A DNA stretch of 64,000 nucleotides. Origin: Ferrimonas sp. YFM. Its GTDB lineage: Bacteria; Pseudomonadota; Gammaproteobacteria; Enterobacterales; Shewanellaceae. Positions within the stretch are counted from its first letter, which is position 1; each line of letters starts with the position of its first letter. A program made the position numbers and the translations under genes. The notes under the pieces were generated by a model. It saw nothing but the letters and a program-made list of their open reading frames with translations. It was not told where the DNA came from and made no database searches. The DNA lies in NCBI RefSeq assembly GCF_030296015.1, contig NZ_AP027368.1, forward strand, positions 1,922,001-1,986,000. The letters run 5' to 3'. Shown piece by piece: positions 1 through 64,000 of the stretch.

Positions 1-363
1 GCCACCGCCATAGGGGATCACCACCCAGTTGTTCTCCATCGCCAAGGTCAGCAATGCTTGCAGATCGTCCCGGCTTTCGGGAAAGGCGACCGCATCGGGC
101 GCGCAGCCCAGCTTACCCTGCTTGAACGCCAGCCAGTCGGCCAGGCTCTGGCCGCGGGAGTAACGGGCCCGGGTCTGGGCGTCGATGGAGTAGAGATCGT
201 GAGCGGGGAGACGGCTGGCAGGCAGTGCCTGCGCTGTTTCTTCGAGAGTGGCTTCGCCCAGTGGGTTACCAGGACCAAGAAGTGAAGTGAGCACCGCTTT
301 GGCGACGGCGGGTAAGGGGCGCTGTTTGTTTAAGTCTCCCCAACCATTCCATACCTTTTCCAT
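1..363 (-). CDS. FAD-linked oxidase, N-terminal 121 residues (partial)
   Basis: The reading frame starts at an ATG at 363 preceded by AGGA and runs off the left edge in frame. The visible part ends VVIPYGGG, the start of the glycine-rich pyrophosphate loop of the PCMH-type FAD-binding domain (FAD_binding_4). The preceding stretch (RYSRGQSLADW, then APDAVAFPESRDDLQALL) is the usual lead-in of GlcD/AGPS-like flavoprotein oxidases, with the PDAVAFPES segment marking the beginning of the domain. Such enzymes oxidise hydroxy acids or related substrates; the substrate cannot be told from this fragment. A structured RNA candidate with a terminator lies upstream in the same orientation (499-610) and could be its leader. 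Confidence 0.75.
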   Translation of the reverse strand, partial: MEKVWNGWGDLNKQRPLPAVAKAVLTSLLGPGNPLGEATLEETAQALPASRLPAHDLYSIDAQTRARYSRGQSLADWLAFKQGKLGCAPDAVAFPESRDDLQALLTLAMENNWVVIPYGGG

Positions 364-498
364 GAGACATCCTGTTCATGTTGTTAATTTTTTGTTTATC
401 TCCTAAGAGTTACGGATTTTTGGGTTTTATACAAGTGTTTGAAATGCATTGATGAATGAACAGGAAGGTATGCTGGTCTACAGCGGTTTTCTCAGGGC

Positions 499-610
499 AA
501 AAAAAGGCCGGTGGGCAAGCCACCGGCAGGGATCACTGAGTTGCTGCCCGGCCTCAAACGGAGTGGCGACAGCAAACCCCTGGGGGTTGTTGAAGGAGGC
601 CGGTAACAAC
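499..610 (-). ncRNA. Candidate structured RNA with intrinsic terminator
   Basis: Read on the minus strand, GTTGTTACCGGCCTC (610-596) can pair with GAGGCCGGGCAGCAAC (555-540), giving a helix of about 15 bp. Inside it sits a second hairpin built from AACCCC and GGGGGTT (575-588). Just downstream, GCCGGTGG pairs with CCACCGGC (527-507) and is followed by seven U (505-499), a textbook Rho-independent terminator on the minus strand. No convincing open reading frame with a start codon and ribosome site fits. The gene downstream in this direction starts at 363, so this could be a riboswitch-like or attenuating leader, or a free-standing small RNA. I do not recognise the family. Confidence 0.5.
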
Positions 611-821
611 ACTAGCCACACTAGCAAGCTGGACAGATGTCTGTCGTCATCAAAATTGGTGATTTTTTGTTCTTGGCTTGGTGGGAACTGTTGAGGTTAC
701 AAGGTGATGCAAAAACTGCCGCTAAAACTGGCTGACGCCGGGTGTCGAGAGCGCAAAGCTTGCCTAATATTCCCTAGATGGTAATTTGCATCCAAAGCAC
801 GTTAACTGAGACTGAGTAACA

Positions 822-1397
822 ATGCCAAAGGCTAGTGAAATCAAAAAGAACGCCGTTGTTGAGCACAACGGTAAAGTGTACTCCGTGAAGGACATCGCCA
901 AGCTGACCCCCAGCGGTCGCGCGGGCAGCAGCCTGTACCGCATGCGCATGTACGATGTGGCCACCGGCGCTAAGCTGGACGAGAGCTTCAAAGCCGATGA
1001 GATCCTGAGCCTGGCGGATTTCAGCCGTCATCAGGTGAGCTTCTCCTACATCGACGGTGATGAGTACGTCTTCATGGACAATGAGGACTACACCCCCTTC
1101 AATTTCCGCAAGGAAAGCATTGAAGAGGAACTGCTGTACTTCACCGAGGACACTCAGGGCATTCAGGTACTGGCGGTAGAGGGCAACCCGGTAGCACTTG
1201 AGTTGCCTACCAGCGTTGACCTGGAAATCGTGGAAACTGACCCGTCCATTAAAGGCGCGTCCGCGACCTCTCGCACCAAGCCCGCCACCCTGACCACAGG
1301 TTTGGTTGTTCAGGTGCCTGAATACATCAGCACTGGCGACAAGATCAAAGTGAACACCGCTGAAGGCAAGTTCATGAGCCGTGCAGACGGAAAGTAA
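822..1397 (+). CDS. efpL: Elongation factor P-like protein EfpL (YeiP)
   Basis: 191 residues, the normal length for the YeiP/EfpL branch of the EF-P/eIF5A family. The protein binds stalled ribosomes between the P and E sites and helps peptide bond formation at proline-rich stretches. The KOW-like N-terminal domain carries the loop PSGRAGSS with Arg33 at the tip, as in EfpL, where EF-P itself has a modified lysine. The central part ([18 protein letters not shown]) and C-terminal OB domain ([20 protein letters not shown]) closely follow the E. coli protein. The ATG at 822 gives the standard [10 protein letters not shown]-terminus. It is a single gene followed by a terminator at 1414. Confidence 0.95.
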
Positions 1398-1413
1398 GCA
1401 TCTTGCGGAATCT

Positions 1414-1440
1414 AAGCCCGGCCGAGTGCCGGGCTTTTTT
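1414..1440 (+). terminator. Rho-independent terminator after efpL
   Basis: AAGCCCGG (1414-1421) pairs with CCGGGCTT (1429-1436) across a 7-nt loop, and the run of T continues to 1440. It lies 17 bp after the efpL stop. Confidence 0.9.
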
Positions 1441-1939
1441 GTATCTCTGCCAAGTTAGTTAGACGGTCTAACCGACTCTGCCACACCAATGTGACTTATC
1501 CACTTCTCTTCCGGGGCAATTCTCGCTAACTTAGTTCACTCTATAAATCAGCAAGATAAGCATCTTTCGGAGCACTTTAGTGTGCCGCCGATGGCGGAGC
1601 CTTGCTCCCTGCCAATGCACCTCGATTTAAATGTGTTTTAAATCAGTTGCATAGGTGTAAACGGTCGCTCACCATTCGAGCGGTATTTTAAAGTGAAGGT
1701 GACTGTGTGTATATACAGTGTTGCGAGCAATCCGCCTTTCTACAAGCAAGATCCGCCTTTTACGCAAAATAGGCGGTGCGAACTAAGCGCGAAAAGACAG
1801 AATTACGTAGAAGTGATAGAAACTTGCCGAATTCGCACTGAACTGGTGCATGCATGATAGGCGGCAAGATTTTAATGAGTGATAGGCGGCGAGTCGCCGC
1901 ATAATAAGCTTTTATGCTTTAAGTCAGGATTGTTCGTGT
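1441..1939. other. Gene-free AT-rich stretch with ATAGGCGG direct repeats
   Basis: No supported gene lies here. The octamer ATAGGCGG occurs in direct orientation at 1769, 1857 and 1882 (the last two extend to ATAGGCGGC[AG]AG), and related CCGCCTTT words occur inverted near 1730 and 1752. The third copy can fold with the adjacent GTCGCCGC. This is the transition from the core chromosome to the cassette-like region; no integrase gene and no attI site could be recognised. The repeats could be protein-binding sites or recombination-related repeats; function is unknown. Confidence 0.5.
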
Positions 1940-2641
1940 ATGCCAAAAAAATTGAAAGATCATGTTGTGGAAGGCAACAATCTAGAACTTAAAAAAAGCA
2001 TTGATAAGATCATAAAAAAGTCCCGGTTTATCTGTAGATGGATAAACAAAAATTCACCTCGAACTGAAAGAACAGTGTTGCTTGTAAATATTTTGAATTC
2101 GGTGTGTGACTACCTTGAAGTAACAAAGCTATCGATAAATCAGCATATTTCAGTGCTGGCATTATCGACTCGTAGTATTTACGAGCTTAATGTTCGATTA
2201 AGAACCCTTACAAATGAAGATTAACAAAAAAAATGGGCGTCTGAAGCTGTTACAGACAAGGTTCAAACCTTAGAGGGAATACTGTCACTTGGTTCCGAAA
2301 GTGAGAATATACAACAGCGCAGTATTTTAGAGGCAGAAATAGCAAGGTTGAAGCAGCTGGTTACGAAGTATAATTTACCAAGCATTAAGCAGCCGGCTAG
2401 TACTGGTAACTTAGCAAAGACTGTAGATCTAGAATCTGAGCATAAAGGCTTGTTTAAACTTTATTCTAAACTCGTCCACCCCAGCTCATATTTAGTTAAT
2501 GATTATGCGAATTCAGCGGCAGTTGAAAATCAAAAAATACTGCAGATACATGCCCAACTATATGCACACGATAGCGTTTCTCGAATTTGCGAAGAGCTAA
2601 ATATTCCTTATGAAGTAAGTAAGCCCTATGGAAAAGCCTAA
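1940..2641 (+). pseudogene. Unknown cassette gene split by an in-frame TAA
   Basis: Two open segments, 1940-2224 (MPKKLKDHV...) and the region from 2225 to the stop ending at 2641, lie in the same frame and are separated only by one TAA at 2222-2224. Read through, they give one protein of about 233 residues with a basic, helical N-terminal half and a C-terminal half containing LYSKLVHPSSYLVNDY and ISRICEEL-like helical segments. The second part alone could start only at a TTG near 2348, which would drop coding-looking sequence (KWASEAVTDKVQTLEG) upstream. I therefore read it as one gene with a nonsense mutation. The stop at the 3' end overlaps the R'' core (GCCTAAC) of an attC site, as is typical of integron cassettes. 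Confidence 0.6.
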
Positions 2642-2713
2642 CAAGTCAATCAACTACGCGCTGAAGTTGACCCGTTTTAGTGGACACCAAAATCGTTAGA
2701 TTGAGGTGTCACA

Positions 2714-3049
2714 ATGCCTGCCTACAAGACAGGAAAACGAACCCAGCAGTACAGTGTAGAGTTCAAGGTAAAAGCGGTGACTTGGTCACACCTTCCTCAT
2801 CGTTCAGTAAAGGAAGTAGCCCAAGCTCTGGACATTCATCCGTTCATGTTGTCTCGTTGGCGCAAAGAGTATCGAGACGGCAAATGGGGCATGACAAAAA
2901 AGACTAAAAAGCAGCCAGATCAGCTTTCCAAAAGTGATGAAATCAGCCAACTCAAGCGGCGTCTTGCTGAGTTAGAGCTGGAGAATGATCTGCTAAAAAA
3001 GTGGCAACGGTTTCAAGCCGAGGAACAGAGGAATCGTTCCGATTCGTAG
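2714..3049 (+). CDS. IS3-family transposase OrfA
   Basis: 111 residues with an N-terminal helix-turn-helix (Transposase_8/InsE type: QYSVEFKVKAVTW, SVKEVAQALDIHPFMLSRW) and a C-terminal leucine-zipper-like helix (ISQLKRRLAELELENDLLKK). OrfA binds the element ends and supplies the N-terminal part of the OrfAB fusion transposase. The slippery heptamer A AAA AAG at 2995-3001 is in the right frame to shift ribosomes by -1 into OrfB. The frame is intact. Confidence 0.92.
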   Translation: MPAYKTGKRTQQYSVEFKVKAVTWSHLPHRSVKEVAQALDIHPFMLSRWRKEYRDGKWGMTKKTKKQPDQLSKSDEISQLKRRLAELELENDLLKKWQRFQAEEQRNRSDS

Positions 3050-3888
3050 CGCGCTATCAGGGTAAAATCCGACTATCGAGATTATGCCAGTTTGTCGGCG
3101 TTTCACGGTCAGGTTTCTATGCCTGGAAGAAGCGTCAGCCCAGCCAACGCGCCCAAACTGATAGTGTCCTGAGCAGAGAGATTCAGCGGCTTTTCCGTTT
3201 GTCCAAAGAGCGCTACGGCAGCCCTCGAATTCATGCCCAGTTGAAGCAGAAAGGCATTAGCGTGGCTCGAAAGCGAGTGGCTAGGCTAATGCGTGAACTT
3301 GGCCTTAGGGCGCGTTCTGTGAGGGTTTACCGTCAAATGAATAAGCGGCGGCAAACTTTGAAGGCAACAGAAAACCTGAGGCTGACTAGTGACGCCCCAA
3401 CTGCTGTCAATCAGCAATGGTCCGGCGACGTTACCTACTTAAAGCACGGACGGAAATGGTACTACCTGGCAGTGATTATCGACCTGTACTCCAGAAAGGT
3501 TGTTGGTTGGTCATTCAGCGATAACCGGACGTCAAAATTGACCGAAGGTGCCTTGGTGAAAGCGCTACGTACGCGGCGCCCGAAAGAGGGCTTACTGTTC
3601 CATTCTGACCGAGGTATTGAGTACCTGAATGAAAACCTACAGGGTTACTACAAGCGTCATGGAATCAGACACAGCTTGAACCGAGCTGGTTGCTGTACTG
3701 ACAACGCCGAGGTGGAGTCATTTTTCCATACATTGAAAGGCGAAATGTTCCAGGGAGCACGGTTCCGAGATCATTGGAAGTTGAGAGACGAACTGGCTAA
3801 CTATATTGACCAGTTCTATAACCGTCGACGTTTACACTCGAGCTTGGGCTACCAAAGTCCACACCAGTTCGAGAGACTCGCGGCATAA
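3001..3888 (+). CDS. IS3-family transposase OrfB (DDE integrase domain)
   Basis: This frame overlaps the end of OrfA by 49 bp in the -1 frame and is most likely made as an OrfAB fusion through the slippery site at 2995-3001. It contains an HTH_21-like region (SKERYGSPRIHAQLKQKGI) and a retroviral-integrase-like core: D in WSGDVTYLKHG, D in LLFHSDRGIEYL, and E in CTDNAEVESFFHTLK, which make up the DDE triad. The C-terminus NRRRLHSSLGYQSP is typical. All catalytic residues are present and no stop interrupts it. Confidence 0.93.
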   Translation: MATVSSRGTEESFRFVARYQGKIRLSRLCQFVGVSRSGFYAWKKRQPSQRAQTDSVLSREIQRLFRLSKERYGSPRIHAQLKQKGISVARKRVARLMRELGLRARSVRVYRQMNKRRQTLKATENLRLTSDAPTAVNQQWSGDVTYLKHGRKWYYLAVIIDLYSRKVVGWSFSDNRTSKLTEGALVKALRTRRPKEGLLFHSDRGIEYLNENLQGYYKRHGIRHSLNRAGCCTDNAEVESFFHTLKGEMFQGARFRDHWKLRDELANYIDQFYNRRRLHSSLGYQSPHQFERLAA

Positions 3889-3978
3889 CAAACCAGTGTC
3901 CACTTTATCGGGTCAGGATCACGCCTACGGCGCCGGACGCAGCAAAGCTGCGCCGGTTATTGAGGCGTTAAGTGACCC

Positions 3979-4440
3979 ATGAAAATTAGAATCGAAGAGT
4001 TTTTAAAATCCGGTAGATTTGGCCCATTAGAGTTGGGTACATCAAAAGATTTGGCTATTGCCTCTCTCGGTGAACCAGATTGTGATGCTGACTTAGGGAA
4101 AACCGGTAGCATCCTTTTATATGGATGGTATGAGCTTTTTTTCAATCGTGAGAATCAGCTGCACTCTATACAGAATGACAACTATGATCCATCTCGTAAA
4201 GAATCTTACTTATTTAAGAATGAGAAGATTGAGATAGATCCTTGGTTTCTGAATGAGGCCTTGAACCAGTGTATAGGCGACATATCAAGAGCTCTGGAAG
4301 AAAAAGGTATGGAATATGAAGTGATTGACTACTATGGTCGCGATGCGATCAAGCTAAAAAGTGGTGTAGTGATTGACTTTGATGAAGAGGAAAATGATTG
4401 TGGCATTAAGGCCCTTACAGGCATCGTGTTATGGCCATAA
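3979..4440 (+). CDS. Unknown cassette protein
   Basis: 153 residues, acidic, with no signal peptide or membrane segment. It begins five bases after the R' core of attC site 1 and ends seven bases before the R'' core of attC site 2, so it fills a textbook integron gene cassette. No good ribosome site precedes the ATG, which is common for cassette genes. The N-terminal part (LELGTSKDLAIASLGEP...ILLYGWYELFF) resembles small SMI1/immunity-like proteins seen in cassettes and toxin-immunity loci. That likeness is an impression only and the function is unknown. Confidence 0.75.
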   Translation: MKIRIEEFLKSGRFGPLELGTSKDLAIASLGEPDCDADLGKTGSILLYGWYELFFNRENQLHSIQNDNYDPSRKESYLFKNEKIEIDPWFLNEALNQCIGDISRALEEKGMEYEVIDYYGRDAIKLKSGVVIDFDEEENDCGIKALTGIVLWP

Positions 4441-4446
4441 ATCCAT

Positions 4447-4503
4447 ACTTAACAATCACAGGCAAGCGACGCCAAAAAGCGGCGCGCCTGTTGTAAGCGT
4501 TGA
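4447..4503 (+). other. attC site 2 (target of the IS1111 element)
   Basis: ACTTAAC (4447-4453) fits RYYYAAC. The middle folds as CAGGC(aa)GCG(a)CGCC against GGCGCGCCTG around an AAAAA loop, and the right end reads AAGCGTTGA (4495-4503), like the AAGCGTTAG end of many short attC sites. The last bases of R' do not fully fit GTTRRRY, either in the interrupted site or when joined to the sequence after the IS (GTTGATG). The spacing and the position directly after a cassette gene support the call. Confidence 0.7.
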
Positions 4504-4767
4504 TATGATTCCCCCTGTCAATAGGCACAGACTTGTCCATGCCGGGCCCCAAAAGGCCGGCTTGGACACCCTGGTGAGAGACCTTTGGCAAGTCAATGTT
4601 CGGCGGTTGACCTTGCTGATATTCGCGGGTTTGGTTATCCGCATTACTTGTTTGCGCCGCTGGAGCCTTGCCTCATTCTATGTGCGCGCATGTAAACGCC
4701 TAACGCCGTCGAGGGTTGCTCTCACCGCTGCCGCCGGTCTGCATCACCAGGATGGTTTTCCAGATTA
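4504..4767 (-). ncRNA. Candidate bridge RNA region of the IS1111 element
   Basis: This is the 264-nt non-coding end downstream of the transposase. IS110-family elements encode a bridge RNA in a non-coding end, and in IS1111-type members it is in the end downstream of the transposase. A hairpin is visible: TGTCCATGCCGG (about 4534-4545) against CCGGCTTGGACA. On the minus strand the region reads GGCGTTAGGC (4707-4698), which is the consensus R' core of attC, the element's target. I infer that this word is part of a target-binding loop; the RNA ends are not determined. Confidence 0.5.
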
Positions 4768-5895
4768 TCAGCCTATGTGGACACGTCGCTCCGGTTCAAA
4801 ACGCTGAGCGATGTCCCACAGGTAGCCCGTGAGCTCTCTGGCCACGGCGGTGACCACTTTGTTGTACTCCTTGCCTCGTGCTTGCAACCGCCGGAAGCGG
4901 GCACACAAGCGCAGTTGTACCTCCCAGGAGCGTTGTTGCAGCTTGTGTGAGTGGTACTGCTGACGTATCTGCATTTCTCGGGAGACTTTGGGGCTAAAGC
5001 GATAGGCCCAGGCGGCTTCAATGAGGATGCGCCGAGCGTGGGTATTGCCACATTTGGTGATGTTCCCGCGCCTTTCCCTAGAACCACTTGAACGTTCACT
5101 GGGGGTTAGCCCTACGAAGTTCATGAGCTGCCTGGGGTTGGTGAAACGCCGCAGGTCGCCAAGTTCCGCCATCAGGGTGATGGCCGACAGGAAGCGGATG
5201 CCTCGCAGCGCCGTGAGTTGCTGTACCAAGGGGTACCAGCGCCAGGATTCGGCCAGGGTCTCCATTTCGAGTTCGAGGCGTTGCAGGCGCTCGTAACGCT
5301 CGGTGACGGTGTGAATATAGTCCTGAAAGGTTATCTTCTGTGCTGGTTCGGAGAAGTGGATGTCAGCCAAGTGGCGCTTATAGGCGTCGGTCCAGTTTTG
5401 TCGACCACTGCAAGGGTGGCCATTGCGCAGTAGAAACGATTTGAGCCGCTGACGAGCCTGGCGGAGGTCAAGCATGGCATCCTCGCGACAGCGAATGAGA
5501 TCGCGAATGGCCTCGTCTCTGGCGTCGGGTATGTATATGGGGGCAATGTCTCCCGAACGAGCCAGGCGTGCCAAGGTGCACGCGTCGCGTTTGTCGGTCT
5601 TCACTTTATCGCCAGGAGCTCTTGGGATGAGAGCAGGTGCAATGACCCAGCAGTCGATATCGCGCTTATTGAGATGGCGGTAGAGCCAGAAGCCGCAAGG
5701 GCCGGCTTCATAGACAACACAGAGTTTATTGGCCTTGGTCGCCTGCTGTTTCAGCAGCTTGTCGAAGGCCCTAATGTTGGTGGGAACGGTGCCGTAGTAG
5801 CGAACGGTGTCACCCATCGAATCGTAAATCAAAGCGACATCAGTGGTTTCCTTGTGCACATCCAGTCCGACGAAAAGTGTGTTAGCTTTAATCAT
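4768..5895 (-). CDS. IS110/IS1111-family transposase (DEDD)
   Basis: 375 residues from the ATG at 5895, which has AGGAGG at 5906-5901; the open frame extends further upstream but without a better ribosome site. The N-terminal RuvC-like DEDD domain shows D in FVGLDVHKETTDVAL, E in VVYEAGPCGFWL and D/D in KTDKRDACTLARLA. The C-terminal Transposase_20 domain has LTALRGIRFLSAITLMAELGD and the serine-containing GLTPSERSSGSRERRG. These enzymes act with a bridge RNA that pairs with target and donor DNA. The frame is complete. Confidence 0.93.
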   Translation of the reverse strand: MIKANTLFVGLDVHKETTDVALIYDSMGDTVRYYGTVPTNIRAFDKLLKQQATKANKLCVVYEAGPCGFWLYRHLNKRDIDCWVIAPALIPRAPGDKVKTDKRDACTLARLARSGDIAPIYIPDARDEAIRDLIRCREDAMLDLRQARQRLKSFLLRNGHPCSGRQNWTDAYKRHLADIHFSEPAQKITFQDYIHTVTERYERLQRLELEMETLAESWRWYPLVQQLTALRGIRFLSAITLMAELGDLRRFTNPRQLMNFVGLTPSERSSGSRERRGNITKCGNTHARRILIEAAWAYRFSPKVSREMQIRQQYHSHKLQQRSWEVQLRLCARFRRLQARGKEYNKVVTAVARELTGYLWDIAQRFEPERRVHIG

Positions 5896-6026
5896 GTCGA
5901 CCTCCTGTTGTGTTTGATTGCGTGATACAACAAACAGTGTGGCTCTGGTTTTACTAACCCACGATAAAACGCAGGAGGTCGACCTTTGCACAGGGAATCA
6001 TGATGTCTAGGTGCATGGAGGTAGCA

Positions 6027-6482
6027 TTGAATAAATTTATAACACTCGTATTTATACTCTTAATTCAAGGTTGTGTGCAAAAAAGTGATACTGAATTATC
6101 TCAGTTGATTGTTGGCACATGGTCATATAACTATGATTCTGGCTCTTATGGTTTCATTGAGTACACCGATAACGGCGATAAGTGCGAGATGAATTTTTCT
6201 TTTGGTGAAAGCGGCAATTTGTCAATAAACTTGTATTGGAATAAATGGCAAGTTGAAGATTCCATAATTAAGTCTAAAGTGCATGCTAGTACTGTATCCG
6301 TCATGGAAAAAGGTTATGTGATTCACGACAAAGTTATAGAGATCAACAGTAATGTACTTACCGTAGACATGATTGTTCCTGAGGGTAATTTCAAAACAGA
6401 GTATCACCAAAAAAGTAAATATTCTGAAAGCGGAAAAGTATGTTCAATCGTTAAAATGCACCTAAAAAGAGCTTTGAGGTAG
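6027..6482 (+). CDS. Small lipoprotein of unknown function (cassette remnant)
   Basis: GGAGGT at 6017-6022 stands four bases before a TTG at 6027, giving MNKFITLVFILLIQGC, a lipoprotein signal with the lipobox Cys at residue 16. An ATG at 6015 is the alternative start. The mature part, about 135 residues, contains LIVGTWSYNYDSGSYGFIEYTDNGDKCEMNF, reminiscent of lipocalin-like GTW-type periplasmic domains, and VCSIVKMHL near the end. It follows the restored R' end of attC site 2, so it was probably a cassette gene. Its own attC is missing, and an IS3-end remnant begins three bases after the stop. Confidence 0.7.
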   Translation: MNKFITLVFILLIQGCVQKSDTELSQLIVGTWSYNYDSGSYGFIEYTDNGDKCEMNFSFGESGNLSINLYWNKWQVEDSIIKSKVHASTVSVMEKGYVIHDKVIEINSNVLTVDMIVPEGNFKTEYHQKSKYSESGKVCSIVKMHLKRALR

Positions 6483-6485
6483 GAT

Positions 6486-6532
6486 TGAAGTTGGCCCGCT
6501 TTAGTGGACGCCGATATCGTTAGGTTGAGATC
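6486..6532 (+). mobile_element. Remnant of an IS3-family left end
   Basis: About 47 bp beginning TGAAGTTGGCCCG matches the left end of the complete IS3 element at 2662 with roughly seven mismatches, through AGTGGAC, ATCGTTAG and TTGAG. No transposase sequence or right end follows. It is a diverged relative, not a copy, and marks a deletion or decayed insertion that probably removed the attC of the preceding gene. Confidence 0.75.
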
Positions 6533-6638
6533 ATAAGTTTCCTGTTTGTAGTACATTGGATATAAGGTGTTTGGCTTAGAATGAAGCAAAGAACTATCAT
6601 ATGTTTTAGTCAGTTCATTAGTCTTTCAAGGGGATATG

Positions 6639-7034
6639 ATGAAACAATCAACATTTTATAGGCTAATGATTCTGGTATTCTGTTCTACCAGTTTCTATCT
6701 AAACTATATGACCGGTGACGTGATTTACAGGAGTGACTTAGTCAGTGCAATGGGTTGGCACGGATATGACTCACAAATTCCACATTGGCTAAAGCTGTCA
6801 GTGGTAGGTCCTTTACAAATATCCGCTATGTTTATGCTCATATTTAATGTGGTCGCTAAGTATCTATTCTCACTGCTAAGTGCTGCCTTGCTGATGATTA
6901 CTATTTTTGATGGGGTAGCCTCTTATACTGCAGTGGAAGTTTTCATTGTGCAATTGAATTATCTATCAATGGGCGTTGTTTTAACGTTATCATTTACATC
7001 GTTGAGTCAGTATTTTAAGTTAAAGTTATGGTGA
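6639..7034 (+). CDS. Small four-helix membrane protein, unknown
   Basis: About 131 residues. AAGGGG at 6628-6633 fits the second of two adjacent ATGs (6639). Hydrophobic segments lie near residues 9-22, 52-72, 74-94 and 105-125, separated by short loops, so it is predicted to sit in the inner membrane with about four helices. No conserved motif is recognised. It is AT-rich like its neighbours and unlike the core genes. It is preceded by a 100-bp non-coding stretch after the IS3 remnant, with no attC on either side. Confidence 0.65.
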   Translation: MKQSTFYRLMILVFCSTSFYLNYMTGDVIYRSDLVSAMGWHGYDSQIPHWLKLSVVGPLQISAMFMLIFNVVAKYLFSLLSAALLMITIFDGVASYTAVEVFIVQLNYLSMGVVLTLSFTSLSQYFKLKLW

Positions 7035-7118
7035 TAAACGACTAATATTTCAGGTGAGTTAATTCGTTCTAAAAAGAAATTTGCCTCAAATGTGTTTTCT
7101 TATCTTCGTGGTGCGAAA

Positions 7119-7472
7119 ATGAAGAAGGTGCTTCGATTAATAATTGCAGTAATGTTTGTTTTGTTTGCTGCCTACAAATTGAATTTTTTCATTCTTCCAA
7201 GTGTTACAGTTATCAATGGCTCTGAAGTGATTATCAAACAAGCGACGGTCACTCTGCCAAGCAGCAACTTGAACTTTGGACTAATCGATGGCGCAATGGA
7301 AAATACCATACATTATTCACTCGAACAGTCCGATGGCGTTTACCGGTACCAATTCGACTTATTGAATGATGAACGAATCGCCGGTGAGTGTGGTTATGTG
7401 ACCAGCAATGAAGTGCACAAACGTGTAAGGATTGAACTTCACGCTGACCACAGGGTGCGTTGTACGCGATAA
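7119..7472 (+). CDS. Small membrane-anchored or secreted protein, unknown
   Basis: About 117 residues beginning MKKVLRLIIAVMFVLFAAYKLNF, a single N-terminal hydrophobic segment that could be a signal anchor. The rest (PSVTVINGSEVIIKQATVTLPSS... and CGYVTSNEVHKRVRIELHAD) looks like a small beta-rich extracytoplasmic domain with two cysteines near the C-terminus that could form a disulphide. The ATG at 7119 is chosen over an upstream ATG at 7092 because it starts the signal-like segment directly. No family recognised. Confidence 0.65.
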   Translation: MKKVLRLIIAVMFVLFAAYKLNFFILPSVTVINGSEVIIKQATVTLPSSNLNFGLIDGAMENTIHYSLEQSDGVYRYQFDLLNDERIAGECGYVTSNEVHKRVRIELHADHRVRCTR

Positions 7473-7584
7473 TCCATAACGTGTGTTTGCAGTGGAGTTC
7501 CAATTCTAATACTGCTGGCCTGTCACATTCTATTTCTCTTAATATAGCTTTAATTAACACACAGAACGACAAATAGAGGTGTGT

Positions 7585-7857
7585 ATGTCGTTTTTGTTTC
7601 GAACCGTCATGGCTGCCTGGAATCGTACTAAGGTGGAAGGCGAGTACTTTGATCCTATTTGTAAGAGATGTGGCTATAAGATCTCGTATAGCAAGGGGGA
7701 TGTTGAGTGCATGAGGTGTACAGGAAAGTCAAATGAAGAGGTGTTGCTTCTTCAGGCTCAAAGGCAGAATGAAAAGGCAGATTTGAAATCGCTAGGTAAG
7801 ATCATGATAGTTATGTGTTTTATTATAGTGATATCATTGGCCTTGCTCGGGTTGTGA
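7585..7857 (+). CDS. Zinc-ribbon plus C-terminal membrane helix protein
   Basis: 90 residues. AGAGG at 7575-7579 supports the ATG at 7585. Two CxxC pairs (CKRC and CMRC, about 15 residues apart) form a probable zinc ribbon. They are followed by a charged helix (LLLQAQRQNEKADLKSLGK) and a C-terminal hydrophobic helix (IMIVMCFIIVISLALLGL), making this a tail-anchored membrane protein with a cytosolic zinc domain. No close family is recognised. The next gene starts 25 bp downstream, so the two are probably co-transcribed. Confidence 0.7.
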   Translation: MSFLFRTVMAAWNRTKVEGEYFDPICKRCGYKISYSKGDVECMRCTGKSNEEVLLLQAQRQNEKADLKSLGKIMIVMCFIIVISLALLGL

Positions 7858-7882
7858 GAGGATCTCGAAGGGCTACTTAGAT

Positions 7883-8224
7883 ATGTCAGACTTTATAATT
7901 TTTATCGCTGTGTCGATTGTATCCTTCGTTGTAGCCATCGACGTGATGTGCAGGATACAGACCGCTCTCCTTAAATCGGCTAAAACAAAAGCTAAGGTAA
8001 TCGTGTTTTATGGGATGCCGGTTGTTATTTGCATTGCTCTGGGAATCTGGGTAATGAGCCTGCAAAGATTTACCGCTGAACTAAGTGTGTCTGGTTTCTA
8101 CGAATTTTTGCTAATGTCGGTATCGGCTTTCTCTGTCGTCGCATCTATGTTCTATACGAGTGATCGACGTTATCCGGGCCTGTCGACCCAAGCAAACACC
8201 TGGACAGAAGACAATGGTCACTGA
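7883..8224 (+). CDS. Three-helix membrane protein, unknown
   Basis: 113 residues with hydrophobic segments at about 3-22, 41-60 and 72-92 and a short polar tail (DRRYPGLSTQANTWTEDNGH). It lies between the zinc-ribbon gene and the lipoprotein gene with gaps of 25 and 12 bp, so it is probably part of one transcript. No motif recognised. Confidence 0.65.
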   Translation: MSDFIIFIAVSIVSFVVAIDVMCRIQTALLKSAKTKAKVIVFYGMPVVICIALGIWVMSLQRFTAELSVSGFYEFLLMSVSAFSVVASMFYTSDRRYPGLSTQANTWTEDNGH

Positions 8225-8236
8225 GTATTGATTCAG

Positions 8237-8518
8237 ATGATAAAGGTAAATATCAACAAGTTGGTAAAATGCTCTTTACTGTTTGGGGTGACTTTAACGT
8301 TATTGGTGGGGTGCGCCGAGCAATTTGTCCTGAAAGAAGGGGAGCTCCCGGGTTTCTTTACCGGTCTAACTCAGGGATTTTTCATTGTTATCGCTTTTAT
8401 AGCTAGTTTGTTTTCCGACATCCAGATCTACACATACCCCAATGAGGGTGGCTGGTACGACTTTGGCTATGTCATCGGAGTAATTACTGTGGTCGCCGCG
8501 GGAACGTCCAAGTCTTGA
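8237..8518 (+). CDS. Conserved small membrane lipoprotein
   Basis: About 93 residues from the ATG at 8237; a TTG at 8228 is the alternative. The N-terminal signal ends LLVGC, a lipobox. The mature part has the pattern PGFFTGLTQGFF...SLFSDIQIYTYPNEGGWYDFGYVIG, which I recall from a widespread family of small uncharacterised bacterial membrane lipoproteins with the PGF..GL..G and GGWYD.G motifs. Two further hydrophobic stretches follow the lipobox. Function unknown. Confidence 0.72.
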   Translation: MIKVNINKLVKCSLLFGVTLTLLVGCAEQFVLKEGELPGFFTGLTQGFFIVIAFIASLFSDIQIYTYPNEGGWYDFGYVIGVITVVAAGTSKS

Positions 8519-8575
8519 TAGCATTAAGACGGCGTACAACATGAGCAAGACTCATTATAAAAATAGAGGTGTAGA

Positions 8576-8940
8576 TTGGAACAAGTATTGGAAACCCTTA
8601 GAGCTCGTGAATACGACGCTGAGGAGAAGGATGGAAAAGTCTTGGTTAAACTTGGTTTTCCGTGCATCCGTGTGAGTGTTTCATATGATTATGCTTTTGC
8701 CGGTTTTGTGGTAAGCCCTAAGCCGGCGAGGGGAGTGATAGCCGGAATAATGTTTGTGGCTTTAGGGCTTTAGGGCTTTGGGCGCTCTCTACGAGCTCAG
8801 TTTCCTTGGGAGTTCTTCAGGTGTGTAATGGGTTATTACTTCTCATGTCAGTTGTTCTCACCGAAGTAAAATCGATAGAAGTCAGGCGACTGGTGACTGA
8901 CATTAATTTGGCAAGAAGACAAGCGCAGAACAAGCCCTAG
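8576..8940 (+). pseudogene. Membrane protein frameshifted by an 8-bp tandem duplication
   Basis: Translation from the TTG at 8576 (AGAGG upstream at 8565-8569) stops at 8773 after 65 residues, inside a hydrophobic helix. The stop falls in two exact tandem copies of TTTAGGGC (8761-8768 and 8769-8776). Removing one copy restores a frame to the TAG at 8938-8940, giving about 118 residues with two membrane helices (RGVIAGIMFVALGLWAL and LLLLMSVVL areas) and a charged C-terminal tail ending ARRQAQNKP. The restored protein looks more natural than the truncated one. It may be a dead gene or a slippage switch. Confidence 0.6.
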
Positions 8941-8986
8941 TGGGAGCTTGAAAGGGCGATGTCAGTAAGTAAAAGGGAGAAGTCAT

Positions 8987-9391
8987 ATGGATATGACGTT
9001 TCGTTCGAAAATCGATACCTGGCTGCTGGTGGTTTTGCTAGTTGCCATAGCGGGCAGCCTGTATGGTGCTGCTGAGGCGGTTCGGATTGACTCCGGTTGG
9101 GTGATTGCCGGTGTGTTGATCATCACTGCAGGGTTGCTTGTCTGGTTGTTGGTATCAACCAAGTATGTGGTGAGCGATGAAATGCTCCGAGTTCAGGCTG
9201 GACCGTTTTCCTGGCAGATTAACATCGAGTCGATTCGCTCGGTTCGCGAGACTCGTAATCCGCTGTCCAGCCCGGCATTGTCCTTGGACAGATTGGAGAT
9301 CAGCTATGGCGCAGGTCAAACGATCATGGTGTCCCCGACAGATAAAGAACGCTTTTTGAAGGCCATAGGTCAGAGCGGGGGCACGGGCTGA
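8987..9391 (+). CDS. Membrane protein with PH-like domain
   Basis: 134 residues. GGGAGA precedes the ATG at 8987. Two membrane helices (about 12-30 and 38-56) are followed by a beta-rich domain: TKYVVSDEMLRVQAGPFSWQINIESIRSVRETRNPLSSPALSLDRLEISY, then VSPTDKERFLKAI. This layout matches the bacterial PH domain family often annotated DUF1200/bPH_4. Role unknown. The codon use is closer to the core genome than in the genes to its left. Confidence 0.75.
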   Translation: MDMTFRSKIDTWLLVVLLVAIAGSLYGAAEAVRIDSGWVIAGVLIITAGLLVWLLVSTKYVVSDEMLRVQAGPFSWQINIESIRSVRETRNPLSSPALSLDRLEISYGAGQTIMVSPTDKERFLKAIGQSGGTG

Positions 9392-9501
9392 ACTTGTCTA
9401 AAACACAAGAGATCGAACTGGGTTCGCTTTGAGTGAGTCAATCTATGGCATGCAATCCGCAGGACTGACTTAAATTTAACCCCAACCATTGGAGCAAAGG
9501 A

Positions 9502-10251
9502 ATGAAGGGAATGGTGTTGGCCGGGCTTATGTTGCCCGGTATCTGTTGTGCGGAGATCGTGATTCAAGGGCAGGTGACCGATAAGTTAGGTGAGCCGGTC
9601 AGTAAATGTGATGTCTATTTCAATAAGAGCCGCTGGATTAGTGATGACTCCATCCACGTGCGTTGTGACGAAAAGGGGCGTTATGAAGCGCGCATTCCTG
9701 CAGGGTTGTACAACTCCATGTACGTCTGTGATGAGGACAAGTACGGCAAGATTGCGCTGGAGTTCTGGGGCTGGAACCTGAATCTCATGGAATCTCAGGA
9801 AATCGATGCTGCGTTCGATACCCTAGAGGTGTTCAGCCTGTCGGCTTGGTCCTCCAATGGTGGCTCAAACTCGATGTTTGCGTCGTTCAGGCCCATGAGT
9901 TTGGTGAAGCCCGGGTTCAGCATGAAAGAGATAAACGGTGAACAGGCTGCCGTTATCGACATTGCACCTGAACTCGACAGCAGTTCCATTCGAGGCTTTG
10001 TGGACGGTAAACCAGTCGAACTGCTGAGTTACAATTGGGCCTATGAGAAGCTGAACAACTGCAAGGGCTTCCCCGAGAAGATGGATACGCCCAACGGTTG
10101 TTACATGCCTATGGTGATCGCACAGTTTAAAAAGCCAAAACTCGGTGAAGGGCAGCACTTGCTGAAGGTGAGGCTGGTCGATGCTAAAACCCAGAACCTG
10201 GGCGAGGGCATTACCCACTTCTCCTCCAACAGTGCTGGCTTTGGCTTTTAG
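9502..10251 (+). CDS. Secreted protein with carboxypeptidase regulatory-like fold
   Basis: 249 residues with an N-terminal signal peptide (MKGMVLAGLMLPGICCAEI). AAAGG stands at 9496-9500 just before the ATG and the start fits the signal. Residues about 18-75 read IVIQGQVTDKLGEPVSKCDVYFN...VRCDEKGRYEARIPAGLY, the pattern of a carboxypeptidase regulatory-like (CarboxypepD_reg) beta sandwich. Several cysteines suggest disulphides in the periplasm. The rest is not recognised. The GNAT gene follows after 16 bp. Confidence 0.7.
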   Translation: MKGMVLAGLMLPGICCAEIVIQGQVTDKLGEPVSKCDVYFNKSRWISDDSIHVRCDEKGRYEARIPAGLYNSMYVCDEDKYGKIALEFWGWNLNLMESQEIDAAFDTLEVFSLSAWSSNGGSNSMFASFRPMSLVKPGFSMKEINGEQAAVIDIAPELDSSSIRGFVDGKPVELLSYNWAYEKLNNCKGFPEKMDTPNGCYMPMVIAQFKKPKLGEGQHLLKVRLVDAKTQNLGEGITHFSSNSAGFGF

Positions 10252-10267
10252 GAGACAGAGAAGCGTA

Positions 10268-10684
10268 ATGAAGATTGAAGTGACCAGTGACCACAATGCC
10301 GAGCTGTTTGATGCCCTGGTGGATGGCGTGCGCCAGTTCAATGCCCAACATATGGGAGACGAGACCTCCAAGCCGCTGATGGTCTGTGCCAAAGACAAAC
10401 AGGGTAGGGTGGTCGGCGGTGTGGCCGGGCGTACCATCTATCGCCAGTTTCTTATCGAGGTGCTGTGGGTATCTGAGTCGTGTCGCGGTACTGGACTGGG
10501 CCGCACCCTGATGGTTCAAGCGGAAGAGGAAGCGAGGCGTAGGGGCTGTATTGCTGCCCAGGTGGATACGCTTCAGTTTCAGGCTCCGGACTTTTACCAG
10601 AAGCTGGGGTTTGAGGTCATCGGTCAGGTGACCGATGTGCCGCCCAGTCCCGACCGGGTCTTTCTGTTTAAGCGCTACGTTTAG
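10268..10684 (+). CDS. GNAT family N-acetyltransferase
   Basis: 138 residues from the ATG at 10268 (GGAGACAGAGAAGCGT upstream). The acetyl-CoA-binding motif is clear in LWVSESCRGTGLGRTLMVQAEEEARRRG, and APDFYQKLGFEVIG is the usual C-terminal part of the GNAT fold. It transfers an acetyl group to an unknown amine. It sits 16 bp after the secreted-protein gene and is closed by a bidirectional terminator at 10721. Confidence 0.88.
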   Translation: MKIEVTSDHNAELFDALVDGVRQFNAQHMGDETSKPLMVCAKDKQGRVVGGVAGRTIYRQFLIEVLWVSESCRGTGLGRTLMVQAEEEARRRGCIAAQVDTLQFQAPDFYQKLGFEVIGQVTDVPPSPDRVFLFKRYV

Positions 10685-10720
10685 CTGCGGGCTAGAAACA
10701 TTCTCTAGAGATACAAACAA

Positions 10721-10746
10721 AAAGGGCTGCCATTGGGCAGCCCTTT
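10721..10746. terminator. Bidirectional terminator
   Basis: AAAGGGCTGCC (10721-10731) and GGCAGCCCTTT (10736-10746) form a perfect 11-bp stem with loop ATTG, with A-rich sequence before it and T at the end. It separates two convergent genes (stops at 10684 and 10751). Confidence 0.88.
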
Positions 10747-10750
10747 GTCG

Positions 10751-11443
10751 TTACTGGTTCAGCAGCGTTGCCGCTGGCGCCGGTGTGACCCGGTAGAAGT
10801 AACGTCTGAGCAACTCGGGCAGGCGCTCAAGAATGTGGGATTTCAGTGCCAGCTTGCTCTGCTTCAGATGCTCGGCCAGGGCGCGCTCATCGAAGGCGGC
10901 CAGGGCGGGCAGGGCCACAGGTGCAAAACTCAGGTGCCAGGGTTCAGGCTGCACGCCGCCCAGGTTCTTAGTGTAGGGGCGGAAGAAGCCAAAACGGGTC
11001 ATGTGCTCATCCAGCCAGCGGTTCAGTTTGCCGTTGGGGGCTCGGCCACGATACTCCGCTGGCTCCAGCTTAAGCTCATCACGGGAGATGGCGCTGGCGT
11101 CGTAGAAGTCGAAGTCGGTGCCCCAGTGGTGGCGTGAGCTGCCGGGCAGGGCAGACCAGGCCAGGATGGCGCGAATCAGTTCGTTGTCATTGAGGTTGGC
11201 GGGGTTCAGGGGTCGGCCCTCTTCATCCACCAGGGGGCGCTTGCCCATCACCTTGCCGTTGAAGATGCTCAGTTGGCGGTCGAAGCTGCGCCAGCCGGAG
11301 GCACACTGAAGATCAAAGCCTGCTTCACGGGCTGCGTCCTGCATCTGCCTGAAGGCCACCGCGGTGCGGCACTCCAGCAGTTGGTCTTCCACTTCCATCA
11401 GGTGGTTCTGTTCTAGTCCCATGAGTTGGGGTTGGGTCAGCAC
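10751..11443 (-). CDS. M15-family D-alanyl-D-alanine carboxypeptidase
   Basis: About 230 residues from a GTG at 11443, with GGAG (about 11457-11454) eight bases upstream; the GTG overlaps the dapE stop, so the two are translationally coupled. M15/VanY signatures are present: [11 protein letters not shown] with the substrate Arg region, [14 protein letters not shown] with the zinc His and Asp, and PEPWHLSF with the third zinc ligand. It would trim peptidoglycan side chains. No signal peptide is visible, so cellular location is uncertain. The next gene upstream makes diaminopimelate, also a cell-wall component. Confidence 0.88.
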
Positions 11444-12579
11444 AATAGCTTCTCCATAATCGCTTCGTAGCAGTCTGCCAGAATCTCCAGATCGCGAATG
11501 CTGACGCACTCGTTCACCTTGTGGATGGTGGCGTTGATTGGGCCCAGTTCCAGCACCTCTGCACCGGTGGGGGCAATAAAGCGTCCATCGGAGGTGCCGC
11601 CACTGGTTTGAGGATCGGTGTCGTAACCGGTGACCTCGCGTATCGCCTCACAGGTCGCTTCCAGCAGTTTACCGTGATCCGTCAGGAAGGGGGAACCATT
11701 GTGTACCCAGTCGATGCGGTAATCCAGGCCGTACTTGTCGAACAGGTTGTGCACCCGGTTCTTCAGATCGGCGGCGTGGGTCTCGGTGCAGTAGCGGAAG
11801 TTGAACTGCACATGCAGTTCGCCGGGAATCACGTTGGGGGCACCGGTGCCTGCATCGATGTTGGCGATCTGGAAGCTGGTGGGGGGAAAGAACTCGTTGC
11901 CATCGTCCCATTTCACCGAGGCAAGCTCCGCCAGGGCCGGTGCGGTCTTGTGGACCGGGTTGTCCGCCAGTTGCGGGTAGGCGACGTGCCCCTGAATGCC
12001 CTTAACGTAGAGATCGCCGGTCAGGCTGCCACGGCGGCCATTTTTGATGACGTCGCCCAGCTTGGCCGAGCTTGAGGGTTCACCGACGATGCACCACTTA
12101 ATCTTCTCATTACGGGCTTCCAGAGTGTCGATCACCCGGGTGGTGCCGTTGATGAAAGGGCCCTCTTCATCGGAGGTGATGAGGTAGGCGATGGAGCCTT
12201 TGTGCTCTGGGTGCTTGGTGACAAAGCGCTTGGTGGCCACCAGCATGGCGGCCAGGCTGCCCTTCATGTCGGCGGCGCCACGGGCGTGGAGAATGCCGTC
12301 GATGATGGTGGGGGTGAAGGGCGGGGTGTGCCAGTCGTCCAGCTTGCCGGCAGGCACCACATCGGTGTGGCCCGCAAAGCAGAACAGAGGCCCTTCACTG
12401 TTGCGTCTGGCCCACATGTTGGTGGTGTCTTCGAAAATCATCGGCTCGATGTCGAAACCCAGCTTGGCCAGGTATTCCGCCATCATCGGCTGACAGCCGG
12501 CGTCTTCTGGGGTGACCGATTCTCTCGACAGCAGGTCGATGGCCAGTTGCAGTACTTCCGATTGTTGAGTCTCAGCCAT
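11437..12579 (-). CDS. dapE: Succinyl-diaminopimelate desuccinylase
   Basis: 380 residues, the normal length. DapE hydrolyses N-succinyl-LL-2,6-diaminopimelate in lysine and peptidoglycan synthesis. The M20 di-zinc peptidase signatures are visible: [11 protein letters not shown] (zinc His, catalytic Asp), [14 protein letters not shown] (bridging Asp), [12 protein letters not shown] (catalytic Glu, zinc Glu) and the late His in [14 protein letters not shown]. It overlaps the yffB end by 8 bp and the M15 gene start by 7 bp, forming a three-gene operon yffB-dapE-M15. Confidence 0.96.
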
Positions 12580-12955
12580 TGGCAGTCACCAGGGCGTCGT
12601 AGTCGGCAGACTTATAGCCTACCTGAACTGTGTCGCCGTTGACCAATACCGGCCGCTTGACCAGGGTGGGGTTGTCCAACATCAGCGCCTTGGCCTTGTC
12701 TCTGTCCACATCGATTTTCTGCTCATCACTCAGCTGGCGCCAGCTGGTGGAGCGGGTGTTCAGCAGAGTTTTCCACTCTACCTTCTCGAGCCAGGCTTCC
12801 AGGGTGGCGTCATCCAGACCGGCTTCACGAAAGTCGTGAAACTGGTAGGGGGTGTTGCTGTTGTCCAGATGTTTGCGTGCCTTCTTTACGGTGTCGCATT
12901 TATTGGGAGAAATACCGTACATTATTAGGGTTGGCTTGTTTGAGGTGTTCATCAC
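12572..12955 (-). CDS. yffB: ArsC/Spx-family reductase, YffB type
   Basis: 127 residues of thioredoxin-like fold. The active-site region is [18 protein letters not shown], with the single Cys of the YffB/ArsC branch; the usual YGIKNCDT is lengthened by two residues here. [22 protein letters not shown] and [12 protein letters not shown] are all typical of the family. In E. coli yffB also stands directly before dapE, and here the genes overlap by 8 bp. Substrate is not established. The genomic island is inserted just upstream of its start, so its native promoter region may have been changed. Confidence 0.9.
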
Positions 12956-13007
12956 TATCAGCCTAGTTCTATCTTAGTTGGTCCCAAGCATACCAGAGGA
13001 TGCCAGG

Positions 13008-14759
13008 ATGAGCAGTAATACCAAGATTATACAGGCATATTCCTACCTGAGGTTCAGTACTCCCCGGCAGATGAGGGGGGATAGCTACCGTCGGCAGATC
13101 GGATTGGCTCAGGAGTATGCTGAGCGCCATGGGTTGGAATTACAGGAGTCAGCTGTTGCTGACTTGGGTGTAAGTGCTTTCAGGGGCGCTAACCGGGTTG
13201 GAGCACTTGGTCAATTCCTCGATATGGTGAAATCGGGAGCGGTTCCGCAGGGCTCTTATCTACTCGTAGAGTCTCACGATCGTTTGAGTCGGGAGCAGGT
13301 AGAGCGAGCATTGGCACAGTTTCTAGAGATCGTGAATCAGGGTGTAGTCATTGTGACCTTATCGGATGAGCAGGTTTACCGGGCAGGTGAACTCGACATG
13401 CTGAAGTTGATGACCACCTTGGTGTACATGAGCCGGGCCAACGAAGAGTCGGAAATGAAGAGTCGACGGGCGACGGCTGCATGGGAGTCTCAGCGGCTAA
13501 AAGCAGTAGCGGGGGCTAAGATAAAGAACTCAGCGCTACCAGGTTGGCTTAAGTGGCAGGGCAATGACATTGTACCTAAGGAGCGGGAAACTGCCGTGAT
13601 TCGTCAGATGTTCGACTTAGCACTAGCAGGGGCAGGGTACGAGCAGATTGCTGCGTTTCTAAATAGTAATGGCATACCCACCTTTCGAAAGCAGAGCAAA
13701 TGGCGGCCAGCAGGAGTAAGTGCTCTGTTAAAAAGCCGTGCTCTAATCGGTGAGTATCAACCTCACCAGAGGATGGATGGGGTTCGCAAGCCTATCGGGG
13801 AGCCTATACATGATTACTATCCTTCAGTGATCGACCTAGCCGATTTTCTTGAAGTCCAGAGGCTCATCGCCACCCGCAATAAGCACAGTGGGTCATATCG
13901 AAAGGGGCTGTTTAAGTACCTGTTTTCCGGAATTATCCGCTGCCAATGCGGCCAACTGCTGCGCCATCATAATAAGGGCAGTAAGGAGTCCCCCAGGCAC
14001 TATCTGGTCTGTCCGATGAAGACTGCCGGGCAGTGTGATATGCCATTCCTCAGATACGATCATTTTGAGCCTCAGGTGTTAGTGACCATCAGTCACCTCC
14101 CCAGATTGTTTCAGCGACAAAATGGTAATCAAGAAGCCGTCAGGCGTGTCGTACACGAACTTGTAGAAACTCAGGAGCAGTATAAGCAACTGAGTCAAAA
14201 AGAAGTGAATGCGACGCGGTTGCTTATCGACTACCCAGATGACAAAGAGTTACGTCGGCAGTTTACTCAGATCAAGGAGGATATCGCTGCTTGTAAGCGG
14301 TCTATTGACGAGCTTGAGGCGGAGCGAGACCGATTGTTACAGTCGGAGCGAACGATAACTTTGCTAACCAACGATAATCTCAGCACTACCGAGTCGAGGC
14401 AGAAGTTCAACTCACGGCTGAAGCAGACGCTATCATCCATAAAGTTAATCATGGAGAACGGTACCATCGCCCTGAGTTTTTACGCCTCCAACCACATCTT
14501 GCTGTGTGAGCAGGTGTTCAATACAGAGTGGAAGCCAAGGCGGGGCGTTGAACTACGCGGGAGTCATGTAATGGAACTCGATGGAACAACAGTCTGCCGT
14601 ACGACTCGGGAGCCACCATATATCGATGATGCCTGGGCTGAAGAGACCCCGTTCGGGGAACTTCCATCATACCCGGAGATTGAGGAGGAGGGCGTATTCA
14701 ACTGGGAAACCGGGGAAGGTAGGGTTAGCCCAGCCTCCGGGGGATCAGACAAACATTAA
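13008..14759 (+). CDS. Large serine recombinase (island integrase)
   Basis: 583 residues from the ATG at 13008 with AGAGGA at 12995-13000. The N-terminal resolvase catalytic domain starts AYSYLRFSTPRQMRGDS with the nucleophilic serine, and continues through LLVESHDRLSRE and NEESEMKSRRA. A Recombinase domain (GWLKWQGNDIVPKERETAVIRQMF) follows, then a zinc ribbon (CQCGQLLRHH...CPMKTAGQCDM), then a long coiled coil (residues about 380-450). This order defines large serine integrases. It lies 52 bp from yffB, at the edge of the island, as expected for the element's own integrase. Confidence 0.95.
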   Translation: MSSNTKIIQAYSYLRFSTPRQMRGDSYRRQIGLAQEYAERHGLELQESAVADLGVSAFRGANRVGALGQFLDMVKSGAVPQGSYLLVESHDRLSREQVERALAQFLEIVNQGVVIVTLSDEQVYRAGELDMLKLMTTLVYMSRANEESEMKSRRATAAWESQRLKAVAGAKIKNSALPGWLKWQGNDIVPKERETAVIRQMFDLALAGAGYEQIAAFLNSNGIPTFRKQSKWRPAGVSALLKSRALIGEYQPHQRMDGVRKPIGEPIHDYYPSVIDLADFLEVQRLIATRNKHSGSYRKGLFKYLFSGIIRCQCGQLLRHHNKGSKESPRHYLVCPMKTAGQCDMPFLRYDHFEPQVLVTISHLPRLFQRQNGNQEAVRRVVHELVETQEQYKQLSQKEVNATRLLIDYPDDKELRRQFTQIKEDIAACKRSIDELEAERDRLLQSERTITLLTNDNLSTTESRQKFNSRLKQTLSSIKLIMENGTIALSFYASNHILLCEQVFNTEWKPRRGVELRGSHVMELDGTTVCRTTREPPYIDDAWAEETPFGELPSYPEIEEEGVFNWETGEGRVSPASGGSDKH

Positions 14760-14779
14760 AGGGGCCGATGGGCCCCTTT
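14758..14779. terminator. Bidirectional terminator
   Basis: AAAGGGGCC (14758-14766) and GGCCCCTTT (14771-14779) form a 9-bp stem with loop GATG between two convergent genes. Confidence 0.8.
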
Positions 14780-14790
14780 CTCCTCCGTTC

Positions 14791-17478
14791 CTACACCGAG
14801 TACCCGCCAGCAGGCTCTGGTGGTGTTTCTATGGTGCTGCCAGCATCACCATAGGGTGAGAGCAGTCGCAACCCTAAGATCGCGGCCTTATTATTTTTGC
14901 GGCCCTTCTTGAAGCCCCGCTCCACCAGCTTTTTGGTCATGATACTGCGGGTCATCGACCACTCCCCATCTCGGGTCGCCCATTCCTTGAACGCATCATA
15001 CAGTTCATCAGTGTGAATCCACTGGCCTTCTTCGCTGGCGGCACGTTCAGTCAAGAACTGTCCCAGAAGGTCCGATTCATCCTGGTAGGAACGGATGAGC
15101 TGGGCAATACGGGGGGGAATGCTGCTCTTGATGCCCTTGCTCCTCCACTCGCTGGTGCCTCTGATGGCCCAGTTCAGGATACCTGGCAGTTCAGCTTCCA
15201 GCTTGACCGTCAACTGCGGGTCGAGTTGGCTCTTGTTGAATGAGGCTTCGAAGGGCAGGAGCAGCATCCTACGCCACATGCCATGGCTGTTATCGCGAAT
15301 CACCGCTTTGTGGTTACCAACGATGACTAGAGAGAAGGTTGAACGATACTCCATCTCCGTCTTGGCATAGGGGGCCCTGGCCACAATCACATCACCGCCG
15401 GTCATGGTCTTGATTTCATTCTCATTCATCCGTGACCCTTCGGGCAGTTCGTTGGCCACAACCAGGCGGGAACCTACCAGTTTCGTTAAGGCCGCATTAG
15501 GTCCAGATGTTGGTCCGAACCTGTTCTGAAGTAGAACATCCGAGTTGATTTGGTGGGCATAGGTGCCCAGCAGATGCTGAATGACCGACATGAAGGTGCT
15601 CTTACCGTTGCAGCCATGGCCGTATAGGTAGAAGAGCAACTGTTCGTCGGTGCGACCGGTGATCCAGTAGCCAACACAACGCTGTATGAACTCCGCCAGC
15701 TGATGGTCACCACAGCAGATCTCGTTGATGAACTGCTCCCACCGTGAGCAGGTAGCATTGGCATCGTAGGCGACGGGACTGTAGCGAGTAATCAAGTGCT
15801 CACGTCGGGCAGACTCATGTTGTCCAGTACGCAGATTGACGACTCCGTTTGCAACGCCCAGCAGCATAGGGTCGGCGTTGAGTTCATCGGCACTCACAGT
15901 CAGGGAAGCCTGGGCAACATCCAGCATCGAGCTCATGCGGCTTCGGTTAAGGCATTCGTTACCGAATCGGACTACGCTCCGGGCGAATTTCTCGCGGGCA
16001 TCACTCTCAGACTCTTGGGCGGAGCGGAGCTGGCGGCCACCAATGTCAACGATGCTTTCACCCACCTTGCGGGCATACTTCATCGCCTGGTTGGACTTGT
16101 CCGCTTCCCAGTGATGGCCATTGTAGATGAGGTAGCTATCCATTTCGGCGACATACCTCAGGTCATGACCGACGAGGGCTACCAGCCTGTCCGCATTGCG
16201 GCTGTCGTTGAAGTCCGTGGGCTCGAAGGTCCTGATAGGGGTGACGACAGGGTTATCCTCTATAGCCAACCCTGGCTTCACTTCCTGAACCTCCGCCTTC
16301 GTCTCTTCTGTGATAGTGAATCGGTCCACAATCTCGGTTAGCGTCAAGGGCGAATCAGAGTGCAGGTACTCATCGATGTCCTTGTGTTCCTGGGGTAGCT
16401 TCACCTGTATGAGGTCCTTCAACCCCAGAGCCGTAACGGCCTCACGGTATCCATCACCCGCATCATCGGTATCGAAGAAGGTCACCACCTCACGCTCAGC
16501 TAGGTTCTGTGTCATCCAAGTTTTTTGGTCTCGGGACAGTGTGCCGATGGTGGCGAGTACTGGACCACCCCAGTCGGCATCGACGAGACTCACCAAGTCA
16601 TGCTCTCCTTCGACCACTGCCACCGGACCTTGGATCTCCAGGCTGTCTTCGCCATAGAAGCAGACACCGTTGAGCCAGGACTCCCGAGCGAGCTGCCACA
16701 GCTTCTCCTTCTTGGGGTCCTTAAAGGTGAAGCGGGAGACCTCTTCATTCCTGTCGAAGTGTGGGAAGACATAGACTCCATAGGGGAAGAGGTCCCGATA
16801 GGCGTTACCCCGTTTCTTCACCAGCCCTGAGGCCAGTATTTCATCTTCGCTGTAGCCCTGTTGGAATAGGAATCCATGCAGGTTGCCTGTGGCAAAGCCG
16901 ATGCTAAGGCCCAAGATGACACTCGCAGAGTGCTGGCGGGCATCCTGTAAGGCTTTTAGCTTAGGCAAGTTACCTTCCAATTGGCTTTGGTAATACTTGG
17001 CGGTATCTGCAAACAGCATTTGGATTCGCTCAGGAGCGGCGTTGTACTGCATCCGCGGCTTCGGGGAGCACTCGGGTAGCTTTACCGGCTCAATCGTCCC
17101 CAGCTCGCCTCTGAGGAGCTTATTGGCTGCATCATACGGTGTGGAAGCGGCTCCCATAGCCACTAACAAATCGTAGACATCCCCTGAAGAACCACAGGAA
17201 GCTGAGAAGCATTCATATCGCTGGCTTTCAGGATAGAGAGTGAAACTTCCGCTATGCCCGCAGATGGGACAGCTCTCGTCTTCGAGGCGACAGTAATTAC
17301 CGCCAGCCGCTTTGATTTCCAGGTCAGTCAGCAGTTGGGTGACTGCCAGGATGTCGAACCGCTCCTTTACTGCGGAGAGCCCGATCTGCTCTAGCTCCAA
17401 GTGGTTAAAGCCGGAGTGGTGCCCGTGTACGTCAGTTGTGCCCTCCTTAGTGGGCGAAGTGTTTGTGCATGTATTCAT
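14791..17478 (-). CDS. Primase-helicase fusion (TOPRIM + D5/SF3 helicase)
   Basis: 895 residues. Near the N-terminus a CHC2-like zinc finger (CPICGHSGSFTLYP...CFSASCGSSGD) is followed by a TOPRIM domain (AVVEGEHDLVSL, FFDTDDAGDGY). The C-terminal half holds a D5_N region and an SF3 helicase with Walker A YGHGCNGKSTF and the later segments VVANELPEGSRMNENEIKTMTGGD and LVIVGNH. Proteins of this layout prime and unwind DNA for phages, phage satellites and integrative plasmids, so the island may replicate by itself at some stage. ATG at 17478 has AGGG eight bases upstream. Confidence 0.92.
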   Translation of the reverse strand: MNTCTNTSPTKEGTTDVHGHHSGFNHLELEQIGLSAVKERFDILAVTQLLTDLEIKAAGGNYCRLEDESCPICGHSGSFTLYPESQRYECFSASCGSSGDVYDLLVAMGAASTPYDAANKLLRGELGTIEPVKLPECSPKPRMQYNAAPERIQMLFADTAKYYQSQLEGNLPKLKALQDARQHSASVILGLSIGFATGNLHGFLFQQGYSEDEILASGLVKKRGNAYRDLFPYGVYVFPHFDRNEEVSRFTFKDPKKEKLWQLARESWLNGVCFYGEDSLEIQGPVAVVEGEHDLVSLVDADWGGPVLATIGTLSRDQKTWMTQNLAEREVVTFFDTDDAGDGYREAVTALGLKDLIQVKLPQEHKDIDEYLHSDSPLTLTEIVDRFTITEETKAEVQEVKPGLAIEDNPVVTPIRTFEPTDFNDSRNADRLVALVGHDLRYVAEMDSYLIYNGHHWEADKSNQAMKYARKVGESIVDIGGRQLRSAQESESDAREKFARSVVRFGNECLNRSRMSSMLDVAQASLTVSADELNADPMLLGVANGVVNLRTGQHESARREHLITRYSPVAYDANATCSRWEQFINEICCGDHQLAEFIQRCVGYWITGRTDEQLLFYLYGHGCNGKSTFMSVIQHLLGTYAHQINSDVLLQNRFGPTSGPNAALTKLVGSRLVVANELPEGSRMNENEIKTMTGGDVIVARAPYAKTEMEYRSTFSLVIVGNHKAVIRDNSHGMWRRMLLLPFEASFNKSQLDPQLTVKLEAELPGILNWAIRGTSEWRSKGIKSSIPPRIAQLIRSYQDESDLLGQFLTERAASEEGQWIHTDELYDAFKEWATRDGEWSMTRSIMTKKLVERGFKKGRKNNKAAILGLRLLSPYGDAGSTIETPPEPAGGYSV

Positions 17479-17593
17479 GATGAATACCCTTATGTCAGTG
17501 CTACTGACTGAGCTAAAATATAATTGAAAGTCAAGCTCTTAGTAGCAATCAGATGGGGGAGTCCAAGCTCCCCCTAGCCTCAAGGCTCTTTGC

Positions 17594-17860
17594 CTATCGG
17601 TTTACTGTCTTTATCCAATAGAGAGTCGGTCCAGACGCCCCGCACTCCGCCTTCTGGGCTTCGTATCCAAGCCATCCAGCCCGAACCAAAAGGTTTAGAT
17701 GACGCCTTGCCGTCCTCACCGAGTAATCACACCGAGTCGCCAGCAGTTTAGCGACGCTTCGAGTGCCGCCAGCCAGGTAACCCTGCTCGTTCACCATGCG
17801 GGTGATTTCGTAGCAGGTCCGCTGTAGGTTGTGTGGTAAAGCCGTCAAAGGTACGTACAT
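17594..17860 (-). CDS. Small winged-helix-type DNA-binding protein
   Basis: 88 residues from the ATG at 17860, chosen because GGGAG lies seven bases upstream (a GTG at 17881 is the alternative). The centre (SVAKLLATRCDYSVRTARRHLNLLVRAGWLGYE) is a helix-turn-helix followed by a wing-like hairpin. It lies directly upstream of the primase-helicase in the same direction with a 115-bp gap, so it may control island replication or excision. No specific family could be named. Confidence 0.75.
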   Translation of the reverse strand: MYVPLTALPHNLQRTCYEITRMVNEQGYLAGGTRSVAKLLATRCDYSVRTARRHLNLLVRAGWLGYEAQKAECGASGPTLYWIKTVNR

Positions 17861-18194
17861 CTTTTTTCTCCCTATTGGCACCTAGGGGGATCATCTGATG
17901 ACCACCCTATGTGCTTCATCCTTATCTTAAGTGGCTGGAGAGGACCGAGACCGAAAAAAATCGAAAAAATAATGGCCTACCATGAAAAGAGCCGTCATCA
18001 CGGGAGAATCTGCGAGAAAATTTTTTAATGATGAAGCTGAAGTGATACTTCATGACCTCAAAAAACATCATCACGCCATCTGTTCTACTTTGTTGGTGGT
18101 CAGGGCAGGTCAGGCTTGCTGACATCAATTATCTTGAAAGTCTTGCTATGCTTGGTTAGGATGTTGTCAACCTTCTTACAAGTTGTCAGTAACG
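17861..18194. other. Divergent control region between regulator and AbiE genes
   Basis: A 334-bp gene-free stretch between the leftward small regulator and the rightward AbiE pair. It is AT-rich (poly-A blocks near 17956-17970) and should hold promoters for both directions. Only the rightward one is clear (18134-18188). No open frame with a ribosome site was found. Confidence 0.5.
18134..18188 (+). promoter_or_regulatory. Promoter of the AbiE pair with GTTGTCA repeats
   Basis: TTGAAA (18134-18139) and TAGGAT (18157-18162) are separated by 17 bp, a good sigma-70 promoter. GTTGTCA is repeated at 18163-18169 and 18182-18188, centre spacing 19 bp, overlapping the start region. The antitoxin of AbiE systems represses its own operon, so the repeats are candidate binding sites; this is inference. 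Confidence 0.5.
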
Positions 18195-18782
18195 ATGAGC
18201 ATTCAAGTTCGGGTAGAGTCCCGCATCAAGCGTCTTCAGAAAGGCCAGCCTTTTGCTATTCAGAGTTTCTATGCTCTGGGTACAAATGCGGCTGTTCAAA
18301 AAGCCTTCAGCCGGTTGGTTGCTCAGGGTGAATTGGCTCGTGTTGGGCGTGGGATCTATTGCCGTCCCAAGCCACTTCAGGCGATGCCAAGTGTGAAAAC
18401 CACAACGACTGCGGAGAAGCTGGCTCGTTACTGGGTACGTTTGCACGGTTACAAGATGGTGCCTCAAGGCGTTGAGGAGGCGTATCGCTTAGGATTACAA
18501 ACTCAGGCTCCTATGCGAACCATCTACTGGACCAATGGGCCGAGTAAGGTCTTTACCATTGGCAACCAGAAGGTCGAGGTACGCCATGTCGCCAATGAGC
18601 TTATTCGAGGTGGTATGAGTGCTCCTGCCAGGCTTCGTAGAGGCTTGGCGGTGATGAAGTCATACAAGCTGGAAAGCACCAGTCTGGCGGTGGCACAGAG
18701 CCGTCTTAATATGAGTCGCGAGAGCTTCCAGAGAGCTCTGGGTGAGTACCAGCCTCATCGTCACGCTCTGTCTTCCCGTTAA
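18195..18782 (+). CDS. AbiEi-like antitoxin / regulator (DUF6088 type)
   Basis: 195 residues from the ATG at 18195; another ATG in frame at 18183. The N-terminal winged helix reads IKRLQKGQPFAIQSFYALGTNAAVQKAFSRLVAQGELARVGRGIYCRP, the usual start of AbiEi/DUF6088 proteins. This protein neutralises the nucleotidyltransferase toxin and represses the operon in type IV toxin-antitoxin systems. The partner gene begins 14 bp after its stop. A promoter with direct repeats lies upstream. Confidence 0.87.
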   Translation: MSIQVRVESRIKRLQKGQPFAIQSFYALGTNAAVQKAFSRLVAQGELARVGRGIYCRPKPLQAMPSVKTTTTAEKLARYWVRLHGYKMVPQGVEEAYRLGLQTQAPMRTIYWTNGPSKVFTIGNQKVEVRHVANELIRGGMSAPARLRRGLAVMKSYKLESTSLAVAQSRLNMSRESFQRALGEYQPHRHALSSR

Positions 18783-18796
18783 CCGGATTTCTTTCA

Positions 18797-19867
18797 ATGT
18801 CGATACTTGACCTGTACCGCTCTGAAGAGGGGCGGACTCAGCTTGGTGAGCTGCTTGTCTTTGCTGAGCAGAATCACCCCGACGGCTTAACAGCTCCATT
18901 CCTTGAGAAAGACCTCTGGGTGACCGAACTGCTCAACATCCTATTCGGTCCTGAAGGACTGCTGGGAGGCACCAGAGTGGCATTTAAGGGGGGAACTGCT
19001 CTTTCCAAGCGTTGGCGAGCCATCGAACGATTCTCGGAAGATATCGACCTGTCCGTGCACTGGTTTGAATTGTGCCCTGATGACGTCGAAGAAGAGGTAG
19101 CCTGGGAAGCAACAACCAAGTCAAAGTCTCAAATCAGAAAGTTTAGGGATGAGCAGAAGCCTCGACTGGAGGAATGGTCTGCAGAGCTGGTTGAACGTCT
19201 GTCTGAGCGACTGGCTGGGTATGGCATTGCAGATCTCAGAGCGGAACTGCTCCCAGACAGTGGCGGTGAGAAGGTTCAAGTGCACTTTCCCGCCGTAGCT
19301 GCCCTCGAAGGCCAGTATCAGCTGGATTATGTGTTGCTGGAGTTTGGGGCTCGTAACCGAGGGGAGCCTACCTCTCCCAGCCAACTGAACACCTACATGT
19401 CTGAAGTGGAAGCACTGGCAGCGGAAATGGTGTTCCCAGTAGCAGATGGTGTGAAGGTGTTTGATGAAGGTTACATCATCTGGGAAAAGCTCACCGCCCT
19501 GCATCAGTTTTGCACCCAGGAGAAAATACCTGATGCTGCCCGATTGGCTCGTCACTGGTACGACGTTGACTGCCTCATACAGAAAGGCATCGTTGACCCA
19601 ATAGAGCACCCTAAAGCCATGAACGATGTGATCGAGATGAAGTCCTGTCGTTGGGCTGCGAGAGGGGTGGACTATACGCTTGCCTCTAAAGGGGAGATTC
19701 GGCTTGTTCCCCAAGGAGATCTCCTTGACAGTCTACGTCAAGACCAAGCCGAAATGGTAGGTTCCGGTATGTATACCAACGTCCCGGATGACTTCGATAA
19801 GATTATGGAGCGGGTTGCTGCCCTTCAGGAGCGGATAAACCAGGCTCTTACCCCAACACAAGACTAG
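18797..19867 (+). CDS. AbiEii-type nucleotidyltransferase toxin
   Basis: 356 residues. The nucleotidyltransferase motifs are intact: VAFKGGTALSKRW (GGTxLS-like) and FSEDIDLSVHW (the DxD metal site), followed by a long helical region and KLTALHQFCTQ...DAARLARHWYDVDCL. The family transfers nucleotides to RNA and halts growth on phage attack. It forms a pair with the AbiEi-like gene 14 bp upstream. It is followed by a stem-loop at 19887. Confidence 0.9.
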   Translation: MSILDLYRSEEGRTQLGELLVFAEQNHPDGLTAPFLEKDLWVTELLNILFGPEGLLGGTRVAFKGGTALSKRWRAIERFSEDIDLSVHWFELCPDDVEEEVAWEATTKSKSQIRKFRDEQKPRLEEWSAELVERLSERLAGYGIADLRAELLPDSGGEKVQVHFPAVAALEGQYQLDYVLLEFGARNRGEPTSPSQLNTYMSEVEALAAEMVFPVADGVKVFDEGYIIWEKLTALHQFCTQEKIPDAARLARHWYDVDCLIQKGIVDPIEHPKAMNDVIEMKSCRWAARGVDYTLASKGEIRLVPQGDLLDSLRQDQAEMVGSGMYTNVPDDFDKIMERVAALQERINQALTPTQD

Positions 19868-19886
19868 GGCGAACGATTTACCCCCT

Positions 19887-20124
19887 CTGCCGGTTTTCAC
19901 CAGAACCGGCAGCGGTGATCGCCCCGTCATCACAACCAAAATGGCTGTTGGAGCCTGTCTCCCTGCCGATTTTCCGGCATATATAAAAACTTTTTTCTAC
20001 GATGAGATCTCTGACGTAAAGATTTCTATATAAAGGAGATTATCGGCAGAGGACGGAGGTTGAATCGGGGAATCGCCCCAGCTTTTGCGGGTATCGGCCC
20101 TGCCGGTTTTCAGCAGAAATCGGC
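19887..20124. repeat. Three CTGCCGGTTTTC-type stem-loops
   Basis: CTGCCGGTT...AACCGGCAG (19887-19911), TGCCGATTTTCCGGCA (about 19964-19979) and CTGCCGGTTTTCAGCAG...CGGCAG (about 20099-20124) are related inverted repeats in the gap between the AbiE toxin gene and the restriction operon. A further TCGGCAG word lies near 20043. The first may act as terminator of the AbiE transcript. Repetition suggests a small family of palindromic elements or protein-binding sites. Confidence 0.55.
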
Positions 20125-20208
20125 AGAACCAGTAGAGGGTGTGGTGGGGGTATAGGGTGGTGGAGAGGAGAGGCGAGTCGTTCCTATCCGTTCCTGGTTC
20201 ACACCCTC

Positions 20209-20295
20209 CTATTCCGGCCACACCATATACACCGCTACCGCCGTCATCAGTATCAGGGGCAGTGCTTTCACCAGCAGGATGAGCAGCAGGTCCAT
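20209..20295 (-). CDS. 28-residue hydrophobic membrane peptide
   Basis: ATG at 20295 has a strong ribosome site, AAGGAG, eight bases upstream. The frame gives a peptide of 28 residues that begins MDLLLILLVKALPL and ends YMVWPE: one membrane helix with a single lysine in its first third and a short acidic tail. Size and shape fit small membrane proteins such as type I toxin-antitoxin peptides, but no sequence relative is recognised. It lies antisense in the gap between the AbiE pair and hsdM. Confidence 0.5.
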   Translation of the reverse strand: MDLLLILLVKALPLILMTAVAVYMVWPE

Positions 20296-20528
20296 CGTAC
20301 GTACTCCTTCCGAAGCGTCCTGCTTCAGTTATACCTCAGCGGTTTCAATCCATTGACCACCTCAGGATAATGCTAGCAAGGCGACACCGATGTTACCAGC
20401 GGTTAACATATTGCCACCGTTGATATTTTAATGGGGAACTGTGAGCTTTCAGCCATTGCACGGGGTAGCCCAGCTGGTACACTGCGGGGATTCGGTTTTT
20501 ACCCCCATCTTCCGGCAGGGACGCCAGT

Positions 20529-22544
20529 ATGTTGTTAGAGAACACACCCCATATGAATGCTAATACCTCCTCCTTGGCGGGCCTTATCTGGTCCGTAGCC
20601 GACTTGCTCCGTGGTGACTTCAAGCAGTCCCAGTATGGCCGCATCATCCTGCCCTTCACGGTACTTCGCCGCCTGGAGTGCGTTCTCGCACCTACCAAGG
20701 ATAAGGTTCTGGGTATGGTTGACACCACCAAGTCGATGCCGGAGGAGGCCGCCAACAAGCTGTTGCTGAATGCCGCCAGCCAGTCCTTCTACAACACCTC
20801 CAAGTTGGACCTGTCCAAGCTGGGGGAGACCCAGATCTGGGATAACCTGGACGCCTATGTCCGGGCCTTCTCCCCGGACGCACGGGAGATTTTCGAGCAC
20901 TTCGCCTTCGAGAAGTTCATCACCGAGTTGGACAAGGCCGACCTGCTCTACAAGGTGGTGCAGAAGTTCGCTCACTTCGACCTCTCCCCTGAGGCAGTGG
21001 ACAACTACCACATGGGCCTGGTGTTCGAGGATCTGATCCGCCGCTTCGCCGAGAGCTCCAACGAGACCGCCGGTGAACACTTTACCCCCCGAGACATCGT
21101 CCGCCTGACCACCTCCCTGGTGTTTGCTACTGACGACGATGCCCTGACCAAGCCTGGGGTGATCCGCTCCATCTATGACCCCACAGCGGGTACGGGCGGC
21201 TTCCTCTCCTGTGGCATGGAGTACCTGCACGAGCTGAACGACAAGGCGGTGCTGAAGACCTTCGGCCAGGAACTCAACCCCGAGTCCTACGCCATCTGTA
21301 AGGCGGACATGCTGATCAAGGGCCAGGAGATCTCCAACATCAAGCTGGGCAATACCCTCTCTAACGACCAGCTGCCGGGCAACCGCTTCGACTACTGCCT
21401 CTCCAACCCGCCCTTCGGTGTGGACTGGAAGAAGGTGGAGAAGACCATCAAGGATGAGCACACCCTGAGGGGCTACGATGGCCGCTTCGGCCCTGGTCTG
21501 CCACGGGTCTCCGATGGCTCCCTGCTGTTCCTGATGCACCTTATCAGCAAGATGCAGCAGCCCACAGTGGAGATCCCCGGTTCCCGTATCGGCATCATCC
21601 TCAACGGCTCCCCTCTGTTTACCGGCGGAGCGGGCAGCGGAGAGAGCGAGATCCGTCGTTACATCCTGGAGCAGGACCTGCTGGACGCCATCATCGCCCT
21701 GCCCACGGACATGTTCTACAACACCGGAATCGCCACCTATATCTGGGTGCTGTCCAACCACAAACCGGCACAGCGCAAGAACAAGGTACTGCTGGTGAAC
21801 GCAGCCGACCTGCACTCCCCGATGCGGAAGTCCCTGGGCTCCAAGCGTAAGTACCTCAATGACGATGTGCTGGAGCAGTTGGTGAGTCTCTATAGTCGCT
21901 ACGACGAAGCCGAGATCGAGCAGAGCGGCATCGCCAAGTTGTTCAGCACCCGAGACTTCGGCTATCGCCGCATCACCGTGGAACGCCCACTGAAGCTTGC
22001 CTTCTACCCTCACGACGCTGATCGCATCGAGGCGATGAAAGCGGACAAGCCCTGGGCCAAGCTGGACGGCACCCTGCAGTCCGCTGTTCTTACCGCCTTG
22101 GGTCGATTCACTGCAGAGAAGCTGCTCTCTCGCGATCAGTTCAAGAAGGCGTTGGTCGCTCAGATGGATGGCATCAAGTTGCCTGCTCCGGCCTTTAAGC
22201 TGATCTGCAAGCATATCGGCGAGCAGGATGACGCCGCCGAAGTGTGCAAGACCAAGGGCCAACCGGAACCCAACCCGGACCTGCGGGACAATGAGAACGT
22301 GCCGCTGTCAGAAAACATCGACGACTACTTTGCCCGTGAGGTACTGCCCCACGTGCCGGACGCCTGGATCGACACCGGCAAGACCGACGAACTGGACGGC
22401 CAGGTGGGCATCGTAGGCTACGAGATCCCCTTTAACCGACACTTCTACCAGTACCAGCCACCTCGTTCACTCGAGGTCATTGACGCCGATCTGGATGCAG
22501 TCTCCAAGGAGATTATGGCCATGCTGGCGGAGGTGCACTCGTGA
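20529..22544 (+). CDS. hsdM: Type I restriction enzyme, modification subunit HsdM
   Basis: 671 residues. AGGGA at 20517-20521 supports the ATG at 20529; an ATG at 20553 ([10 protein letters not shown]) is the alternative and starts the conserved part. The N-terminal helical HsdM_N domain ([29 protein letters not shown]) is followed by the N6-adenine methyltransferase core: [17 protein letters not shown] (SAM binding) and [10 protein letters not shown] (catalytic NPPF). It methylates the recognition site together with HsdS. The hsdS start overlaps its stop by 4 bp, so the operon is translationally coupled. Confidence 0.96.
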
Positions 22545-23830
22545 CAGGAAGTTATTCATCGTATCCGGAGCAACGGGGTTCCGATATCGAATGGGTTGGA
22601 GCCATTCCTGCTCATTGGCTTGTAAAACCGGCTTTTGCAGTAGTCTCAGAGGAGTGCATCAAGAACTCTGGCGGAGTTGAAAATAATGTTCTGTCTCTAA
22701 GCTATGGCGGTATCAAAAAACGCGATGTAGAAACAAACTTTGGCCTCCTACCAGAGTCTTTTAACACCTATCAGATCGTTGAGGAAGGTGACATCATCTT
22801 GCGGTTGACGGATCTGCAAAACGATAAGAGAAGCCTGCGTGTTGGTCGATCGGGTCAAAGAGGGATCATCACTTCGGCCTACCTCAAACTGGTTTGTAAG
22901 CCAGAGCTTGATGACAGGTATGCCTATCGACTTCTACATTCTTACGATACAACAAAGGTGTTCTATGGGATGGGTGGTGGCTTGCGGCAGTCCATGAAGT
23001 TCGAAGACTTTAGAAGACTGCCTCTTGTTGTACCCCCACTGGAGGAACAACGCACCATCGCCGCCTTCCTCGATTACGAGACCGCTCGCATTGATGCCCT
23101 GATCGCCAAGCAGCAGCGTCTGATTGAGCTGCTGAAGGAGAAGCGTCAGGCGGTGATCTCCCATGCCGTTACCGTTCGCGAAGGTGAAAAGTCTGCCAAG
23201 CTGTCCTATTTTGTCGATTTGTTACCAGGCTATGCATTTCCCAGTTCAGGTTTTCTGACGGAAGCCGAGGGAAATGTTCCTCTATTGAGGGGGGTAAACG
23301 TCGGGGTTGGTAACCTGAAATGGGGGGAAACCGTCTATTGGCCGACGAGTGATTGCAAAAAGCTTAAGGCCTTCGAGTTACATGAAGGCGATATTGTCTT
23401 TGGTATGGATAGACCGTGGATTTCCGCAGGTGCCCGAGTAGCTGAAGTTACGCCGGATGATCTACCTTGCCTACTTCTTCAGCGAGTAGCACGTATTCGG
23501 TCCCATAAATGCACATATCAACCATTCGTGAAGTTGTGCTTGTCCAGTCATGAATTCAAATCATTCATCGAGTCAGATCTCACGGGTGTGAGTGTACCTC
23601 ACATAAGTCCGGAGCAGATTAAGAGCTTCCCAGTGCGTGCAATCAGCTACGAGCAACAGAAAGCAGAGACAGAAGTAGCTTTGCTCAAGTGTCAAGAGTT
23701 GGAAGTTGTGGAGGTAAAGGCCAGAGAAGCCATCGAGCTAATGCAAGAACGTCGCACTGCACTGATCTCCGCCGCCGTTACCGGCAAGATTGATCTTCGT
23801 GAATGGACTCACCCCGAGGAGGCACAATGA
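22541..23830 (+). CDS. hsdS: Type I restriction enzyme, specificity subunit HsdS
   Basis: 429 residues. Two target recognition domains, each followed by a conserved helix. The first is followed by [36 protein letters not shown], and the second by [34 protein letters not shown] and [11 protein letters not shown]. HsdS fixes the bipartite DNA target; the target sequence cannot be read from the protein. The AT-rich variable domains against GC-rich conserved helices suggest domain exchange. It starts at GTGA inside the hsdM stop and ends within the ATGA that starts the next gene. Confidence 0.94.
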
Positions 23831-24336
23831 GTACTTCTATCCAGTTTAACTATGGGGAGAAGGCGTCAGATGCGGTCATCTCCGCCTGTCAGGCTTACCG
23901 CTATGCATTAACCCGGGTGTGGGATGCCGATAAGCCTTACGTGATGTTTGTCGGCCTGAATCCGTCTACCGCAGATGCCGTGGATGATGACCCAACTATT
24001 CGACGCTGTATAGGCTTTGCTCAGAGCTGGGGATACGGTGGTTTAGTAATGGCGAACCTGTTTGCTTACCGGGCAACCGAGCCTCATGTGATGATGTCAG
24101 CTGGCGACCCGGTTGGCCCTGATAACGATGACTGGCTGACTCGCCTTGGCGAGAAGGCTGGGGTTGTTGTCGCCGCTTGGGGAAATGATGGCGCTTTCCT
24201 AAACAGGTCATCTCAAGTACATGAGCTCTTGCCTAATCTGCACTACCTGAAGATGAATAAGTCCGGTGAACCCGCCCACCCCCTGTATCTGAAGGCTACC
24301 CTAACTCCCACTGCATGGGAGGCCGAGCATGCATAA
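23827..24336 (+). CDS. DUF1643 protein embedded in the restriction operon
   Basis: 169 residues. It contains ALTRVWDADKPYVMFVGLNPSTADAVDDDPTIRRCIGFAQSWGYGGLVMANLFAYRAT, the diagnostic part of the DUF1643 family, and VVVAAWGNDG and the C-terminal HPLYLKATLTPTAW. Start ATG 23827 overlaps the hsdS stop by 4 bp and its end overlaps the hsdR start by 8 bp, so it is translated as part of the hsd operon. DUF1643 has no established function. Its coupling here suggests a link with the restriction complex or with the same defence task. Confidence 0.9.
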   Translation: MSTSIQFNYGEKASDAVISACQAYRYALTRVWDADKPYVMFVGLNPSTADAVDDDPTIRRCIGFAQSWGYGGLVMANLFAYRATEPHVMMSAGDPVGPDNDDWLTRLGEKAGVVVAAWGNDGAFLNRSSQVHELLPNLHYLKMNKSGEPAHPLYLKATLTPTAWEAEHA

Positions 24337-27300
24337 CGATGCCAAAGCCCTGGAGCTGACCTTCCAGAACCACATTATCGACGCCCTTAAGGCTCAGGGT
24401 TGGCTAGTAGGCCAATCCGGGGGCTACGACCGTGACCGAGCACTCTACCCGGATGACCTTGTGGCCTACGTGCAGGAGACCCAGCCGGAAACCTGGGAGA
24501 AGTTCTGCACTGTCTATGGCTGCGAGCCGGAGCGGCATCTGCTGAACGCAGCAGTCCGCCAGCTAGAGCGAAAGGGCACCCTGTGGCTGCTGCGAAACCA
24601 GATAGAGGACCGGGGACTGCGGATCAAGGCTGCCACCTTTAAGCCGGACAACGAGCTGAATCCGGAGCTGAACATCCGCTACAGCAAGAACATCCTGCGG
24701 GTGGTGCCGGAGCTGGTATACAGCCCAAACGGCTATGAGGGTCGCATCGACCTCACCCTGTTCTTAAACGGTATCCCGGTATCCACTCTGGAGCTCAAGT
24801 CCTGCTTCAAGCAGAGCCTGGAGAACGCCAAGCGCCAGTATCGGTACGACCGGCCTCCGAAGACAGGTAACAAAGATGAGCCTCTGCTCAAGTTCCGCCG
24901 GGGAGCCCTGGTGCACTTCGCCCTCAACCAGTTTGAAGTGGCGATGACCACCAAGCTGGTGGGCAAGGAGACCTTCTTCCTGCCCTTTAACCGGGGTACA
25001 GAAGCCGGTGGTGCCGGTAATGACCATCCTGCCGAGGGCTATGCCACCGAATACCTGTGGAACGAGGTACTACAGCCGGACAATTGGCTGCGGATCTTGC
25101 AGCGGTTCATGCACTTGGAGGTGAAGGAGAGCTACGATGAGCTCGGAGCTCTGAGGCGGAAGGAGACGATGATCTTCCCCCGCTACCACCAGTGGAAGGT
25201 GGTCAACCGGTTGCTGCAGACAGTACGGGCGGAGGGAACCGGCAGGAAGTACCTGATTCAGCACTCCGCAGGCTCCGGGAAATCTAATTCCATTGCCTGG
25301 TTGGCTCATCAGGCATCGTCGTTGACCGACGCCAAGGGCGATAAGATCTTTAACTCGGTGATCGTCATTACCGACCGCACCGTGCTGGACAGCCAGCTCC
25401 AGGAAACCATTAGCCAGTTCGAACACGCCGACGGTGTGGTAGGCCGGATCAACCGTGACGAAGGCACTGGCAGCAAGTCCAGCCAGCTTACCGATGCCCT
25501 GGCGACAGGAACGCCTATTATCATCGTCACCATTCAGACCTTCCCCCATGTCCTTAAGGCGATTCAGGAGTCTACTGGCCTGAAGGATCGCACTTTCGCG
25601 GTGATCGCCGATGAAGCCCACTCCAGCCAGACTGGCAGCACCGCCCGTCAGTTGCGGGAAGTGTTGATGGCGGAGCAACTGGAGGATGGCCAGGAGCTCT
25701 CTGCCGAGGATGTGATGAACGCCACTCTGGCGGCCCGTGGTGGCTCCAACCAGATCAGCTACTTCGCCTTCACGGCGACCCCCAAGGCCAAGACCCTGGA
25801 GCTGTTCGGGCGTCCCGAAGATGACACCCTGCCTCCCTCCAAGAAGAACCCGCCCAGGGCTTTCGACGTTTACTCCATGCGTCAGGCCATCGAGGAGGGA
25901 TTCATCCTGGATGTGCTGAAGAACTACACCAACTACAAGATGGCTTACCGACTGGCAATGAAAGGCCAGGAGGCGGACGAAGAGGTGGACAGCAAGAAGG
26001 CCAAGACCAAGCTCGCCAGGTGGGTTCGACTGCACCCCCACAACATCGCCCAGAAGGCCCAGGTGATTGTGGAGCACTTCAGGGAGACGGTGATGCCTTT
26101 GCTGGCGGGAGAGGCCAAGGCGATGGTGGTCACCTCCAGCCGAATAGAAGCGGTGCACTACAAGCTGGCTTTCGACAAGTACGTGGCCGAGCAGGGCTAT
26201 GACCGCATTCAGGCGATGGTGGCTTTCTCCGGTGAGGTGAACGACCCCGAGACCCGGCCAGAGCCCTTTACCGAGCTCAACATGAACCCCGGCCTTAAGG
26301 GACGGGATATGCGTAAAGCCTTCGATACCGACGAGTATCAGGTGATGCTGGTGGCCAACAAGTTCCAGACCGGCTTCGATCAGCCTAAGCTGTGTGCCAT
26401 GTACGTGGACAAGAAGCTGACCGGCGTGGATTGCATCCAGACGCTGTCCCGGCTTAACCGTACCTATCCCGGTAAGGACACCACCTACGTGCTGGACTTC
26501 GTCAATGAGCCGGAAGAGATTCTGGAGCAGTTCCAGCAGTACTTTGAGACGGCGGAGATTGAGCAGCCCTCTGATCCCAACTTGGTGTATGACATGCAGC
26601 ACAAGCTGCTTGAGAACACCATCATTAACCGCTCCGAGGTCACCGCCTTCGCCGATGCCTACTTCGATCCCAAACGAGGGGCCGAGGCGTTGACCGGCTA
26701 CATCAAGCCAGCGGTGGACAGGTACAGCAAACGCTACCGGCATGCCAACGAGACCTTGAGGGAGGCCAGGAAGCAGCTTAAACGGCTTGGGCTGGAGGGC
26801 ACCGATACCGACAGGGCTAACGCCGAGCGTAGCGTTAAGATGGCCGAAGAGGCCCGCAGCGAACTGGACATCTTCAAGAAGGATGTGAACAGCTTCATCC
26901 GCTTCTATGAGTTCGTCTCCCAGATCGCTCCCTTCCAGGATGTGGAGCTGGAGCAATTGAACGTCTACTGCCGACACCTGCTGCCGCTGCTGAAGCAGGA
27001 GGTGATCGAGGAGGAGGATATCGACCTCTCTGCGGTGGTGCTAAGCCACTACAACCTGAAACACAAGCGGACCCAGGACTTGAAGCTCAAAGAGGGTGAA
27101 GGGGAAGGTCTGACAGGCATCACCGGCCTGGGCAGTGCCGCTCCCAAGGAGCAGAAGAAGGACATGCTGTCGGAGATCCTGGAGAAGATGAACGAGCTGT
27201 TTGGGGTAGAGACCACCGACGGTGACAAGCTAACCTTGCTTCAGGGGGCGGTCTCCAAGATCAGCGAGAACGACGCCGTGATGGATCAGGTGAAGAACAA

Positions 27301-27493
27301 CAGCTCCGAAGCCCAGATCATGATGGGCGACTTCCCCAAGGCGATGGAGAGCGCCATGATTGAGGCGATGGGCTCCTACACCCAATTAACCACCGACTAC
27401 CTATCCAAGCCGGAGGTAGCCAAGGAGTTCAACAAGCTGGTGTTGGGGATGTTGATGAAGGGCCTGGTAGCCGGGGCATCTGCCGGGTCATAG
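24329..27493 (+). CDS. hsdR: Type I restriction enzyme, restriction subunit HsdR
   Basis: 1054 residues. The N-terminal PD-(D/E)xK nuclease is seen in GRIDLTLFLNGIPVSTLELKSCFKQ, with D and ELK. The SF2 translocase has Walker A (QHSAGSGKSNSIAWLAHQ), DEAH (VIADEAHSSQTGSTAR), AFTATPKAKTLELFG, and late motifs VANKFQTGFDQPKLCAMYVDK and QTLSRLNRTY. The helical C-terminal part would bind the HsdM/HsdS core. All motifs appear intact, so the system is probably active. It overlaps the DUF1643 end by 8 bp and is followed directly by an HNH gene. Confidence 0.96.
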   Translation: MHNDAKALELTFQNHIIDALKAQGWLVGQSGGYDRDRALYPDDLVAYVQETQPETWEKFCTVYGCEPERHLLNAAVRQLERKGTLWLLRNQIEDRGLRIKAATFKPDNELNPELNIRYSKNILRVVPELVYSPNGYEGRIDLTLFLNGIPVSTLELKSCFKQSLENAKRQYRYDRPPKTGNKDEPLLKFRRGALVHFALNQFEVAMTTKLVGKETFFLPFNRGTEAGGAGNDHPAEGYATEYLWNEVLQPDNWLRILQRFMHLEVKESYDELGALRRKETMIFPRYHQWKVVNRLLQTVRAEGTGRKYLIQHSAGSGKSNSIAWLAHQASSLTDAKGDKIFNSVIVITDRTVLDSQLQETISQFEHADGVVGRINRDEGTGSKSSQLTDALATGTPIIIVTIQTFPHVLKAIQESTGLKDRTFAVIADEAHSSQTGSTARQLREVLMAEQLEDGQELSAEDVMNATLAARGGSNQISYFAFTATPKAKTLELFGRPEDDTLPPSKKNPPRAFDVYSMRQAIEEGFILDVLKNYTNYKMAYRLAMKGQEADEEVDSKKAKTKLARWVRLHPHNIAQKAQVIVEHFRETVMPLLAGEAKAMVVTSSRIEAVHYKLAFDKYVAEQGYDRIQAMVAFSGEVNDPETRPEPFTELNMNPGLKGRDMRKAFDTDEYQVMLVANKFQTGFDQPKLCAMYVDKKLTGVDCIQTLSRLNRTYPGKDTTYVLDFVNEPEEILEQFQQYFETAEIEQPSDPNLVYDMQHKLLENTIINRSEVTAFADAYFDPKRGAEALTGYIKPAVDRYSKRYRHANETLREARKQLKRLGLEGTDTDRANAERSVKMAEEARSELDIFKKDVNSFIRFYEFVSQIAPFQDVELEQLNVYCRHLLPLLKQEVIEEEDIDLSAVVLSHYNLKHKRTQDLKLKEGEGEGLTGITGLGSAAPKEQKKDMLSEILEKMNELFGVETTDGDKLTLLQGAVSKISENDAVMDQVKNNSSEAQIMMGDFPKAMESAMIEAMGSYTQLTTDYLSKPEVAKEFNKLVLGMLMKGLVAGASAGS

Positions 27494-27495
27494 TG

Positions 27496-28128
27496 ATGGA
27501 GATGGATAACATGGACGTTAAGTACTGCCTTCGGGAGCCTATCCCGGAGATCTTCGACGCAGCTCGTTACCTGGATGCAGCGGTCTCTGCTCACTTGAGC
27601 GGTCACCAGGAGCTCGCAGAGGAGCTCCTGAGACTTTCTGATATGGACGTGTTGCGTGAGTGGACGGAATCGCTCTGGGGAGCGGATAGCCCCTATGTTC
27701 AGCGTCGGGAGATACCAGGAGCTCCTGCTCATCTCCCTAAAGAGCTTAGGGTGCCGGTAAGGATGCCGAACGCTGCAGAGCGTGATGCATTGCATAAGCG
27801 TGATGGCTTTCACTGTCGGTTCTGCGGTACACCTCTAATACGCAAGGAGGTGAGGCAGGTACTGAATAGGTGCTATCCAGAGGCTTCTCGGTGGGGAACC
27901 CGCAACATCGAACAGCATGCTGCACTCCAACTGATGTGGCTGCAGTACGATCACTTGGTACCTCATGCCCGGGGTGGCAACAACGACCTCTCCAACCTGG
28001 TTCTGACCTGTGCACCCTGCAATTACGGCAGGTTAGACAGCCTGGTTGAGGAGGTCGGCTTGGTGTCTCCCTTCAGCAGGAAGCCGAACCCTGCTGACTG
28101 GGACGGGCTAGAGAGGCTACTTCGCTAG
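27496..28128 (+). CDS. HNH endonuclease-like protein
   Basis: 210 residues from the ATG at 27496; an ATG at 27511 (MDVKYCL) with GGAG nine bases upstream is an equally good start. The N-terminal half is helical and unassigned. The C-terminal half holds the HNH core: KRDGFHCRFCGTPL, YDHLVPHARGGNNDLSNLVLTCAPCNYGR, with a zinc-binding CxxC pair on each side. It begins two bases after the hsdR stop, so it is probably a fifth gene of the restriction operon. It could cut foreign DNA or be an independent nuclease. Its end overlaps a leftward gene by 56 bp. Confidence 0.88.
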   Translation: MEMDNMDVKYCLREPIPEIFDAARYLDAAVSAHLSGHQELAEELLRLSDMDVLREWTESLWGADSPYVQRREIPGAPAHLPKELRVPVRMPNAAERDALHKRDGFHCRFCGTPLIRKEVRQVLNRCYPEASRWGTRNIEQHAALQLMWLQYDHLVPHARGGNNDLSNLVLTCAPCNYGRLDSLVEEVGLVSPFSRKPNPADWDGLERLLR

Positions 28129-28462
28129 CGGTATAGCGACGGTAAGCACTGTCGCCAGAGGTCAGCAGATTGAAGGTTCTTACTGCAAGTGCTTCTGCGA
28201 CCTCCGGTGAGACCCCCGAAAGCGTAAAGCCATCTTGGCCTGTATGGCACCACTCGTCTTTTTCAAGTTCATCACAGAGAAGCTTCTTTAGGCGTTCTAC
28301 AACATCATAGTCCACAGAGGGGTATTCCCCTTGGAGGTCAACCTTGCCTTTGGGTTGTTTGATGATGCGGATTGCGGGTAGGCCCTTGGTCATCATGTCA
28401 TCGTGGTGTTCGTTCCAGCGTTTGTTATCCTCCTGCTGGCCAGAGATTATGAATATCTTCAT
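28073..28462 (-). CDS. Unknown protein
   Basis: 129 residues. ATG at 28462 is preceded by AGGAG (about 28475-28471). Soluble, mixed charge, no motif recognised; the start MKIFIISGQQEDNKRWNEHHDDMM looks like a beta strand leading into a Rossmann-like or TIR/toprim-like fold, which I cannot confirm. Its 3' part overlaps the end of the HNH gene on the other strand by 56 bp. The C-terminal end (LARPSQQGSASC) lies in this overlap and may be poorly conserved. Confidence 0.55.
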   Translation of the reverse strand: MKIFIISGQQEDNKRWNEHHDDMMTKGLPAIRIIKQPKGKVDLQGEYPSVDYDVVERLKKLLCDELEKDEWCHTGQDGFTLSGVSPEVAEALAVRTFNLLTSGDSAYRRYTASEVASLARPSQQGSASC

Positions 28463-28759
28463 GAGATATCTCCTATGTTTACGACTCTCACCGAGCCGCC
28501 TTTAAGAGAATTCTGCTGAAAAGGTAGTATCAAGTCCAAGTGGAACTGGTTGAATGATGAGCTAATTCTGAGCGGAAACCCTAGGTTTTATCTGACTGTC
28601 TCTCGGGTTCTGGAATATGGCTTAGATCTAGGCTGAATCCTGCAGAATAAATCACTTCCCGCATTAGACATGTTCACTTCTCTTATACCCCGGAATCAAC
28701 ATCAGTTCCCTCGTTTGGCATAAGAATCCTGAGAACCACATTCATACTCAGGAGGGCTT
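28463..28759. other. Divergent gap between unknown gene and radC-like gene
   Basis: 297 bp without a supported gene, AT-richer than the flanks. It must hold the promoters for the leftward gene at 28462 and the rightward radC-like gene at 28760. No clear terminator, repeat or operator seen. Confidence 0.4.
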
Positions 28760-29239
28760 ATGTCTGAATCTACTTCCAATCACATCTACCCCGGTCATCG
28801 TCCTGGTGACCACATCATCCACAAGGCATTGACCATTCTGGAGAGCCGCCAGCAACAGCCTGGAGATTCCCTGACCTCTGCGTTGGATGCAAAGAACTAC
28901 CTGCGTCTGAAGTTGGCGGAACAGCAGCGGGAAGTATTCGCCGTTCTGATGCTCGACAGCCAGCACCGCGTCATCGAGTATCAAGAGCTTTTCCTCGGCA
29001 CCATCGACGTAGCCAACGTCTATCCCCGCGAGGTCGTTAAGGCAGTGCTGGGATGTAACGCAGCGGCGGTGATCTTGTCCCACAACCATCCGTCAGGGCA
29101 TGCGGAGCCTAGTCAGGCTGATCGCCAGGTCACTAGCAAGTTGCAGCGAGCACTAACCGTGATCGATGTGCCAGTGTTGGACCACCTGATCATAGGTAAC
29201 CCCGGTGTGACCTCCTTCGCCGAGCGGGGGTGGTTATGA
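28760..29239 (+). CDS. RadC-like JAB-domain protein (YeeS type)
   Basis: 159 residues; AGGAGG at 28751-28756 precedes the ATG. The JAB1/MPN zinc motif is present as [17 protein letters not shown], with Glu in [25 protein letters not shown]. Short RadC homologues of this type are frequent in genomic islands and integrative elements; despite the name, a role in DNA repair is not established. The next gene starts within its stop (ATGA at 29236). Confidence 0.92.
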
Positions 29240-29673
29240 CACAGATTGCCCATATCGACACCATAGGATTGCCGTTCCGCTTGAAGCTTTCTCTGCTTCG
29301 GCAGTTGGAGTTTCGCCTCTCGGAGGTGCTGAAGATACAGCCTGGTGCCTCAAGCCTGATACTCAACTTCCGAGACCCGAGCTACAGTCCTCAGACCGGT
29401 GGTTATCACCCGGTCGAAATCAGGTTAGAGCGGTGTGTGGGGGAGAGCAGCTGGCGGCTGTGCTACATCACCGACTTCGCCTACTTTGGTGACGGCCCCT
29501 ATGTGGAGCTCGCCAAGGAGTTGGATTTCGACTTCACCAGCGGCGTGGGTTACCAGGCGTATGCTGGTGAGCACCCGATCCGGCGATGCCTTCAGTTGTT
29601 CCGCCTCTGGGAAACCAACTTCCTTCACTACCTCAGTAATGGGGTTTACCAGGTGCAGCCTTCCGTAGGCTGA
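29236..29673 (+). CDS. DUF2787 family protein
   Basis: 145 residues from the ATG at 29236, which overlaps the radC-like stop by 4 bp. It contains [27 protein letters not shown] and [33 protein letters not shown], then [13 protein letters not shown], the recognisable features of DUF2787, a small protein of unknown function common on integrative elements of marine gammaproteobacteria. It is soluble with no signal. Confidence 0.82.
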
Positions 29674-29774
29674 CACGTTCACAGCTAAACCAACCGTTAA
29701 ACCGCAGCCGAATGGTACCGCATCCACCTTAGTGGGCGTGGAGCTTCGTGCTGCCCAACCATAGGAGAGTCTCC

Positions 29775-29936
29775 ATGCAAGACGATGATGAAGAAGAGCC
29801 GTTTCCGAAGCAGTTGCTACAAGAAACGCTACGGGCAGTCCTGTCGGCTGCCATCCCGGTCATTATGAGTGCACTGATGTCCCGATACCTACCGGAGGAA
29901 TCGGACAATGACCACCATAACGATGACCGGTTCTAA
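29775..29936 (+). CDS. Small acidic-ended protein with one hydrophobic helix
   Basis: 53 residues from the ATG at 29775, with AGGAGAG at 29762-29768. Acidic N-terminus (MQDDDEEEPF), one helix of moderate hydrophobicity (LLQETLRAVLSAAIPVIMSALM), acidic and His-containing tail. Could be a small membrane-associated protein. The upstream sequence and ribosome site support translation. No family recognised. Confidence 0.55.
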   Translation: MQDDDEEEPFPKQLLQETLRAVLSAAIPVIMSALMSRYLPEESDNDHHNDDRF

Positions 29937-29965
29937 GTGGCTACTCCGGTAACCAATAGACCATG

Positions 29966-30011
29966 CCCTAGTGGGAGACGTAGGCGAACCTGCCTGTGCC
30001 TCTCACTAGGG
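29966..30011. repeat. Inverted repeat upstream of the resolvase gene
   Basis: CCCTAGTGGGAG (29966-29977) and CTCTCACTAGGG (30000-30011) are inverted with one mismatch, 22 bp apart. They lie 60-105 bp before the resolvase gene. A second short hairpin, TGGGA/TCCCA, follows at about 30027-30042. The pair could be a recombination site of the resolvase, an operator or a transcript hairpin. Confidence 0.5.
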
Positions 30012-30072
30012 TCCATTCTGGCCTTTTGGGAGACACGTCCCACAGGGTCTTTAACCCTAAAAGGAGACCATC

Positions 30073-30618
30073 ATGGCCATAGTCGGATATGCACGGGTAT
30101 CGACGACGGGGCAATCCATCGACCAGCAGCTACGTACCCTGGAGGGCTGCGACAAAGTATTCCAGGAGAAGATCAGCGGTAGTCGTACCGACCGCCCGCA
30201 GCTTGAGGCCCTGCTCGATTACGTGAGGGCTGGGGACATTCTAAAGGTAACGAAGCTGGACCGTCTGGCAAGAAACACCCGTCACCTTCTGGAGCTGGTC
30301 GAACTGCTGGACCGCAAAGGGGTAGCCCTACAGGTCGTCAACCTGGGGATCGATACTTCCACCCCGACGGGGAAGCTGATGCTTACCATGATCGGTGCCA
30401 TCGCGACCTTCGAGAGGGAGATCATGCTGGAACGTCAGGCGGAGGGCATCGTCCTGGCCAAGCAAAGAGGGGTTTACAAGGGCCGCAAGCCTACCGCACA
30501 GGCCAAGAAGGCGGAGCTGATGGAACTGCTCAGCCAGGGTGTACCCAAGCGCCAGGCCGCAGCAGAGCTCGGAATTAGTGAATCCAGCCTGTACCGCATG
30601 CTAAGTGGTCAGAGGTAG
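30073..30618 (+). CDS. Small serine recombinase (resolvase/invertase family)
   Basis: 181 residues; AAAGGAGA at 30059-30066 precedes the ATG. Catalytic serine in GYARVSTTGQSIDQQL, then ISGSRTDRPQLEALLDYVRAGD, KLDRLARNTRHLLELV and the EREIMLERQAEGI helix, followed by a C-terminal HTH (KRQAAAELGISESSLYRML). This is the Pin/Hin/Tn3-resolvase layout. It may resolve dimers or invert DNA within the island; the inverted repeat upstream is a candidate site. Confidence 0.93.
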   Translation: MAIVGYARVSTTGQSIDQQLRTLEGCDKVFQEKISGSRTDRPQLEALLDYVRAGDILKVTKLDRLARNTRHLLELVELLDRKGVALQVVNLGIDTSTPTGKLMLTMIGAIATFEREIMLERQAEGIVLAKQRGVYKGRKPTAQAKKAELMELLSQGVPKRQAAAELGISESSLYRMLSGQR

Positions 30619-30621
30619 CCG

Positions 30622-31098
30622 TCAGGCGCCTCTTTTAGTACTCCGTCGTAGTATATCTAGGAGACTTTTGGCGAGATGAAATACATAACGTTGCTGGGTA
30701 GGGGTTAGTGGTTCGCCCCCGTTCTTGGCAACTTCGAGAGCTGTAAGTCCAACTAGATACGTTTGCAGTTGAGCGATCACGCTCCCTGCACCACAAAGCA
30801 AACCAAAAGCCCACGCAGACCCACTTCCCCAAGCGAGCCCTTTGGCTACCTCAATGAATAATGCTCTGCCGAATAGGTTAGTGGTAGCGGCAATACTGAA
30901 GGAGGACACAATGCTTGTCCAACTGAGTGGAACCCCATACTTCCTGGAGATGTGAGAGATCATTACTGCATTGTTAACGACGATTGCCGATGACGATGCT
31001 GGAACCGGTATCCCACCTTTGATTCCTGCGGCGGTGGCGTAATCACTGATAATAGAGATACATTCATCTTCCAAGTCACGGTGATGTGCTCTGTCCAC
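30622..31098 (-). CDS. Unknown protein with two hydrophobic helices
   Basis: 158 residues, convergent with the resolvase gene (3-bp gap). The sequence GIPVPASSSAIVVNNAVMISHISRKYGVPLSWTSIV and the following hydrophobic, glycine-rich part (AWGSGSAWAFGLLCGAGSVIAQL) recall the DUF697/YcjF-like membrane-associated domains that go with GTPases, but this is only an impression. No GTPase domain is attached. The C-terminal quarter is helical and basic. Start ATG at 31098. Confidence 0.55.
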   Translation of the reverse strand: MDRAHHRDLEDECISIISDYATAAGIKGGIPVPASSSAIVVNNAVMISHISRKYGVPLSWTSIVSSFSIAATTNLFGRALFIEVAKGLAWGSGSAWAFGLLCGAGSVIAQLQTYLVGLTALEVAKNGGEPLTPTQQRYVFHLAKSLLDILRRSTKRGA

Positions 31099-31486
31099 AC
31101 TAACCTCAATACGATGTTCGGTACTGAACTTATGTTAGTAGATCATTTTTGACCTCTTACGGCATTTCCTATAAAAATAGCTCGCAATTTTTGATGCCAA
31201 ACAGGATCATCCATGGCTCTCCAATATCAAAATGGTCTGACATTGTGACACTGGCCTCACAGGCGGGCAAGGCAGATTCTCGCTTGCCTTCCATAAAGCT
31301 CTGTGATGGGTGGGTTTTAGCCCAGGTTAAGGGCTGTTAGTGTTGGTTTCATAATGGACAATCAGTCACGGATCCCGCCGTTCGGGGGTGAGTTTGATTC
31401 CTCTTTGATCCACAATATCTAGCCTGTTGCACTCTAACGTCAATTCAGTCACATTGAGTGCGGGTTTATGCGGTGATGGACCAGCA
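31099..31486. other. Right end of the island and attachment region
   Basis: 388 bp without a supported gene. The candidate crossover word AGCCT lies at 31421-31425. When its left part (GATCCACAATATCT) is joined to the sequence after AGCCT at the left end (AGTTCTATCTTAGTTGGTC), the product has partial dyad symmetry, as an attP for a serine integrase should have. A small open frame at 31149-31340 lacks coding character. Confidence 0.5.
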
Positions 31487-32176
31487 ATGCCAGAGACAAA
31501 TGAAATCGAATCTTCAGTAGAAGACCTGGGCGAGGAAGCCGGTCTGCAAGATGCGTTGAGCGATGTGCGTAAGGCGCAGCGTCTGCTGGTGGCGTATCAC
31601 CAGCGGGTGATGCCGATCATCGAGACTCTGGCTCAGCGCCTGGGGTGCAGGTTTCATTACTGGCAGCCCACCCACCACAATGCCCCCTCCCACGGCGCCA
31701 TTGAGCCCTTTGCCCAGTGGGCCTGGGATTTCTCCCCTCTAAACGATGCCAGTTTCCTGTTTCTCACCGATGAGGCGGAAGAGGGTCAATTCAACGGCCC
31801 CGAAGCCTGGATGCTGGTGATTCGCCTGGTGACCGACAGCGGGTTCGATCGCTGCATTCGTCAGGACAGGACCCATTGGGATGCGATGCAGATTGAACCA
31901 CAGCCCCACCAAAGCGACACGCGGCTGGATCTGCACGCCTATCGCATGACCAAGCCAGTCCCCGAAGACGAGGGGATCGTTTGGTGGCAGCTGTTCAACG
32001 ATGAGCCGCTGCCGCAAAGCTGGGATCAGGGCCATAAGATGAAGTCCGGCGCCCTGTGCATCAGCCAGACGGTGCCTCTCTCCATGCTTGGCCAACAGGG
32101 CGGCATGCGGCGGGCCCTGGACAGCTTCCAGAACCTGCTCCTGGCCCACGGCTTCTCCACCACCATGGATTGCTAG
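31487..32176 (+). CDS. Unknown cytosolic protein
   Basis: 229 residues from the ATG at 31487; the open frame continues upstream into the attachment region but the ribosome site and composition fit 31487. The N-terminal region is helical and acidic; the centre contains FHYWQPTHHNAPSHGAIEPFAQWAWDFSPLNDASFLF and EGIVWWQLFNDEPLPQSW. No signal or membrane part, and no family recognised. It is the first core gene right of the island and would have been the neighbour of yffB before insertion. Confidence 0.75.
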   Translation: MPETNEIESSVEDLGEEAGLQDALSDVRKAQRLLVAYHQRVMPIIETLAQRLGCRFHYWQPTHHNAPSHGAIEPFAQWAWDFSPLNDASFLFLTDEAEEGQFNGPEAWMLVIRLVTDSGFDRCIRQDRTHWDAMQIEPQPHQSDTRLDLHAYRMTKPVPEDEGIVWWQLFNDEPLPQSWDQGHKMKSGALCISQTVPLSMLGQQGGMRRALDSFQNLLLAHGFSTTMDC

Positions 32177-32265
32177 ACCCCTTTCGCAATTCAGTTGTCA
32201 TCATCTGCCAATGCCTTTTGCTGAAGTCCGCGTAGAATTGGGCTGATGGTCATGGGGAGAAACAG

Positions 32266-33255
32266 ATGAAACAGGCAACAAAATTTGCGGTTCACCGAGG
32301 CTGGCAACTGCTGCTGACCGACATGGGGATGGATGCGGCCGAGGTGCTCAGGCTGGCCGGACTGCCCGGGGATCTGTTCAGTCGCAACGATGCCCATATG
32401 ACCACCAGCGAATACTACCGCCTGTGGGACGCTCTGGAACAGCTGGCAGGAGCGCGTCAGCTGCCGCTGATGCTGGCCAACGCCATCTCTGCCGAGGCCT
32501 TTGACGCCCCTATCTTTGCGGCCCTGTGCAGCGATAACCTCAACCATGGCTTCTCTCGCCTGAGCCAGTTTAAGCGTCTTATCGGCCCTCTGACCCTTAA
32601 GGTGGAAATTGGTGAACACCGCACCCGTGCTATTGCTGGGTGTTATGGCTATCCAGGTCAGTTGCCCAGGGCACTGGCGCTCACCGAAATGGTGTTTCTG
32701 TGTCAACTGGTCAGGCTGGCCACCCGCCATCGCGTCGAGCCATTGGCGGTGACTGTACCGTCGCTGCCACAGGACCTGGCCGCCTATCAGGCCTATTTCG
32801 GTGTGGCGCCGAAGCTTGGGAAGGAGGCCAGGATTGAGTTCAGTGCCGAGGATGCCCAAAGGCCGTTTCTGACCCGAAACGAAGCGATGTGGGCCCAGTT
32901 TGAGCCTGGGCTGCGCCAGTCTCTGGCTTCTCTGGACGCCAATGCCTCGACGGTAGAGCGGCTGCGAAGCCTGCTGCTGGAGATGCTTCCCGCGGGCCAG
33001 AGCGGCGCCGAGCAGGCGGCGTCTCGTCTGGCCATGAGCAAGCGCACCTTGCAGCGCAGGCTGTCGTCAGAGCAGAGCAATTTTCAACAGGTGCTGGATG
33101 ATACCCGGCTGGAACTGGCCCACCACTACCTGGGCAGACAGCAGAGCGCCGCCGAGGTGGCGTTCCTGCTGGGCTATCAGGACACCACCTCCTTCTACCG
33201 GGCGTTTCAGGCCTGGACAGGCACCACGCCGGAGCGCTACCGCCAGGCCCATTAA
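32266..33255 (+). CDS. AraC-family transcription regulator
   Basis: 329 residues. The N-terminal two-thirds fit the Arabinose_bd-type domain of OruR/ArgR-like AraC proteins (GWQLLLTDMGMDAAEVLRLAGLPGDLFSRND; FDAPIFAALCSDNLNHGFSRLSQFKRLIGPL). The C-terminal HTH_18 has ASRLAMSKRTLQRRLSSEQSNFQQVLDDTRLELA and VAFLLGYQDTTSFYRAFQAWTGTTPERYR. It is convergent with the alcohol dehydrogenase gene, with a 4-bp gap, and may control it or a distant target. Confidence 0.93.
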   Translation: MKQATKFAVHRGWQLLLTDMGMDAAEVLRLAGLPGDLFSRNDAHMTTSEYYRLWDALEQLAGARQLPLMLANAISAEAFDAPIFAALCSDNLNHGFSRLSQFKRLIGPLTLKVEIGEHRTRAIAGCYGYPGQLPRALALTEMVFLCQLVRLATRHRVEPLAVTVPSLPQDLAAYQAYFGVAPKLGKEARIEFSAEDAQRPFLTRNEAMWAQFEPGLRQSLASLDANASTVERLRSLLLEMLPAGQSGAEQAASRLAMSKRTLQRRLSSEQSNFQQVLDDTRLELAHHYLGRQQSAAEVAFLLGYQDTTSFYRAFQAWTGTTPERYRQAH

Positions 33256-33259
33256 GGGG

Positions 33260-34516
33260 CTAGCGTGCCACCATCATGCCGCGGATAAAGGCTTCCAGCT
33301 CGCCATAGGAGCTGAAGTAGCCGGGCACCGGATAGGGGCTGCGGTAGGCTTCGTCGATGACATTGCGGGTGATCTGCTCGATGTCTTCCTCTTTGACCAT
33401 GCTCAGCAGCGGCTGAATCTCCAATTGACCGCAGAGGTTGTGCACCGCGTCCACCAGGGCCAGGGCAAGGTCGGCATCGGTATCGCCCTTCAAGCCGAGG
33501 TGGCGCGCCATTTCGGCCATGCGGGTTTCCGCGAAGGGCAGGTAGAAGGCCAGCACATGGGGCAGCACCATGGCATTGGCCAGGCCATGAGGCACACCAT
33601 AGAAGGCGCCCAGCTGATGGGCGATGGCGTGTACCCAGCCGACACTGGTGCGGGTAAAGGCGACACCGGCATTGTGGGAGGCGATGGCCATCTGCCGCCT
33701 GGCCTCCTCGTCGTTGGCGCCGTCGTGGAAGGCCCGGGGCAGGTGATCGAAGATCCGCGCCATGCTCTCCAGGTTGAGGGCGTCTGTCTTGGCGGTGGCG
33801 TAGCGGCTCAGGTAGGACTCCATGGCGTGGGTGAGGGCGTCCATGCCGGTGGCAGCGGTGATCCCCGGAGGCAGGCCCATCATCAGAGAGGGGTCCAGTA
33901 CCGCCAGTTCCGGCACCACGGTGAGGCTGATCACCACCTTTTTCTGATGAGTCTGCTCGTCGGTGATCACCGCGGCGGCGGTGGCTTCGGAGCCGGTGCC
34001 CGCGGTGGTGGGAATGGCCATGAAGTAGTGACCTCGTTTGCGCAGCTTCAGCATGCCGGGCACCGAGCGGGGATCGATGTTGTGACGGGCACAGGGGTTG
34101 ATCACCTTGGTGGCGTCGATGGAGGAGCCACCGCCGATGGCGATGACACCATCGAACTCATGATTGCGGCAGTGCTCGATGCCGCGCTCGATGACGGAGA
34201 AGTCCGGGTCCGGGACTATGTCACTGAATACCGAGTAGTCCAACTTGGCCTCATTCATGGCGTCCAGCAACCGCTGGAACACAGGCAAACCCACGAAGGC
34301 GGTGTCGGTGATCACCACAGGGCGCTTGATCCCCTGTTTGGTCAATTCGGCAATCCCCTCGGCCAGGGCCTGACTGCCGCTGAATACCTCCGGGCTGGCA
34401 ATGGGCAAGATCCGGTAGACCGGCTTGGCCAAGGCGGCCCATCCCCTGTACAGGGTCTGACGCAGGGCAAATCCTGGCTCGGGTGAATGGTGATTTGCCT
34501 GAAGCGATTGATTCAT
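33260..34516 (-). CDS. Iron-containing alcohol dehydrogenase
   Basis: 418 residues from the ATG at 34516, which has GGGAGG upstream. Group III (Fe-ADH) signatures are present: DGVIAIGGGSSIDATKVI for NAD binding, FMAIPTTAGTGSEATAAAVI, and the metal ligands in MDALTHAMESYLS and WVHAIAHQLGAFYGVPHGLANAMVLPHVLAF. It oxidises or reduces an unknown alcohol/aldehyde. A 14-bp perfect palindrome lies 57 bp upstream of the start, likely a repressor site. Confidence 0.93.
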   Translation of the reverse strand: MNQSLQANHHSPEPGFALRQTLYRGWAALAKPVYRILPIASPEVFSGSQALAEGIAELTKQGIKRPVVITDTAFVGLPVFQRLLDAMNEAKLDYSVFSDIVPDPDFSVIERGIEHCRNHEFDGVIAIGGGSSIDATKVINPCARHNIDPRSVPGMLKLRKRGHYFMAIPTTAGTGSEATAAAVITDEQTHQKKVVISLTVVPELAVLDPSLMMGLPPGITAATGMDALTHAMESYLSRYATAKTDALNLESMARIFDHLPRAFHDGANDEEARRQMAIASHNAGVAFTRTSVGWVHAIAHQLGAFYGVPHGLANAMVLPHVLAFYLPFAETRMAEMARHLGLKGDTDADLALALVDAVHNLCGQLEIQPLLSMVKEEDIEQITRNVIDEAYRSPYPVPGYFSSYGELEAFIRGMMVAR

Positions 34517-34572
34517 GCTGCCCTCCCTCTCGGCTGCTGCCGGTAACTCCTGCCGGCCCATGAATGTTTGTT

Positions 34573-34586
34573 ACCGACTAGTCGGT
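34573..34586. promoter_or_regulatory. Palindromic operator before the alcohol dehydrogenase
   Basis: ACCGACTAGTCGGT is a perfect 14-bp palindrome, of the kind bound by TetR-family repressors. It is followed by a second partial CGGTTGTCAGAC. No TetR gene is adjacent. Confidence 0.55.
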
Positions 34587-34759
34587 CGGTTGTCAGACTA
34601 GGCGATGGCGCTGTTCCCTGTCAACTGGCGGTCAAAGTTCACACAATTGGACTGTTTATGAGCAAGATAACAGAGGGTGTGCGTCAGGTGTGAAGGATTT
34701 GTGCGCCAGTTGATTTGGCACAAGTGTGGTGGACTGAAGATTCAGGCTAAAACAGGGAA

Positions 34760-34782
34760 GGGGGCCGCCGGCTGCGGCCCCC
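34760..34782 (-). terminator. Terminator-like hairpin after the unknown periplasmic gene
   Basis: GGGGGCCGC (34760-34768) pairs with GCGGCCCCC (34774-34782), loop CGGCT. On the minus strand it is followed by TTCCCTGTTTT, a weak U-tract. Confidence 0.6.
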
Positions 34783-34795
34783 AGAGTCTGGGAGA

Positions 34796-35455
34796 TCAGT
34801 GGTCGTGGTGGTGATGGCCGTGGTTTTTGGCCGGGCCATTGCGAAAGCCCTGGTTGATCATCTTTGACAGCAGAGGGTCCTGCTCATTGTCGCCGATGTC
34901 GGCATAGTCGGTCAGCTGATAGCTGTCCCAGTTGGCCATCCAGTGGCTGACCGCCTCGTCGCCGGTTTGTACCGACACCAGGCTGAGCTGCTGATGGGGC
35001 GCGGCGAGGGTTTCGATGAGGCCTTGGCCTTCAAGCCACACCAGTTCGGTGTCGCCCTTGGCGCGGTAGTCATGGGCCTGGCAGCCTTCCCCCTCCTGCT
35101 TGACCAAAGGCAGTGCTTCCAGGGCGGCTTGGGTGATCAGTTGATACTTGAGTTGCCACAGGCGATCGCCGGAGCGAGCGCTGATCTCGTCGGGCTGATA
35201 TTCAATTCCCCTCTGATACTGTTCAAACAGGCGCTCAAGTTGAAGCAAGCCGTTGCTGGTGCGGGTCCAGCGCTCGGTGATCCCCTTGGCTGGCCAGTGC
35301 AGGGCGACCCGGTTGCCCTGACGAATCAAGGTGAGCTCCTGGGCGGGCTGGGCTGCAGGCTGCAGGCGGTAATGAGCCACCAGGGTATCGCGGTCGCACT
35401 GGGCCAGGGCGGGTCCGGCTGTCAGGGCGAGGGAGAGTAGGGCTGTCTTATACAT
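34796..35455 (-). CDS. Periplasmic protein with His-rich C-terminus, unknown
   Basis: 219 residues with a cleavable signal ([19 protein letters not shown]). The mature part has two cysteines and a beta-rich centre (RVALHWPAKGITERWTRTSNG). It ends NHGHHHHDH, a probable metal-binding tail. It lies 49 bp downstream of the phosphatase pair, separated by a hairpin. A zinc or other metal role in serving the metal-dependent phosphatases is possible but not shown. No family recognised. Confidence 0.7.
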   Translation of the reverse strand: MYKTALLSLALTAGPALAQCDRDTLVAHYRLQPAAQPAQELTLIRQGNRVALHWPAKGITERWTRTSNGLLQLERLFEQYQRGIEYQPDEISARSGDRLWQLKYQLITQAALEALPLVKQEGEGCQAHDYRAKGDTELVWLEGQGLIETLAAPHQQLSLVSVQTGDEAVSHWMANWDSYQLTDYADIGDNEQDPLLSKMINQGFRNGPAKNHGHHHHDH

Positions 35456-35466
35456 GGGTTACTCCA

Positions 35467-35490
35467 AAGGGAGCGCCAAAGCGCTCCCTT
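35467..35490 (-). terminator. Hairpin between phosphatase and downstream gene
   Basis: AAGGGAGCGC (35467-35476) and GCGCTCCCTT (35481-35490) form a 10-bp perfect stem with loop CAAA. The T-run is short, so it may terminate only partly. Confidence 0.6.
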
Positions 35491-35504
35491 GTCTGGTCTA
35501 ACAG

Positions 35505-37160
35505 TTACTTCAGGGCTTGTTCGGCGCGGCCGCTGAGGTCGGCGGCGTGCTCCATCACGTGGAACAGGTAGCTCTGCTCATTGGTGCCGGTCACCAGTTG
35601 GGCGCCGGGGCCGCGGGCGTAGACACCCACATCTTCGGCGGCGTGGGTTTCCGAGCTGCGGGGCACTAGGGCTTCCTGGTGATAACCGGGGGCGGTGGTG
35701 TCCACATCGGTCAGGTCGTGACGACCGGCATTGATGGCCTGATCATAGCTTGCGTCGGCGTTGGTCTCTTCGCCCAGATCCTGGAAGCCGCGGCCGTTGG
35801 TGTAGCCCAGGGTGGTGTAGGGCAGGCCGTCGGAGGCGGTGGCCTGCTCGCCATCCACACCGACTACCTTGCCCAGGATGGGGTTGCCCCGCTTGGGGTA
35901 GCCGGCGATGGTGAACACGTGGCTGTGATCGGCGGTGACCAGGATCAGGGTGTCACTGTCAGAGGTCATCTCGGCCGCTTTGGCCACGGCTTCAGACATC
36001 TCGATGGTGTCGGTCAGGGCGCCGTAGGCGGAGCCGGCGTGGTGGCCGTGATCGATTCGACCCGCTTCAACCACCAGGAAGTAGCCCTTGTCGTTGTTGT
36101 CGAGGATGTCGATCGCCTTGGCGGTCATCTCCGCCAGGGAGGGTTCACCGGCGATGTCGTTACCCCGGTCCGCTTCATACTGCATGTGGGACTCGTTGAA
36201 CAGGCCGAACACCTTGGTGGCGGTGGCGGCATCGATGGCGTCGAAGCCGCTCTTGTCCATCACATAGGTGCCCTGAGGGTACTTGGCCTGCCATTCGCTC
36301 ACCAGGTTGCGGTCGTCGGTGCGATCTCCCTCGACAGAGGAGCGGGCATCGGCGCTGTTGGCGGAGGCATCCTTGGGCAGGAAGTGACGGCGGCCACCGC
36401 CCATGACCACGTCCAGGCCGTCCACATCCAGACCACTGATGCGGCTCTCCAGGTAGTGTTCAAACTTCACCAGCTGATCGGCGATGTCGGGGAAGCCGGC
36501 GTCCACGGCGTCCTGAGGCATGTCGGACACATCTTCCCAGTTACGGTCGGCTGACTTGGCGTAGGTGGCGGCGGGGGTGGCGTGGGTGATGCGGGCGGTG
36601 GATACCACACCGGTGGACATGCCGGCGATCTCCGCCATCTCGACGGCGCTCATCAGCTCATTACCGGCTACGGTGGCGTAGTCGCCGCGGATGATGTCCT
36701 CATCGACGCCAATCACGCCGACGTCGGTTTTCACGCCGCTGATCAGCGCGGTCATGGTGCCGGCGGAATCCGGGGTCTGGGCGTCGACGTTGTAGGTCTT
36801 AACCAAGCCGGAGTAGGGGAAGCTGTCGAAGCTCAGGTTGTTCTCCTCGCCCAGGCCACCTTTCATCTGACCGTCCAGGATGCGGGCGGCGGTGACGGTG
36901 GAGATGCCCATACCATCGCCGACGAACAGGATGACGTTCTTGGCGGCGCCGCGGTGGTTGTCGGCAGTGCGCGCCTTGGCGGCGGCGACGTTGGACTCGC
37001 CGGCCTGGTAGTAGGGGTTGCTGGTATTGGTGGCGATGTCCGCCTTGGCAACGCGGAACGGCTCGGGGGTGACGGTGTCACTGTCGTTGTCGCTGGAGTT
37101 ACAGCCGGCCAGGGCGGCAGTGATGGCCAGGGCCAGCAGGGATTGAGTGGTCAGTTTCAT
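35505..37160 (-). CDS. Alkaline phosphatase, lipoprotein form
   Basis: 551 residues. The signal ends AALAGC with a lipobox cysteine, so it should be anchored to a membrane. PhoA-type motifs: nucleophilic Ser in TPDSAGTMTA, GDGMGISTVTAARI, active-site Arg in STARITHATPA, zinc/magnesium ligands in EAGRIDHGHHAG and TADHSHVF, and the His in SETHAAEDVGVYARGPGA. It cleaves phosphate esters outside the cytoplasm. It is 12 bp downstream of a second, clearly related alkaline phosphatase gene; the pair is one operon. Confidence 0.94.
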   Translation of the reverse strand: MKLTTQSLLALAITAALAGCNSSDNDSDTVTPEPFRVAKADIATNTSNPYYQAGESNVAAAKARTADNHRGAAKNVILFVGDGMGISTVTAARILDGQMKGGLGEENNLSFDSFPYSGLVKTYNVDAQTPDSAGTMTALISGVKTDVGVIGVDEDIIRGDYATVAGNELMSAVEMAEIAGMSTGVVSTARITHATPAATYAKSADRNWEDVSDMPQDAVDAGFPDIADQLVKFEHYLESRISGLDVDGLDVVMGGGRRHFLPKDASANSADARSSVEGDRTDDRNLVSEWQAKYPQGTYVMDKSGFDAIDAATATKVFGLFNESHMQYEADRGNDIAGEPSLAEMTAKAIDILDNNDKGYFLVVEAGRIDHGHHAGSAYGALTDTIEMSEAVAKAAEMTSDSDTLILVTADHSHVFTIAGYPKRGNPILGKVVGVDGEQATASDGLPYTTLGYTNGRGFQDLGEETNADASYDQAINAGRHDLTDVDTTAPGYHQEALVPRSSETHAAEDVGVYARGPGAQLVTGTNEQSYLFHVMEHAADLSGRAEQALK

Positions 37161-37172
37161 TGCATTACTTCC

Positions 37173-38750
37173 TTATTTGGCAACCAGGTTCAGGGCGTCG
37201 TCGATCAGGTGGAACACCTGGCTCTGTTCAATGACTCCTTGAACATACTGAGCACCGGGGCCGGTGGCGTGCAGGCTGATGTCCTCGCCGGCGTGGGTTT
37301 CCGAGCTCTTGGGAATCACCGCTTCCTGGTGGTAACCGGAGGTGGTAGTGTCTACCAGGGTCAGATCGTGGCGCCCGGCGGCGATCTCTTCGCCATAGCT
37401 GGCGTCGCCATCGGTCTCTGTGCCGAGATCCTGGAAGCCCCGGCCATTGGTGTAGCCCAAAGTGGTGTAGGGCAGGCCGTCGGAGGCCATGGCCACCTGG
37501 CCATCGACGCCAACCACCTTGCCGAGGATGGGGTTGCCGCGGCGCGGGTAGCCGGCAATGGTGAACACGTGGCTGTGGTCGGCGGTCACCAGAATCAGGG
37601 TGTCGTCGCCGGCGGCGGCCTGGGCCATCTCGACCGCCTTGGCCAGTTCGATGGTGTCGGTGAGGGCGGTGGAGGCGGAGCCTGCGTGGTGGCCGTGGTC
37701 GATGCGGCCGGATTCCACCACCAGCAGGTAGCCGTCCTCATCCTGTTTCAGGATCTCAATGGCCTTGGTGGTCATCTCGCTCAGGGAGGGCTCGCCGGCA
37801 ATGTCGTTGTGGCGGTCCGCCTCATACTGCATGTGAGACTCGTTAAACAGCCCCAGTACCCGGTGGGTGCTGGCTGGGTCGATGGCGTCGAAGCCAGCCT
37901 GGTCCATCACATAGACGCCGTCGCTGTACTTCTGCTGCCATTCGGCGGTCAGGTCACGGCCATCGGTACGGTCACCCTCAACGGCGGAGCGGGCGTCGCT
38001 GCTGTTGAAGGCTTCCTCTTTGGGCAGGAAATGGCGGCGGCCGCCGCCCATGACCACATCCAGGCCATCGATTTGTGCGTCCGGGAAGCGAGCTTGCAGG
38101 TTCTCCTTAAAGTTCACCAGCTGATCGGCGATGTCTTTACACCCGGCGGCCACCGCCTCTTCAGGCATATCGGAAATATCTTCCCAGTTGCGGTCGGCAG
38201 ATTTGGCGTAGGTGGCGGCCGGGGTGGCGTGGGTGATTCGGGCGGTGGAGATGACCCCGGTGGCCAGGCCTTTGATCTCCGCCAGTTCGATGGCGGTAGT
38301 CAGTTCATTGCCTGACACCGTGCTGCACTGGCCCCGTTCGATGTCCTCATCGACGCTGAGTACGCCGGCATCGGTTTTCACCCCGGCGATCATGGCGGTC
38401 ATGGTGCCGGCGGAGTCCGGAGTCTGGGCATCGGTGTTGTAGGTTTTTACCAGGGCGGAGTAGCCAAACTTCTCGAAGCTCAGGGCGTGCTCTTCACCCA
38501 GCATGCCCTGCTGCTGGCCCTCAAGGATGCGGGCCGCGGTCAGGGTGGAGATCCCCATGCCATCGCCGACAAATAGGATGACGTTCTTCGCTTGGGTGCC
38601 GCTGTCGGCGGTCAGCTTGGTGTGCAGATCCTGTTGGGCCTGCTGGTACCAGGGGTTGCTGATTTGATAGTTGGGCAGGACCTGGGCCCCGGCGGTGTGG
38701 GAGAGCGACAGGGCCACGGCGGTGGCGAGAGAGCTCCATAAAAGTTTCAT
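37173..38750 (-). CDS. Alkaline phosphatase, secreted form
   Basis: 525 residues with a Sec signal (MKLLWSSLATAVALSLSHTAGA) and no lipobox. All PhoA-type motifs are intact: GDGMGISTLTAARI, TPDSAGTMTA, STARITHATPA, ESGRIDHGHHAG, TADHSHVFTIAGYPRRG and ETHAGEDISLHATGPGA. It is closely similar to the next gene along its length, so the two arose by tandem duplication; one became a lipoprotein. It is probably induced by phosphate shortage, although no clear Pho box was found upstream. Confidence 0.94.
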   Translation of the reverse strand: MKLLWSSLATAVALSLSHTAGAQVLPNYQISNPWYQQAQQDLHTKLTADSGTQAKNVILFVGDGMGISTLTAARILEGQQQGMLGEEHALSFEKFGYSALVKTYNTDAQTPDSAGTMTAMIAGVKTDAGVLSVDEDIERGQCSTVSGNELTTAIELAEIKGLATGVISTARITHATPAATYAKSADRNWEDISDMPEEAVAAGCKDIADQLVNFKENLQARFPDAQIDGLDVVMGGGRRHFLPKEEAFNSSDARSAVEGDRTDGRDLTAEWQQKYSDGVYVMDQAGFDAIDPASTHRVLGLFNESHMQYEADRHNDIAGEPSLSEMTTKAIEILKQDEDGYLLVVESGRIDHGHHAGSASTALTDTIELAKAVEMAQAAAGDDTLILVTADHSHVFTIAGYPRRGNPILGKVVGVDGQVAMASDGLPYTTLGYTNGRGFQDLGTETDGDASYGEEIAAGRHDLTLVDTTTSGYHQEAVIPKSSETHAGEDISLHATGPGAQYVQGVIEQSQVFHLIDDALNLVAK

Positions 38751-38850
38751 AACTGCTTCCTGTAGTTGTGATGCTTGGATACGTAAGCGGAAGCAGGTTA
38801 TCTGTGGTTTATGTCGGTGAGGTTAAAGCTCTATGTCACTAATATGAATG

Positions 38851-38877
38851 AAAAAAGACCGCGGTGCGGTCTTTTTT
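38851..38877. terminator. Strong bidirectional terminator (crr operon end)
   Basis: AAAAAAGACCGC (38851-38862) and GCGGTCTTTTTT (38866-38877) make a 12-bp stem with loop GGT and A/T runs on both sides. It ends the ptsH-ptsI-crr transcript. Confidence 0.92.
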
Positions 38878-38896
38878 ATCTAAGGGATGTCGGCTG

Positions 38897-39403
38897 TTAC
38901 AGGAACACTTGCAGGGCTGGGGTCTGGCCGCCAACCGCTTCGCCATCGGCTTTGGAGAGCTCTTTGACGTCCTCCATGTTGGCGATGACCAGGGGAGTCA
39001 GGACGCTCTTGGCGTGCTCTTTGAGGTAGTCCAGGTCAAACTTCAGGATGGGATCGCCGGCTTTGACCTTCTGACCCTCCTGAGCGATCCGCTCAAAGCC
39101 ATTGCCCCTGAGTTCCACTGTGTCGATGCCAAAGTGCACGAACAGCTCCAACCCCAGGTTGGATTCGATACTGAAGGCGTGGTTGGACTCGAAAATCTTG
39201 CCAATGGTGCCGTCAATGGGGGCATAAACGGTGTCGCCGCTGGGGTCGATGGCGATGCCGTCACCGATGATCTTCCGAGAGAACACCACGTCCGGCACCT
39301 TTTCAATCTCCACCACCTCTCCGGAGACCGGAGCCACCACGGTGATTCCGCCGGTGGGGGGAGTATTTTTCATCATACGTTGCATGCGGCTGAAAAATCC
39401 CAT
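38897..39403 (-). CDS. crr: PTS glucose-specific enzyme IIA
   Basis: 168 residues from the ATG at 39403 (GAGG upstream; a GTG at 39409 also in frame). The IIA-Glc fold is clear: VVAPVSGEVVEIEKVPDVVFSRKIIGDGIAI, YAPIDGTIGKIFESNHAF, and the phosphorylated His in ELFVHFGIDTVELRG. It accepts phosphate from HPr and hands it to sugar permeases; in enteric relatives it also regulates adenylate cyclase. It follows ptsI after 58 bp and is last in the operon. Confidence 0.95.
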   Translation of the reverse strand: MGFFSRMQRMMKNTPPTGGITVVAPVSGEVVEIEKVPDVVFSRKIIGDGIAIDPSGDTVYAPIDGTIGKIFESNHAFSIESNLGLELFVHFGIDTVELRGNGFERIAQEGQKVKAGDPILKFDLDYLKEHAKSVLTPLVIANMEDVKELSKADGEAVGGQTPALQVFL

Positions 39404-39461
39404 GCGCACCTCTTTTCCTTTATCCCTGTTATTGTTGATCTTATCTAATTTTTGCTATGAA

Positions 39462-41153
39462 TCACAGCGAGTTAAGTATAGATGTTAATTCCCTTGTGGT
39501 CTGACTTCTCAGCGCCCGTTCCAACACCTTTTGACAGCGGCTGACACTGAGGGCAGACAGCGCGCCCTTGATGGCCGGCCTCTGGGTGGGGACCATGGAG
39601 AGACCGTCAATTCCCAAGGCGACCAGAAGAGGTAACGCCTTAATATCTGAGGCCATTTCTCCACATAGGGTGATTTTCATTCCGTGAGCCTGTGCCCGTG
39701 AGCACACCCAGGCCAGGGCTCGGATCATCGCCGGCGACACCGGGGTATAGAGCTTGGACATGGTGGGGTCGTTGCGATCCGCCGCGTACAGATACTGGGT
39801 CAGATCGTTGGTGCCGATGGAGATAAAGTCCAGTCGGCTGGCCAGGGCGTCAATGTTCATTACCGACGCCGGGGTCTCAATCATCACCCCCAGCTCGGGC
39901 TTTTTCTGTTTCTGTTCTGCCGGCAGGTCGGCGGTGGCCTGGTCATAGAGACCGGCGAGCATCTCCAGCTCCTCCACCTGATTGACCATGGGCACCAGCA
40001 TGCGCACCTGATGACTCTGGCTCAGCCGGGCGATGGCCCGAAGCTGAGGCAGCAGCAGGTGGGGCCGCTCCAGTCCCAGGCGCACTCCGCGATGCCCCAG
40101 TGCCGGGTTGGCTTCCTCCAGGTTCTCCTCCTCCATCACCTTGTCGGCGCCGAAGTCGAACAGGCGGATGGTGACCGGATGGGGGGAGATGGCGTCGGCA
40201 ATGGTGCGGTAGGCCAGGTATTGCTCATCGGCGTTGGGCAGGCTCAGCCTGTCCATAAACAGCAGTTCGGTCCGCAGCAGGCCAATCTCCTGGCAGCCAT
40301 AGCGTTCCACCTGGGGCAGCTCAGCCAGGGTGGCGACGTTGGCGGCGATGGTGATCTCGTGACCGTCTGCGGTCAGGGCCGGAGACTGGGCATCGTGTTC
40401 AATCTGCTGCAGCCGCTCCAGGTAGTTGGCCATCCGGGCGTCGAAGGCTTCGGACTGAACTCTGGAGGGGGTGACGGTGACGGTGGCCTGTTCGCCGTCC
40501 AGCAGGATGTCGGCGCCGTGGGGCAGGGGGGCCAGCTCCTCGGGGGAGAGCACCAGCAGGGGAACCTGCATGCCCCGGGCCAGGATCGCCAGATGATCCT
40601 GATAGGTGGCCTGACTGACCACCAGACCACTGATGTCGGGATAACGCAAAAACTCGGCAGGGGAGAGGTAGTCCACCACCAGAATGTGTTTGGGAGAGAG
40701 GCTCTTCGGCAGAGGGCATCTGTGGCCCAGGGCGTGCTGGGTCAGGCGCTGCTTCAACTGCTGCAGCTCGGCAGCGCGTTTCTGCAGGTTGGGATCTTCT
40801 ATGCCGGAGATCTCATCCACCATGGGGGTGAGCACCCGCTCGAAGGCGCTGGCGGCACTGCAATGGTGCAGGGTGACGTGCTGGTGGAGGTCCCGCTTGA
40901 GCTCTTCATCCTGGAGCATCAGTCTGTCCGCTTCAACCAGCTCACGCTCGGTTTCGGACAGGGCCTGGGTCTGCAGGGCGTTGAGGGCGTCGAGCTCGGC
41001 ACCCAGTGCCTGGTCGATGTGGCTCAGCTCTGCGGGGATCTGCTGGTAGCCGATCTTGGAGTGGTCCACCGGGTTGATGCGGCGGTGGCAGCGATACAGC
41101 GCGCCTCGAACCAGTCCTGCGGAGAGGACCTGGGCGACAAAGGTGTGTGACAC
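39462..41153 (-). CDS. ptsI: PTS enzyme I (PEP-protein phosphotransferase)
   Basis: 563 residues from a GTG at 41153 with GGAGG seven bases upstream. EI transfers phosphate from PEP to HPr. The PEP-binding C-terminal barrel is well conserved (LLRTELLFMD, ELGVMIETPASV, FISIGTNDLTQYLYAADR, TLCGEMASD with the catalytic Cys). The phosphorylated His187 aligns in ATYQDHLAILARG, but the usual GGRTSH motif around it has changed to ATYQDH. Length is near normal (575 in E. coli). It is 23 bp after ptsH and is probably functional but divergent. Confidence 0.9.
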   Translation of the reverse strand: MSHTFVAQVLSAGLVRGALYRCHRRINPVDHSKIGYQQIPAELSHIDQALGAELDALNALQTQALSETERELVEADRLMLQDEELKRDLHQHVTLHHCSAASAFERVLTPMVDEISGIEDPNLQKRAAELQQLKQRLTQHALGHRCPLPKSLSPKHILVVDYLSPAEFLRYPDISGLVVSQATYQDHLAILARGMQVPLLVLSPEELAPLPHGADILLDGEQATVTVTPSRVQSEAFDARMANYLERLQQIEHDAQSPALTADGHEITIAANVATLAELPQVERYGCQEIGLLRTELLFMDRLSLPNADEQYLAYRTIADAISPHPVTIRLFDFGADKVMEEENLEEANPALGHRGVRLGLERPHLLLPQLRAIARLSQSHQVRMLVPMVNQVEELEMLAGLYDQATADLPAEQKQKKPELGVMIETPASVMNIDALASRLDFISIGTNDLTQYLYAADRNDPTMSKLYTPVSPAMIRALAWVCSRAQAHGMKITLCGEMASDIKALPLLVALGIDGLSMVPTQRPAIKGALSALSVSRCQKVLERALRSQTTRELTSILNSL

Positions 41154-41176
41154 TCCGTGTCCTCCCTCTCTATTCT

Positions 41177-41434
41177 CTAGTCCATGTTGGCGATAAATCG
41201 GCATAGGCTGTCGACGGCCTGTTCTGCCTGGTCACCACTGGCGCTGACTTCGATTTCGGTACCGTGGGCCAGACTCAGGGTCTGGAGTCGGTAGAGGCTC
41301 TTGGCACTGGCCTGCTTTCCATTGCAATACACGATGATGTCACAGGGATACTGTTTTGCCTGCTGAACCAGCAGGGCGGCGGGACGGGTGTGAATGCCTT
41401 GTTTGGCGGCAATGGTTACAGACTGACGATACAT
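41177..41434 (-). CDS. ptsH: PTS phosphocarrier protein HPr
   Basis: 85 residues, standard length. The phosphorylated His15 is in GIHTRPAALLV and Ser46 is in ASAKSLYRLQ. HPr carries phosphate from EI to IIA proteins. It is the first gene of ptsH-ptsI-crr. In E. coli it follows cysK directly; here two chemoreceptor genes separate it from cysK, with a weak hairpin at 41513-41534 between the operons. Confidence 0.95.
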   Translation of the reverse strand: MYRQSVTIAAKQGIHTRPAALLVQQAKQYPCDIIVYCNGKQASAKSLYRLQTLSLAHGTEIEVSASGDQAEQAVDSLCRFIANMD

Positions 41435-41512
41435 GATCTGCCTTGAAGCTGGTGAGACGGCCTCAGCATACTGGTCTGGGGGGCAGGAATCAACAAATCC
41501 ACTAGTGAAGTG

Positions 41513-41534
41513 AGAGGGCGCAAGATCGCCCTCT
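41513..41534 (-). terminator. Hairpin after the first chemoreceptor gene
   Basis: AGAGGGCG (41513-41520) and CGCCCTCT (41527-41534), loop CAAGAT, just beyond the stop of the gene at 41552. T-run is poor. Confidence 0.5.
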
Positions 41535-41551
41535 GGTGGATTTCAGACCGG

Positions 41552-43090
41552 TCACACTTTGAACTGATTCAGTTGGTGTGACAGCTCGTCGGTGACCCCC
41601 TGCACCGAGCGACTGGCGTTGGCGTTGCTCTCGTTGGCTTTGACTGATGCCTGGGCCAGCTCGGCAATGTTGTTGATGTTTTGATTGATTTCGCCGGTTA
41701 CCTGACTCTGCTGGCGGGTGGCGGAGGCGATTTGCATGTTCATGTCGACTATGGTGGCGATTCGGTCCAGCACCTGGTTCAGGGTCTCGCCGGCGTCGTT
41801 GGTCTGGCTTGCCAGGTGACTGAATTGGGTTTGGGCAGAGTTTGCTGAATTTGTGACCTGGGCCACGCCGGACTGGATGCTGTCTATGATGGCTGCAATC
41901 TCATCGGTGGAGCTTTGGGTGCGACTGGCCAGGGCCCGCACCTCATCGGCCACCACCGCAAAGCCTCGTCCCTGATCGCCGGCTCGGGCAGCCTCAATGG
42001 CGGCGTTCAGGGCCAGCAGGTTGGTCTGCTCGGCGATGTCGCGGATGGTGTCGAGGATGCCGCCAATCTGGGCGGAGTCTTTGGCCAGACTGTCGGCGGT
42101 GTTACCGGTTTGGCCTATGCCCTGTGAGACCTGCTGAAGCAGGCTGCGGTTTTGCGCCATGGCATCCCGGCACACCCCAACCTGCTGCTGGGTCTGGGAG
42201 GCGGTTTCCGACGCCAGGGCGGTATTGCTGGCGATCTCTTCGGTGGCGGACAGCATTTGGGTGACGGCAGAGGCCACCGATTGCGCCTCATTGTTCATGG
42301 CGCCCGCGGTCTGATTGGATTGGGTTACTGTGGCATCCAACTGAGCGGAGCTGGCGGTCAGCCCCTGAATGTCGCGTCCTACGATGCGAATCAGGGTGCT
42401 GATCTTGTCGGTAAATTCATTAAACCCCCTGGAGAACAGCGACACCTCATCCTGGCCGCCGTCATCCAGCCTCAGGGTCAGGTCTCCGTCGCCGCGAGCG
42501 ATCTCCTCCATGGTGGTGGTGGCGTTCTTGAGGGGACGGGTAATGGACAGGTTTATCATCACAAACATGATCAGCAGAGGCAGTGACAGCAGGGTCAGAA
42601 ACCCGGCATAGCTGATCATCACCTGGGTCATGTGTCCCATTACCTGATGGGCATCGCTGATCAGCACAAAGGTGACCTCCTCCCTTTTAAAGCCGTACAG
42701 CCAGAACGCCATGCCCTTGACCTCTACCTCGAGACTGCCCTGTTGCCTGGACAATGCGCGAAATGCCTGTTGGCCTTGCGGGGAGCGGGCCAACCGGGTC
42801 AGGTCATCGTCCACGGTGCGCTGATAGATAAGCTTGCCGTTGGCATCCAGTTTGATCAGATTGACGTTGTCTCCCAGCTCTAGATCCTCGATGAGGGTCT
42901 GGCTGTCCCGCAGTTTCAAAGAGGCGATGGCCTGCCCCAGGTGGTGGGTACTGATCTGTGCATCCATCAGCAGCTGGTTATGCTGTTGGTTCAGGCTGAA
43001 CAGGGTATACAGCAGGGTGGCCAGGGCGGTGAGGCAGAGTAGCAGCAATAAGCGCAGGGATACCGAGAGGCGTCGCAGCAGTGAAAGCAT
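41552..43090 (-). CDS. Methyl-accepting chemotaxis protein
   Basis: 512 residues. A first membrane helix ([20 protein letters not shown]), a periplasmic sensor of about 130 residues, a second helix ([23 protein letters not shown]), HAMP ([18 protein letters not shown]) and the MCP signalling helix with [35 protein letters not shown]. It signals to CheW/CheA. The ligand is unknown. From the second helix onwards it is nearly identical to the neighbour at 43316, whereas the sensor region differs. No C-terminal CheR-binding pentapeptide. Confidence 0.93.
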
Positions 43091-43287
43091 GTATATCTTC
43101 CTGATTATTAATTATTTTACCTTCTAGTAGCTTGTATACATTGGGGGAGGACGCCCGGTCATCTGACCAGGCGAGGCAATTTTCGGCTTTGTGCTGGGCA
43201 CGGCAAAATTAAGAAGATGCTAAATTACATCTTTCGAATGTTCCTCGTGGGGCGGAACCGGTTTTGATGAGATTTGTGGAGAGAGAA

Positions 43288-43309
43288 GGGCGGGTCGAGT
43301 GACCCGCCC
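43288..43309 (-). terminator. Hairpin after the second chemoreceptor gene
   Basis: GGGCGGGTC (43288-43296) pairs with GACCCGCCC (43301-43309), loop GAGT; the run after it on the minus strand is CT-rich rather than T-rich. Confidence 0.55.
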
Positions 43310-43315
43310 TGAGGC

Positions 43316-44818
43316 TCACACTTTGAACTGGCGCAGCTGGTGGGACAGTTCGTCGGTGACGCCCTGTACCGACTGACTGGCACTGGCATTGCTTTCGTTG
43401 GCTTTGACCGACGCCTCGGCCAGTTCGGCAATGTTATTGATGTTTTGATTGATCTCGCTGGTCACCTGACTCTGCTGGCGGGTGGCGGCGGCAATCTGCA
43501 TGTTCATGTCACCTATGGTGGCGATGCGGTCGAGCACCTGGTTGAGGGTGTCACCTGCCGCATCCGTCTGGCTGGCCAGGTGTTGGAACTGCTCCTGAGC
43601 GGAGCTGGCCGAATCGGTGACCTGGGCGACGCCGGACTGGATGCTGGTGATGATGGCGGCAATCTCATCGGTGGAGCTCTGGGTACGGCTGGCCAGGGCC
43701 CGCACCTCATCGGCCACCACCGCAAAGCCCCGGCCATGTTCACCGGCCCGGGCGGCTTCGATGGCGGCATTCAGCGCCAGCAGGTTGGTTTGCTCGGCGA
43801 TGCCACGGATGGTGTCGAGGATGCCGCCAATCTGGGCGGAGTCTTTGGCCAGGGTGTCGGCGGTATTGCCGGTTTGGCCAATGCCGTCGGAGACTTCCTG
43901 GAGCAGGGTGCGGTTCTGCTGCATGGCATCCCGGCATACCCCGACCTGCTGCTGGGTCTGGGCGGCGGTGTCCGAGGCCTGAGCGGTGTTGCCGGCCACC
44001 TCTTCGGTGGCGGCCAGCATTTCGGTGACCGCCGAGGCCACCGAGTGGGCTTCCTGGTTCATCGCCCCGGCGGTCTGGTTGGACTGAGCCACAGTGGTGT
44101 CCAGCTGCTGGGCGCTGGCACTGAGGTCGGCCACATCCTTATTGACCACCTTGATGAGACCGGCAATCTTGGCGGTGAACTCATTGAAGCTGGTGGAGAA
44201 GCGGGCAACCTCATCCCGGCCTCTGTCGTCCAGCCTCTGGGTCAGGTCACCGTCACCCCGGGCGATCTCCTCCATGGTGAGGATCGCTTGCGTCAAAGGC
44301 GCAGTAATGGACTGATTCAGCAACAGGAAGATTCCCATGACCGGGCCGGCCAGCAGCACCAGGAAGATGGCGTAATCCCACATCACCTCAGTCATCTGGG
44401 CATCGACGCGGCGGGAGTCGCCCACCAACAGCCATTGATTGTCTATGGGAAAGAGCCACAGGGTCACCTCTGAACGCTCCATGGTCTGCAAAGTGCCGCG
44501 GGGAATCTGGCTCAGGGTGCCGGGCGCGGGCAGCAATCGGCTGAGTTCACCGTCGCTGCGCTTGAGGCTGCCACTGTCTAAGGCAACCAGGTTGAGTTCC
44601 TGAGGCAGGGCGAGAGCGTCGCTCCAGTCGCTCTGACCGCTGGCCAGAGAGCTCAATGCCTGGCCCATATGCTCGGTGGACAGTTCGGCGGCATGGTGGA
44701 GTTCGCTCTTTTGCTGAGAGAGGCTGAACCAGGTGTAGGCCAGGGTGGCACTGCCGGCCATGGCGAGCAGCAGCAACAGGCGCAGTGAGATGGAGAGGCG
44801 GCGAAGAGTGTGTAACAT
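43316..44818 (-). CDS. Methyl-accepting chemotaxis protein
   Basis: 500 residues with the same layout as the gene at 41552: membrane helix, periplasmic sensor (residues about 35-155), second helix ([25 protein letters not shown]), HAMP and MCP domain. The signalling tip [35 protein letters not shown] is intact. Sensor sequence is only weakly like its neighbour, so the two probably respond to different ligands after duplication. It is transcribed separately from cysK; a strong terminator stands at 44932. Confidence 0.93.
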
Positions 44819-44931
44819 AGCTTACTTCCAGAAGCCTAAAGCGTTGTTTCTAAAGCCATGGGAGTGCCACGGCCATCCTTGTCCGTAAGTTGCAAAAATG
44901 GGGTTCATCGCAACGTGGCGCTAACAATAAC

Positions 44932-44961
44932 AAAAAAAGGCGGCCCGGGGGCCGCCTTTTT
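44932..44961. terminator. Strong terminator after cysK
   Basis: AAAAAGGCGGCCC (44934-44946) and GGGCCGCCTTTTT (44949-44961) form a long GC-rich stem with A and T runs; it lies just past the cysK stop. Confidence 0.9.
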
Positions 44962-44978
44962 GAATTGTGATCGAAACT

Positions 44979-45950
44979 TTATTGCTGGGTTTCGGCTTCT
45001 GTGAACACACCCGCAAAAAGGGCGGAGGAGAGGTAGCGTTCGGCAGAGGAGGGCAGGATAACCACAATGGTTTTCTCTTTCAGCTCAGGCTGTTCCTCCA
45101 GCAGTTTGTTGACGGCCACCACGGCGGCTCCGGAGCTGATGCCGGCGAGGATGCCCTCTTCTTCCATCAGGCGGCGGGCCATGGCGATGGCGTCGTCGTT
45201 GGACACGCTGATCACCTTATCCACCATCTCCAGGTCCAGGTTGCCGGGGATGAAGCCGGCACCGATGCCCTGAATCTTGTGAGGACCAGGCTTGAGCTCT
45301 TCGCCTGCCTTGGCCTGGGCAATTACCGGAGAATCCTCAGGCTCAACGGCCACGCTCAGCACCTGCTTACCCTTGTTCAGCTTCAGGTAGCGGCTGGTGC
45401 CGGTGATGGTGCCGCCGGTGCCCACGCCAGCAACGAACACGTCTACTTCGCCGTCGGTGTCTTCCCAGATCTCGGGGCCGGTGGTCTGCTCGTGGATCGC
45501 CGGGTTGGCGGGGTTGTCGAACTGTTGCAGCAGCACGTAACGCTCAGGATCGCTGTCGCGAATCTCTTCCGCCTTGGCAACGGCGCCCTTCATGCCCTTG
45601 GCACCCTCGGTCAGCACCACATTGGCACCCAGGGCCTTGAGCAGCTTACGGCGCTCCAGGCTCATGGTGTCGGGCATGGTCAGGGTCAGTTTGTAACCGC
45701 GGGAGGCGGCAACGAACGCCAGGGCGATGCCTGTGTTACCGGAAGTCGGCTCGATGATCTCGCTGTCCTTGGTGAGCACGCCGCGCTTTTCGGCGTCCCA
45801 GATCATGCTGGAGCCGATACGGCACTTTACGCTGAAGCTGGGGTTGCGGGCCTCGATCTTGGCCAGAACATTCCCGTCGGTGACCCGGTTCAGGCGAACC
45901 AGAGGGGTTTGACCGATGGAGAGAGAGTTGTCGTCAAAAATTTTAGCCAT
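44979..45950 (-). CDS. cysK: Cysteine synthase A
   Basis: 323 residues from the ATG at 45950. The PLP enzyme makes cysteine from O-acetylserine and sulphide. Signatures: [10 protein letters not shown], the PLP lysine in [55 protein letters not shown] and [10 protein letters not shown]. All catalytic parts are present. It is a single gene with its own terminator. cysZ, the sulphate importer, lies further right at 56167. Confidence 0.96.
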
Positions 45951-46166
45951 CCTGTGATGCTCCGTGCTTGCTCGCAATATTGCTGGGGTAGCAGTAATAG
46001 TAGCCAGCATATCGGGGTTTTGCGTTGGTGGAAGGTACGGTTCGTTATCCTATATTCCTGAATGGAATAACGGTTGCCCTATTTGTGTATATGAGATGGA
46101 AATGGATGATTTCCATCAAATTGTGATAACGTCACGCCATAGGAATTCAGGTAGATAAGGATTGTT

Positions 46167-47264
46167 GTGAGTCAGCACGCCGACCCCCGCACCATCATTA
46201 CTCCCTACGCCTTCAATATTGCCCCCAAACTGCTCAACCGGCCCCTGGCTTCACCCTGGCGACGTGGCCTGGCCATCGCCATCGATCTTTTGATGGTGGC
46301 CATATTGGCGGAGTTGCCGGGCGATCTGCTGCTGGCCATTGTCCTGGCGGTGGGGTGGATACGTCTTCGGGGTTACCGCATCAAGGGTAAATTGCAGACC
46401 GGCATCTTCATCGGTTTCGGTCTCTGGCTGTTGTTTGCCATGATCAACGCCACCATCCAGGGCTGGCCGGAAGACACCCCGTCGGTGGCCGAACCCAGGG
46501 TCGAGGTGGAGCAGTCCGTCGAGCTCGATGGCATCTGCGCCGAAGGGGATGTGGGCTGTGTGCTCAGGGTGATTGGTGATGTCACCGCCAAGGTGGTGGG
46601 GGAGGAGTTCACCACAGAACAGCAGATGAGCGACTACCTGATGGAGCGCTACGGCCTGACCGAGGCCCAGGCTCAGCAGGTGGCCGCAGACATCATGAGT
46701 GGCGACGATGAGCCCGCCGATACCCCGGCCAGGGAAACCTCGAGCCCAGAGGTGGCGGTCGATGACGCCACCCAGACATTGGAGCACGCCCCGCCCCAGA
46801 CGGATGAGGTGGTGGATGCCCTGGGCACCGCGCTGGAGAAACAGGCCGAGGCCGAAGACTTCGAGGCGGATCAGGAGCCGGAGCGGTTCAGCATCATTGG
46901 CGTGGTTAAGGGGATCATCGAAGATCTTGGGCTTGGCCTGGGTTGGGCGTCCGTGTACTTCACCGTGTTTACCGCCTGGTTTCATGGCCAGACCCTGGGC
47001 AAGAAGCTGCTGGCGATTCGGGTGATACAGCTGGACAACACCCCTTTGAGCCTGTGGGAGGCCTTTGGTCGCTATGGCGGCTACGGCGCCGGCCTGACCA
47101 CTGGGCTGATGGGCTTTTTGCAGATATTCTGGGATCCCAACCGACAGGGGATCCACGACAAGATCTCTTCCACCGTGGTGGTTGACCTGCGTGCCAAGGC
47201 GAGAAAACGAGCCCGGGCGGAACGCAATAAAATAATGGCAAATCAAAAGGAACTGAATGAATGA
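46167..47264 (+). CDS. RDD-family membrane protein
   Basis: 365 residues from a GTG at 46167 (AAGG six bases upstream). The RDD domain is split: PLASPWRRGLAIAIDLLMVAILAELPGDLL at the N-terminus, and the second half near residues 270-345 (WASVYFTVFTAWFHGQTLGKKLLAIRV, RQGIHDKISSTVVV). Between them lies a hydrophilic insert of about 160 residues (VEQSVELDGICAEGD...). RDD proteins are poorly understood membrane proteins. Its stop overlaps the next gene's ATG (ATGA), so it is coupled to a c-di-GMP/receiver protein. Confidence 0.88.
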   Translation: MSQHADPRTIITPYAFNIAPKLLNRPLASPWRRGLAIAIDLLMVAILAELPGDLLLAIVLAVGWIRLRGYRIKGKLQTGIFIGFGLWLLFAMINATIQGWPEDTPSVAEPRVEVEQSVELDGICAEGDVGCVLRVIGDVTAKVVGEEFTTEQQMSDYLMERYGLTEAQAQQVAADIMSGDDEPADTPARETSSPEVAVDDATQTLEHAPPQTDEVVDALGTALEKQAEAEDFEADQEPERFSIIGVVKGIIEDLGLGLGWASVYFTVFTAWFHGQTLGKKLLAIRVIQLDNTPLSLWEAFGRYGGYGAGLTTGLMGFLQIFWDPNRQGIHDKISSTVVVDLRAKARKRARAERNKIMANQKELNE

Positions 47265-48499
47265 GAGTGCTGGTCGTTGAAGACAGCGCCACTGTGGCCA
47301 AGGTCTTATTGCACCTGTTTCAACAGGAGCCGGGGATTGAAGTGGACCTGGCAAAGGATTTTGCCACTGCCAGGGAGTTGATGGAGCACAACCAATACTT
47401 TGCGGCCCTGTGTGACCGTTGCCTGCCGGACGCCCCCAATGGGGAGGTGATCGAGTGGTCCCTGGCCAAGGGGCTGCCCACCATAGTGTTGACCGCCCAG
47501 ATGGACGAAGGGGAGCGTAACCGCCTTCAAGGGCTCGGGGTGGTGGATTACGTCATCAAGGAGAACCGTTTCTCCTATCAGTACGCGGTGAATCTGGTCA
47601 GCCGCCTGAATCGCAACCAGGCCTACCGGGTATTGGTGGTGGACGACTCTCAGGTGGCTCGCAAGCAGGTTAAGGATCTGCTGGCGCGTCACCTGTTTCA
47701 GGTGGTCGAGGCGGACAGTGCCGACTCTGCCCTGATGCTGCTGGCCACCAACGAATTCAAGCTGATGATCACCGACTACGAGATGCCGGTGATGAATGGC
47801 GTCGAACTGGTGTGCCGGGTTCGCGAGCGCCCGGGGGGCGATCAGCTCTCCATCGTCGGCCTGTCCGGCCAGGAGGAGGTGTCCGCTAAGTTCATCAAAT
47901 ATGGCGCCAATGATTTCTTGCGTAAGCCCTTCTTTGCCGAAGAGTTCTATTGCCGAATCAACAACCTGATTAAGGCCTGGGAGCTCAATCAGCAGCTGTG
48001 GCAACGGGCCAACCTGGATTACCTTACCGGCGTGGCCAACCGGCGTTATCTGATGTCCCAGTTGGAGGACGCTCGTACCCAGGCGGGGCAGAACAACCAG
48101 AACCTGAGTCTGGCCCTGCTGGATGTGGACAGATTCAAGGCGATCAATGACCAGCATGGTCACCAGATGGGGGATCGGGTGCTGCAAGTTCTGGCTCGCG
48201 AGCTGAGTCAGAGCCTGGAGCGCTTTGTCATCGGCCGGGTGGGCGGCGAAGAGTTTGCGGTGGTGATGCCGGGGCTCAATGGCGACCAGGCCTGGCGGTT
48301 GATTGAGGCGGTGCGCCGCAAGCTGACCTCGACCCCCCTGGATCTGGGGGATCAAAAGCTGGCGGTCAGCTTCAGTGCCGGCCTGTGCCAGGCGGCGCCG
48401 GAGGATCACACCGATGAGCTGCTGCGACGGGCCGATGAGGTGCTGTATCAGGCCAAGGAAGCGGGGCGTAACCTGGTGCTGCTCGAGGAGGATCAGTGA
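47261..48499 (+). CDS. Double-receiver diguanylate cyclase
   Basis: 412 residues. First REC domain (1-115: LVVEDSATVAKV, CDRCLPDAP), second REC domain (about 123-240: VLVVDDSQVARKQ, MITDYEMPVMNG with phospho-acceptor Asp, FLRKPFFAEEF) and a C-terminal GGDEF domain (LDYLTGVANRRYL, VDRFKAINDQHGHQMGDRVL, signature GRVGGEEFAVVMPG). It should make c-di-GMP under control of phosphorylation. No I-site RxxD is obvious. Overlaps both neighbours by 4 bp, giving an operon RDD-GGDEF-Crp. Confidence 0.93.
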   Translation: MRVLVVEDSATVAKVLLHLFQQEPGIEVDLAKDFATARELMEHNQYFAALCDRCLPDAPNGEVIEWSLAKGLPTIVLTAQMDEGERNRLQGLGVVDYVIKENRFSYQYAVNLVSRLNRNQAYRVLVVDDSQVARKQVKDLLARHLFQVVEADSADSALMLLATNEFKLMITDYEMPVMNGVELVCRVRERPGGDQLSIVGLSGQEEVSAKFIKYGANDFLRKPFFAEEFYCRINNLIKAWELNQQLWQRANLDYLTGVANRRYLMSQLEDARTQAGQNNQNLSLALLDVDRFKAINDQHGHQMGDRVLQVLARELSQSLERFVIGRVGGEEFAVVMPGLNGDQAWRLIEAVRRKLTSTPLDLGDQKLAVSFSAGLCQAAPEDHTDELLRRADEVLYQAKEAGRNLVLLEEDQ

Positions 48500-49074
48500 C
48501 CCCAGAGGTCTGCGCCACCCTGGAGCTGGCCCTGGGCCAGCTCGGTCTGACTGCCCATGAGGTCAATCAGCTCGCCCAAGCCGGCAAGCTGCGTCGGCTT
48601 CGGCCAGGGGAGACCCTGTCGGAGCAGGGCAGGGTGCCTGGCCAGTTTCATCTGCTGGTGGAGGGGCTGTGTCATGGGGTATATCACACCGAATCTGGCC
48701 GTCACTACAGCAAGGAGTTTTACTGGGAGGGAGACTGGGTCATAGGTTATGAGAGCCTGCTCGATGGCATACCGCTGCCCTTCGAGTTTCAGGCCATTAC
48801 AGACTCGACCCTGATGGCCCTGCCTCTCGACCAATTGTCTCAGTGGCGTAATCAGAGACACCTGGCCTATCTGACCCTGCTGGAGACCCAACTGCTGTTC
48901 AAGGAGCGCAAAGAACGCCTGCTGCTGCTCAGCACCCCAGAGCAGCGCTATCGTCACTTCTGTGAGCACTATCCCCAGCTGCTTCAGCGGCTGGCGGACT
49001 ACCAGATTGCCGCCTATCTGGGGATCACCCCCATCAGCCTCAGCCGGATAAAGAGCCGACTTAACAAAGGTTAA
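48496..49074 (+). CDS. Crp/Fnr-family regulator
   Basis: 192 residues from a GTG at 48496 that overlaps the preceding stop by 4 bp. N-terminal cyclic-nucleotide-binding-like barrel (LRPGETLSEQGRVPGQFHLLVEGLCHGVYHTESGRHYSKEFYWEGDWVIGYESLL) and a C-terminal helix-turn-helix (LADYQIAAYLGITPISLSRIKSRLNKG). The cysteines of Fnr-type oxygen sensors are absent. It could bind a nucleotide or no ligand. Coupling to a GGDEF protein makes c-di-GMP a candidate, untested. Confidence 0.9.
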   Translation: MTPEVCATLELALGQLGLTAHEVNQLAQAGKLRRLRPGETLSEQGRVPGQFHLLVEGLCHGVYHTESGRHYSKEFYWEGDWVIGYESLLDGIPLPFEFQAITDSTLMALPLDQLSQWRNQRHLAYLTLLETQLLFKERKERLLLLSTPEQRYRHFCEHYPQLLQRLADYQIAAYLGITPISLSRIKSRLNKG

Positions 49075-49134
49075 TTACCTTGGGGCTGAAACTCAGTAAA
49101 GTAGCCGCCATTAGAGATTTACCGAGGCTCCTTC

Positions 49135-49590
49135 ATGCTCACCTGGCAGTTACTTACCTTCGACCAACTTTCCAACAACGCCCTCTACGATCTGATTAAG
49201 CTCAGGATCGACATCTTCGTGGTGGAGCAGAATTGCCCCTACCCGGAGCTGGACAACAAGGATCGCCTTCCCGGGGTGTACCACCTGCTGGGCTATGAGG
49301 ACGACACCCTGGTGGCCTGTGCCCGCCTGTTGCCGGCGGGGGTCAGTTTCGACGCAGTCAGCATCGGCCGGGTGGCGATGGCCATGAGCCAGCGTGGCAG
49401 CGGAGCTGGCCACAGGCTGATGGACGAGGCGCTGACTCAGTGCCAGCGACTCTGGCCAGGTGAAGCCATAGAGATTGGCGCCCAGGAGCATCTGCAAGGT
49501 TTCTATGGCCAACATGGGTTCAAGGCATTTTCCGAGGTGTACCTGGAAGATGGCATTCCCCATGTGGATATGCGCCGGGTCGCCCGGTGA
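49135..49590 (+). CDS. elaA: ElaA-type GNAT acetyltransferase
   Basis: 151 residues. ElaA signatures: LYDLIKLRIDIFVVEQNCPYPELDNKD at the N-terminus and ACARLLPAGVSFDAVSIGRVAMAMSQRGSGAGHRLM in the acetyl-CoA-binding region, then AQEHLQGFYGQHGFKAFSEVYLEDGIPH. Target unknown. Its stop overlaps the next gene's GTG start by 4 bp. Confidence 0.93.
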   Translation: MLTWQLLTFDQLSNNALYDLIKLRIDIFVVEQNCPYPELDNKDRLPGVYHLLGYEDDTLVACARLLPAGVSFDAVSIGRVAMAMSQRGSGAGHRLMDEALTQCQRLWPGEAIEIGAQEHLQGFYGQHGFKAFSEVYLEDGIPHVDMRRVAR

Positions 49591-50453
49591 TCTCCAGTAA
49601 TCGTGCCCTGTGGTTGCTGATAGGCGGTAACCTGGCGGCGGCGTTGTCCGATGTGGCGGTCAAATGCCTGAACGGCGAGGTGCCTCCTTTTCAGTACCTG
49701 TTTATTCGCCAACTGATCGCCACCCTGGTGTTGTTGCCACTGTGGCTGAAACTGACGCCGGCCGGCCGCCAACCCGGCCCCTGGGGCATCGCCCTGTTGC
49801 GCTCTCACCTGATTCTGGTGGGGGCCGCCTGCATGGTGGTGGCGGTGACCCATCTGCCCCTGGCCACCGCCAACGCGGTATTCTACGCCGCGCCGCTGCT
49901 GATGCTGCCCCTGTCGGTGTGGATCCTGGGGGAGCGGCCCTCAATGAATCGGGTGCTGGCCACGCTGCTGGGGTTTGCCGGCGTCCTGCTGGTGCTGCGC
50001 CCCTCCCAGTTTCACTGGGCGGCCGTGTTTGCCTGTGGCACCGCCATCACTCTGGCGCTGTTTAACCTGTTGGTGCGTAAGTTGCCCAAGGGCCAGTCGC
50101 CGGTGGCCACGGTGTTCTGGACCAATCTGCTCTGTCTGCCCCTGGCCGGGCTGCTGGCGGCGCTGAACTGGGCGCCGCTGGATGCGATGCAGGTGCAGTG
50201 GATTATCGCCAGTGCCCTGGGGGTGCTGACCTACAACGCCATGGCGGTGGCCGCTTATCGCCTGGCTCAGGCATCGGATGTGGCCCTGGCGGAATACTCC
50301 GGGCTGCTGTTCGTCGCCCTGTTTGGAGTGCTCTGGTTTGCCGAGGTGCCAGATGGCATCACGGCCCTGGGCATCGCCCTGATCGTGTTGCCCATTGCCC
50401 TGGTGTCCCTGGGCAAGCGTGGCTGGCAACGGCTGAGGCGCAGGGCCGTCTGA
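49587..50453 (+). CDS. DMT-superfamily (EamA) transporter
   Basis: 288 residues with about ten hydrophobic segments in two EamA repeats (first: ALSDVAVKCLNGEVPPFQYLFIRQLIATLVLLPLWL...; second from about residue 150). Inner-membrane drug/metabolite-type exporter of unknown substrate. GTG start at 49587 overlaps the elaA stop, so the two are coupled. Confidence 0.9.
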   Translation: MISSNRALWLLIGGNLAAALSDVAVKCLNGEVPPFQYLFIRQLIATLVLLPLWLKLTPAGRQPGPWGIALLRSHLILVGAACMVVAVTHLPLATANAVFYAAPLLMLPLSVWILGERPSMNRVLATLLGFAGVLLVLRPSQFHWAAVFACGTAITLALFNLLVRKLPKGQSPVATVFWTNLLCLPLAGLLAALNWAPLDAMQVQWIIASALGVLTYNAMAVAAYRLAQASDVALAEYSGLLFVALFGVLWFAEVPDGITALGIALIVLPIALVSLGKRGWQRLRRRAV

Positions 50454-50527
50454 ACAACCGACTGTCACTGCCGGCCCACATGGGGTAGATTACGGATTCT
50501 CTTGTGAATCTATTTGAAGTGAACGCG

Positions 50528-51097
50528 ATGAGTATCAATCCTCCTACTGGCAGCGACATTCGCCTGACCACCCATAATGGCCATCAGTTGGTGGTCATGC
50601 CCCAGGAGAGCCGGGGGCCCGCCAGGCTGTTTGTCCCGCTGTTTCTCAGTGTGTGGATGGTGGGTTGGGCGTTCGGCTGGGTCAACGCCGCCAGAGAGGT
50701 GCTGGCGGGCGAAGGAGGGCTGTTCCTGATGGTCTGGCTGGCAGGCTGGACCCTGGGCGGCGCCGTTGCCGGTTATATCCTGCTCAGAAGCTTTAAGAAA
50801 CCCGCCCCCGAGCAGTGGCTGCTGGCCAAACCCTCACTGCACATCGATACCGGCCTGCCGCCCATGCGCCATGTGGGCCGTCATGGCGGCCGAGCCAGCT
50901 GGAAGGAGATGTTTCCCCAGCGCAAGCGCTTCGAGCTGACCCCATCGGAGATGGCCACCCTGGCCCTCAGAGAGACCGACAGCGGTAACCGCTTGACCGT
51001 GGACCAGGGCGCCGAGCGCATCGAACTGGCCCAGACCGCCACCGAAATTGAGCGGGAGTGGCTCTATGAGCTGCTCAGGCTCAACTACCGGCTCTGA
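50528..51097 (+). CDS. Membrane protein with two helices, unknown
   Basis: 189 residues from the ATG at 50528; a GTG at 50504 is an alternative. Short N-terminal cytosolic part, two membrane helices (LFVPLFLSVWMVGWAFGWV and LFLMVWLAGWTLGGAVAGYILL), and a C-terminal soluble part with repeated PH-like strands (FELTPSEMATLALRETDSGNRLTV). No named family. It is convergent with the DJ-1-type gene and the ends overlap by 13 bp. Confidence 0.75.
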   Translation: MSINPPTGSDIRLTTHNGHQLVVMPQESRGPARLFVPLFLSVWMVGWAFGWVNAAREVLAGEGGLFLMVWLAGWTLGGAVAGYILLRSFKKPAPEQWLLAKPSLHIDTGLPPMRHVGRHGGRASWKEMFPQRKRFELTPSEMATLALRETDSGNRLTVDQGAERIELAQTATEIEREWLYELLRLNYRL

Positions 51098-52413
51098 GCC
51101 TGCTGTCTCTGGCTGAATTGTCGGCCACGTCGGGCAAACCAGAGATAGAAGGGGTTCAGTGGCTTCATCAGGGAGGCGGCGAACCTCAGCGACAGGCTGG
51201 CCTTCTCCGGTGACCCCACGCCGAACAGCGGCTTGGGCCGATACTCCAGCACCCGGGTTTCAAGGGCCGCGGCCACCTCTGCGCCGTACAGCTGCTCTAT
51301 GGCCATCAGTGCCGCTTCATAGCTGCCGACAGCGGGCGCCGAGGTGATCACCTTGTCCTCTCTCACCACCGGATCTTCCTCAGGCTTTGCCCCCAGTTTT
51401 GCCAGCAGGGGGATCATGGTGAAGTTGGTGGTGGCGCTTTTCTGCTCCAGCAGGCCGGCACTGGCCAGAAACAGGGCGCCGGCGCAGGTGCCAATAAAGA
51501 CCTGGGCGCTAGAGTGCTGGCGCTGGATGAATCTGAGTGCGTTTTCGTTGGCGCTGACCCAGGGCAGCATGGCGCCGACCACAACCACATCTACCTCGGG
51601 GCACAGGTCAAAGCTCAGGGTGCTTCGAGACCGGTGGCCAAAGATAGAGCGTGAGGCACCCGGCTGCTCCCAGACATAGTGAAACTCTGCATTAGGCAGG
51701 GCACTGAATACGTCCACGGCACCGATGATGTCCGGTGAGTAGAGCCAGGGCGGGGAGATGACCGCGACCTTGAGCGGCTGGCTGGGCAGAGGAGGGGACG
51801 GTTGGTCGGCTGGAGCGTCATAGCGGCGGCGAGGCTCATACTCCAGAACCAGTTCGGCCAACCGGGCCAGCCAGCGGCCTCGCAGTGCTGCCAGGGCCAG
51901 ATAGGCCGCTTCCAGGGCGCCGGTGGAGGGGCCGGCGGTAATGAATTTTCCCCACTGGACGGGTCCCTGACCTCTAACCGACTCGACATCGGCATCGGTT
52001 AAGGCGGACAGCGTGGTCTCATCCGAGGTGACTCGGGCGCCGGCCATCAGGCCGGCATTGACCAGGGAGATGAGGCCCGAGCCTATGGCGATAACCAGTT
52101 TGGCGCCCTTCACCTGCCGCTGCAGAAACCGCCGGACCTCCTCGCGTTGGCCAAAGCCGGGGTCGAGATCGGGAATCACCAGCAGATCCAGGTCGGGGGC
52201 GTCGTCAAAGGAGTGCTCCGCCTCAATGGCATAACCGCCCTGGTCGGTGACAAACCCGGCTTGCGAAGAGATGTGGACGGTTTTATTCCCGGGGTGCAGG
52301 CCCAGGACAGACTGGGGGCCAGCGACGTGCGCCGGCCGCAGGCCCGGGCCGATGATAAAGCCGATGCGGCAGGTGGTGAACAGCACTGGGGGCTCTCCTT
52401 CATGAATCGGCAC
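51085..52413 (-). CDS. Tandem DJ-1/PfpI-domain protein
   Basis: 442 residues with two DJ-1/PfpI-type domains. The first (about 12-195) has the nucleophile elbow as AIGSGLISL, with Ser in the place of the usual Cys. The second (about 218-400) has GTCAGALFLA with the Cys. A linker of about 20 residues (YEPRRRYDAPADQPSPPLP) joins them. This resembles the isocyanide-hydratase-like and AraC-associated DJ-1 lineages without the HTH. Divergent from a TetR-family gene, with a palindrome between them, so that regulator probably controls it. Confidence 0.87.
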   Translation of the reverse strand: MPIHEGEPPVLFTTCRIGFIIGPGLRPAHVAGPQSVLGLHPGNKTVHISSQAGFVTDQGGYAIEAEHSFDDAPDLDLLVIPDLDPGFGQREEVRRFLQRQVKGAKLVIAIGSGLISLVNAGLMAGARVTSDETTLSALTDADVESVRGQGPVQWGKFITAGPSTGALEAAYLALAALRGRWLARLAELVLEYEPRRRYDAPADQPSPPLPSQPLKVAVISPPWLYSPDIIGAVDVFSALPNAEFHYVWEQPGASRSIFGHRSRSTLSFDLCPEVDVVVVGAMLPWVSANENALRFIQRQHSSAQVFIGTCAGALFLASAGLLEQKSATTNFTMIPLLAKLGAKPEEDPVVREDKVITSAPAVGSYEAALMAIEQLYGAEVAAALETRVLEYRPKPLFGVGSPEKASLSLRFAASLMKPLNPFYLWFARRGRQFSQRQQAQSR

Positions 52414-52513
52414 CGGTATGGCGCCGCTGGCGGCCAGTATCTGTCGCCCGGGTTCGCCACGCCATGACCGCTGGGGGGCGAATGTTCAAGGCGGTACAGT
52501 TGAGGAGAAATGT

Positions 52514-52537
52514 TCCACTTTGTCCCGCCGAAGTGGA
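52514..52537. promoter_or_regulatory. Inverted repeat between TetR gene and DJ-1-type gene
   Basis: TCCACTT (52514-52520) and AAGTGGA (52531-52537) are perfect inverted arms separated by 10 bp, in the divergent gap. Likely operator of the adjacent TetR-type regulator. It also argues for a start of that gene downstream of 52537. Confidence 0.65.
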
Positions 52538-52557
52538 GCCTGGACGCGGCAATCAGT

Positions 52558-53193
52558 ATGATTTTCGCTATCCCCACAGAGACAACTTTGGAACGGACAT
52601 TGGCTGAATCAAGAGGCAAGCGGCAATCGGAGCGCTCGGTCAGCGCCATACTCACCGCCTTCAGCGAGCTGTTAAGCGAGAGGCAGTACCACGAGATCTC
52701 CATCGCTCAGATCGTCGAGCGGGCAAACCTGGGCAGGACCACCTTCTATCGCCACTTTCAAGCCAAAGTCGACGCCCTGGTGGCGGTCCATCATCCCAGG
52801 GTCAATCGCCTGTTGGTGGGCTTGGAGGACCAAGCCACCTGGCTGGCCGATGAGGCGCCGGCGGGCATGATAGAGACCCTGGAGGCCTTCCAGTCCAAGC
52901 CTGGAATGAGGCTGAGCCTGATGCACACCTTCGGCCGCGATGGCGATCAGTTGCTGCGCCGCATGAGCGAGCAGTTGACCTCGGGGATAAAGCAGAGGCT
53001 GACTCTGGCGTTTTCCCAGCGCCAGTGGGCGATCCCCAGCGAGATGCTGGCCGCAGCCCTGGTGGCCAACTTTGAGGCGCAAATACGGGTGTGGATCGCC
53101 GTCAGGCACCGGCTCAGTGCTAAGGAGTTTGCCGACCAACTGCATCAACTGAACCGTGGCTTGGTGTTGGCGGCCCTGGGGCAGCAGGCGTAG
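52558..53193 (+). CDS. TetR-family regulator
   Basis: About 211 residues from the ATG at 52558, which lies after the presumed operator; a longer frame from 52510 would include the operator. The TetR_N helix-turn-helix is SVSAILTAFSELLSERQYHEISIAQIVERANLGRTTFYRHFQAKVDAL. The C-terminal ligand domain is not assigned to a subfamily. Divergent from the tandem DJ-1 gene, the likely target. Confidence 0.9.
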   Translation: MIFAIPTETTLERTLAESRGKRQSERSVSAILTAFSELLSERQYHEISIAQIVERANLGRTTFYRHFQAKVDALVAVHHPRVNRLLVGLEDQATWLADEAPAGMIETLEAFQSKPGMRLSLMHTFGRDGDQLLRRMSEQLTSGIKQRLTLAFSQRQWAIPSEMLAAALVANFEAQIRVWIAVRHRLSAKEFADQLHQLNRGLVLAALGQQA

Positions 53194-53206
53194 TGGTGTC
53201 GAAGAT

Positions 53207-53698
53207 TTAGATGAGGGACTTTTCCATGGCCATCGCTGCCATGACCACCTCGTCGGTCAGTGCTTGGTGGCTGGCGCCGTGGCTGAGGTACCCCATTCTC
53301 GTGTAGAAGGGGTGAGCGTTGAGAGAGGCGTTCAGGCTGAGCCTGGTGAGCCCAACCTGGCTGGCCCGCTGCTCCAGCCGGTTTAACAGGCGGCGACCGA
53401 TGCCTTGGCCACTGGCGCTCGGATGAATGTAGAGCGCCTGCAGCCGGCTCTGGCCCAAAAGCACTATGCCAAAGCCCATCACGCCGCGCTCTGAACACTC
53501 AGCCACCTCCACCAGGGTGTTGTCACTGGCGATGATGCTGTGAAGCCAGTCGCTGCGGTGTTGGCTCGGCGGCGGTGACCAGGCCCTGAGGAGCGCTTCA
53601 GGGTAGTGGCTGCGGGCGCTCTGGTGGACCGATTCGTAGTGAATGGTCACCAGGGTGGCAGCGTCTTGGGCCACAGCGGCCCTCAGGTGGCACTCCAT
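53207..53698 (-). CDS. GNAT family N-acetyltransferase
   Basis: 163 residues from the ATG at 53698. Motif A: LQALYIHPSASGQGIGRRLLNRLEQRASQVG; the C-terminal LNASLNAHPFYTRMGYLSHGA is also typical. Convergent with the TetR gene (stop codons 13 bp apart). Target unknown. Confidence 0.88.
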   Translation of the reverse strand: MECHLRAAVAQDAATLVTIHYESVHQSARSHYPEALLRAWSPPPSQHRSDWLHSIIASDNTLVEVAECSERGVMGFGIVLLGQSRLQALYIHPSASGQGIGRRLLNRLEQRASQVGLTRLSLNASLNAHPFYTRMGYLSHGASHQALTDEVVMAAMAMEKSLI

Positions 53699-53793
53699 TG
53701 CAGGCCTCGTCCTCTTCGCGGGAATCACTAATCATTCCAACAAGATAACAGCTTTATTTCTGGCCTTCACTCGCGCGCCAAGTGGGAGGGAAT

Positions 53794-53814
53794 GCCGGGC
53801 CATGACGGCCCGGC
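53794..53814. terminator. GC-rich hairpin after the DUF5916-type gene
   Basis: GCCGGGCC (53794-53801) pairs with GGCCCGGC (53807-53814), loop ATGAC. The T-run on the minus strand is missing, so its strength is uncertain. Confidence 0.45.
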
Positions 53815-53823
53815 AAAAAGGCG

Positions 53824-56073
53824 TTACAGCAACCAGGCGTAGCTGAACTTGGCAAAAACGCTGCGTTCCAGCTGTTCCAGGCCATTGTCGAACCCATCAT
53901 TGAAACGGCCATCGGCGTAGCCGGCGTAGAACACCGTCTGTGGGTTGACCTTGTAGGCGTACAACAGCTCGGTAGAGAGCGCCCGGGTGGTGGGGTCCAC
54001 CTCGTGGGACTCATACAGGCTGGGATCCCGGTCGATGTCGCGGAAGATGGCGGACAGCCTCAGGAAGCTGCGCACACTGAACTGCCAGTTCAGTCGCAGA
54101 TCCGTCAGGTTGGCGGTAAACAGGGTCCCGCCGTCGACCTTGAGTTCACGCCACAGGTGGTCCACCTCCAGCACGATGTGGGACAGGGGCTGCCACTTGA
54201 GGTAGGAGCTCAGCTGCTTGCGGGTGGCGGGCTGGTTGTTGGCAAAGTCGATGTCATCGCCGTAGAGCGGATGAAACTCCAGCTCCAGGTTGCTCAGGGG
54301 CTTAAATTCGATGTTGAGGCCACCGAAGGTCTCGTCAAACATTGGCGCGTTGCCATCCAGCACCAGATCCTCCGGGCGCTCCCGGCGGCCACGACGCTCA
54401 CGGGTAACGCCCCACAGGGCAAGGTAGCTCTGGTAGCCGCCCTCGGCGCCGAAGCGGAACTCCGCTTCCCGCTCCAGCCGTTCCCCGTCGTTGTTCTTGG
54501 TTTCATCCACGTCACCATTGAGGCGCACCTTGGTAAAGAAACTGTCGGTGGGGTACCAGTTGTAGCCTCCTCCAAGAATCGCCTTGGCGGAGTCGACGCT
54601 TTCGATGAAGCCCAGGTCGGCCCGGAACTCCTCGTCGGTGTAGCGGTAGATGGCGTAGGCATCCCAGTTGCGTGTCTCATGCTTGAGTTCACCCAGGAAG
54701 TGGGTGCCGCTCTGCTCCAGCTGGCGGGTTCGGGCCGCCTGTTCGCCGTCGGTCTGGTCGGCCAGATCCTCCGGGTACTGGGTGTCGGAGCCCACCACCA
54801 GCCACTCCACATAGGTCTGGCTGCTGAAATCGAAGCGTCCATCCAGGCCATAGGTGTAGTTGTGGTATTCGTCTGCCTCCCGGCCTGTGGCGATGGCGCC
54901 CAGGGAGAGGCGGTCACTGTGGTTGTAGCGATAGCGCAGGGCGACGTTGTCGCTGGCCCGGCCCAGGCTGGCGATGTCGGAACTGAGGTTGCCGGGCAGC
55001 AGGAAGTTGGTTTTTTCGTCCCGGGTCTGCAGCAGGCCGAAACTGTGATCGCCCCGGGCCCCGGTAAGCTTGGCGCCATATTCCGGTTCGGCCAGGTTCC
55101 GGGTGTGCACCAGGTTGGAGTAGGTTTCGAACTGATCGGCGTTGTCCAGGTAGAAGGGGCGCTTCTCTGGGAAGAACAGGGCAAAGGTGGTGTTCACATC
55201 CAGCTGACCGGCGTCCGCCTCCACCTGGGAGAAGTCCGGGTTGACCGTCAGGTTCAACAGGGTGTCCGGGGTCAGGTTCCAGCGCAGATCGCCGCCAAAG
55301 TCCATGTTGTCGCTGGACTCCCAGGGGCTGGACTCGCTGCTGCGCTCTTCACTCTGGCGCAGGGTCAGTGACGGGGTGATCTGCAGCTGGCGGCTGGTCT
55401 TGGCGTTGTTCAGGCCGGTGAGTTCGCTCATCTGACACAGGGTACAGGCGACGTTGCGATCCAGAGGGGTGTTGGAGAGACGATAGGTCTTGTCTCTGGG
55501 CCAGAACCTCACCAGCTCCACGCCCCAGGTCTGCATATCCAGGCTGTCATCGAAGTTGAACAGCCGCAGGGGCAGGGCGATCTCCACGATGTAGCCGTCG
55601 TCGGTGAGGCGTCCGGCGCTGTGCCAGATGCCGTCCCAGGCGTCGCTCTCCTGACCGGTCAGTTCGTTCTCGATGGAGTCTTCCTGGACGCCGAGGGGGT
55701 TGATGAAAAACTGGTAAGCCAGGCGGCCCTGATGCCAGGTGTCCAGTTTGATCCCCACCAGATCGTCGCCCCAGGCCCGGTCACGATCACTGAGGTTGGC
55801 ACGGATCTGCTCCGGGTTGGGGTCTTTGGCGTGGAAGGCCACGTAGAGGGTGTCGTCGTCGGCGATGAGCCAGGCGGTGGTGGCCACCGGGGCCGGGGTG
55901 TTTTCCCCTGGCCGGGTTTCTATGGTGAGCTCCACCTGGGTGGCCTGCTTCCACGGGGCGTCATCCAGGTTGGCGTCGATGGTAATGCTGCCTGAGGTGG
56001 TGGGCAGGGTGATGGCATGGGCGAACTGGGTGCAGCTTATAAGAGTTGTCAGTGCTGCCAGGCGCTTGAGCAT
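53824..56073 (-). CDS. Outer-membrane DUF5916-type protein with CBM9-like domain
   Basis: 749 residues with a signal peptide (MLKRLAALTTLISCTQFAHA). The first 200 residues form a carbohydrate-binding CBM9-like domain (ITIDANLDDAPWKQATQVEL, DDTLYVAFHAKDPNP, EIALPLRLFNF). The rest, from about residue 220, has alternating strands typical of an outer-membrane barrel and contains the DUF5916 hallmark NPDFSQVEADAGQLDVNTTFALFFPEKRPFYLDNADQF. Role unknown, possibly binding of sugars or other ligands at the surface. Single gene. Confidence 0.88.
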   Translation of the reverse strand: MLKRLAALTTLISCTQFAHAITLPTTSGSITIDANLDDAPWKQATQVELTIETRPGENTPAPVATTAWLIADDDTLYVAFHAKDPNPEQIRANLSDRDRAWGDDLVGIKLDTWHQGRLAYQFFINPLGVQEDSIENELTGQESDAWDGIWHSAGRLTDDGYIVEIALPLRLFNFDDSLDMQTWGVELVRFWPRDKTYRLSNTPLDRNVACTLCQMSELTGLNNAKTSRQLQITPSLTLRQSEERSSESSPWESSDNMDFGGDLRWNLTPDTLLNLTVNPDFSQVEADAGQLDVNTTFALFFPEKRPFYLDNADQFETYSNLVHTRNLAEPEYGAKLTGARGDHSFGLLQTRDEKTNFLLPGNLSSDIASLGRASDNVALRYRYNHSDRLSLGAIATGREADEYHNYTYGLDGRFDFSSQTYVEWLVVGSDTQYPEDLADQTDGEQAARTRQLEQSGTHFLGELKHETRNWDAYAIYRYTDEEFRADLGFIESVDSAKAILGGGYNWYPTDSFFTKVRLNGDVDETKNNDGERLEREAEFRFGAEGGYQSYLALWGVTRERRGRRERPEDLVLDGNAPMFDETFGGLNIEFKPLSNLELEFHPLYGDDIDFANNQPATRKQLSSYLKWQPLSHIVLEVDHLWRELKVDGGTLFTANLTDLRLNWQFSVRSFLRLSAIFRDIDRDPSLYESHEVDPTTRALSTELLYAYKVNPQTVFYAGYADGRFNDGFDNGLEQLERSVFAKFSYAWLL

Positions 56074-56090
56074 GGTCTTGTTTCCGATAT

Positions 56091-56125
56091 AAAAAAACGC
56101 CGCCCAATGGTGACATAGGGCGGCG
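56091..56125 (-). terminator. Terminator after cysZ
   Basis: On the minus strand CGCCGCCC (56125-56118) and GGGCGGCG (56105-56098) form a stem followed by seven U (56097-56091). It ends the cysZ transcript 40 bp past the stop. Confidence 0.9.
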
Positions 56126-56166
56126 CTTCGTTCGAGGGGTTGTGGTAAGAAAATGTTACTTCACAG

Positions 56167-56928
56167 TTACCTGTTTGCCAGCACCGGGTTGCGGTACTGG
56201 TCCACCCACAAGGCGGTGGCGCCACAGATGGCCACCGGCATCACCACCAGGTTGACCACGGGGATCATGGCAAAGGCGGCAACCGCGGCGCCAAAGGTGA
56301 AGGCGGGCCCTTTGCGTTCGCCCAGGGCGGTGCGCATCACCCCGAAGTGAATCTTGTGGTTGTCGAAGGGGTAGTCCAGGTACTGAATAGCCATCATCCA
56401 GGCGCTGAACATAAACCAAATTATCGGGGCGAAAGTCTGGCCGATGCCGGGAATGACAAAGAGGATCAGCAGCAGCAGTGCCCTTGGAAGGTAGTACTTC
56501 AGCTTCTGCCACTCCCGGCCCAGAACCCTGGGCAGGTCCTTGAGCACGTCGGTGAAGCTGTCGTCGTTGACCGTTTTGCCGGTGAGGCGCCGTTCCACCT
56601 GCTCGGCCAGCAAACCGTTGAAGGGGGCGGCTATCCAGTTCATCACCGAACTGAAGATAAAGGAGAACACCACCAATACGGTGACCACCGCCAGGGGCCA
56701 CAGGGCCCAGTCCAGCCAACTCAGCCAGTCGGGCAGAGAGGCCATCAGTTGATCGATCCACAGGGTCAGTTGCTGGAACAGCCAGTAGAAGGCCAGGGAG
56801 AAGAGCACCAGGTTGACGGACAGGGGCAGCAAAACAAAGCGGCGAAGCCCCTTGGTGCGGATCAGTTCAAAGCCCTTGATGAAGTAGGTGGCGCCGCTGG
56901 CGCCCGCTGGCAATATAGGTCGGTTCAT
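56167..56928 (-). CDS. cysZ: Sulfate transporter CysZ
   Basis: 253 residues, family length. It begins [32 protein letters not shown], the conserved CysZ start, and has four to six hydrophobic segments ([84 protein letters not shown]). It imports sulphate for cysteine synthesis. Divergent from smc. Confidence 0.94.
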
Positions 56929-57088
56929 AAACTCTGCATAAAAACTCGCTAGTTAGCCCCATTTTGATGGCTGACTGTGGAAAAGGTCAACAATGGGGTT
57001 GTTGCTGGCTGTTACAAAAGCCCCGGGGTTTTGATAGAGTGGACCATCAAAAAAATCCCGTTGAAATTGTTGAGAAATTAATCGTCCG

Positions 57089-60000
57089 ATGCGGCTGAAA
57101 CAGATAAAACTGGCCGGATTTAAGTCCTTTGCGGATCCCACCAAGGTGCCCTTTCCTGCGCAGATGACCGCCATTGTCGGCCCGAACGGCTGTGGCAAGT
57201 CCAATGTGATCGATGCAGTGCGCTGGGTGCTGGGAGAGAGCAGTGCCAAAAATCTGCGCGGCGATGCCATGACGGACGTGATTTTTAATGGCTCCGGCAG
57301 TCGCCAGCCCAGCTCTGTGGCCAGCGTGGAGCTGGTGTTCGACAACAGCTCGGGCCGGGTAGGCGGTCAATTTGCCAATTTCGCCGAGGTTTCCATCAAG
57401 CGTCAGGTGAACCGCGACGCCCAGTCCAGCTACTTTCTCAACGGCAACAAATGCCGTCGACGGGACATCACCGACATCTTTATGGGCACCGGATTGGGGC
57501 CCAGAAGCTACGCCATTATCGAGCAGGGGATGATCTCCCGCCTCATCGAATCACGCCCTCAGGAGCTAAGGGTGTTCATCGAGGAAGCCGCCGGCATCTC
57601 CAAGTACAAGGAGCGTCGCCGGGAGACGGAGAACCGCATCAAGCACACCAGGGAAAACCTGGAGCGACTGGCAGACGTGCGCAGCGAACTGGGCTCCCAG
57701 CTTGAGCGCCTGCAGCGCCAGGCCGACGCCGCCCGTCGTTATCGTACTCACAAAGCCAATGAACGCACCCTGCAAAATCAGCTGTTTGCCTTGCGCTGGC
57801 GGGAGCTCAGTGACCGCATGACCGAGTTGGAAACCCAGCTTGGCCAGAAAGAGACCGAGCACCAGCAGTGTCAGTCGGCCCAGCAGGGGGACATCAGCGC
57901 CATCCTGACCCTTGAGCAGTCCCAAAGCGACATCAAGGCACAGCTGACCCAGCAGCAGCAGGGGCTTTACCTGGCCACCAGTGAAGTGACCAAGCTGGAG
58001 CAGCAAATTCTTCACGGCCGTCAGCGTCATCAGCAACTGGAAGAGGAGCTCAGGCGCACTCAGGCCCAGTTAGATGGGGATGAGGGGCGCCGCCAGGCGC
58101 TGCATGAGGAGCGCGAGGAGCTGGCCGAACAGCTGGAGATGCTGGAGCCGGAAGTGGAGATGGCCGCCGAGTCCCTGATGATGCTGGAGGAGGAGCTGGA
58201 GCAGCTTCTGGAGTCCGGCAGCGATCAGCAGGGTCAGCTGCAGCAGGCGCAGCACCAGGTCAGCGACCTGACCCGCCAGCGGGACGTCTGCCGCACCCAG
58301 CAGGCGGCGGTGGCCAGGGAACAAGAGCAGCTGATTCAGCGTCAGGCACGCATTCAGGGCCAACAATTGCCTGAGGCACAGGAGAGCCAGCAGCAGTTGG
58401 AGCAGGCACAAGCCCGTAAAGAGGCCCTCAGCGACGAGGTGCAGCTGCGCCAGGAGGAGCTGGCAGAACACAAGCAGCTGGCGGCAGAGTGCGCCGACCG
58501 TCGGCGCGACACCGAAGCCGGCCTGCAGCAGGAGCGGGAACAGCTGGGGTCGACCCGGGCCGAACTGACCGCCACCCGAACCCTGATTGACGGCCTGCAG
58601 CAGCGACTGCCGGCCCCCTATGATGAGCTGCCGCGGGTGTGGCAGCAGATCCAGATTGACAGCCGTTGGCAGGTTGCCCTCGAGCAGGTGCTGGGGGAGT
58701 GGCTGCAGGCGGTGATCTCCGATGACACTCAGTTGCCCCAGGGGCTGATGGCCCTCTCCCAGGCTGACTGCGGCCCGGCCCATGGCCACTCCCTGCTGGC
58801 CAAGGTGGACTCCCCCCTGAACCTGGCCCCCTGGCTGGGTCAGGTACTCTGTGTGGACAGCCTGGAGACGGCGCTCCGTCGTCTGCCTCAGCTGGAGCCT
58901 CAGCAGTCACTGGTGACCCCAAAGGGAGAGTGGCTCGGTCAGGGGTTTATGCGAATGCCAGGAGGCAGTCAGCGTTCGGTGCTGGCACTCACCGACGATG
59001 AATCACGACTGATGGCCCAGGAGCAGGCCCAGGAAGAGGCGCTGGCTCATAAGGCTCAGGCGCTGGAACAGGTGAATGGGCAATTTGCCCAGTGCGAGGC
59101 CCGGGTACAGGAGGGCGAGCGGCTGTGCAATCAGCAGCGCAGTGCCCTGATGCAAGCGGAGCTGGAGCTGCAGAAGCTGACGCAGCAGCTGGAGCATCAG
59201 GCCCAACAGCGTCAGCAGGCCCTGGAGCAGCTGGAAGAGCTGGCACTGCAGATTGAGCAGGCCGCAGAGCAGTCCATGGAGCTTGAAGAGCAGCAGGAGC
59301 AGATTCAGGAGACTCTGGAGCGTCACCAGCAGCGCCTGACCCAGTTGCAGGATGCCCATCACAACCAGAAGGGGCAGAGTGATGCCCTGCGTGCCCGGGT
59401 GAGTCAACAGCAATCTACCGTGCAACAGATGACCCTGCAGCGCCAGACCCTCAGTACCCGCCTGCAGGGGATTGAGGCCCAGCTCGGTCAACAGCAGGGC
59501 AGTGCCGAGCAGTGGCGCGCCAGGCTGGAGGAGACCCGCGAGCAGCAACAGGGCCTGCTGGAGCCACTTGCCGAGTGGCAGATGGAGCTGGAGCTGGCCC
59601 TGGACAGACGGGCGGAGCAGGAGCAGACCATCGCAGGGCTCAATGAGCAGATGGCCGATGTGGAAGCCCAACTGGCGCGAATTCACGAAGCCAACCGCGG
59701 CCAGATTGACCGGCTCAACGCACTTACCCAAGTGATCACCGAACTGAAGATGGAGCACGAGGGGCTCCGGGTGCAGGCCCAGGGACAGCTGGATCTGCTG
59801 GCCGAATCCGAGGTCTCCCTGAAGCTGGTGCTTGACCAACTGCCCGCCGATGCGGCCGTGGCCAAGTGGCAGGAGGAGCTCACCAAGGTTCGGGAACGTA
59901 TCAAGCGTCTGGGGGCCATCAACCTGGCCGCCATCGAGGAGTTCGAGCAGCAGTCCGAGCGCAAGCGCTATCTGGATGAGCAGAATGACGACCTGACCGA

Positions 60001-60523
60001 GGCTCTGGACACTCTGGAATCGGCCATTCGCAAGATTGACCGGGAGACCCGGCAGAGATTCAAGGCCACCTTTGATGAGGTTAACGACGGCCTCGGCGAG
60101 CTGTTTCCCAAGGTGTTTGGCGGGGGCAGTGCCTATCTGGCACTTACCGACGACGACCTGCTGGAGACCGGTGTCACCATCATGGCCCGGCCACCCGGCA
60201 AGAAGAACGCCACCATCCACCTGCTCTCCGGTGGTGAAAAGGCGCTGACCGCTTTATCATTGGTGTTTGCCATTTTCAGGCTGAATCCGGCACCCTTCTG
60301 TATGTTGGATGAGGTGGATGCACCGCTGGATGACGCCAACGTCGGCCGATTCTGCCGTCTGGTAAAAGAGATGTCGGAAACGGTACAGTTTATTTATATT
60401 AGTCACAACAAGGTCAGCATGGAGATGGCTGACCAGTTGACCGGTGTGACCATGCATGAGCCGGGGGCATCACGCATTGTGGCGGTCAACGTCGAAGAAG
60501 CCGCAGCTATGGCTCAACTGTAA
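57089..60523 (+). CDS. smc: Chromosome segregation ATPase SMC
   Basis: 1144 residues. Walker A is at 32-40 (GPNGCGKSN), the Q-loop region follows, and a long coiled coil runs from about residue 165. A hinge lies near 505-640 (VLGEWLQAVISDDTQ...LAPWLGQVLCVDSLETAL), then a second coiled coil, and the C-terminal signature LLSGGEKALTALSLVFAIFRLNPAPFCMLDEVDAPLDD with Walker B. It condenses and segregates chromosomes. No strong ribosome site precedes the ATG. zipA and ligA follow, as in Shewanella and Pseudomonas. Confidence 0.96.
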   Translation: MRLKQIKLAGFKSFADPTKVPFPAQMTAIVGPNGCGKSNVIDAVRWVLGESSAKNLRGDAMTDVIFNGSGSRQPSSVASVELVFDNSSGRVGGQFANFAEVSIKRQVNRDAQSSYFLNGNKCRRRDITDIFMGTGLGPRSYAIIEQGMISRLIESRPQELRVFIEEAAGISKYKERRRETENRIKHTRENLERLADVRSELGSQLERLQRQADAARRYRTHKANERTLQNQLFALRWRELSDRMTELETQLGQKETEHQQCQSAQQGDISAILTLEQSQSDIKAQLTQQQQGLYLATSEVTKLEQQILHGRQRHQQLEEELRRTQAQLDGDEGRRQALHEEREELAEQLEMLEPEVEMAAESLMMLEEELEQLLESGSDQQGQLQQAQHQVSDLTRQRDVCRTQQAAVAREQEQLIQRQARIQGQQLPEAQESQQQLEQAQARKEALSDEVQLRQEELAEHKQLAAECADRRRDTEAGLQQEREQLGSTRAELTATRTLIDGLQQRLPAPYDELPRVWQQIQIDSRWQVALEQVLGEWLQAVISDDTQLPQGLMALSQADCGPAHGHSLLAKVDSPLNLAPWLGQVLCVDSLETALRRLPQLEPQQSLVTPKGEWLGQGFMRMPGGSQRSVLALTDDESRLMAQEQAQEEALAHKAQALEQVNGQFAQCEARVQEGERLCNQQRSALMQAELELQKLTQQLEHQAQQRQQALEQLEELALQIEQAAEQSMELEEQQEQIQETLERHQQRLTQLQDAHHNQKGQSDALRARVSQQQSTVQQMTLQRQTLSTRLQGIEAQLGQQQGSAEQWRARLEETREQQQGLLEPLAEWQMELELALDRRAEQEQTIAGLNEQMADVEAQLARIHEANRGQIDRLNALTQVITELKMEHEGLRVQAQGQLDLLAESEVSLKLVLDQLPADAAVAKWQEELTKVRERIKRLGAINLAAIEEFEQQSERKRYLDEQNDDLTEALDTLESAIRKIDRETRQRFKATFDEVNDGLGELFPKVFGGGSAYLALTDDDLLETGVTIMARPPGKKNATIHLLSGGEKALTALSLVFAIFRLNPAPFCMLDEVDAPLDDANVGRFCRLVKEMSETVQFIYISHNKVSMEMADQLTGVTMHEPGASRIVAVNVEEAAAMAQL

Positions 60524-60546
60524 TAACAACAAGGTTCCTCACCGCT

Positions 60547-63626
<3,080 letters not shown>

Positions 63627-63847
63627 CTTAGGCCGGGGGACTCAGTGTAATAGCCTTTGTAAAACAGTTGGTTGTTTAGATGGTTAACCACCAGTCCCCC
63701 ACCTCTCCACCTCAAGGGATGAGTTGGGTTATGATGAAGCTGTAGTCAAAATGCAACGACGCCCGGGGGTTAGGCCGCCGGGAAGGCTTAAGGTAGCGGT
63801 ATTTCCTCTAGCCTGAGAACTGTCTCATGAGATCAGGGAGAACTCAG
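63627..63847 (+). other. Intergenic region with several inverted repeats
   Basis: 221 bp. GGGGGACT (63635-63642) can pair with AGTCCCCC (63693-63700), which may serve as a terminator or structured tail for ligA. Further on, CCTGAGA...TCTCATGAGATCAGG near 63810-63836 forms a compact hairpin just before the next gene's ribosome site. The middle part is GC-rich and can fold. No known riboswitch consensus was recognised. Confidence 0.4.
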
Positions 63848-64000
63848 ATGAAATCCGTAGAGCAATGGTTTGCGGAGTATGGCGAGAGCCACCGCAACCC
63901 CACCAACAAGACCATTCACTGGATCTGCGTGCCGCTGATCACCTTCAGCGTCCTCGGCATGTTGTGGTCCCTGTCACCCTGGGCCGCCCTGGCCGCCGTG
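63848..64000 (+). CDS. DUF962 / Mpo1-like membrane protein, N-terminal part
   Basis: 51 residues are visible, running off the right edge. ATG at 63848 follows GGGAGAA (63836-63842). The start MKSVEQWFAEYGESHRNPTNKTIHWICVPLI is characteristic of DUF962 (Mpo1/YGL010w-like) proteins, whose conserved His in NKTIHWI is part of an iron-dependent dioxygenase site in the yeast relative. The next segment, TFSVLGMLWSLSPWAALAAV, is a membrane helix. Confidence 0.88.
   Translation, partial: MKSVEQWFAEYGESHRNPTNKTIHWICVPLITFSVLGMLWSLSPWAALAAV

Follow-up and report, generated by a model that had tools for sequence, protein, structure and literature searches.

Between efpL and a divergent FAD-linked oxidase gene, this Ferrimonas genome carries a short folded stretch that ends in an intrinsic terminator. 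The locus raises the question of whether this stretch is a leader that regulates the oxidase or a free small RNA (sRNA), a choice that the earlier sequence-only reading had left standing. The window analysed here is a stretch of 64,000 nucleotides at positions 1922001-1986000 of a single-contig 4.66 Mb genome, and all coordinates below are those of the window. The oxidase gene lies on the minus strand with its start at 363 (1-363 in the window) and encodes an AGPS-like protein of 531 amino acids in the genome, with domains PF02913 and PF01565; its best PDB match is 2uuu, an alkyldihydroxyacetonephosphate synthase (1.1e-76). On the plus strand, 458 bases away, lies efpL (EF-P-like, 822-1397; NF003392, 319.3 bits against a cut-off of 216), and since it is transcribed in the opposite direction, no gene of an annotated type reads into the element from upstream. 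Near efpL, at 2714-3888 and 4768-5991, we also noted by eye open reading frames resembling an IS3-type transposase pair (orfA/orfB) and an IS110-type transposase.

Within the genus, all 14 genomes have efpL and 11 have the oxidase. According to their coordinates, the two genes are direct divergent neighbours in five genomes: that of the window (G000), G009, G012, G005 and G008. By comparison of the first 120 oxidase residues, the nearest relatives are F. futtsuensis (92%), F. sediminicola (81%), F. kyonanensis (66%) and F. sediminum (65%). G009 is presumably F. futtsuensis DSM 18154 and G012 F. sediminicola, while G005 and G008 probably correspond to F. sediminum and F. kyonanensis, respectively.

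The proposed RNA is read from the minus strand, is approximately 110 nt long and occupies 499-611, with its 5' end probably near 610-612, as judged from the position of the -10 element, and its 3' end in the U tract. A long helix, an inner hairpin and a minus-strand terminator with seven U had been described from the letters alone, and sequence and fold confirmed all three. The helix pairs a 5' arm at 596-610 with a 3' arm at 540-555 through 14 pairs with a small internal irregularity. Enclosed by it is the predicted inner hairpin AACCC-CCAG-GGGTT (575-588). The sequence of its stem recurs in G009 around a different loop and is absent at that place from G005 and G008. The best-conserved stretch of the body, GCCACTCCGTTT (556-567), is largely unpaired and forms a nearly invariant run in the four sequences compared below, and an invariant GCCACTCCG stretch is found within the folded body of all four. 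The terminator stem-loop (507-527) consists of an 8-bp stem (527-520 with 514-507) and a 5-nt loop, followed by one C and then seven T (505-499), as expected for the 3' end of an sRNA; all eight stem pairs are kept in the four sequences.

The predicted fold is only modestly more stable than expected by chance, and its energy is insufficient alone as proof of a structured RNA. For 499-612 the z-score was -2.27, with 6 of 200 shuffled sequences folding equally well, and for the wider stretch 490-650 it was -1.37 (20 of 200); the plus strand folds too (z -1.93). Body and terminator together gave z-scores of -2.28, -3.07, -1.88 and -2.57 in G000, G009, G005 and G008, and -0.78 in the decayed copy of G012. 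It is the comparison between species, and not the energy, that supports the structure.

We searched for further copies with a covariance model (R1) and found the complete element at this position in four of the 14 Ferrimonas genomes (G000, G009, G005 and G008) with scores of 121.7-135 bits, which are high by construction because all four matches are the sequences from which the model was built. These copies share the same order of an upstream block, an extended -10, the folded body, the terminator and the U tract. At E <= 1 the model matched something in 13 of the 14 genomes, the next best score being 26.9 bits in G010, a match carried by a terminator hairpin. Across 116 genomes of the family, six were matched at E <= 1e-4; four were the known copies, and the remaining two (G080 and G098) were driven by terminator hairpins. 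Thus, R1 revealed no further convincing copy in the 14 Ferrimonas or the 116 family genomes, and nothing convincing in other genera. BLAST with a 161-nt stretch matched three of 60 genomes, namely the window's own genome, G009 and, over 28 nt, G044, and a search of the PLSDB plasmids gave no match. With the RNA of G008 as the query at E <= 10, many short matches were returned in all 14 genomes and strong ones only in G008 and G005, so that a plain sequence search fails to link the two pairs. A pattern for the core stretch gave no match over 109 loci and was too strict.

Conservation and covariation beyond this strain had been named in advance as a test of the element, and both were observed. 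Between G000 and G009, 77 of 83 positions of the body, 22 of 22 of the terminator stem-loop and 18 of 18 of the upstream block are identical, compared with 35 of 62 fourfold sites of the oxidase and 43 of 95 positions in a stretch further upstream. G005 and G008 share 17/18 positions of the upstream block and 21/22 of the terminator, and their bodies (59/87) are no better conserved than fourfold sites (43/60). Among the four sequences, four of the 14 pairs of the long helix have changes at both positions; broken pairs also occur, one in G009 and others in G005 and G008. Over the whole structure, 95.2% of the alignment cells are paired, sliding the partner lowers this share to 30-54%, and none of 500 shuffles reached the covariation score, figures to be read in light of an alignment of four rows that form two close pairs and that also supplied the structure. 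The compensatory changes therefore point to a conserved structure on a small sample (n=4).

A fifth copy was left out of this alignment (A5) since it has decayed. In G012, which has the same neighbouring genes, neither the -10 nor the upstream block nor the U tract survives; what remains is part of the terminator stem together with a few bases on its flanks. Its efpL is 93% identical to that of the window's genome, compared with 77% for G005 and G008. As G012 is the closer relative by this measure, a loss in G012 is more likely than separate gains elsewhere.

Sequence features at the 5' end suggest that the RNA may have a promoter of its own, composed of the extended -10 TGCTAGTGT (618-626, minus strand; TGGTAGAGT or TGCTAGAGT in the relatives) and a conserved, partly dyad block AATCACCAATTTTGATGA (647-664, minus strand) centred near -44, which is identical at 18/18 positions in G000/G009 and at 17/18 in G005/G008. 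The AATCnnCAATnTTGATGA block is a candidate regulator site or UP-like element. A consensus promoter scan listed no promoter at the RNA 5' end, and the -35 is poor. The -10 and the block near -44 stand where an activator or an UP-like element would be expected, and an independent sRNA with its own promoter fits this arrangement best. A pattern for the upstream block, derived from the four sequences themselves, occurred exactly once in each genome that carries the sRNA and nowhere in the remaining ten. The block has the form ATC-N9-GAT, which is typical of some LysR-type sites. Separately, a near-perfect palindrome, ATCATCAAATTTGATGA, which resembles the upstream block, was found at 1502-1518 of locus L138, in L133 and at the matching place in L139; it sits just past the end of a LysR-type regulator gene in G000 and G009, and near it in G008 (by eye). 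A near-copy of the upstream block next to a LysR-type gene was inspected and judged to be no promoter.

We consider it probable that the element is a free-standing intergenic sRNA of about 110 nt, separate from oxidase transcription. This reading draws support from the predicted structure, the terminator, the conservation of the element as a unit, the covariation and the oxidase's own conserved promoter-like block. The last of these (407-434, minus strand) comprises a predicted -35 TTGTAT (429-434), 16 bases and a predicted -10 (407-412) of TTATCT, or TAACTC in G000, approximately 45-70 bases before the start codon. It is better conserved than the RNA body, with 80/83 and 82/85 positions identical within the pairs and 63/85 between G000 and G008. 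It lies between the terminator and the gene in all five genomes with that gene order, and a similar block precedes the oxidase of G002, a genome in which no copy of the RNA was detected and efpL sits on a different contig. The predicted end of the RNA is about 100 bases ahead of the expected start from this promoter.

These observations bear on the view that the element is a 5' leader of the oxidase mRNA, started near 611, in which a riboswitch or attenuator would open or close the terminator at 499 in response to a signal. The element is on the oxidase strand, directly upstream and ending in a terminator, and in the genomes searched it is known only beside the oxidase gene. A leader would be co-transcribed with the oxidase with no promoter between them, whereas the sequence suggests an intervening promoter in all five genomes. 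Because this block is separate, and a similar one is present in G002 without the RNA, a free sRNA is preferred over a leader or riboswitch. Moreover, the oxidase of G012 keeps its promoter block despite the decayed RNA, the spacer from terminator to block is variable (identities of 41/55 and 38/69 in the two pairs), and no alternative antiterminator pairing was seen on non-systematic inspection of the predicted folds. We therefore regard a leader as unlikely; of the two options in the sequence-only reading, the free sRNA was strengthened by the conserved unit in four of 14 genomes and its covariation, and the leader was weakened by the block before the oxidase.

The -35 of the oxidase promoter lies inside a dyad, TTCAAAC-N4-GTATAAA (426-443), and the highly conserved block that bears it (407-443) occurs in five Ferrimonas genomes, with an altered version in G002. 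The PsrA operator motif is TTCAAAC-N4-GTTTGAA. The dyad resembles this operator, and PsrA-type control of the AGPS-like enzyme is possible. With up to two mismatches, the PsrA motif occurs at 20 places in the window's own genome against 12 in the control, a weak excess, and the passages on PsrA and FadR in Shewanella in two publications (PMC3223726, PMC5343134) do not mention this oxidase gene.

It is similarly improbable that the terminator serves to protect the oxidase against antisense transcripts coming from efpL and that the remainder is unrelated folded DNA. The terminator is indeed strong and the rest has a modest fold energy, but the covariation of the long helix argues against this explanation, as does the fact that the -10, the upstream block and the core stretch are all conserved. 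A small protein gene is highly improbable: by eye, an open minus-strand frame of some 45 codons begins at a GTG at 612, but it would cross the terminator, lacks an evident ribosome site and is not kept in G005 or G008 (by eye), and inspection by eye showed no conserved reading frame.

The element is thus real and most probably an sRNA of narrow range within Ferrimonas. Under the free-sRNA reading, transcription would start near 611 from the extended -10 with the conserved upstream block and would end at the intrinsic terminator at 499-505, with the oxidase transcribed separately from the promoter downstream of the terminator. The sRNA would most likely act in trans, with the unpaired C-rich segment at about 556-567 as the candidate segment for pairing with mRNAs, and Hfq would probably bind its U-rich tail. 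Scanning four genomes for targets of the form CGGAGTG-N2-14-ATG gave 36-55 matches per strand per genome against 30-41 for a reversed-pattern control, a modest excess such as would be expected when a motif looks like a ribosome site before ATG, and the scan yielded no specific signal in these genomes. Tentatively, the element could be a Ferrimonas-specific sRNA that is switched on by a regulator binding the AATCnnCAATnTTGATGA block, and that is young, having arisen in the ancestor of part of the genus and been lost in F. sediminicola. If so, the birth and decay of an sRNA would be traceable at one fixed locus. If transcribed, this would be a previously undescribed Ferrimonas sRNA of very narrow range with a visible decayed copy, which would be useful for studying the gain and loss of sRNAs and would leave the general picture unchanged; our literature search found no report of a small RNA for Ferrimonas, the one paper to turn up being on Vibrio harveyi.

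Comparison with known RNA families was another check that had been proposed, and it assigned the element to no family: Rfam gave no match at the gathering score over the whole window. A permissive search of 361-830 returned two weak matches that fell short of gathering, one to SorX and one to a human lncRNA. The same search gave nothing for the G008 stretch and nine matches for that of G005, all far below gathering, mostly to C/D-box snoRNA models, and taken as chance. The likeness to SorX (RF02784) is weak and lies in the terminator hairpin and the layout; the match scores 18.7 bits (E 0.051), where gathering requires 46.6, and SorX was not among the G008 or G005 matches; we consider it most likely a chance match to the terminator. 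The closest known class is that of the Hfq-dependent, trans-acting intergenic sRNAs of gammaproteobacteria. Although it matches no Rfam family at gathering score, the proposed RNA resembles this class in its probable own promoter, its length of about 100 nt, its folded 5' part, its exposed C-rich stretch and its U7 terminator.

What the first reader, a model, noticed from the sequence alone, without database searches (positions are those of the whole stretch)
4504..4767. Candidate bridge RNA of an IS1111-type element carries its attC target core
The non-coding end downstream of the IS110/IS1111 transposase reads GGCGTTAGGC on the minus strand (4707-4698), the consensus R' core of attC sites. 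The element sits exactly at such a site. IS110-family elements use bridge RNAs with target and donor loops, so this word is a good candidate for part of the target loop, set in a region with a strong hairpin at 4534-4565. It would explain attC preference of this IS group by RNA guidance.
Basis: partly seen in the sequence, partly recalled or inferred. Interest (0 to 1): 0.75.

Follow-up and report, generated by a model that had tools for sequence, protein, structure and literature searches.

The report
Guide RNA of attC-targeting insertion sequence
A small jumping gene in a marine bacterium (Ferrimonas) carries, just after its transposase gene, a predicted guide RNA whose two target words match the integron recombination site it inserts into; this is a new, well-behaved member of a mechanism published in 2024.

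Summary
GGCGTTAGGC lies at 4707-4698 (minus) in the non-coding end of an IS1111-type element (4501-6007, transposase 4768-5895 minus) that interrupts an attC site exactly in its R' core. A covariance model built only from ~48%-identical relatives finds one place in the window, 4733-4584 minus, E 1.3e-10. The conserved fold puts the word on the 5' strand of a 10x10 internal loop, with a second guide (CACATAGA) on the opposite strand. attC-inserting relatives keep the word. Equally distant relatives with the same RNA but other targets carry different words there that match their own sites (0 of 20,000 permutations as good); the second guide tracks the left flank (19 of 19). So the word most likely is a target guide.

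The mechanism is not new: Siddiquee et al. 2024 (PMC11187229) showed seekRNA guidance for IS1111 elements including the attC-targeting ISKpn4 and ISPst6. Transcription of this copy is untested.

The parts
4501..6007 (-). IS1111-type insertion sequence, about 1507 bp, inserted in an attC R' core (one base, A, at the junction is ambiguous)
   Evidence: comparison with three other copies in the same genome and about 70 relatives
4768..5895 (-). DEDD transposase gene, 375 aa, GL-P----SG motif present (GLTPSERSSG)
4505..4518 (.). subterminal inverted repeat at the element's right end (transposase sense)
   Evidence: ATGATTCCCCCTGT
5990..6001 (.). subterminal inverted repeat at the element's left end
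   Evidence: ACAGGGAATCAT
4447..4500 (+). attC part beside the element's right end, from R'' (ACTTAAC) to the R' half GCGT
6008..6014 (+). other half of the interrupted R' core (TAGGTGC)
4584..4733 (-). predicted seekRNA / bridge RNA
   Evidence: only hit of model R1 in the window, 42.6 bits, E 1.3e-10, full length; conserved fold
4671..4714 (-). target loop: stem CCUCG/UGAGG, 10x10 internal loop, apical stem GCGU/GCGC
4700..4709 (-). guide 1 (5' loop strand ACGGCGUUAG), pairs with the top strand of the target (CTAACGC)
4676..4685 (-). guide 2 (3' loop strand GCACAUAGAA), same sense as the target's left flank (NTA), then GA as in the element's left end (GAC)
4616..4622 (-). probable donor guide AUAUCAG, equal to the right end ATATCA joined to the first G of the left end
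   Evidence: co-varies with the end sequence in relatives; role inferred
4516..4521 (-). TTGACA at the right end; in a circular intermediate it would sit 17 bp before CATCAT (CATAAT in most relatives)
   Evidence: junction promoter inferred

Best explanation
The element is a member of the IS1111-attC group. Its downstream non-coding region encodes a seekRNA (bridge RNA) of about 150 nt. An internal loop of this RNA holds two target guides. Guide 1 (GGCGUUAG) pairs with the top strand of the attC R' core (CTAACGC). Guide 2 (CAUAG) pairs with the bottom strand of the left half. Together with the transposase they place the element between NTA and ACGC of R' in one orientation, and the GGCG part distinguishes R' (GCGTTA) from R'' (TTGTTA). 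Shown here by sequence comparison: ends, target, RNA homology, covarying fold, guide positions, and guide-target co-variation across relatives. Inferred: that this copy is transcribed and active, the pairing itself, and the donor-guide and junction-promoter roles.
For: A model from clade B only finds the RNA in the window with E 1.3e-10 and in all 14 clade-A loci searched. Clade B stems: 18 of 27 pairs with compensatory change, 0/500 shuffles; clade A: 98.3% of cells paired, the apical target stem and a donor-side stem each with a compensatory pair. All 49 attC insertions have TA at the left junction and nearly all ACGCC or ACGCT at the right. Guide 1 matches the own target group better than swapped groups, 0/20,000 permutations; e.g. 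L101 guide UUCGACUA with site CTA|GTCGA, L105 guide UUCCACUA with site CTA|GTGGA. The guide 2 base before UA agrees with the left flank in 19/19 non-attC and 26/43 attC insertions, against 7.9 and 17.3 by shuffling. The order of the guides (top-strand match 5' of bottom-strand match) is that published for IS1111. Experimental proof of the mechanism in ISKpn4, ISPst6 and ISEc11: PMC11187229.
Against: No RNA sequencing was available, so transcription is unproven for this copy. The 151-nt RNA is not more stable than shuffled sequence (z +0.53). In clade A most stem pairs never vary, so covariation there rests on two pairs. The permutation tests ignore phylogeny. This copy's own site (ACGCTT rather than ACGCC) leaves guide 1 with a G-T wobble just outside GCGUUAG, and guide 2 (CAUA) has one mismatch to its left flank (CCTA).
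Confidence: 0.94

Rival explanations
1. The word is a conserved structural or protein-binding part of the RNA, or of the IS end, and resembles attC by coincidence; the transposase itself recognises the attC.
For: GGCGTTA is nearly invariant in all attC-inserting relatives, which alone does not separate guide from structure.
Against: Relatives with the same RNA architecture and about 48% protein identity, but other targets, have different words at this loop position that match their own sites.
Confidence: 0.03
2. The word is a captured remnant of an attC or gene cassette in the IS end, without function in targeting.
For: It is a perfect R' consensus and the element lives in cassette arrays.
Against: It is conserved across clades at 48% protein identity inside a covarying RNA and replaced by other, site-matching words in non-attC relatives.
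Confidence: 0.01
3. The RNA is a guide in the family, but this particular copy is decaying and inactive.
For: This copy's guide 2 region (CAUAGAAUG) differs slightly from most relatives (CCUAGACUG).
Against: The transposase is open, four near-identical copies sit in the same genome, all at attC R' cores, and Ferrimonas sediminicola shares the UAGAAUG variant.
Confidence: 0.05

Closest known systems
ISKpn4 and ISPst6 (IS1111-attC) seekRNA, Siddiquee et al. 2024, PMC11187229
   Same: IS1111 transposase, downstream non-coding region, attC target, top-strand match 5' of bottom-strand match in the RNA, insertion in one end of attC
   Different: Different element and host; their letters were not available here, so identity to them was not measured. 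The RNA of this element is predicted, theirs was sequenced.
ISPa25 (attC, diverged transposase), same paper
   Same: Same target words kept with a transposase only 46% identical to ISKpn4; mirrors clades A and B here (about 48%)
   Different: Its seekRNA is predicted only; its relation to clades A and B was not determined
IS621 bridge RNA (IS110 group), Durrant et al. 2024, PMC11208160
   Same: Internal loop with two guides for the two target strands and a second, donor-recognising part
   Different: RNA lies upstream of the recombinase there, guide order is reversed, target is not attC, long subterminal repeats absent
ISEc11 / ISXne4 natural re-direction, PMC11187229
   Same: Same scaffold with different target words matching different targets
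   Different: Here seen across many lineages and for both guides, with attC and non-attC members

Membership tests
IS1111 family | DEDD transposase with Transposase_20 C-terminal domain and GL-P----S(T)G motif | tested here: met
   PF01548 and PF02371, GLTPSERSSG; DEDD residues not mapped one by one
IS1111 family | subterminal inverted repeats of 7-17 bp | tested here: met
   ACAGGGAATCAT / ATGATTCCCcCTGT with one extra base; also found in relatives
IS1111 family | longer non-coding region downstream of tnp | tested here: met
   267 bases downstream (4501-4767) against 112 upstream (5896-6007)
IS1111-attC group | insertion at a fixed point and orientation of attC | tested here: met
   this copy, three other copies in the genome and clade A and B relatives with both ends
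IS1111 seekRNA / bridge RNA | RNA with matches to both target strands, top-strand match 5' of bottom-strand match | tested here: met
   searches compared with the text
[quoted passage not shown]
   needs RNA sequencing
IS110-type (IS621) bridge RNA | RNA in the end upstream of tnp | tested here: not met
   RNA model hit is downstream of tnp
Rfam families | match to a curated RNA family | tested here: not met
   no family near its threshold

The most novel reading that the evidence does not exclude
IS1111 seekRNAs also carry a donor guide, as bridge RNAs of IS621 do: a word (AUAUCAG here, AUGAGAG in other lineages) that changes together with the last four bases of the element's right end; and guide 2 reads on from the target's NTA into the element's own left end (GAC), as expected for pairing after strand exchange.
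Probability: 0.55. Interest if true: 0.4.

Novelty: new member of a known kind. Interest (0 to 1): 0.33.

Why it matters
It supports, from evolution alone, that attC targeting by IS1111 elements is written in RNA, over elements whose transposases share under half of their residues. The related guides and targets collected here form a natural experiment showing which guide bases matter, useful for programming IS1111 recombinases and for predicting which integron cassettes such elements will interrupt. The principle itself is published.

Tried and rejected
Rfam scan of the element: no bridge-RNA family matched. Thermodynamic stability alone gave no signal (z +0.53). A search of plasmids with the clade-A RNA found nothing; the clade-B RNA found nine records, one in a Klebsiella NDM-1 plasmid. 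Attempts to find ISKpn4 itself by annotation in plasmids or E. coli genomes did not succeed. Tetu and Holmes 2008 is not held. A simple attC scan to count free GTTA and GTTG R' cores in the genome was too insensitive, so the prediction that GTTG sites are avoided stays untested beyond the absence of such insertions (0 of 49). Considered and rejected: hairpin 4535-4567 as part of the target loop.

Full report
What is there. Window 4501-6007 is an IS1111-type insertion sequence read on the minus strand. Its transposase (4768-5895, 375 aa) matches PF01548 and PF02371 and NCBIfam's 'IS110 family RNA-guided transposase'. The genome holds four copies at 98-100% protein identity, and the nearest named relative is in Ferrimonas sediminicola (91%), which genome search places in the same genus (by the shared contig length and coordinates). 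Comparing copies at different sites fixes the ends: in transposase sense every copy reads NTA|GACATCATG at the left and CATATCA|ACGC at the right. The joined flanks give an attC-like inverted repeat with R'' ACTTAAC and R' GCGTTAGGT, and an uninterrupted homologue exists in another genome of the genus. So the element does sit exactly in an R' core.

The word. GGCGTTAGGC is present once exactly in 64 kb, 60 bases after the transposase stop. It shares GCGTTAGG with the element's own site.

The RNA. I collected relatives at 70-91% identity (clade A), at 46-49% and in attC (clade B), and at 44-49% but not in attC (clade C). The RNA region was aligned separately for A and B. In clade A the consensus fold is a stem CCUCG/UGAGG, a 10x10 internal loop with RSGGCGUUAR on the 5' strand and mostly GCNCNUAGAM on the 3' strand, and an apical stem whose fourth pair is GC, AU, UG or UA. 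In clade B the stem flanking the loop (GUGGCAC/GUGCCAC), the apical stem and the donor-side stems show 18 of 27 pairs with compensatory changes; no shuffle of 500 reached the observed covariation and sliding the partners destroys it. A covariance model from clade B alone hits the window once, 4733-4584 minus, over its full length, E 1.3e-10, all 14 clade-A loci searched, and 5 of 16 clade-C loci at E below 0.001.

Is the word a guide? In attC-inserting relatives the core GGCGTTA[AG]G is invariant but for one base in L077. Since the target is invariant too, that alone proves little. Clade C is the control. There the same loop carries other words and the elements insert elsewhere: L081 CACACUAG at CTA|GTGT, L101 UUCGACUA at CTA|GTCGA, L105 UUCCACUA at CTA|GTGGA, L088 AGAUACUA at ATA|GTATCT, L099 AUACG at GCGTAT, L079 GUACG at GCGTAC, L100 CAACG at GCGTTG. 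No permutation of the target groups out of 20,000 matched as well as the true pairing. The second guide follows the left flank: the base before TA agrees in 19 of 19 non-attC insertions (7.9 expected by shuffling) and 26 of 43 attC insertions (17.3 expected, p 0.002). These tests ignore relatedness, but close pairs (L101/L105; L079/L099/L100) change guide and target together, which relatedness does not explain.

How it works. The transposase and its RNA read both strands of R': guide 1 the top strand across the junction, guide 2 the bottom strand on the left. The order, top-strand match first, is the one published for IS1111 and the reverse of IS110 (PMC11187229). GGCG in guide 1 explains why R' (GCGTTA) and not R'' (TTGTTA) is used. 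All 49 attC insertions have GTTA, none GTTG, as the A in the guide predicts, although the background of available sites was not measured.

Further features, inferred. A word on the donor side of the RNA, AUAUCAG, equals the element's right end ATATCA joined to the first G of its left end. It follows the end in relatives: ends in ATCA have UAUCAG in 17 of 17, ends in GAGA have UGAGAG in 9 of 11, ends in ACCA have UACCAG in 4 of 15 and UAUCAG, which a G-U pair would tolerate, in 10. Durrant et al. noted potential donor-binding nucleotides in IS1111 RNAs. TTGACA at the right end would stand 17 bp from CATCAT in a circle, CATAAT in most relatives, a junction promoter like the one named Pjunc in ISEc11 (title of Prosseda et al. 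2006, in the reference list of PMC11187229).

Tree. Clades A and B are each fully supported and fall together with one non-attC lineage (L088, L103) at an unresolved fork, so one or two origins of attC targeting remain possible.

Relation to the literature. attC targeting by IS1111 elements (Tetu and Holmes 2008; Post and Hall 2009, cited in PMC11187229) and its guidance by a seekRNA in ISKpn4 and ISPst6, with the same words kept in ISPa25, are known. Natural and experimental re-direction was shown for ISEc11 and ISXne4. What is added here is a further member in Ferrimonas and a wide comparative confirmation. I therefore score it as a new member of a known kind.

Noticed in passing
window 2655-3915: An IS3-like element (two overlapping frames, 2714-3049 and 3001-3888) appears inserted inside the neighbouring attC, between an R''-like GCCTAACAAG (about 2636) and the R' GCGTTAAGT at about 3965. 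Read by eye only.
   Followed up: no
L077 (Klebsiella pneumoniae plasmid NZ_CP095763.1), 1815-3300: A clade-B attC-targeting element sits at the end of the arr-3 cassette near blaNDM-1; its guide 1 has one change (GGTGTTAGG), yet its target is ordinary ACGCC.
   Followed up: partly
L045 and L047, right junctions: Right junction reads CCA|GACGCC instead of CCA|ACGCC, an extra G as if part of the left end GAC had stayed behind.
   Followed up: no
G000 (own genome): Fifteen further, distantly related IS110-family transposase matches (25-38% identity) sit in the same genome; the integron integrase lies at 2959655, next to two copies of this element, about 1.03 Mb from the window copy.
   Followed up: partly
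window 4535-4567 and relatives: A hairpin 3' of the RNA is kept in several clade-A relatives with quite different sequence (for example AGTGTCCTTACCGG..CCGGTAAGGACACT), so it may be functional, perhaps the RNA's 3' boundary.
   Followed up: no
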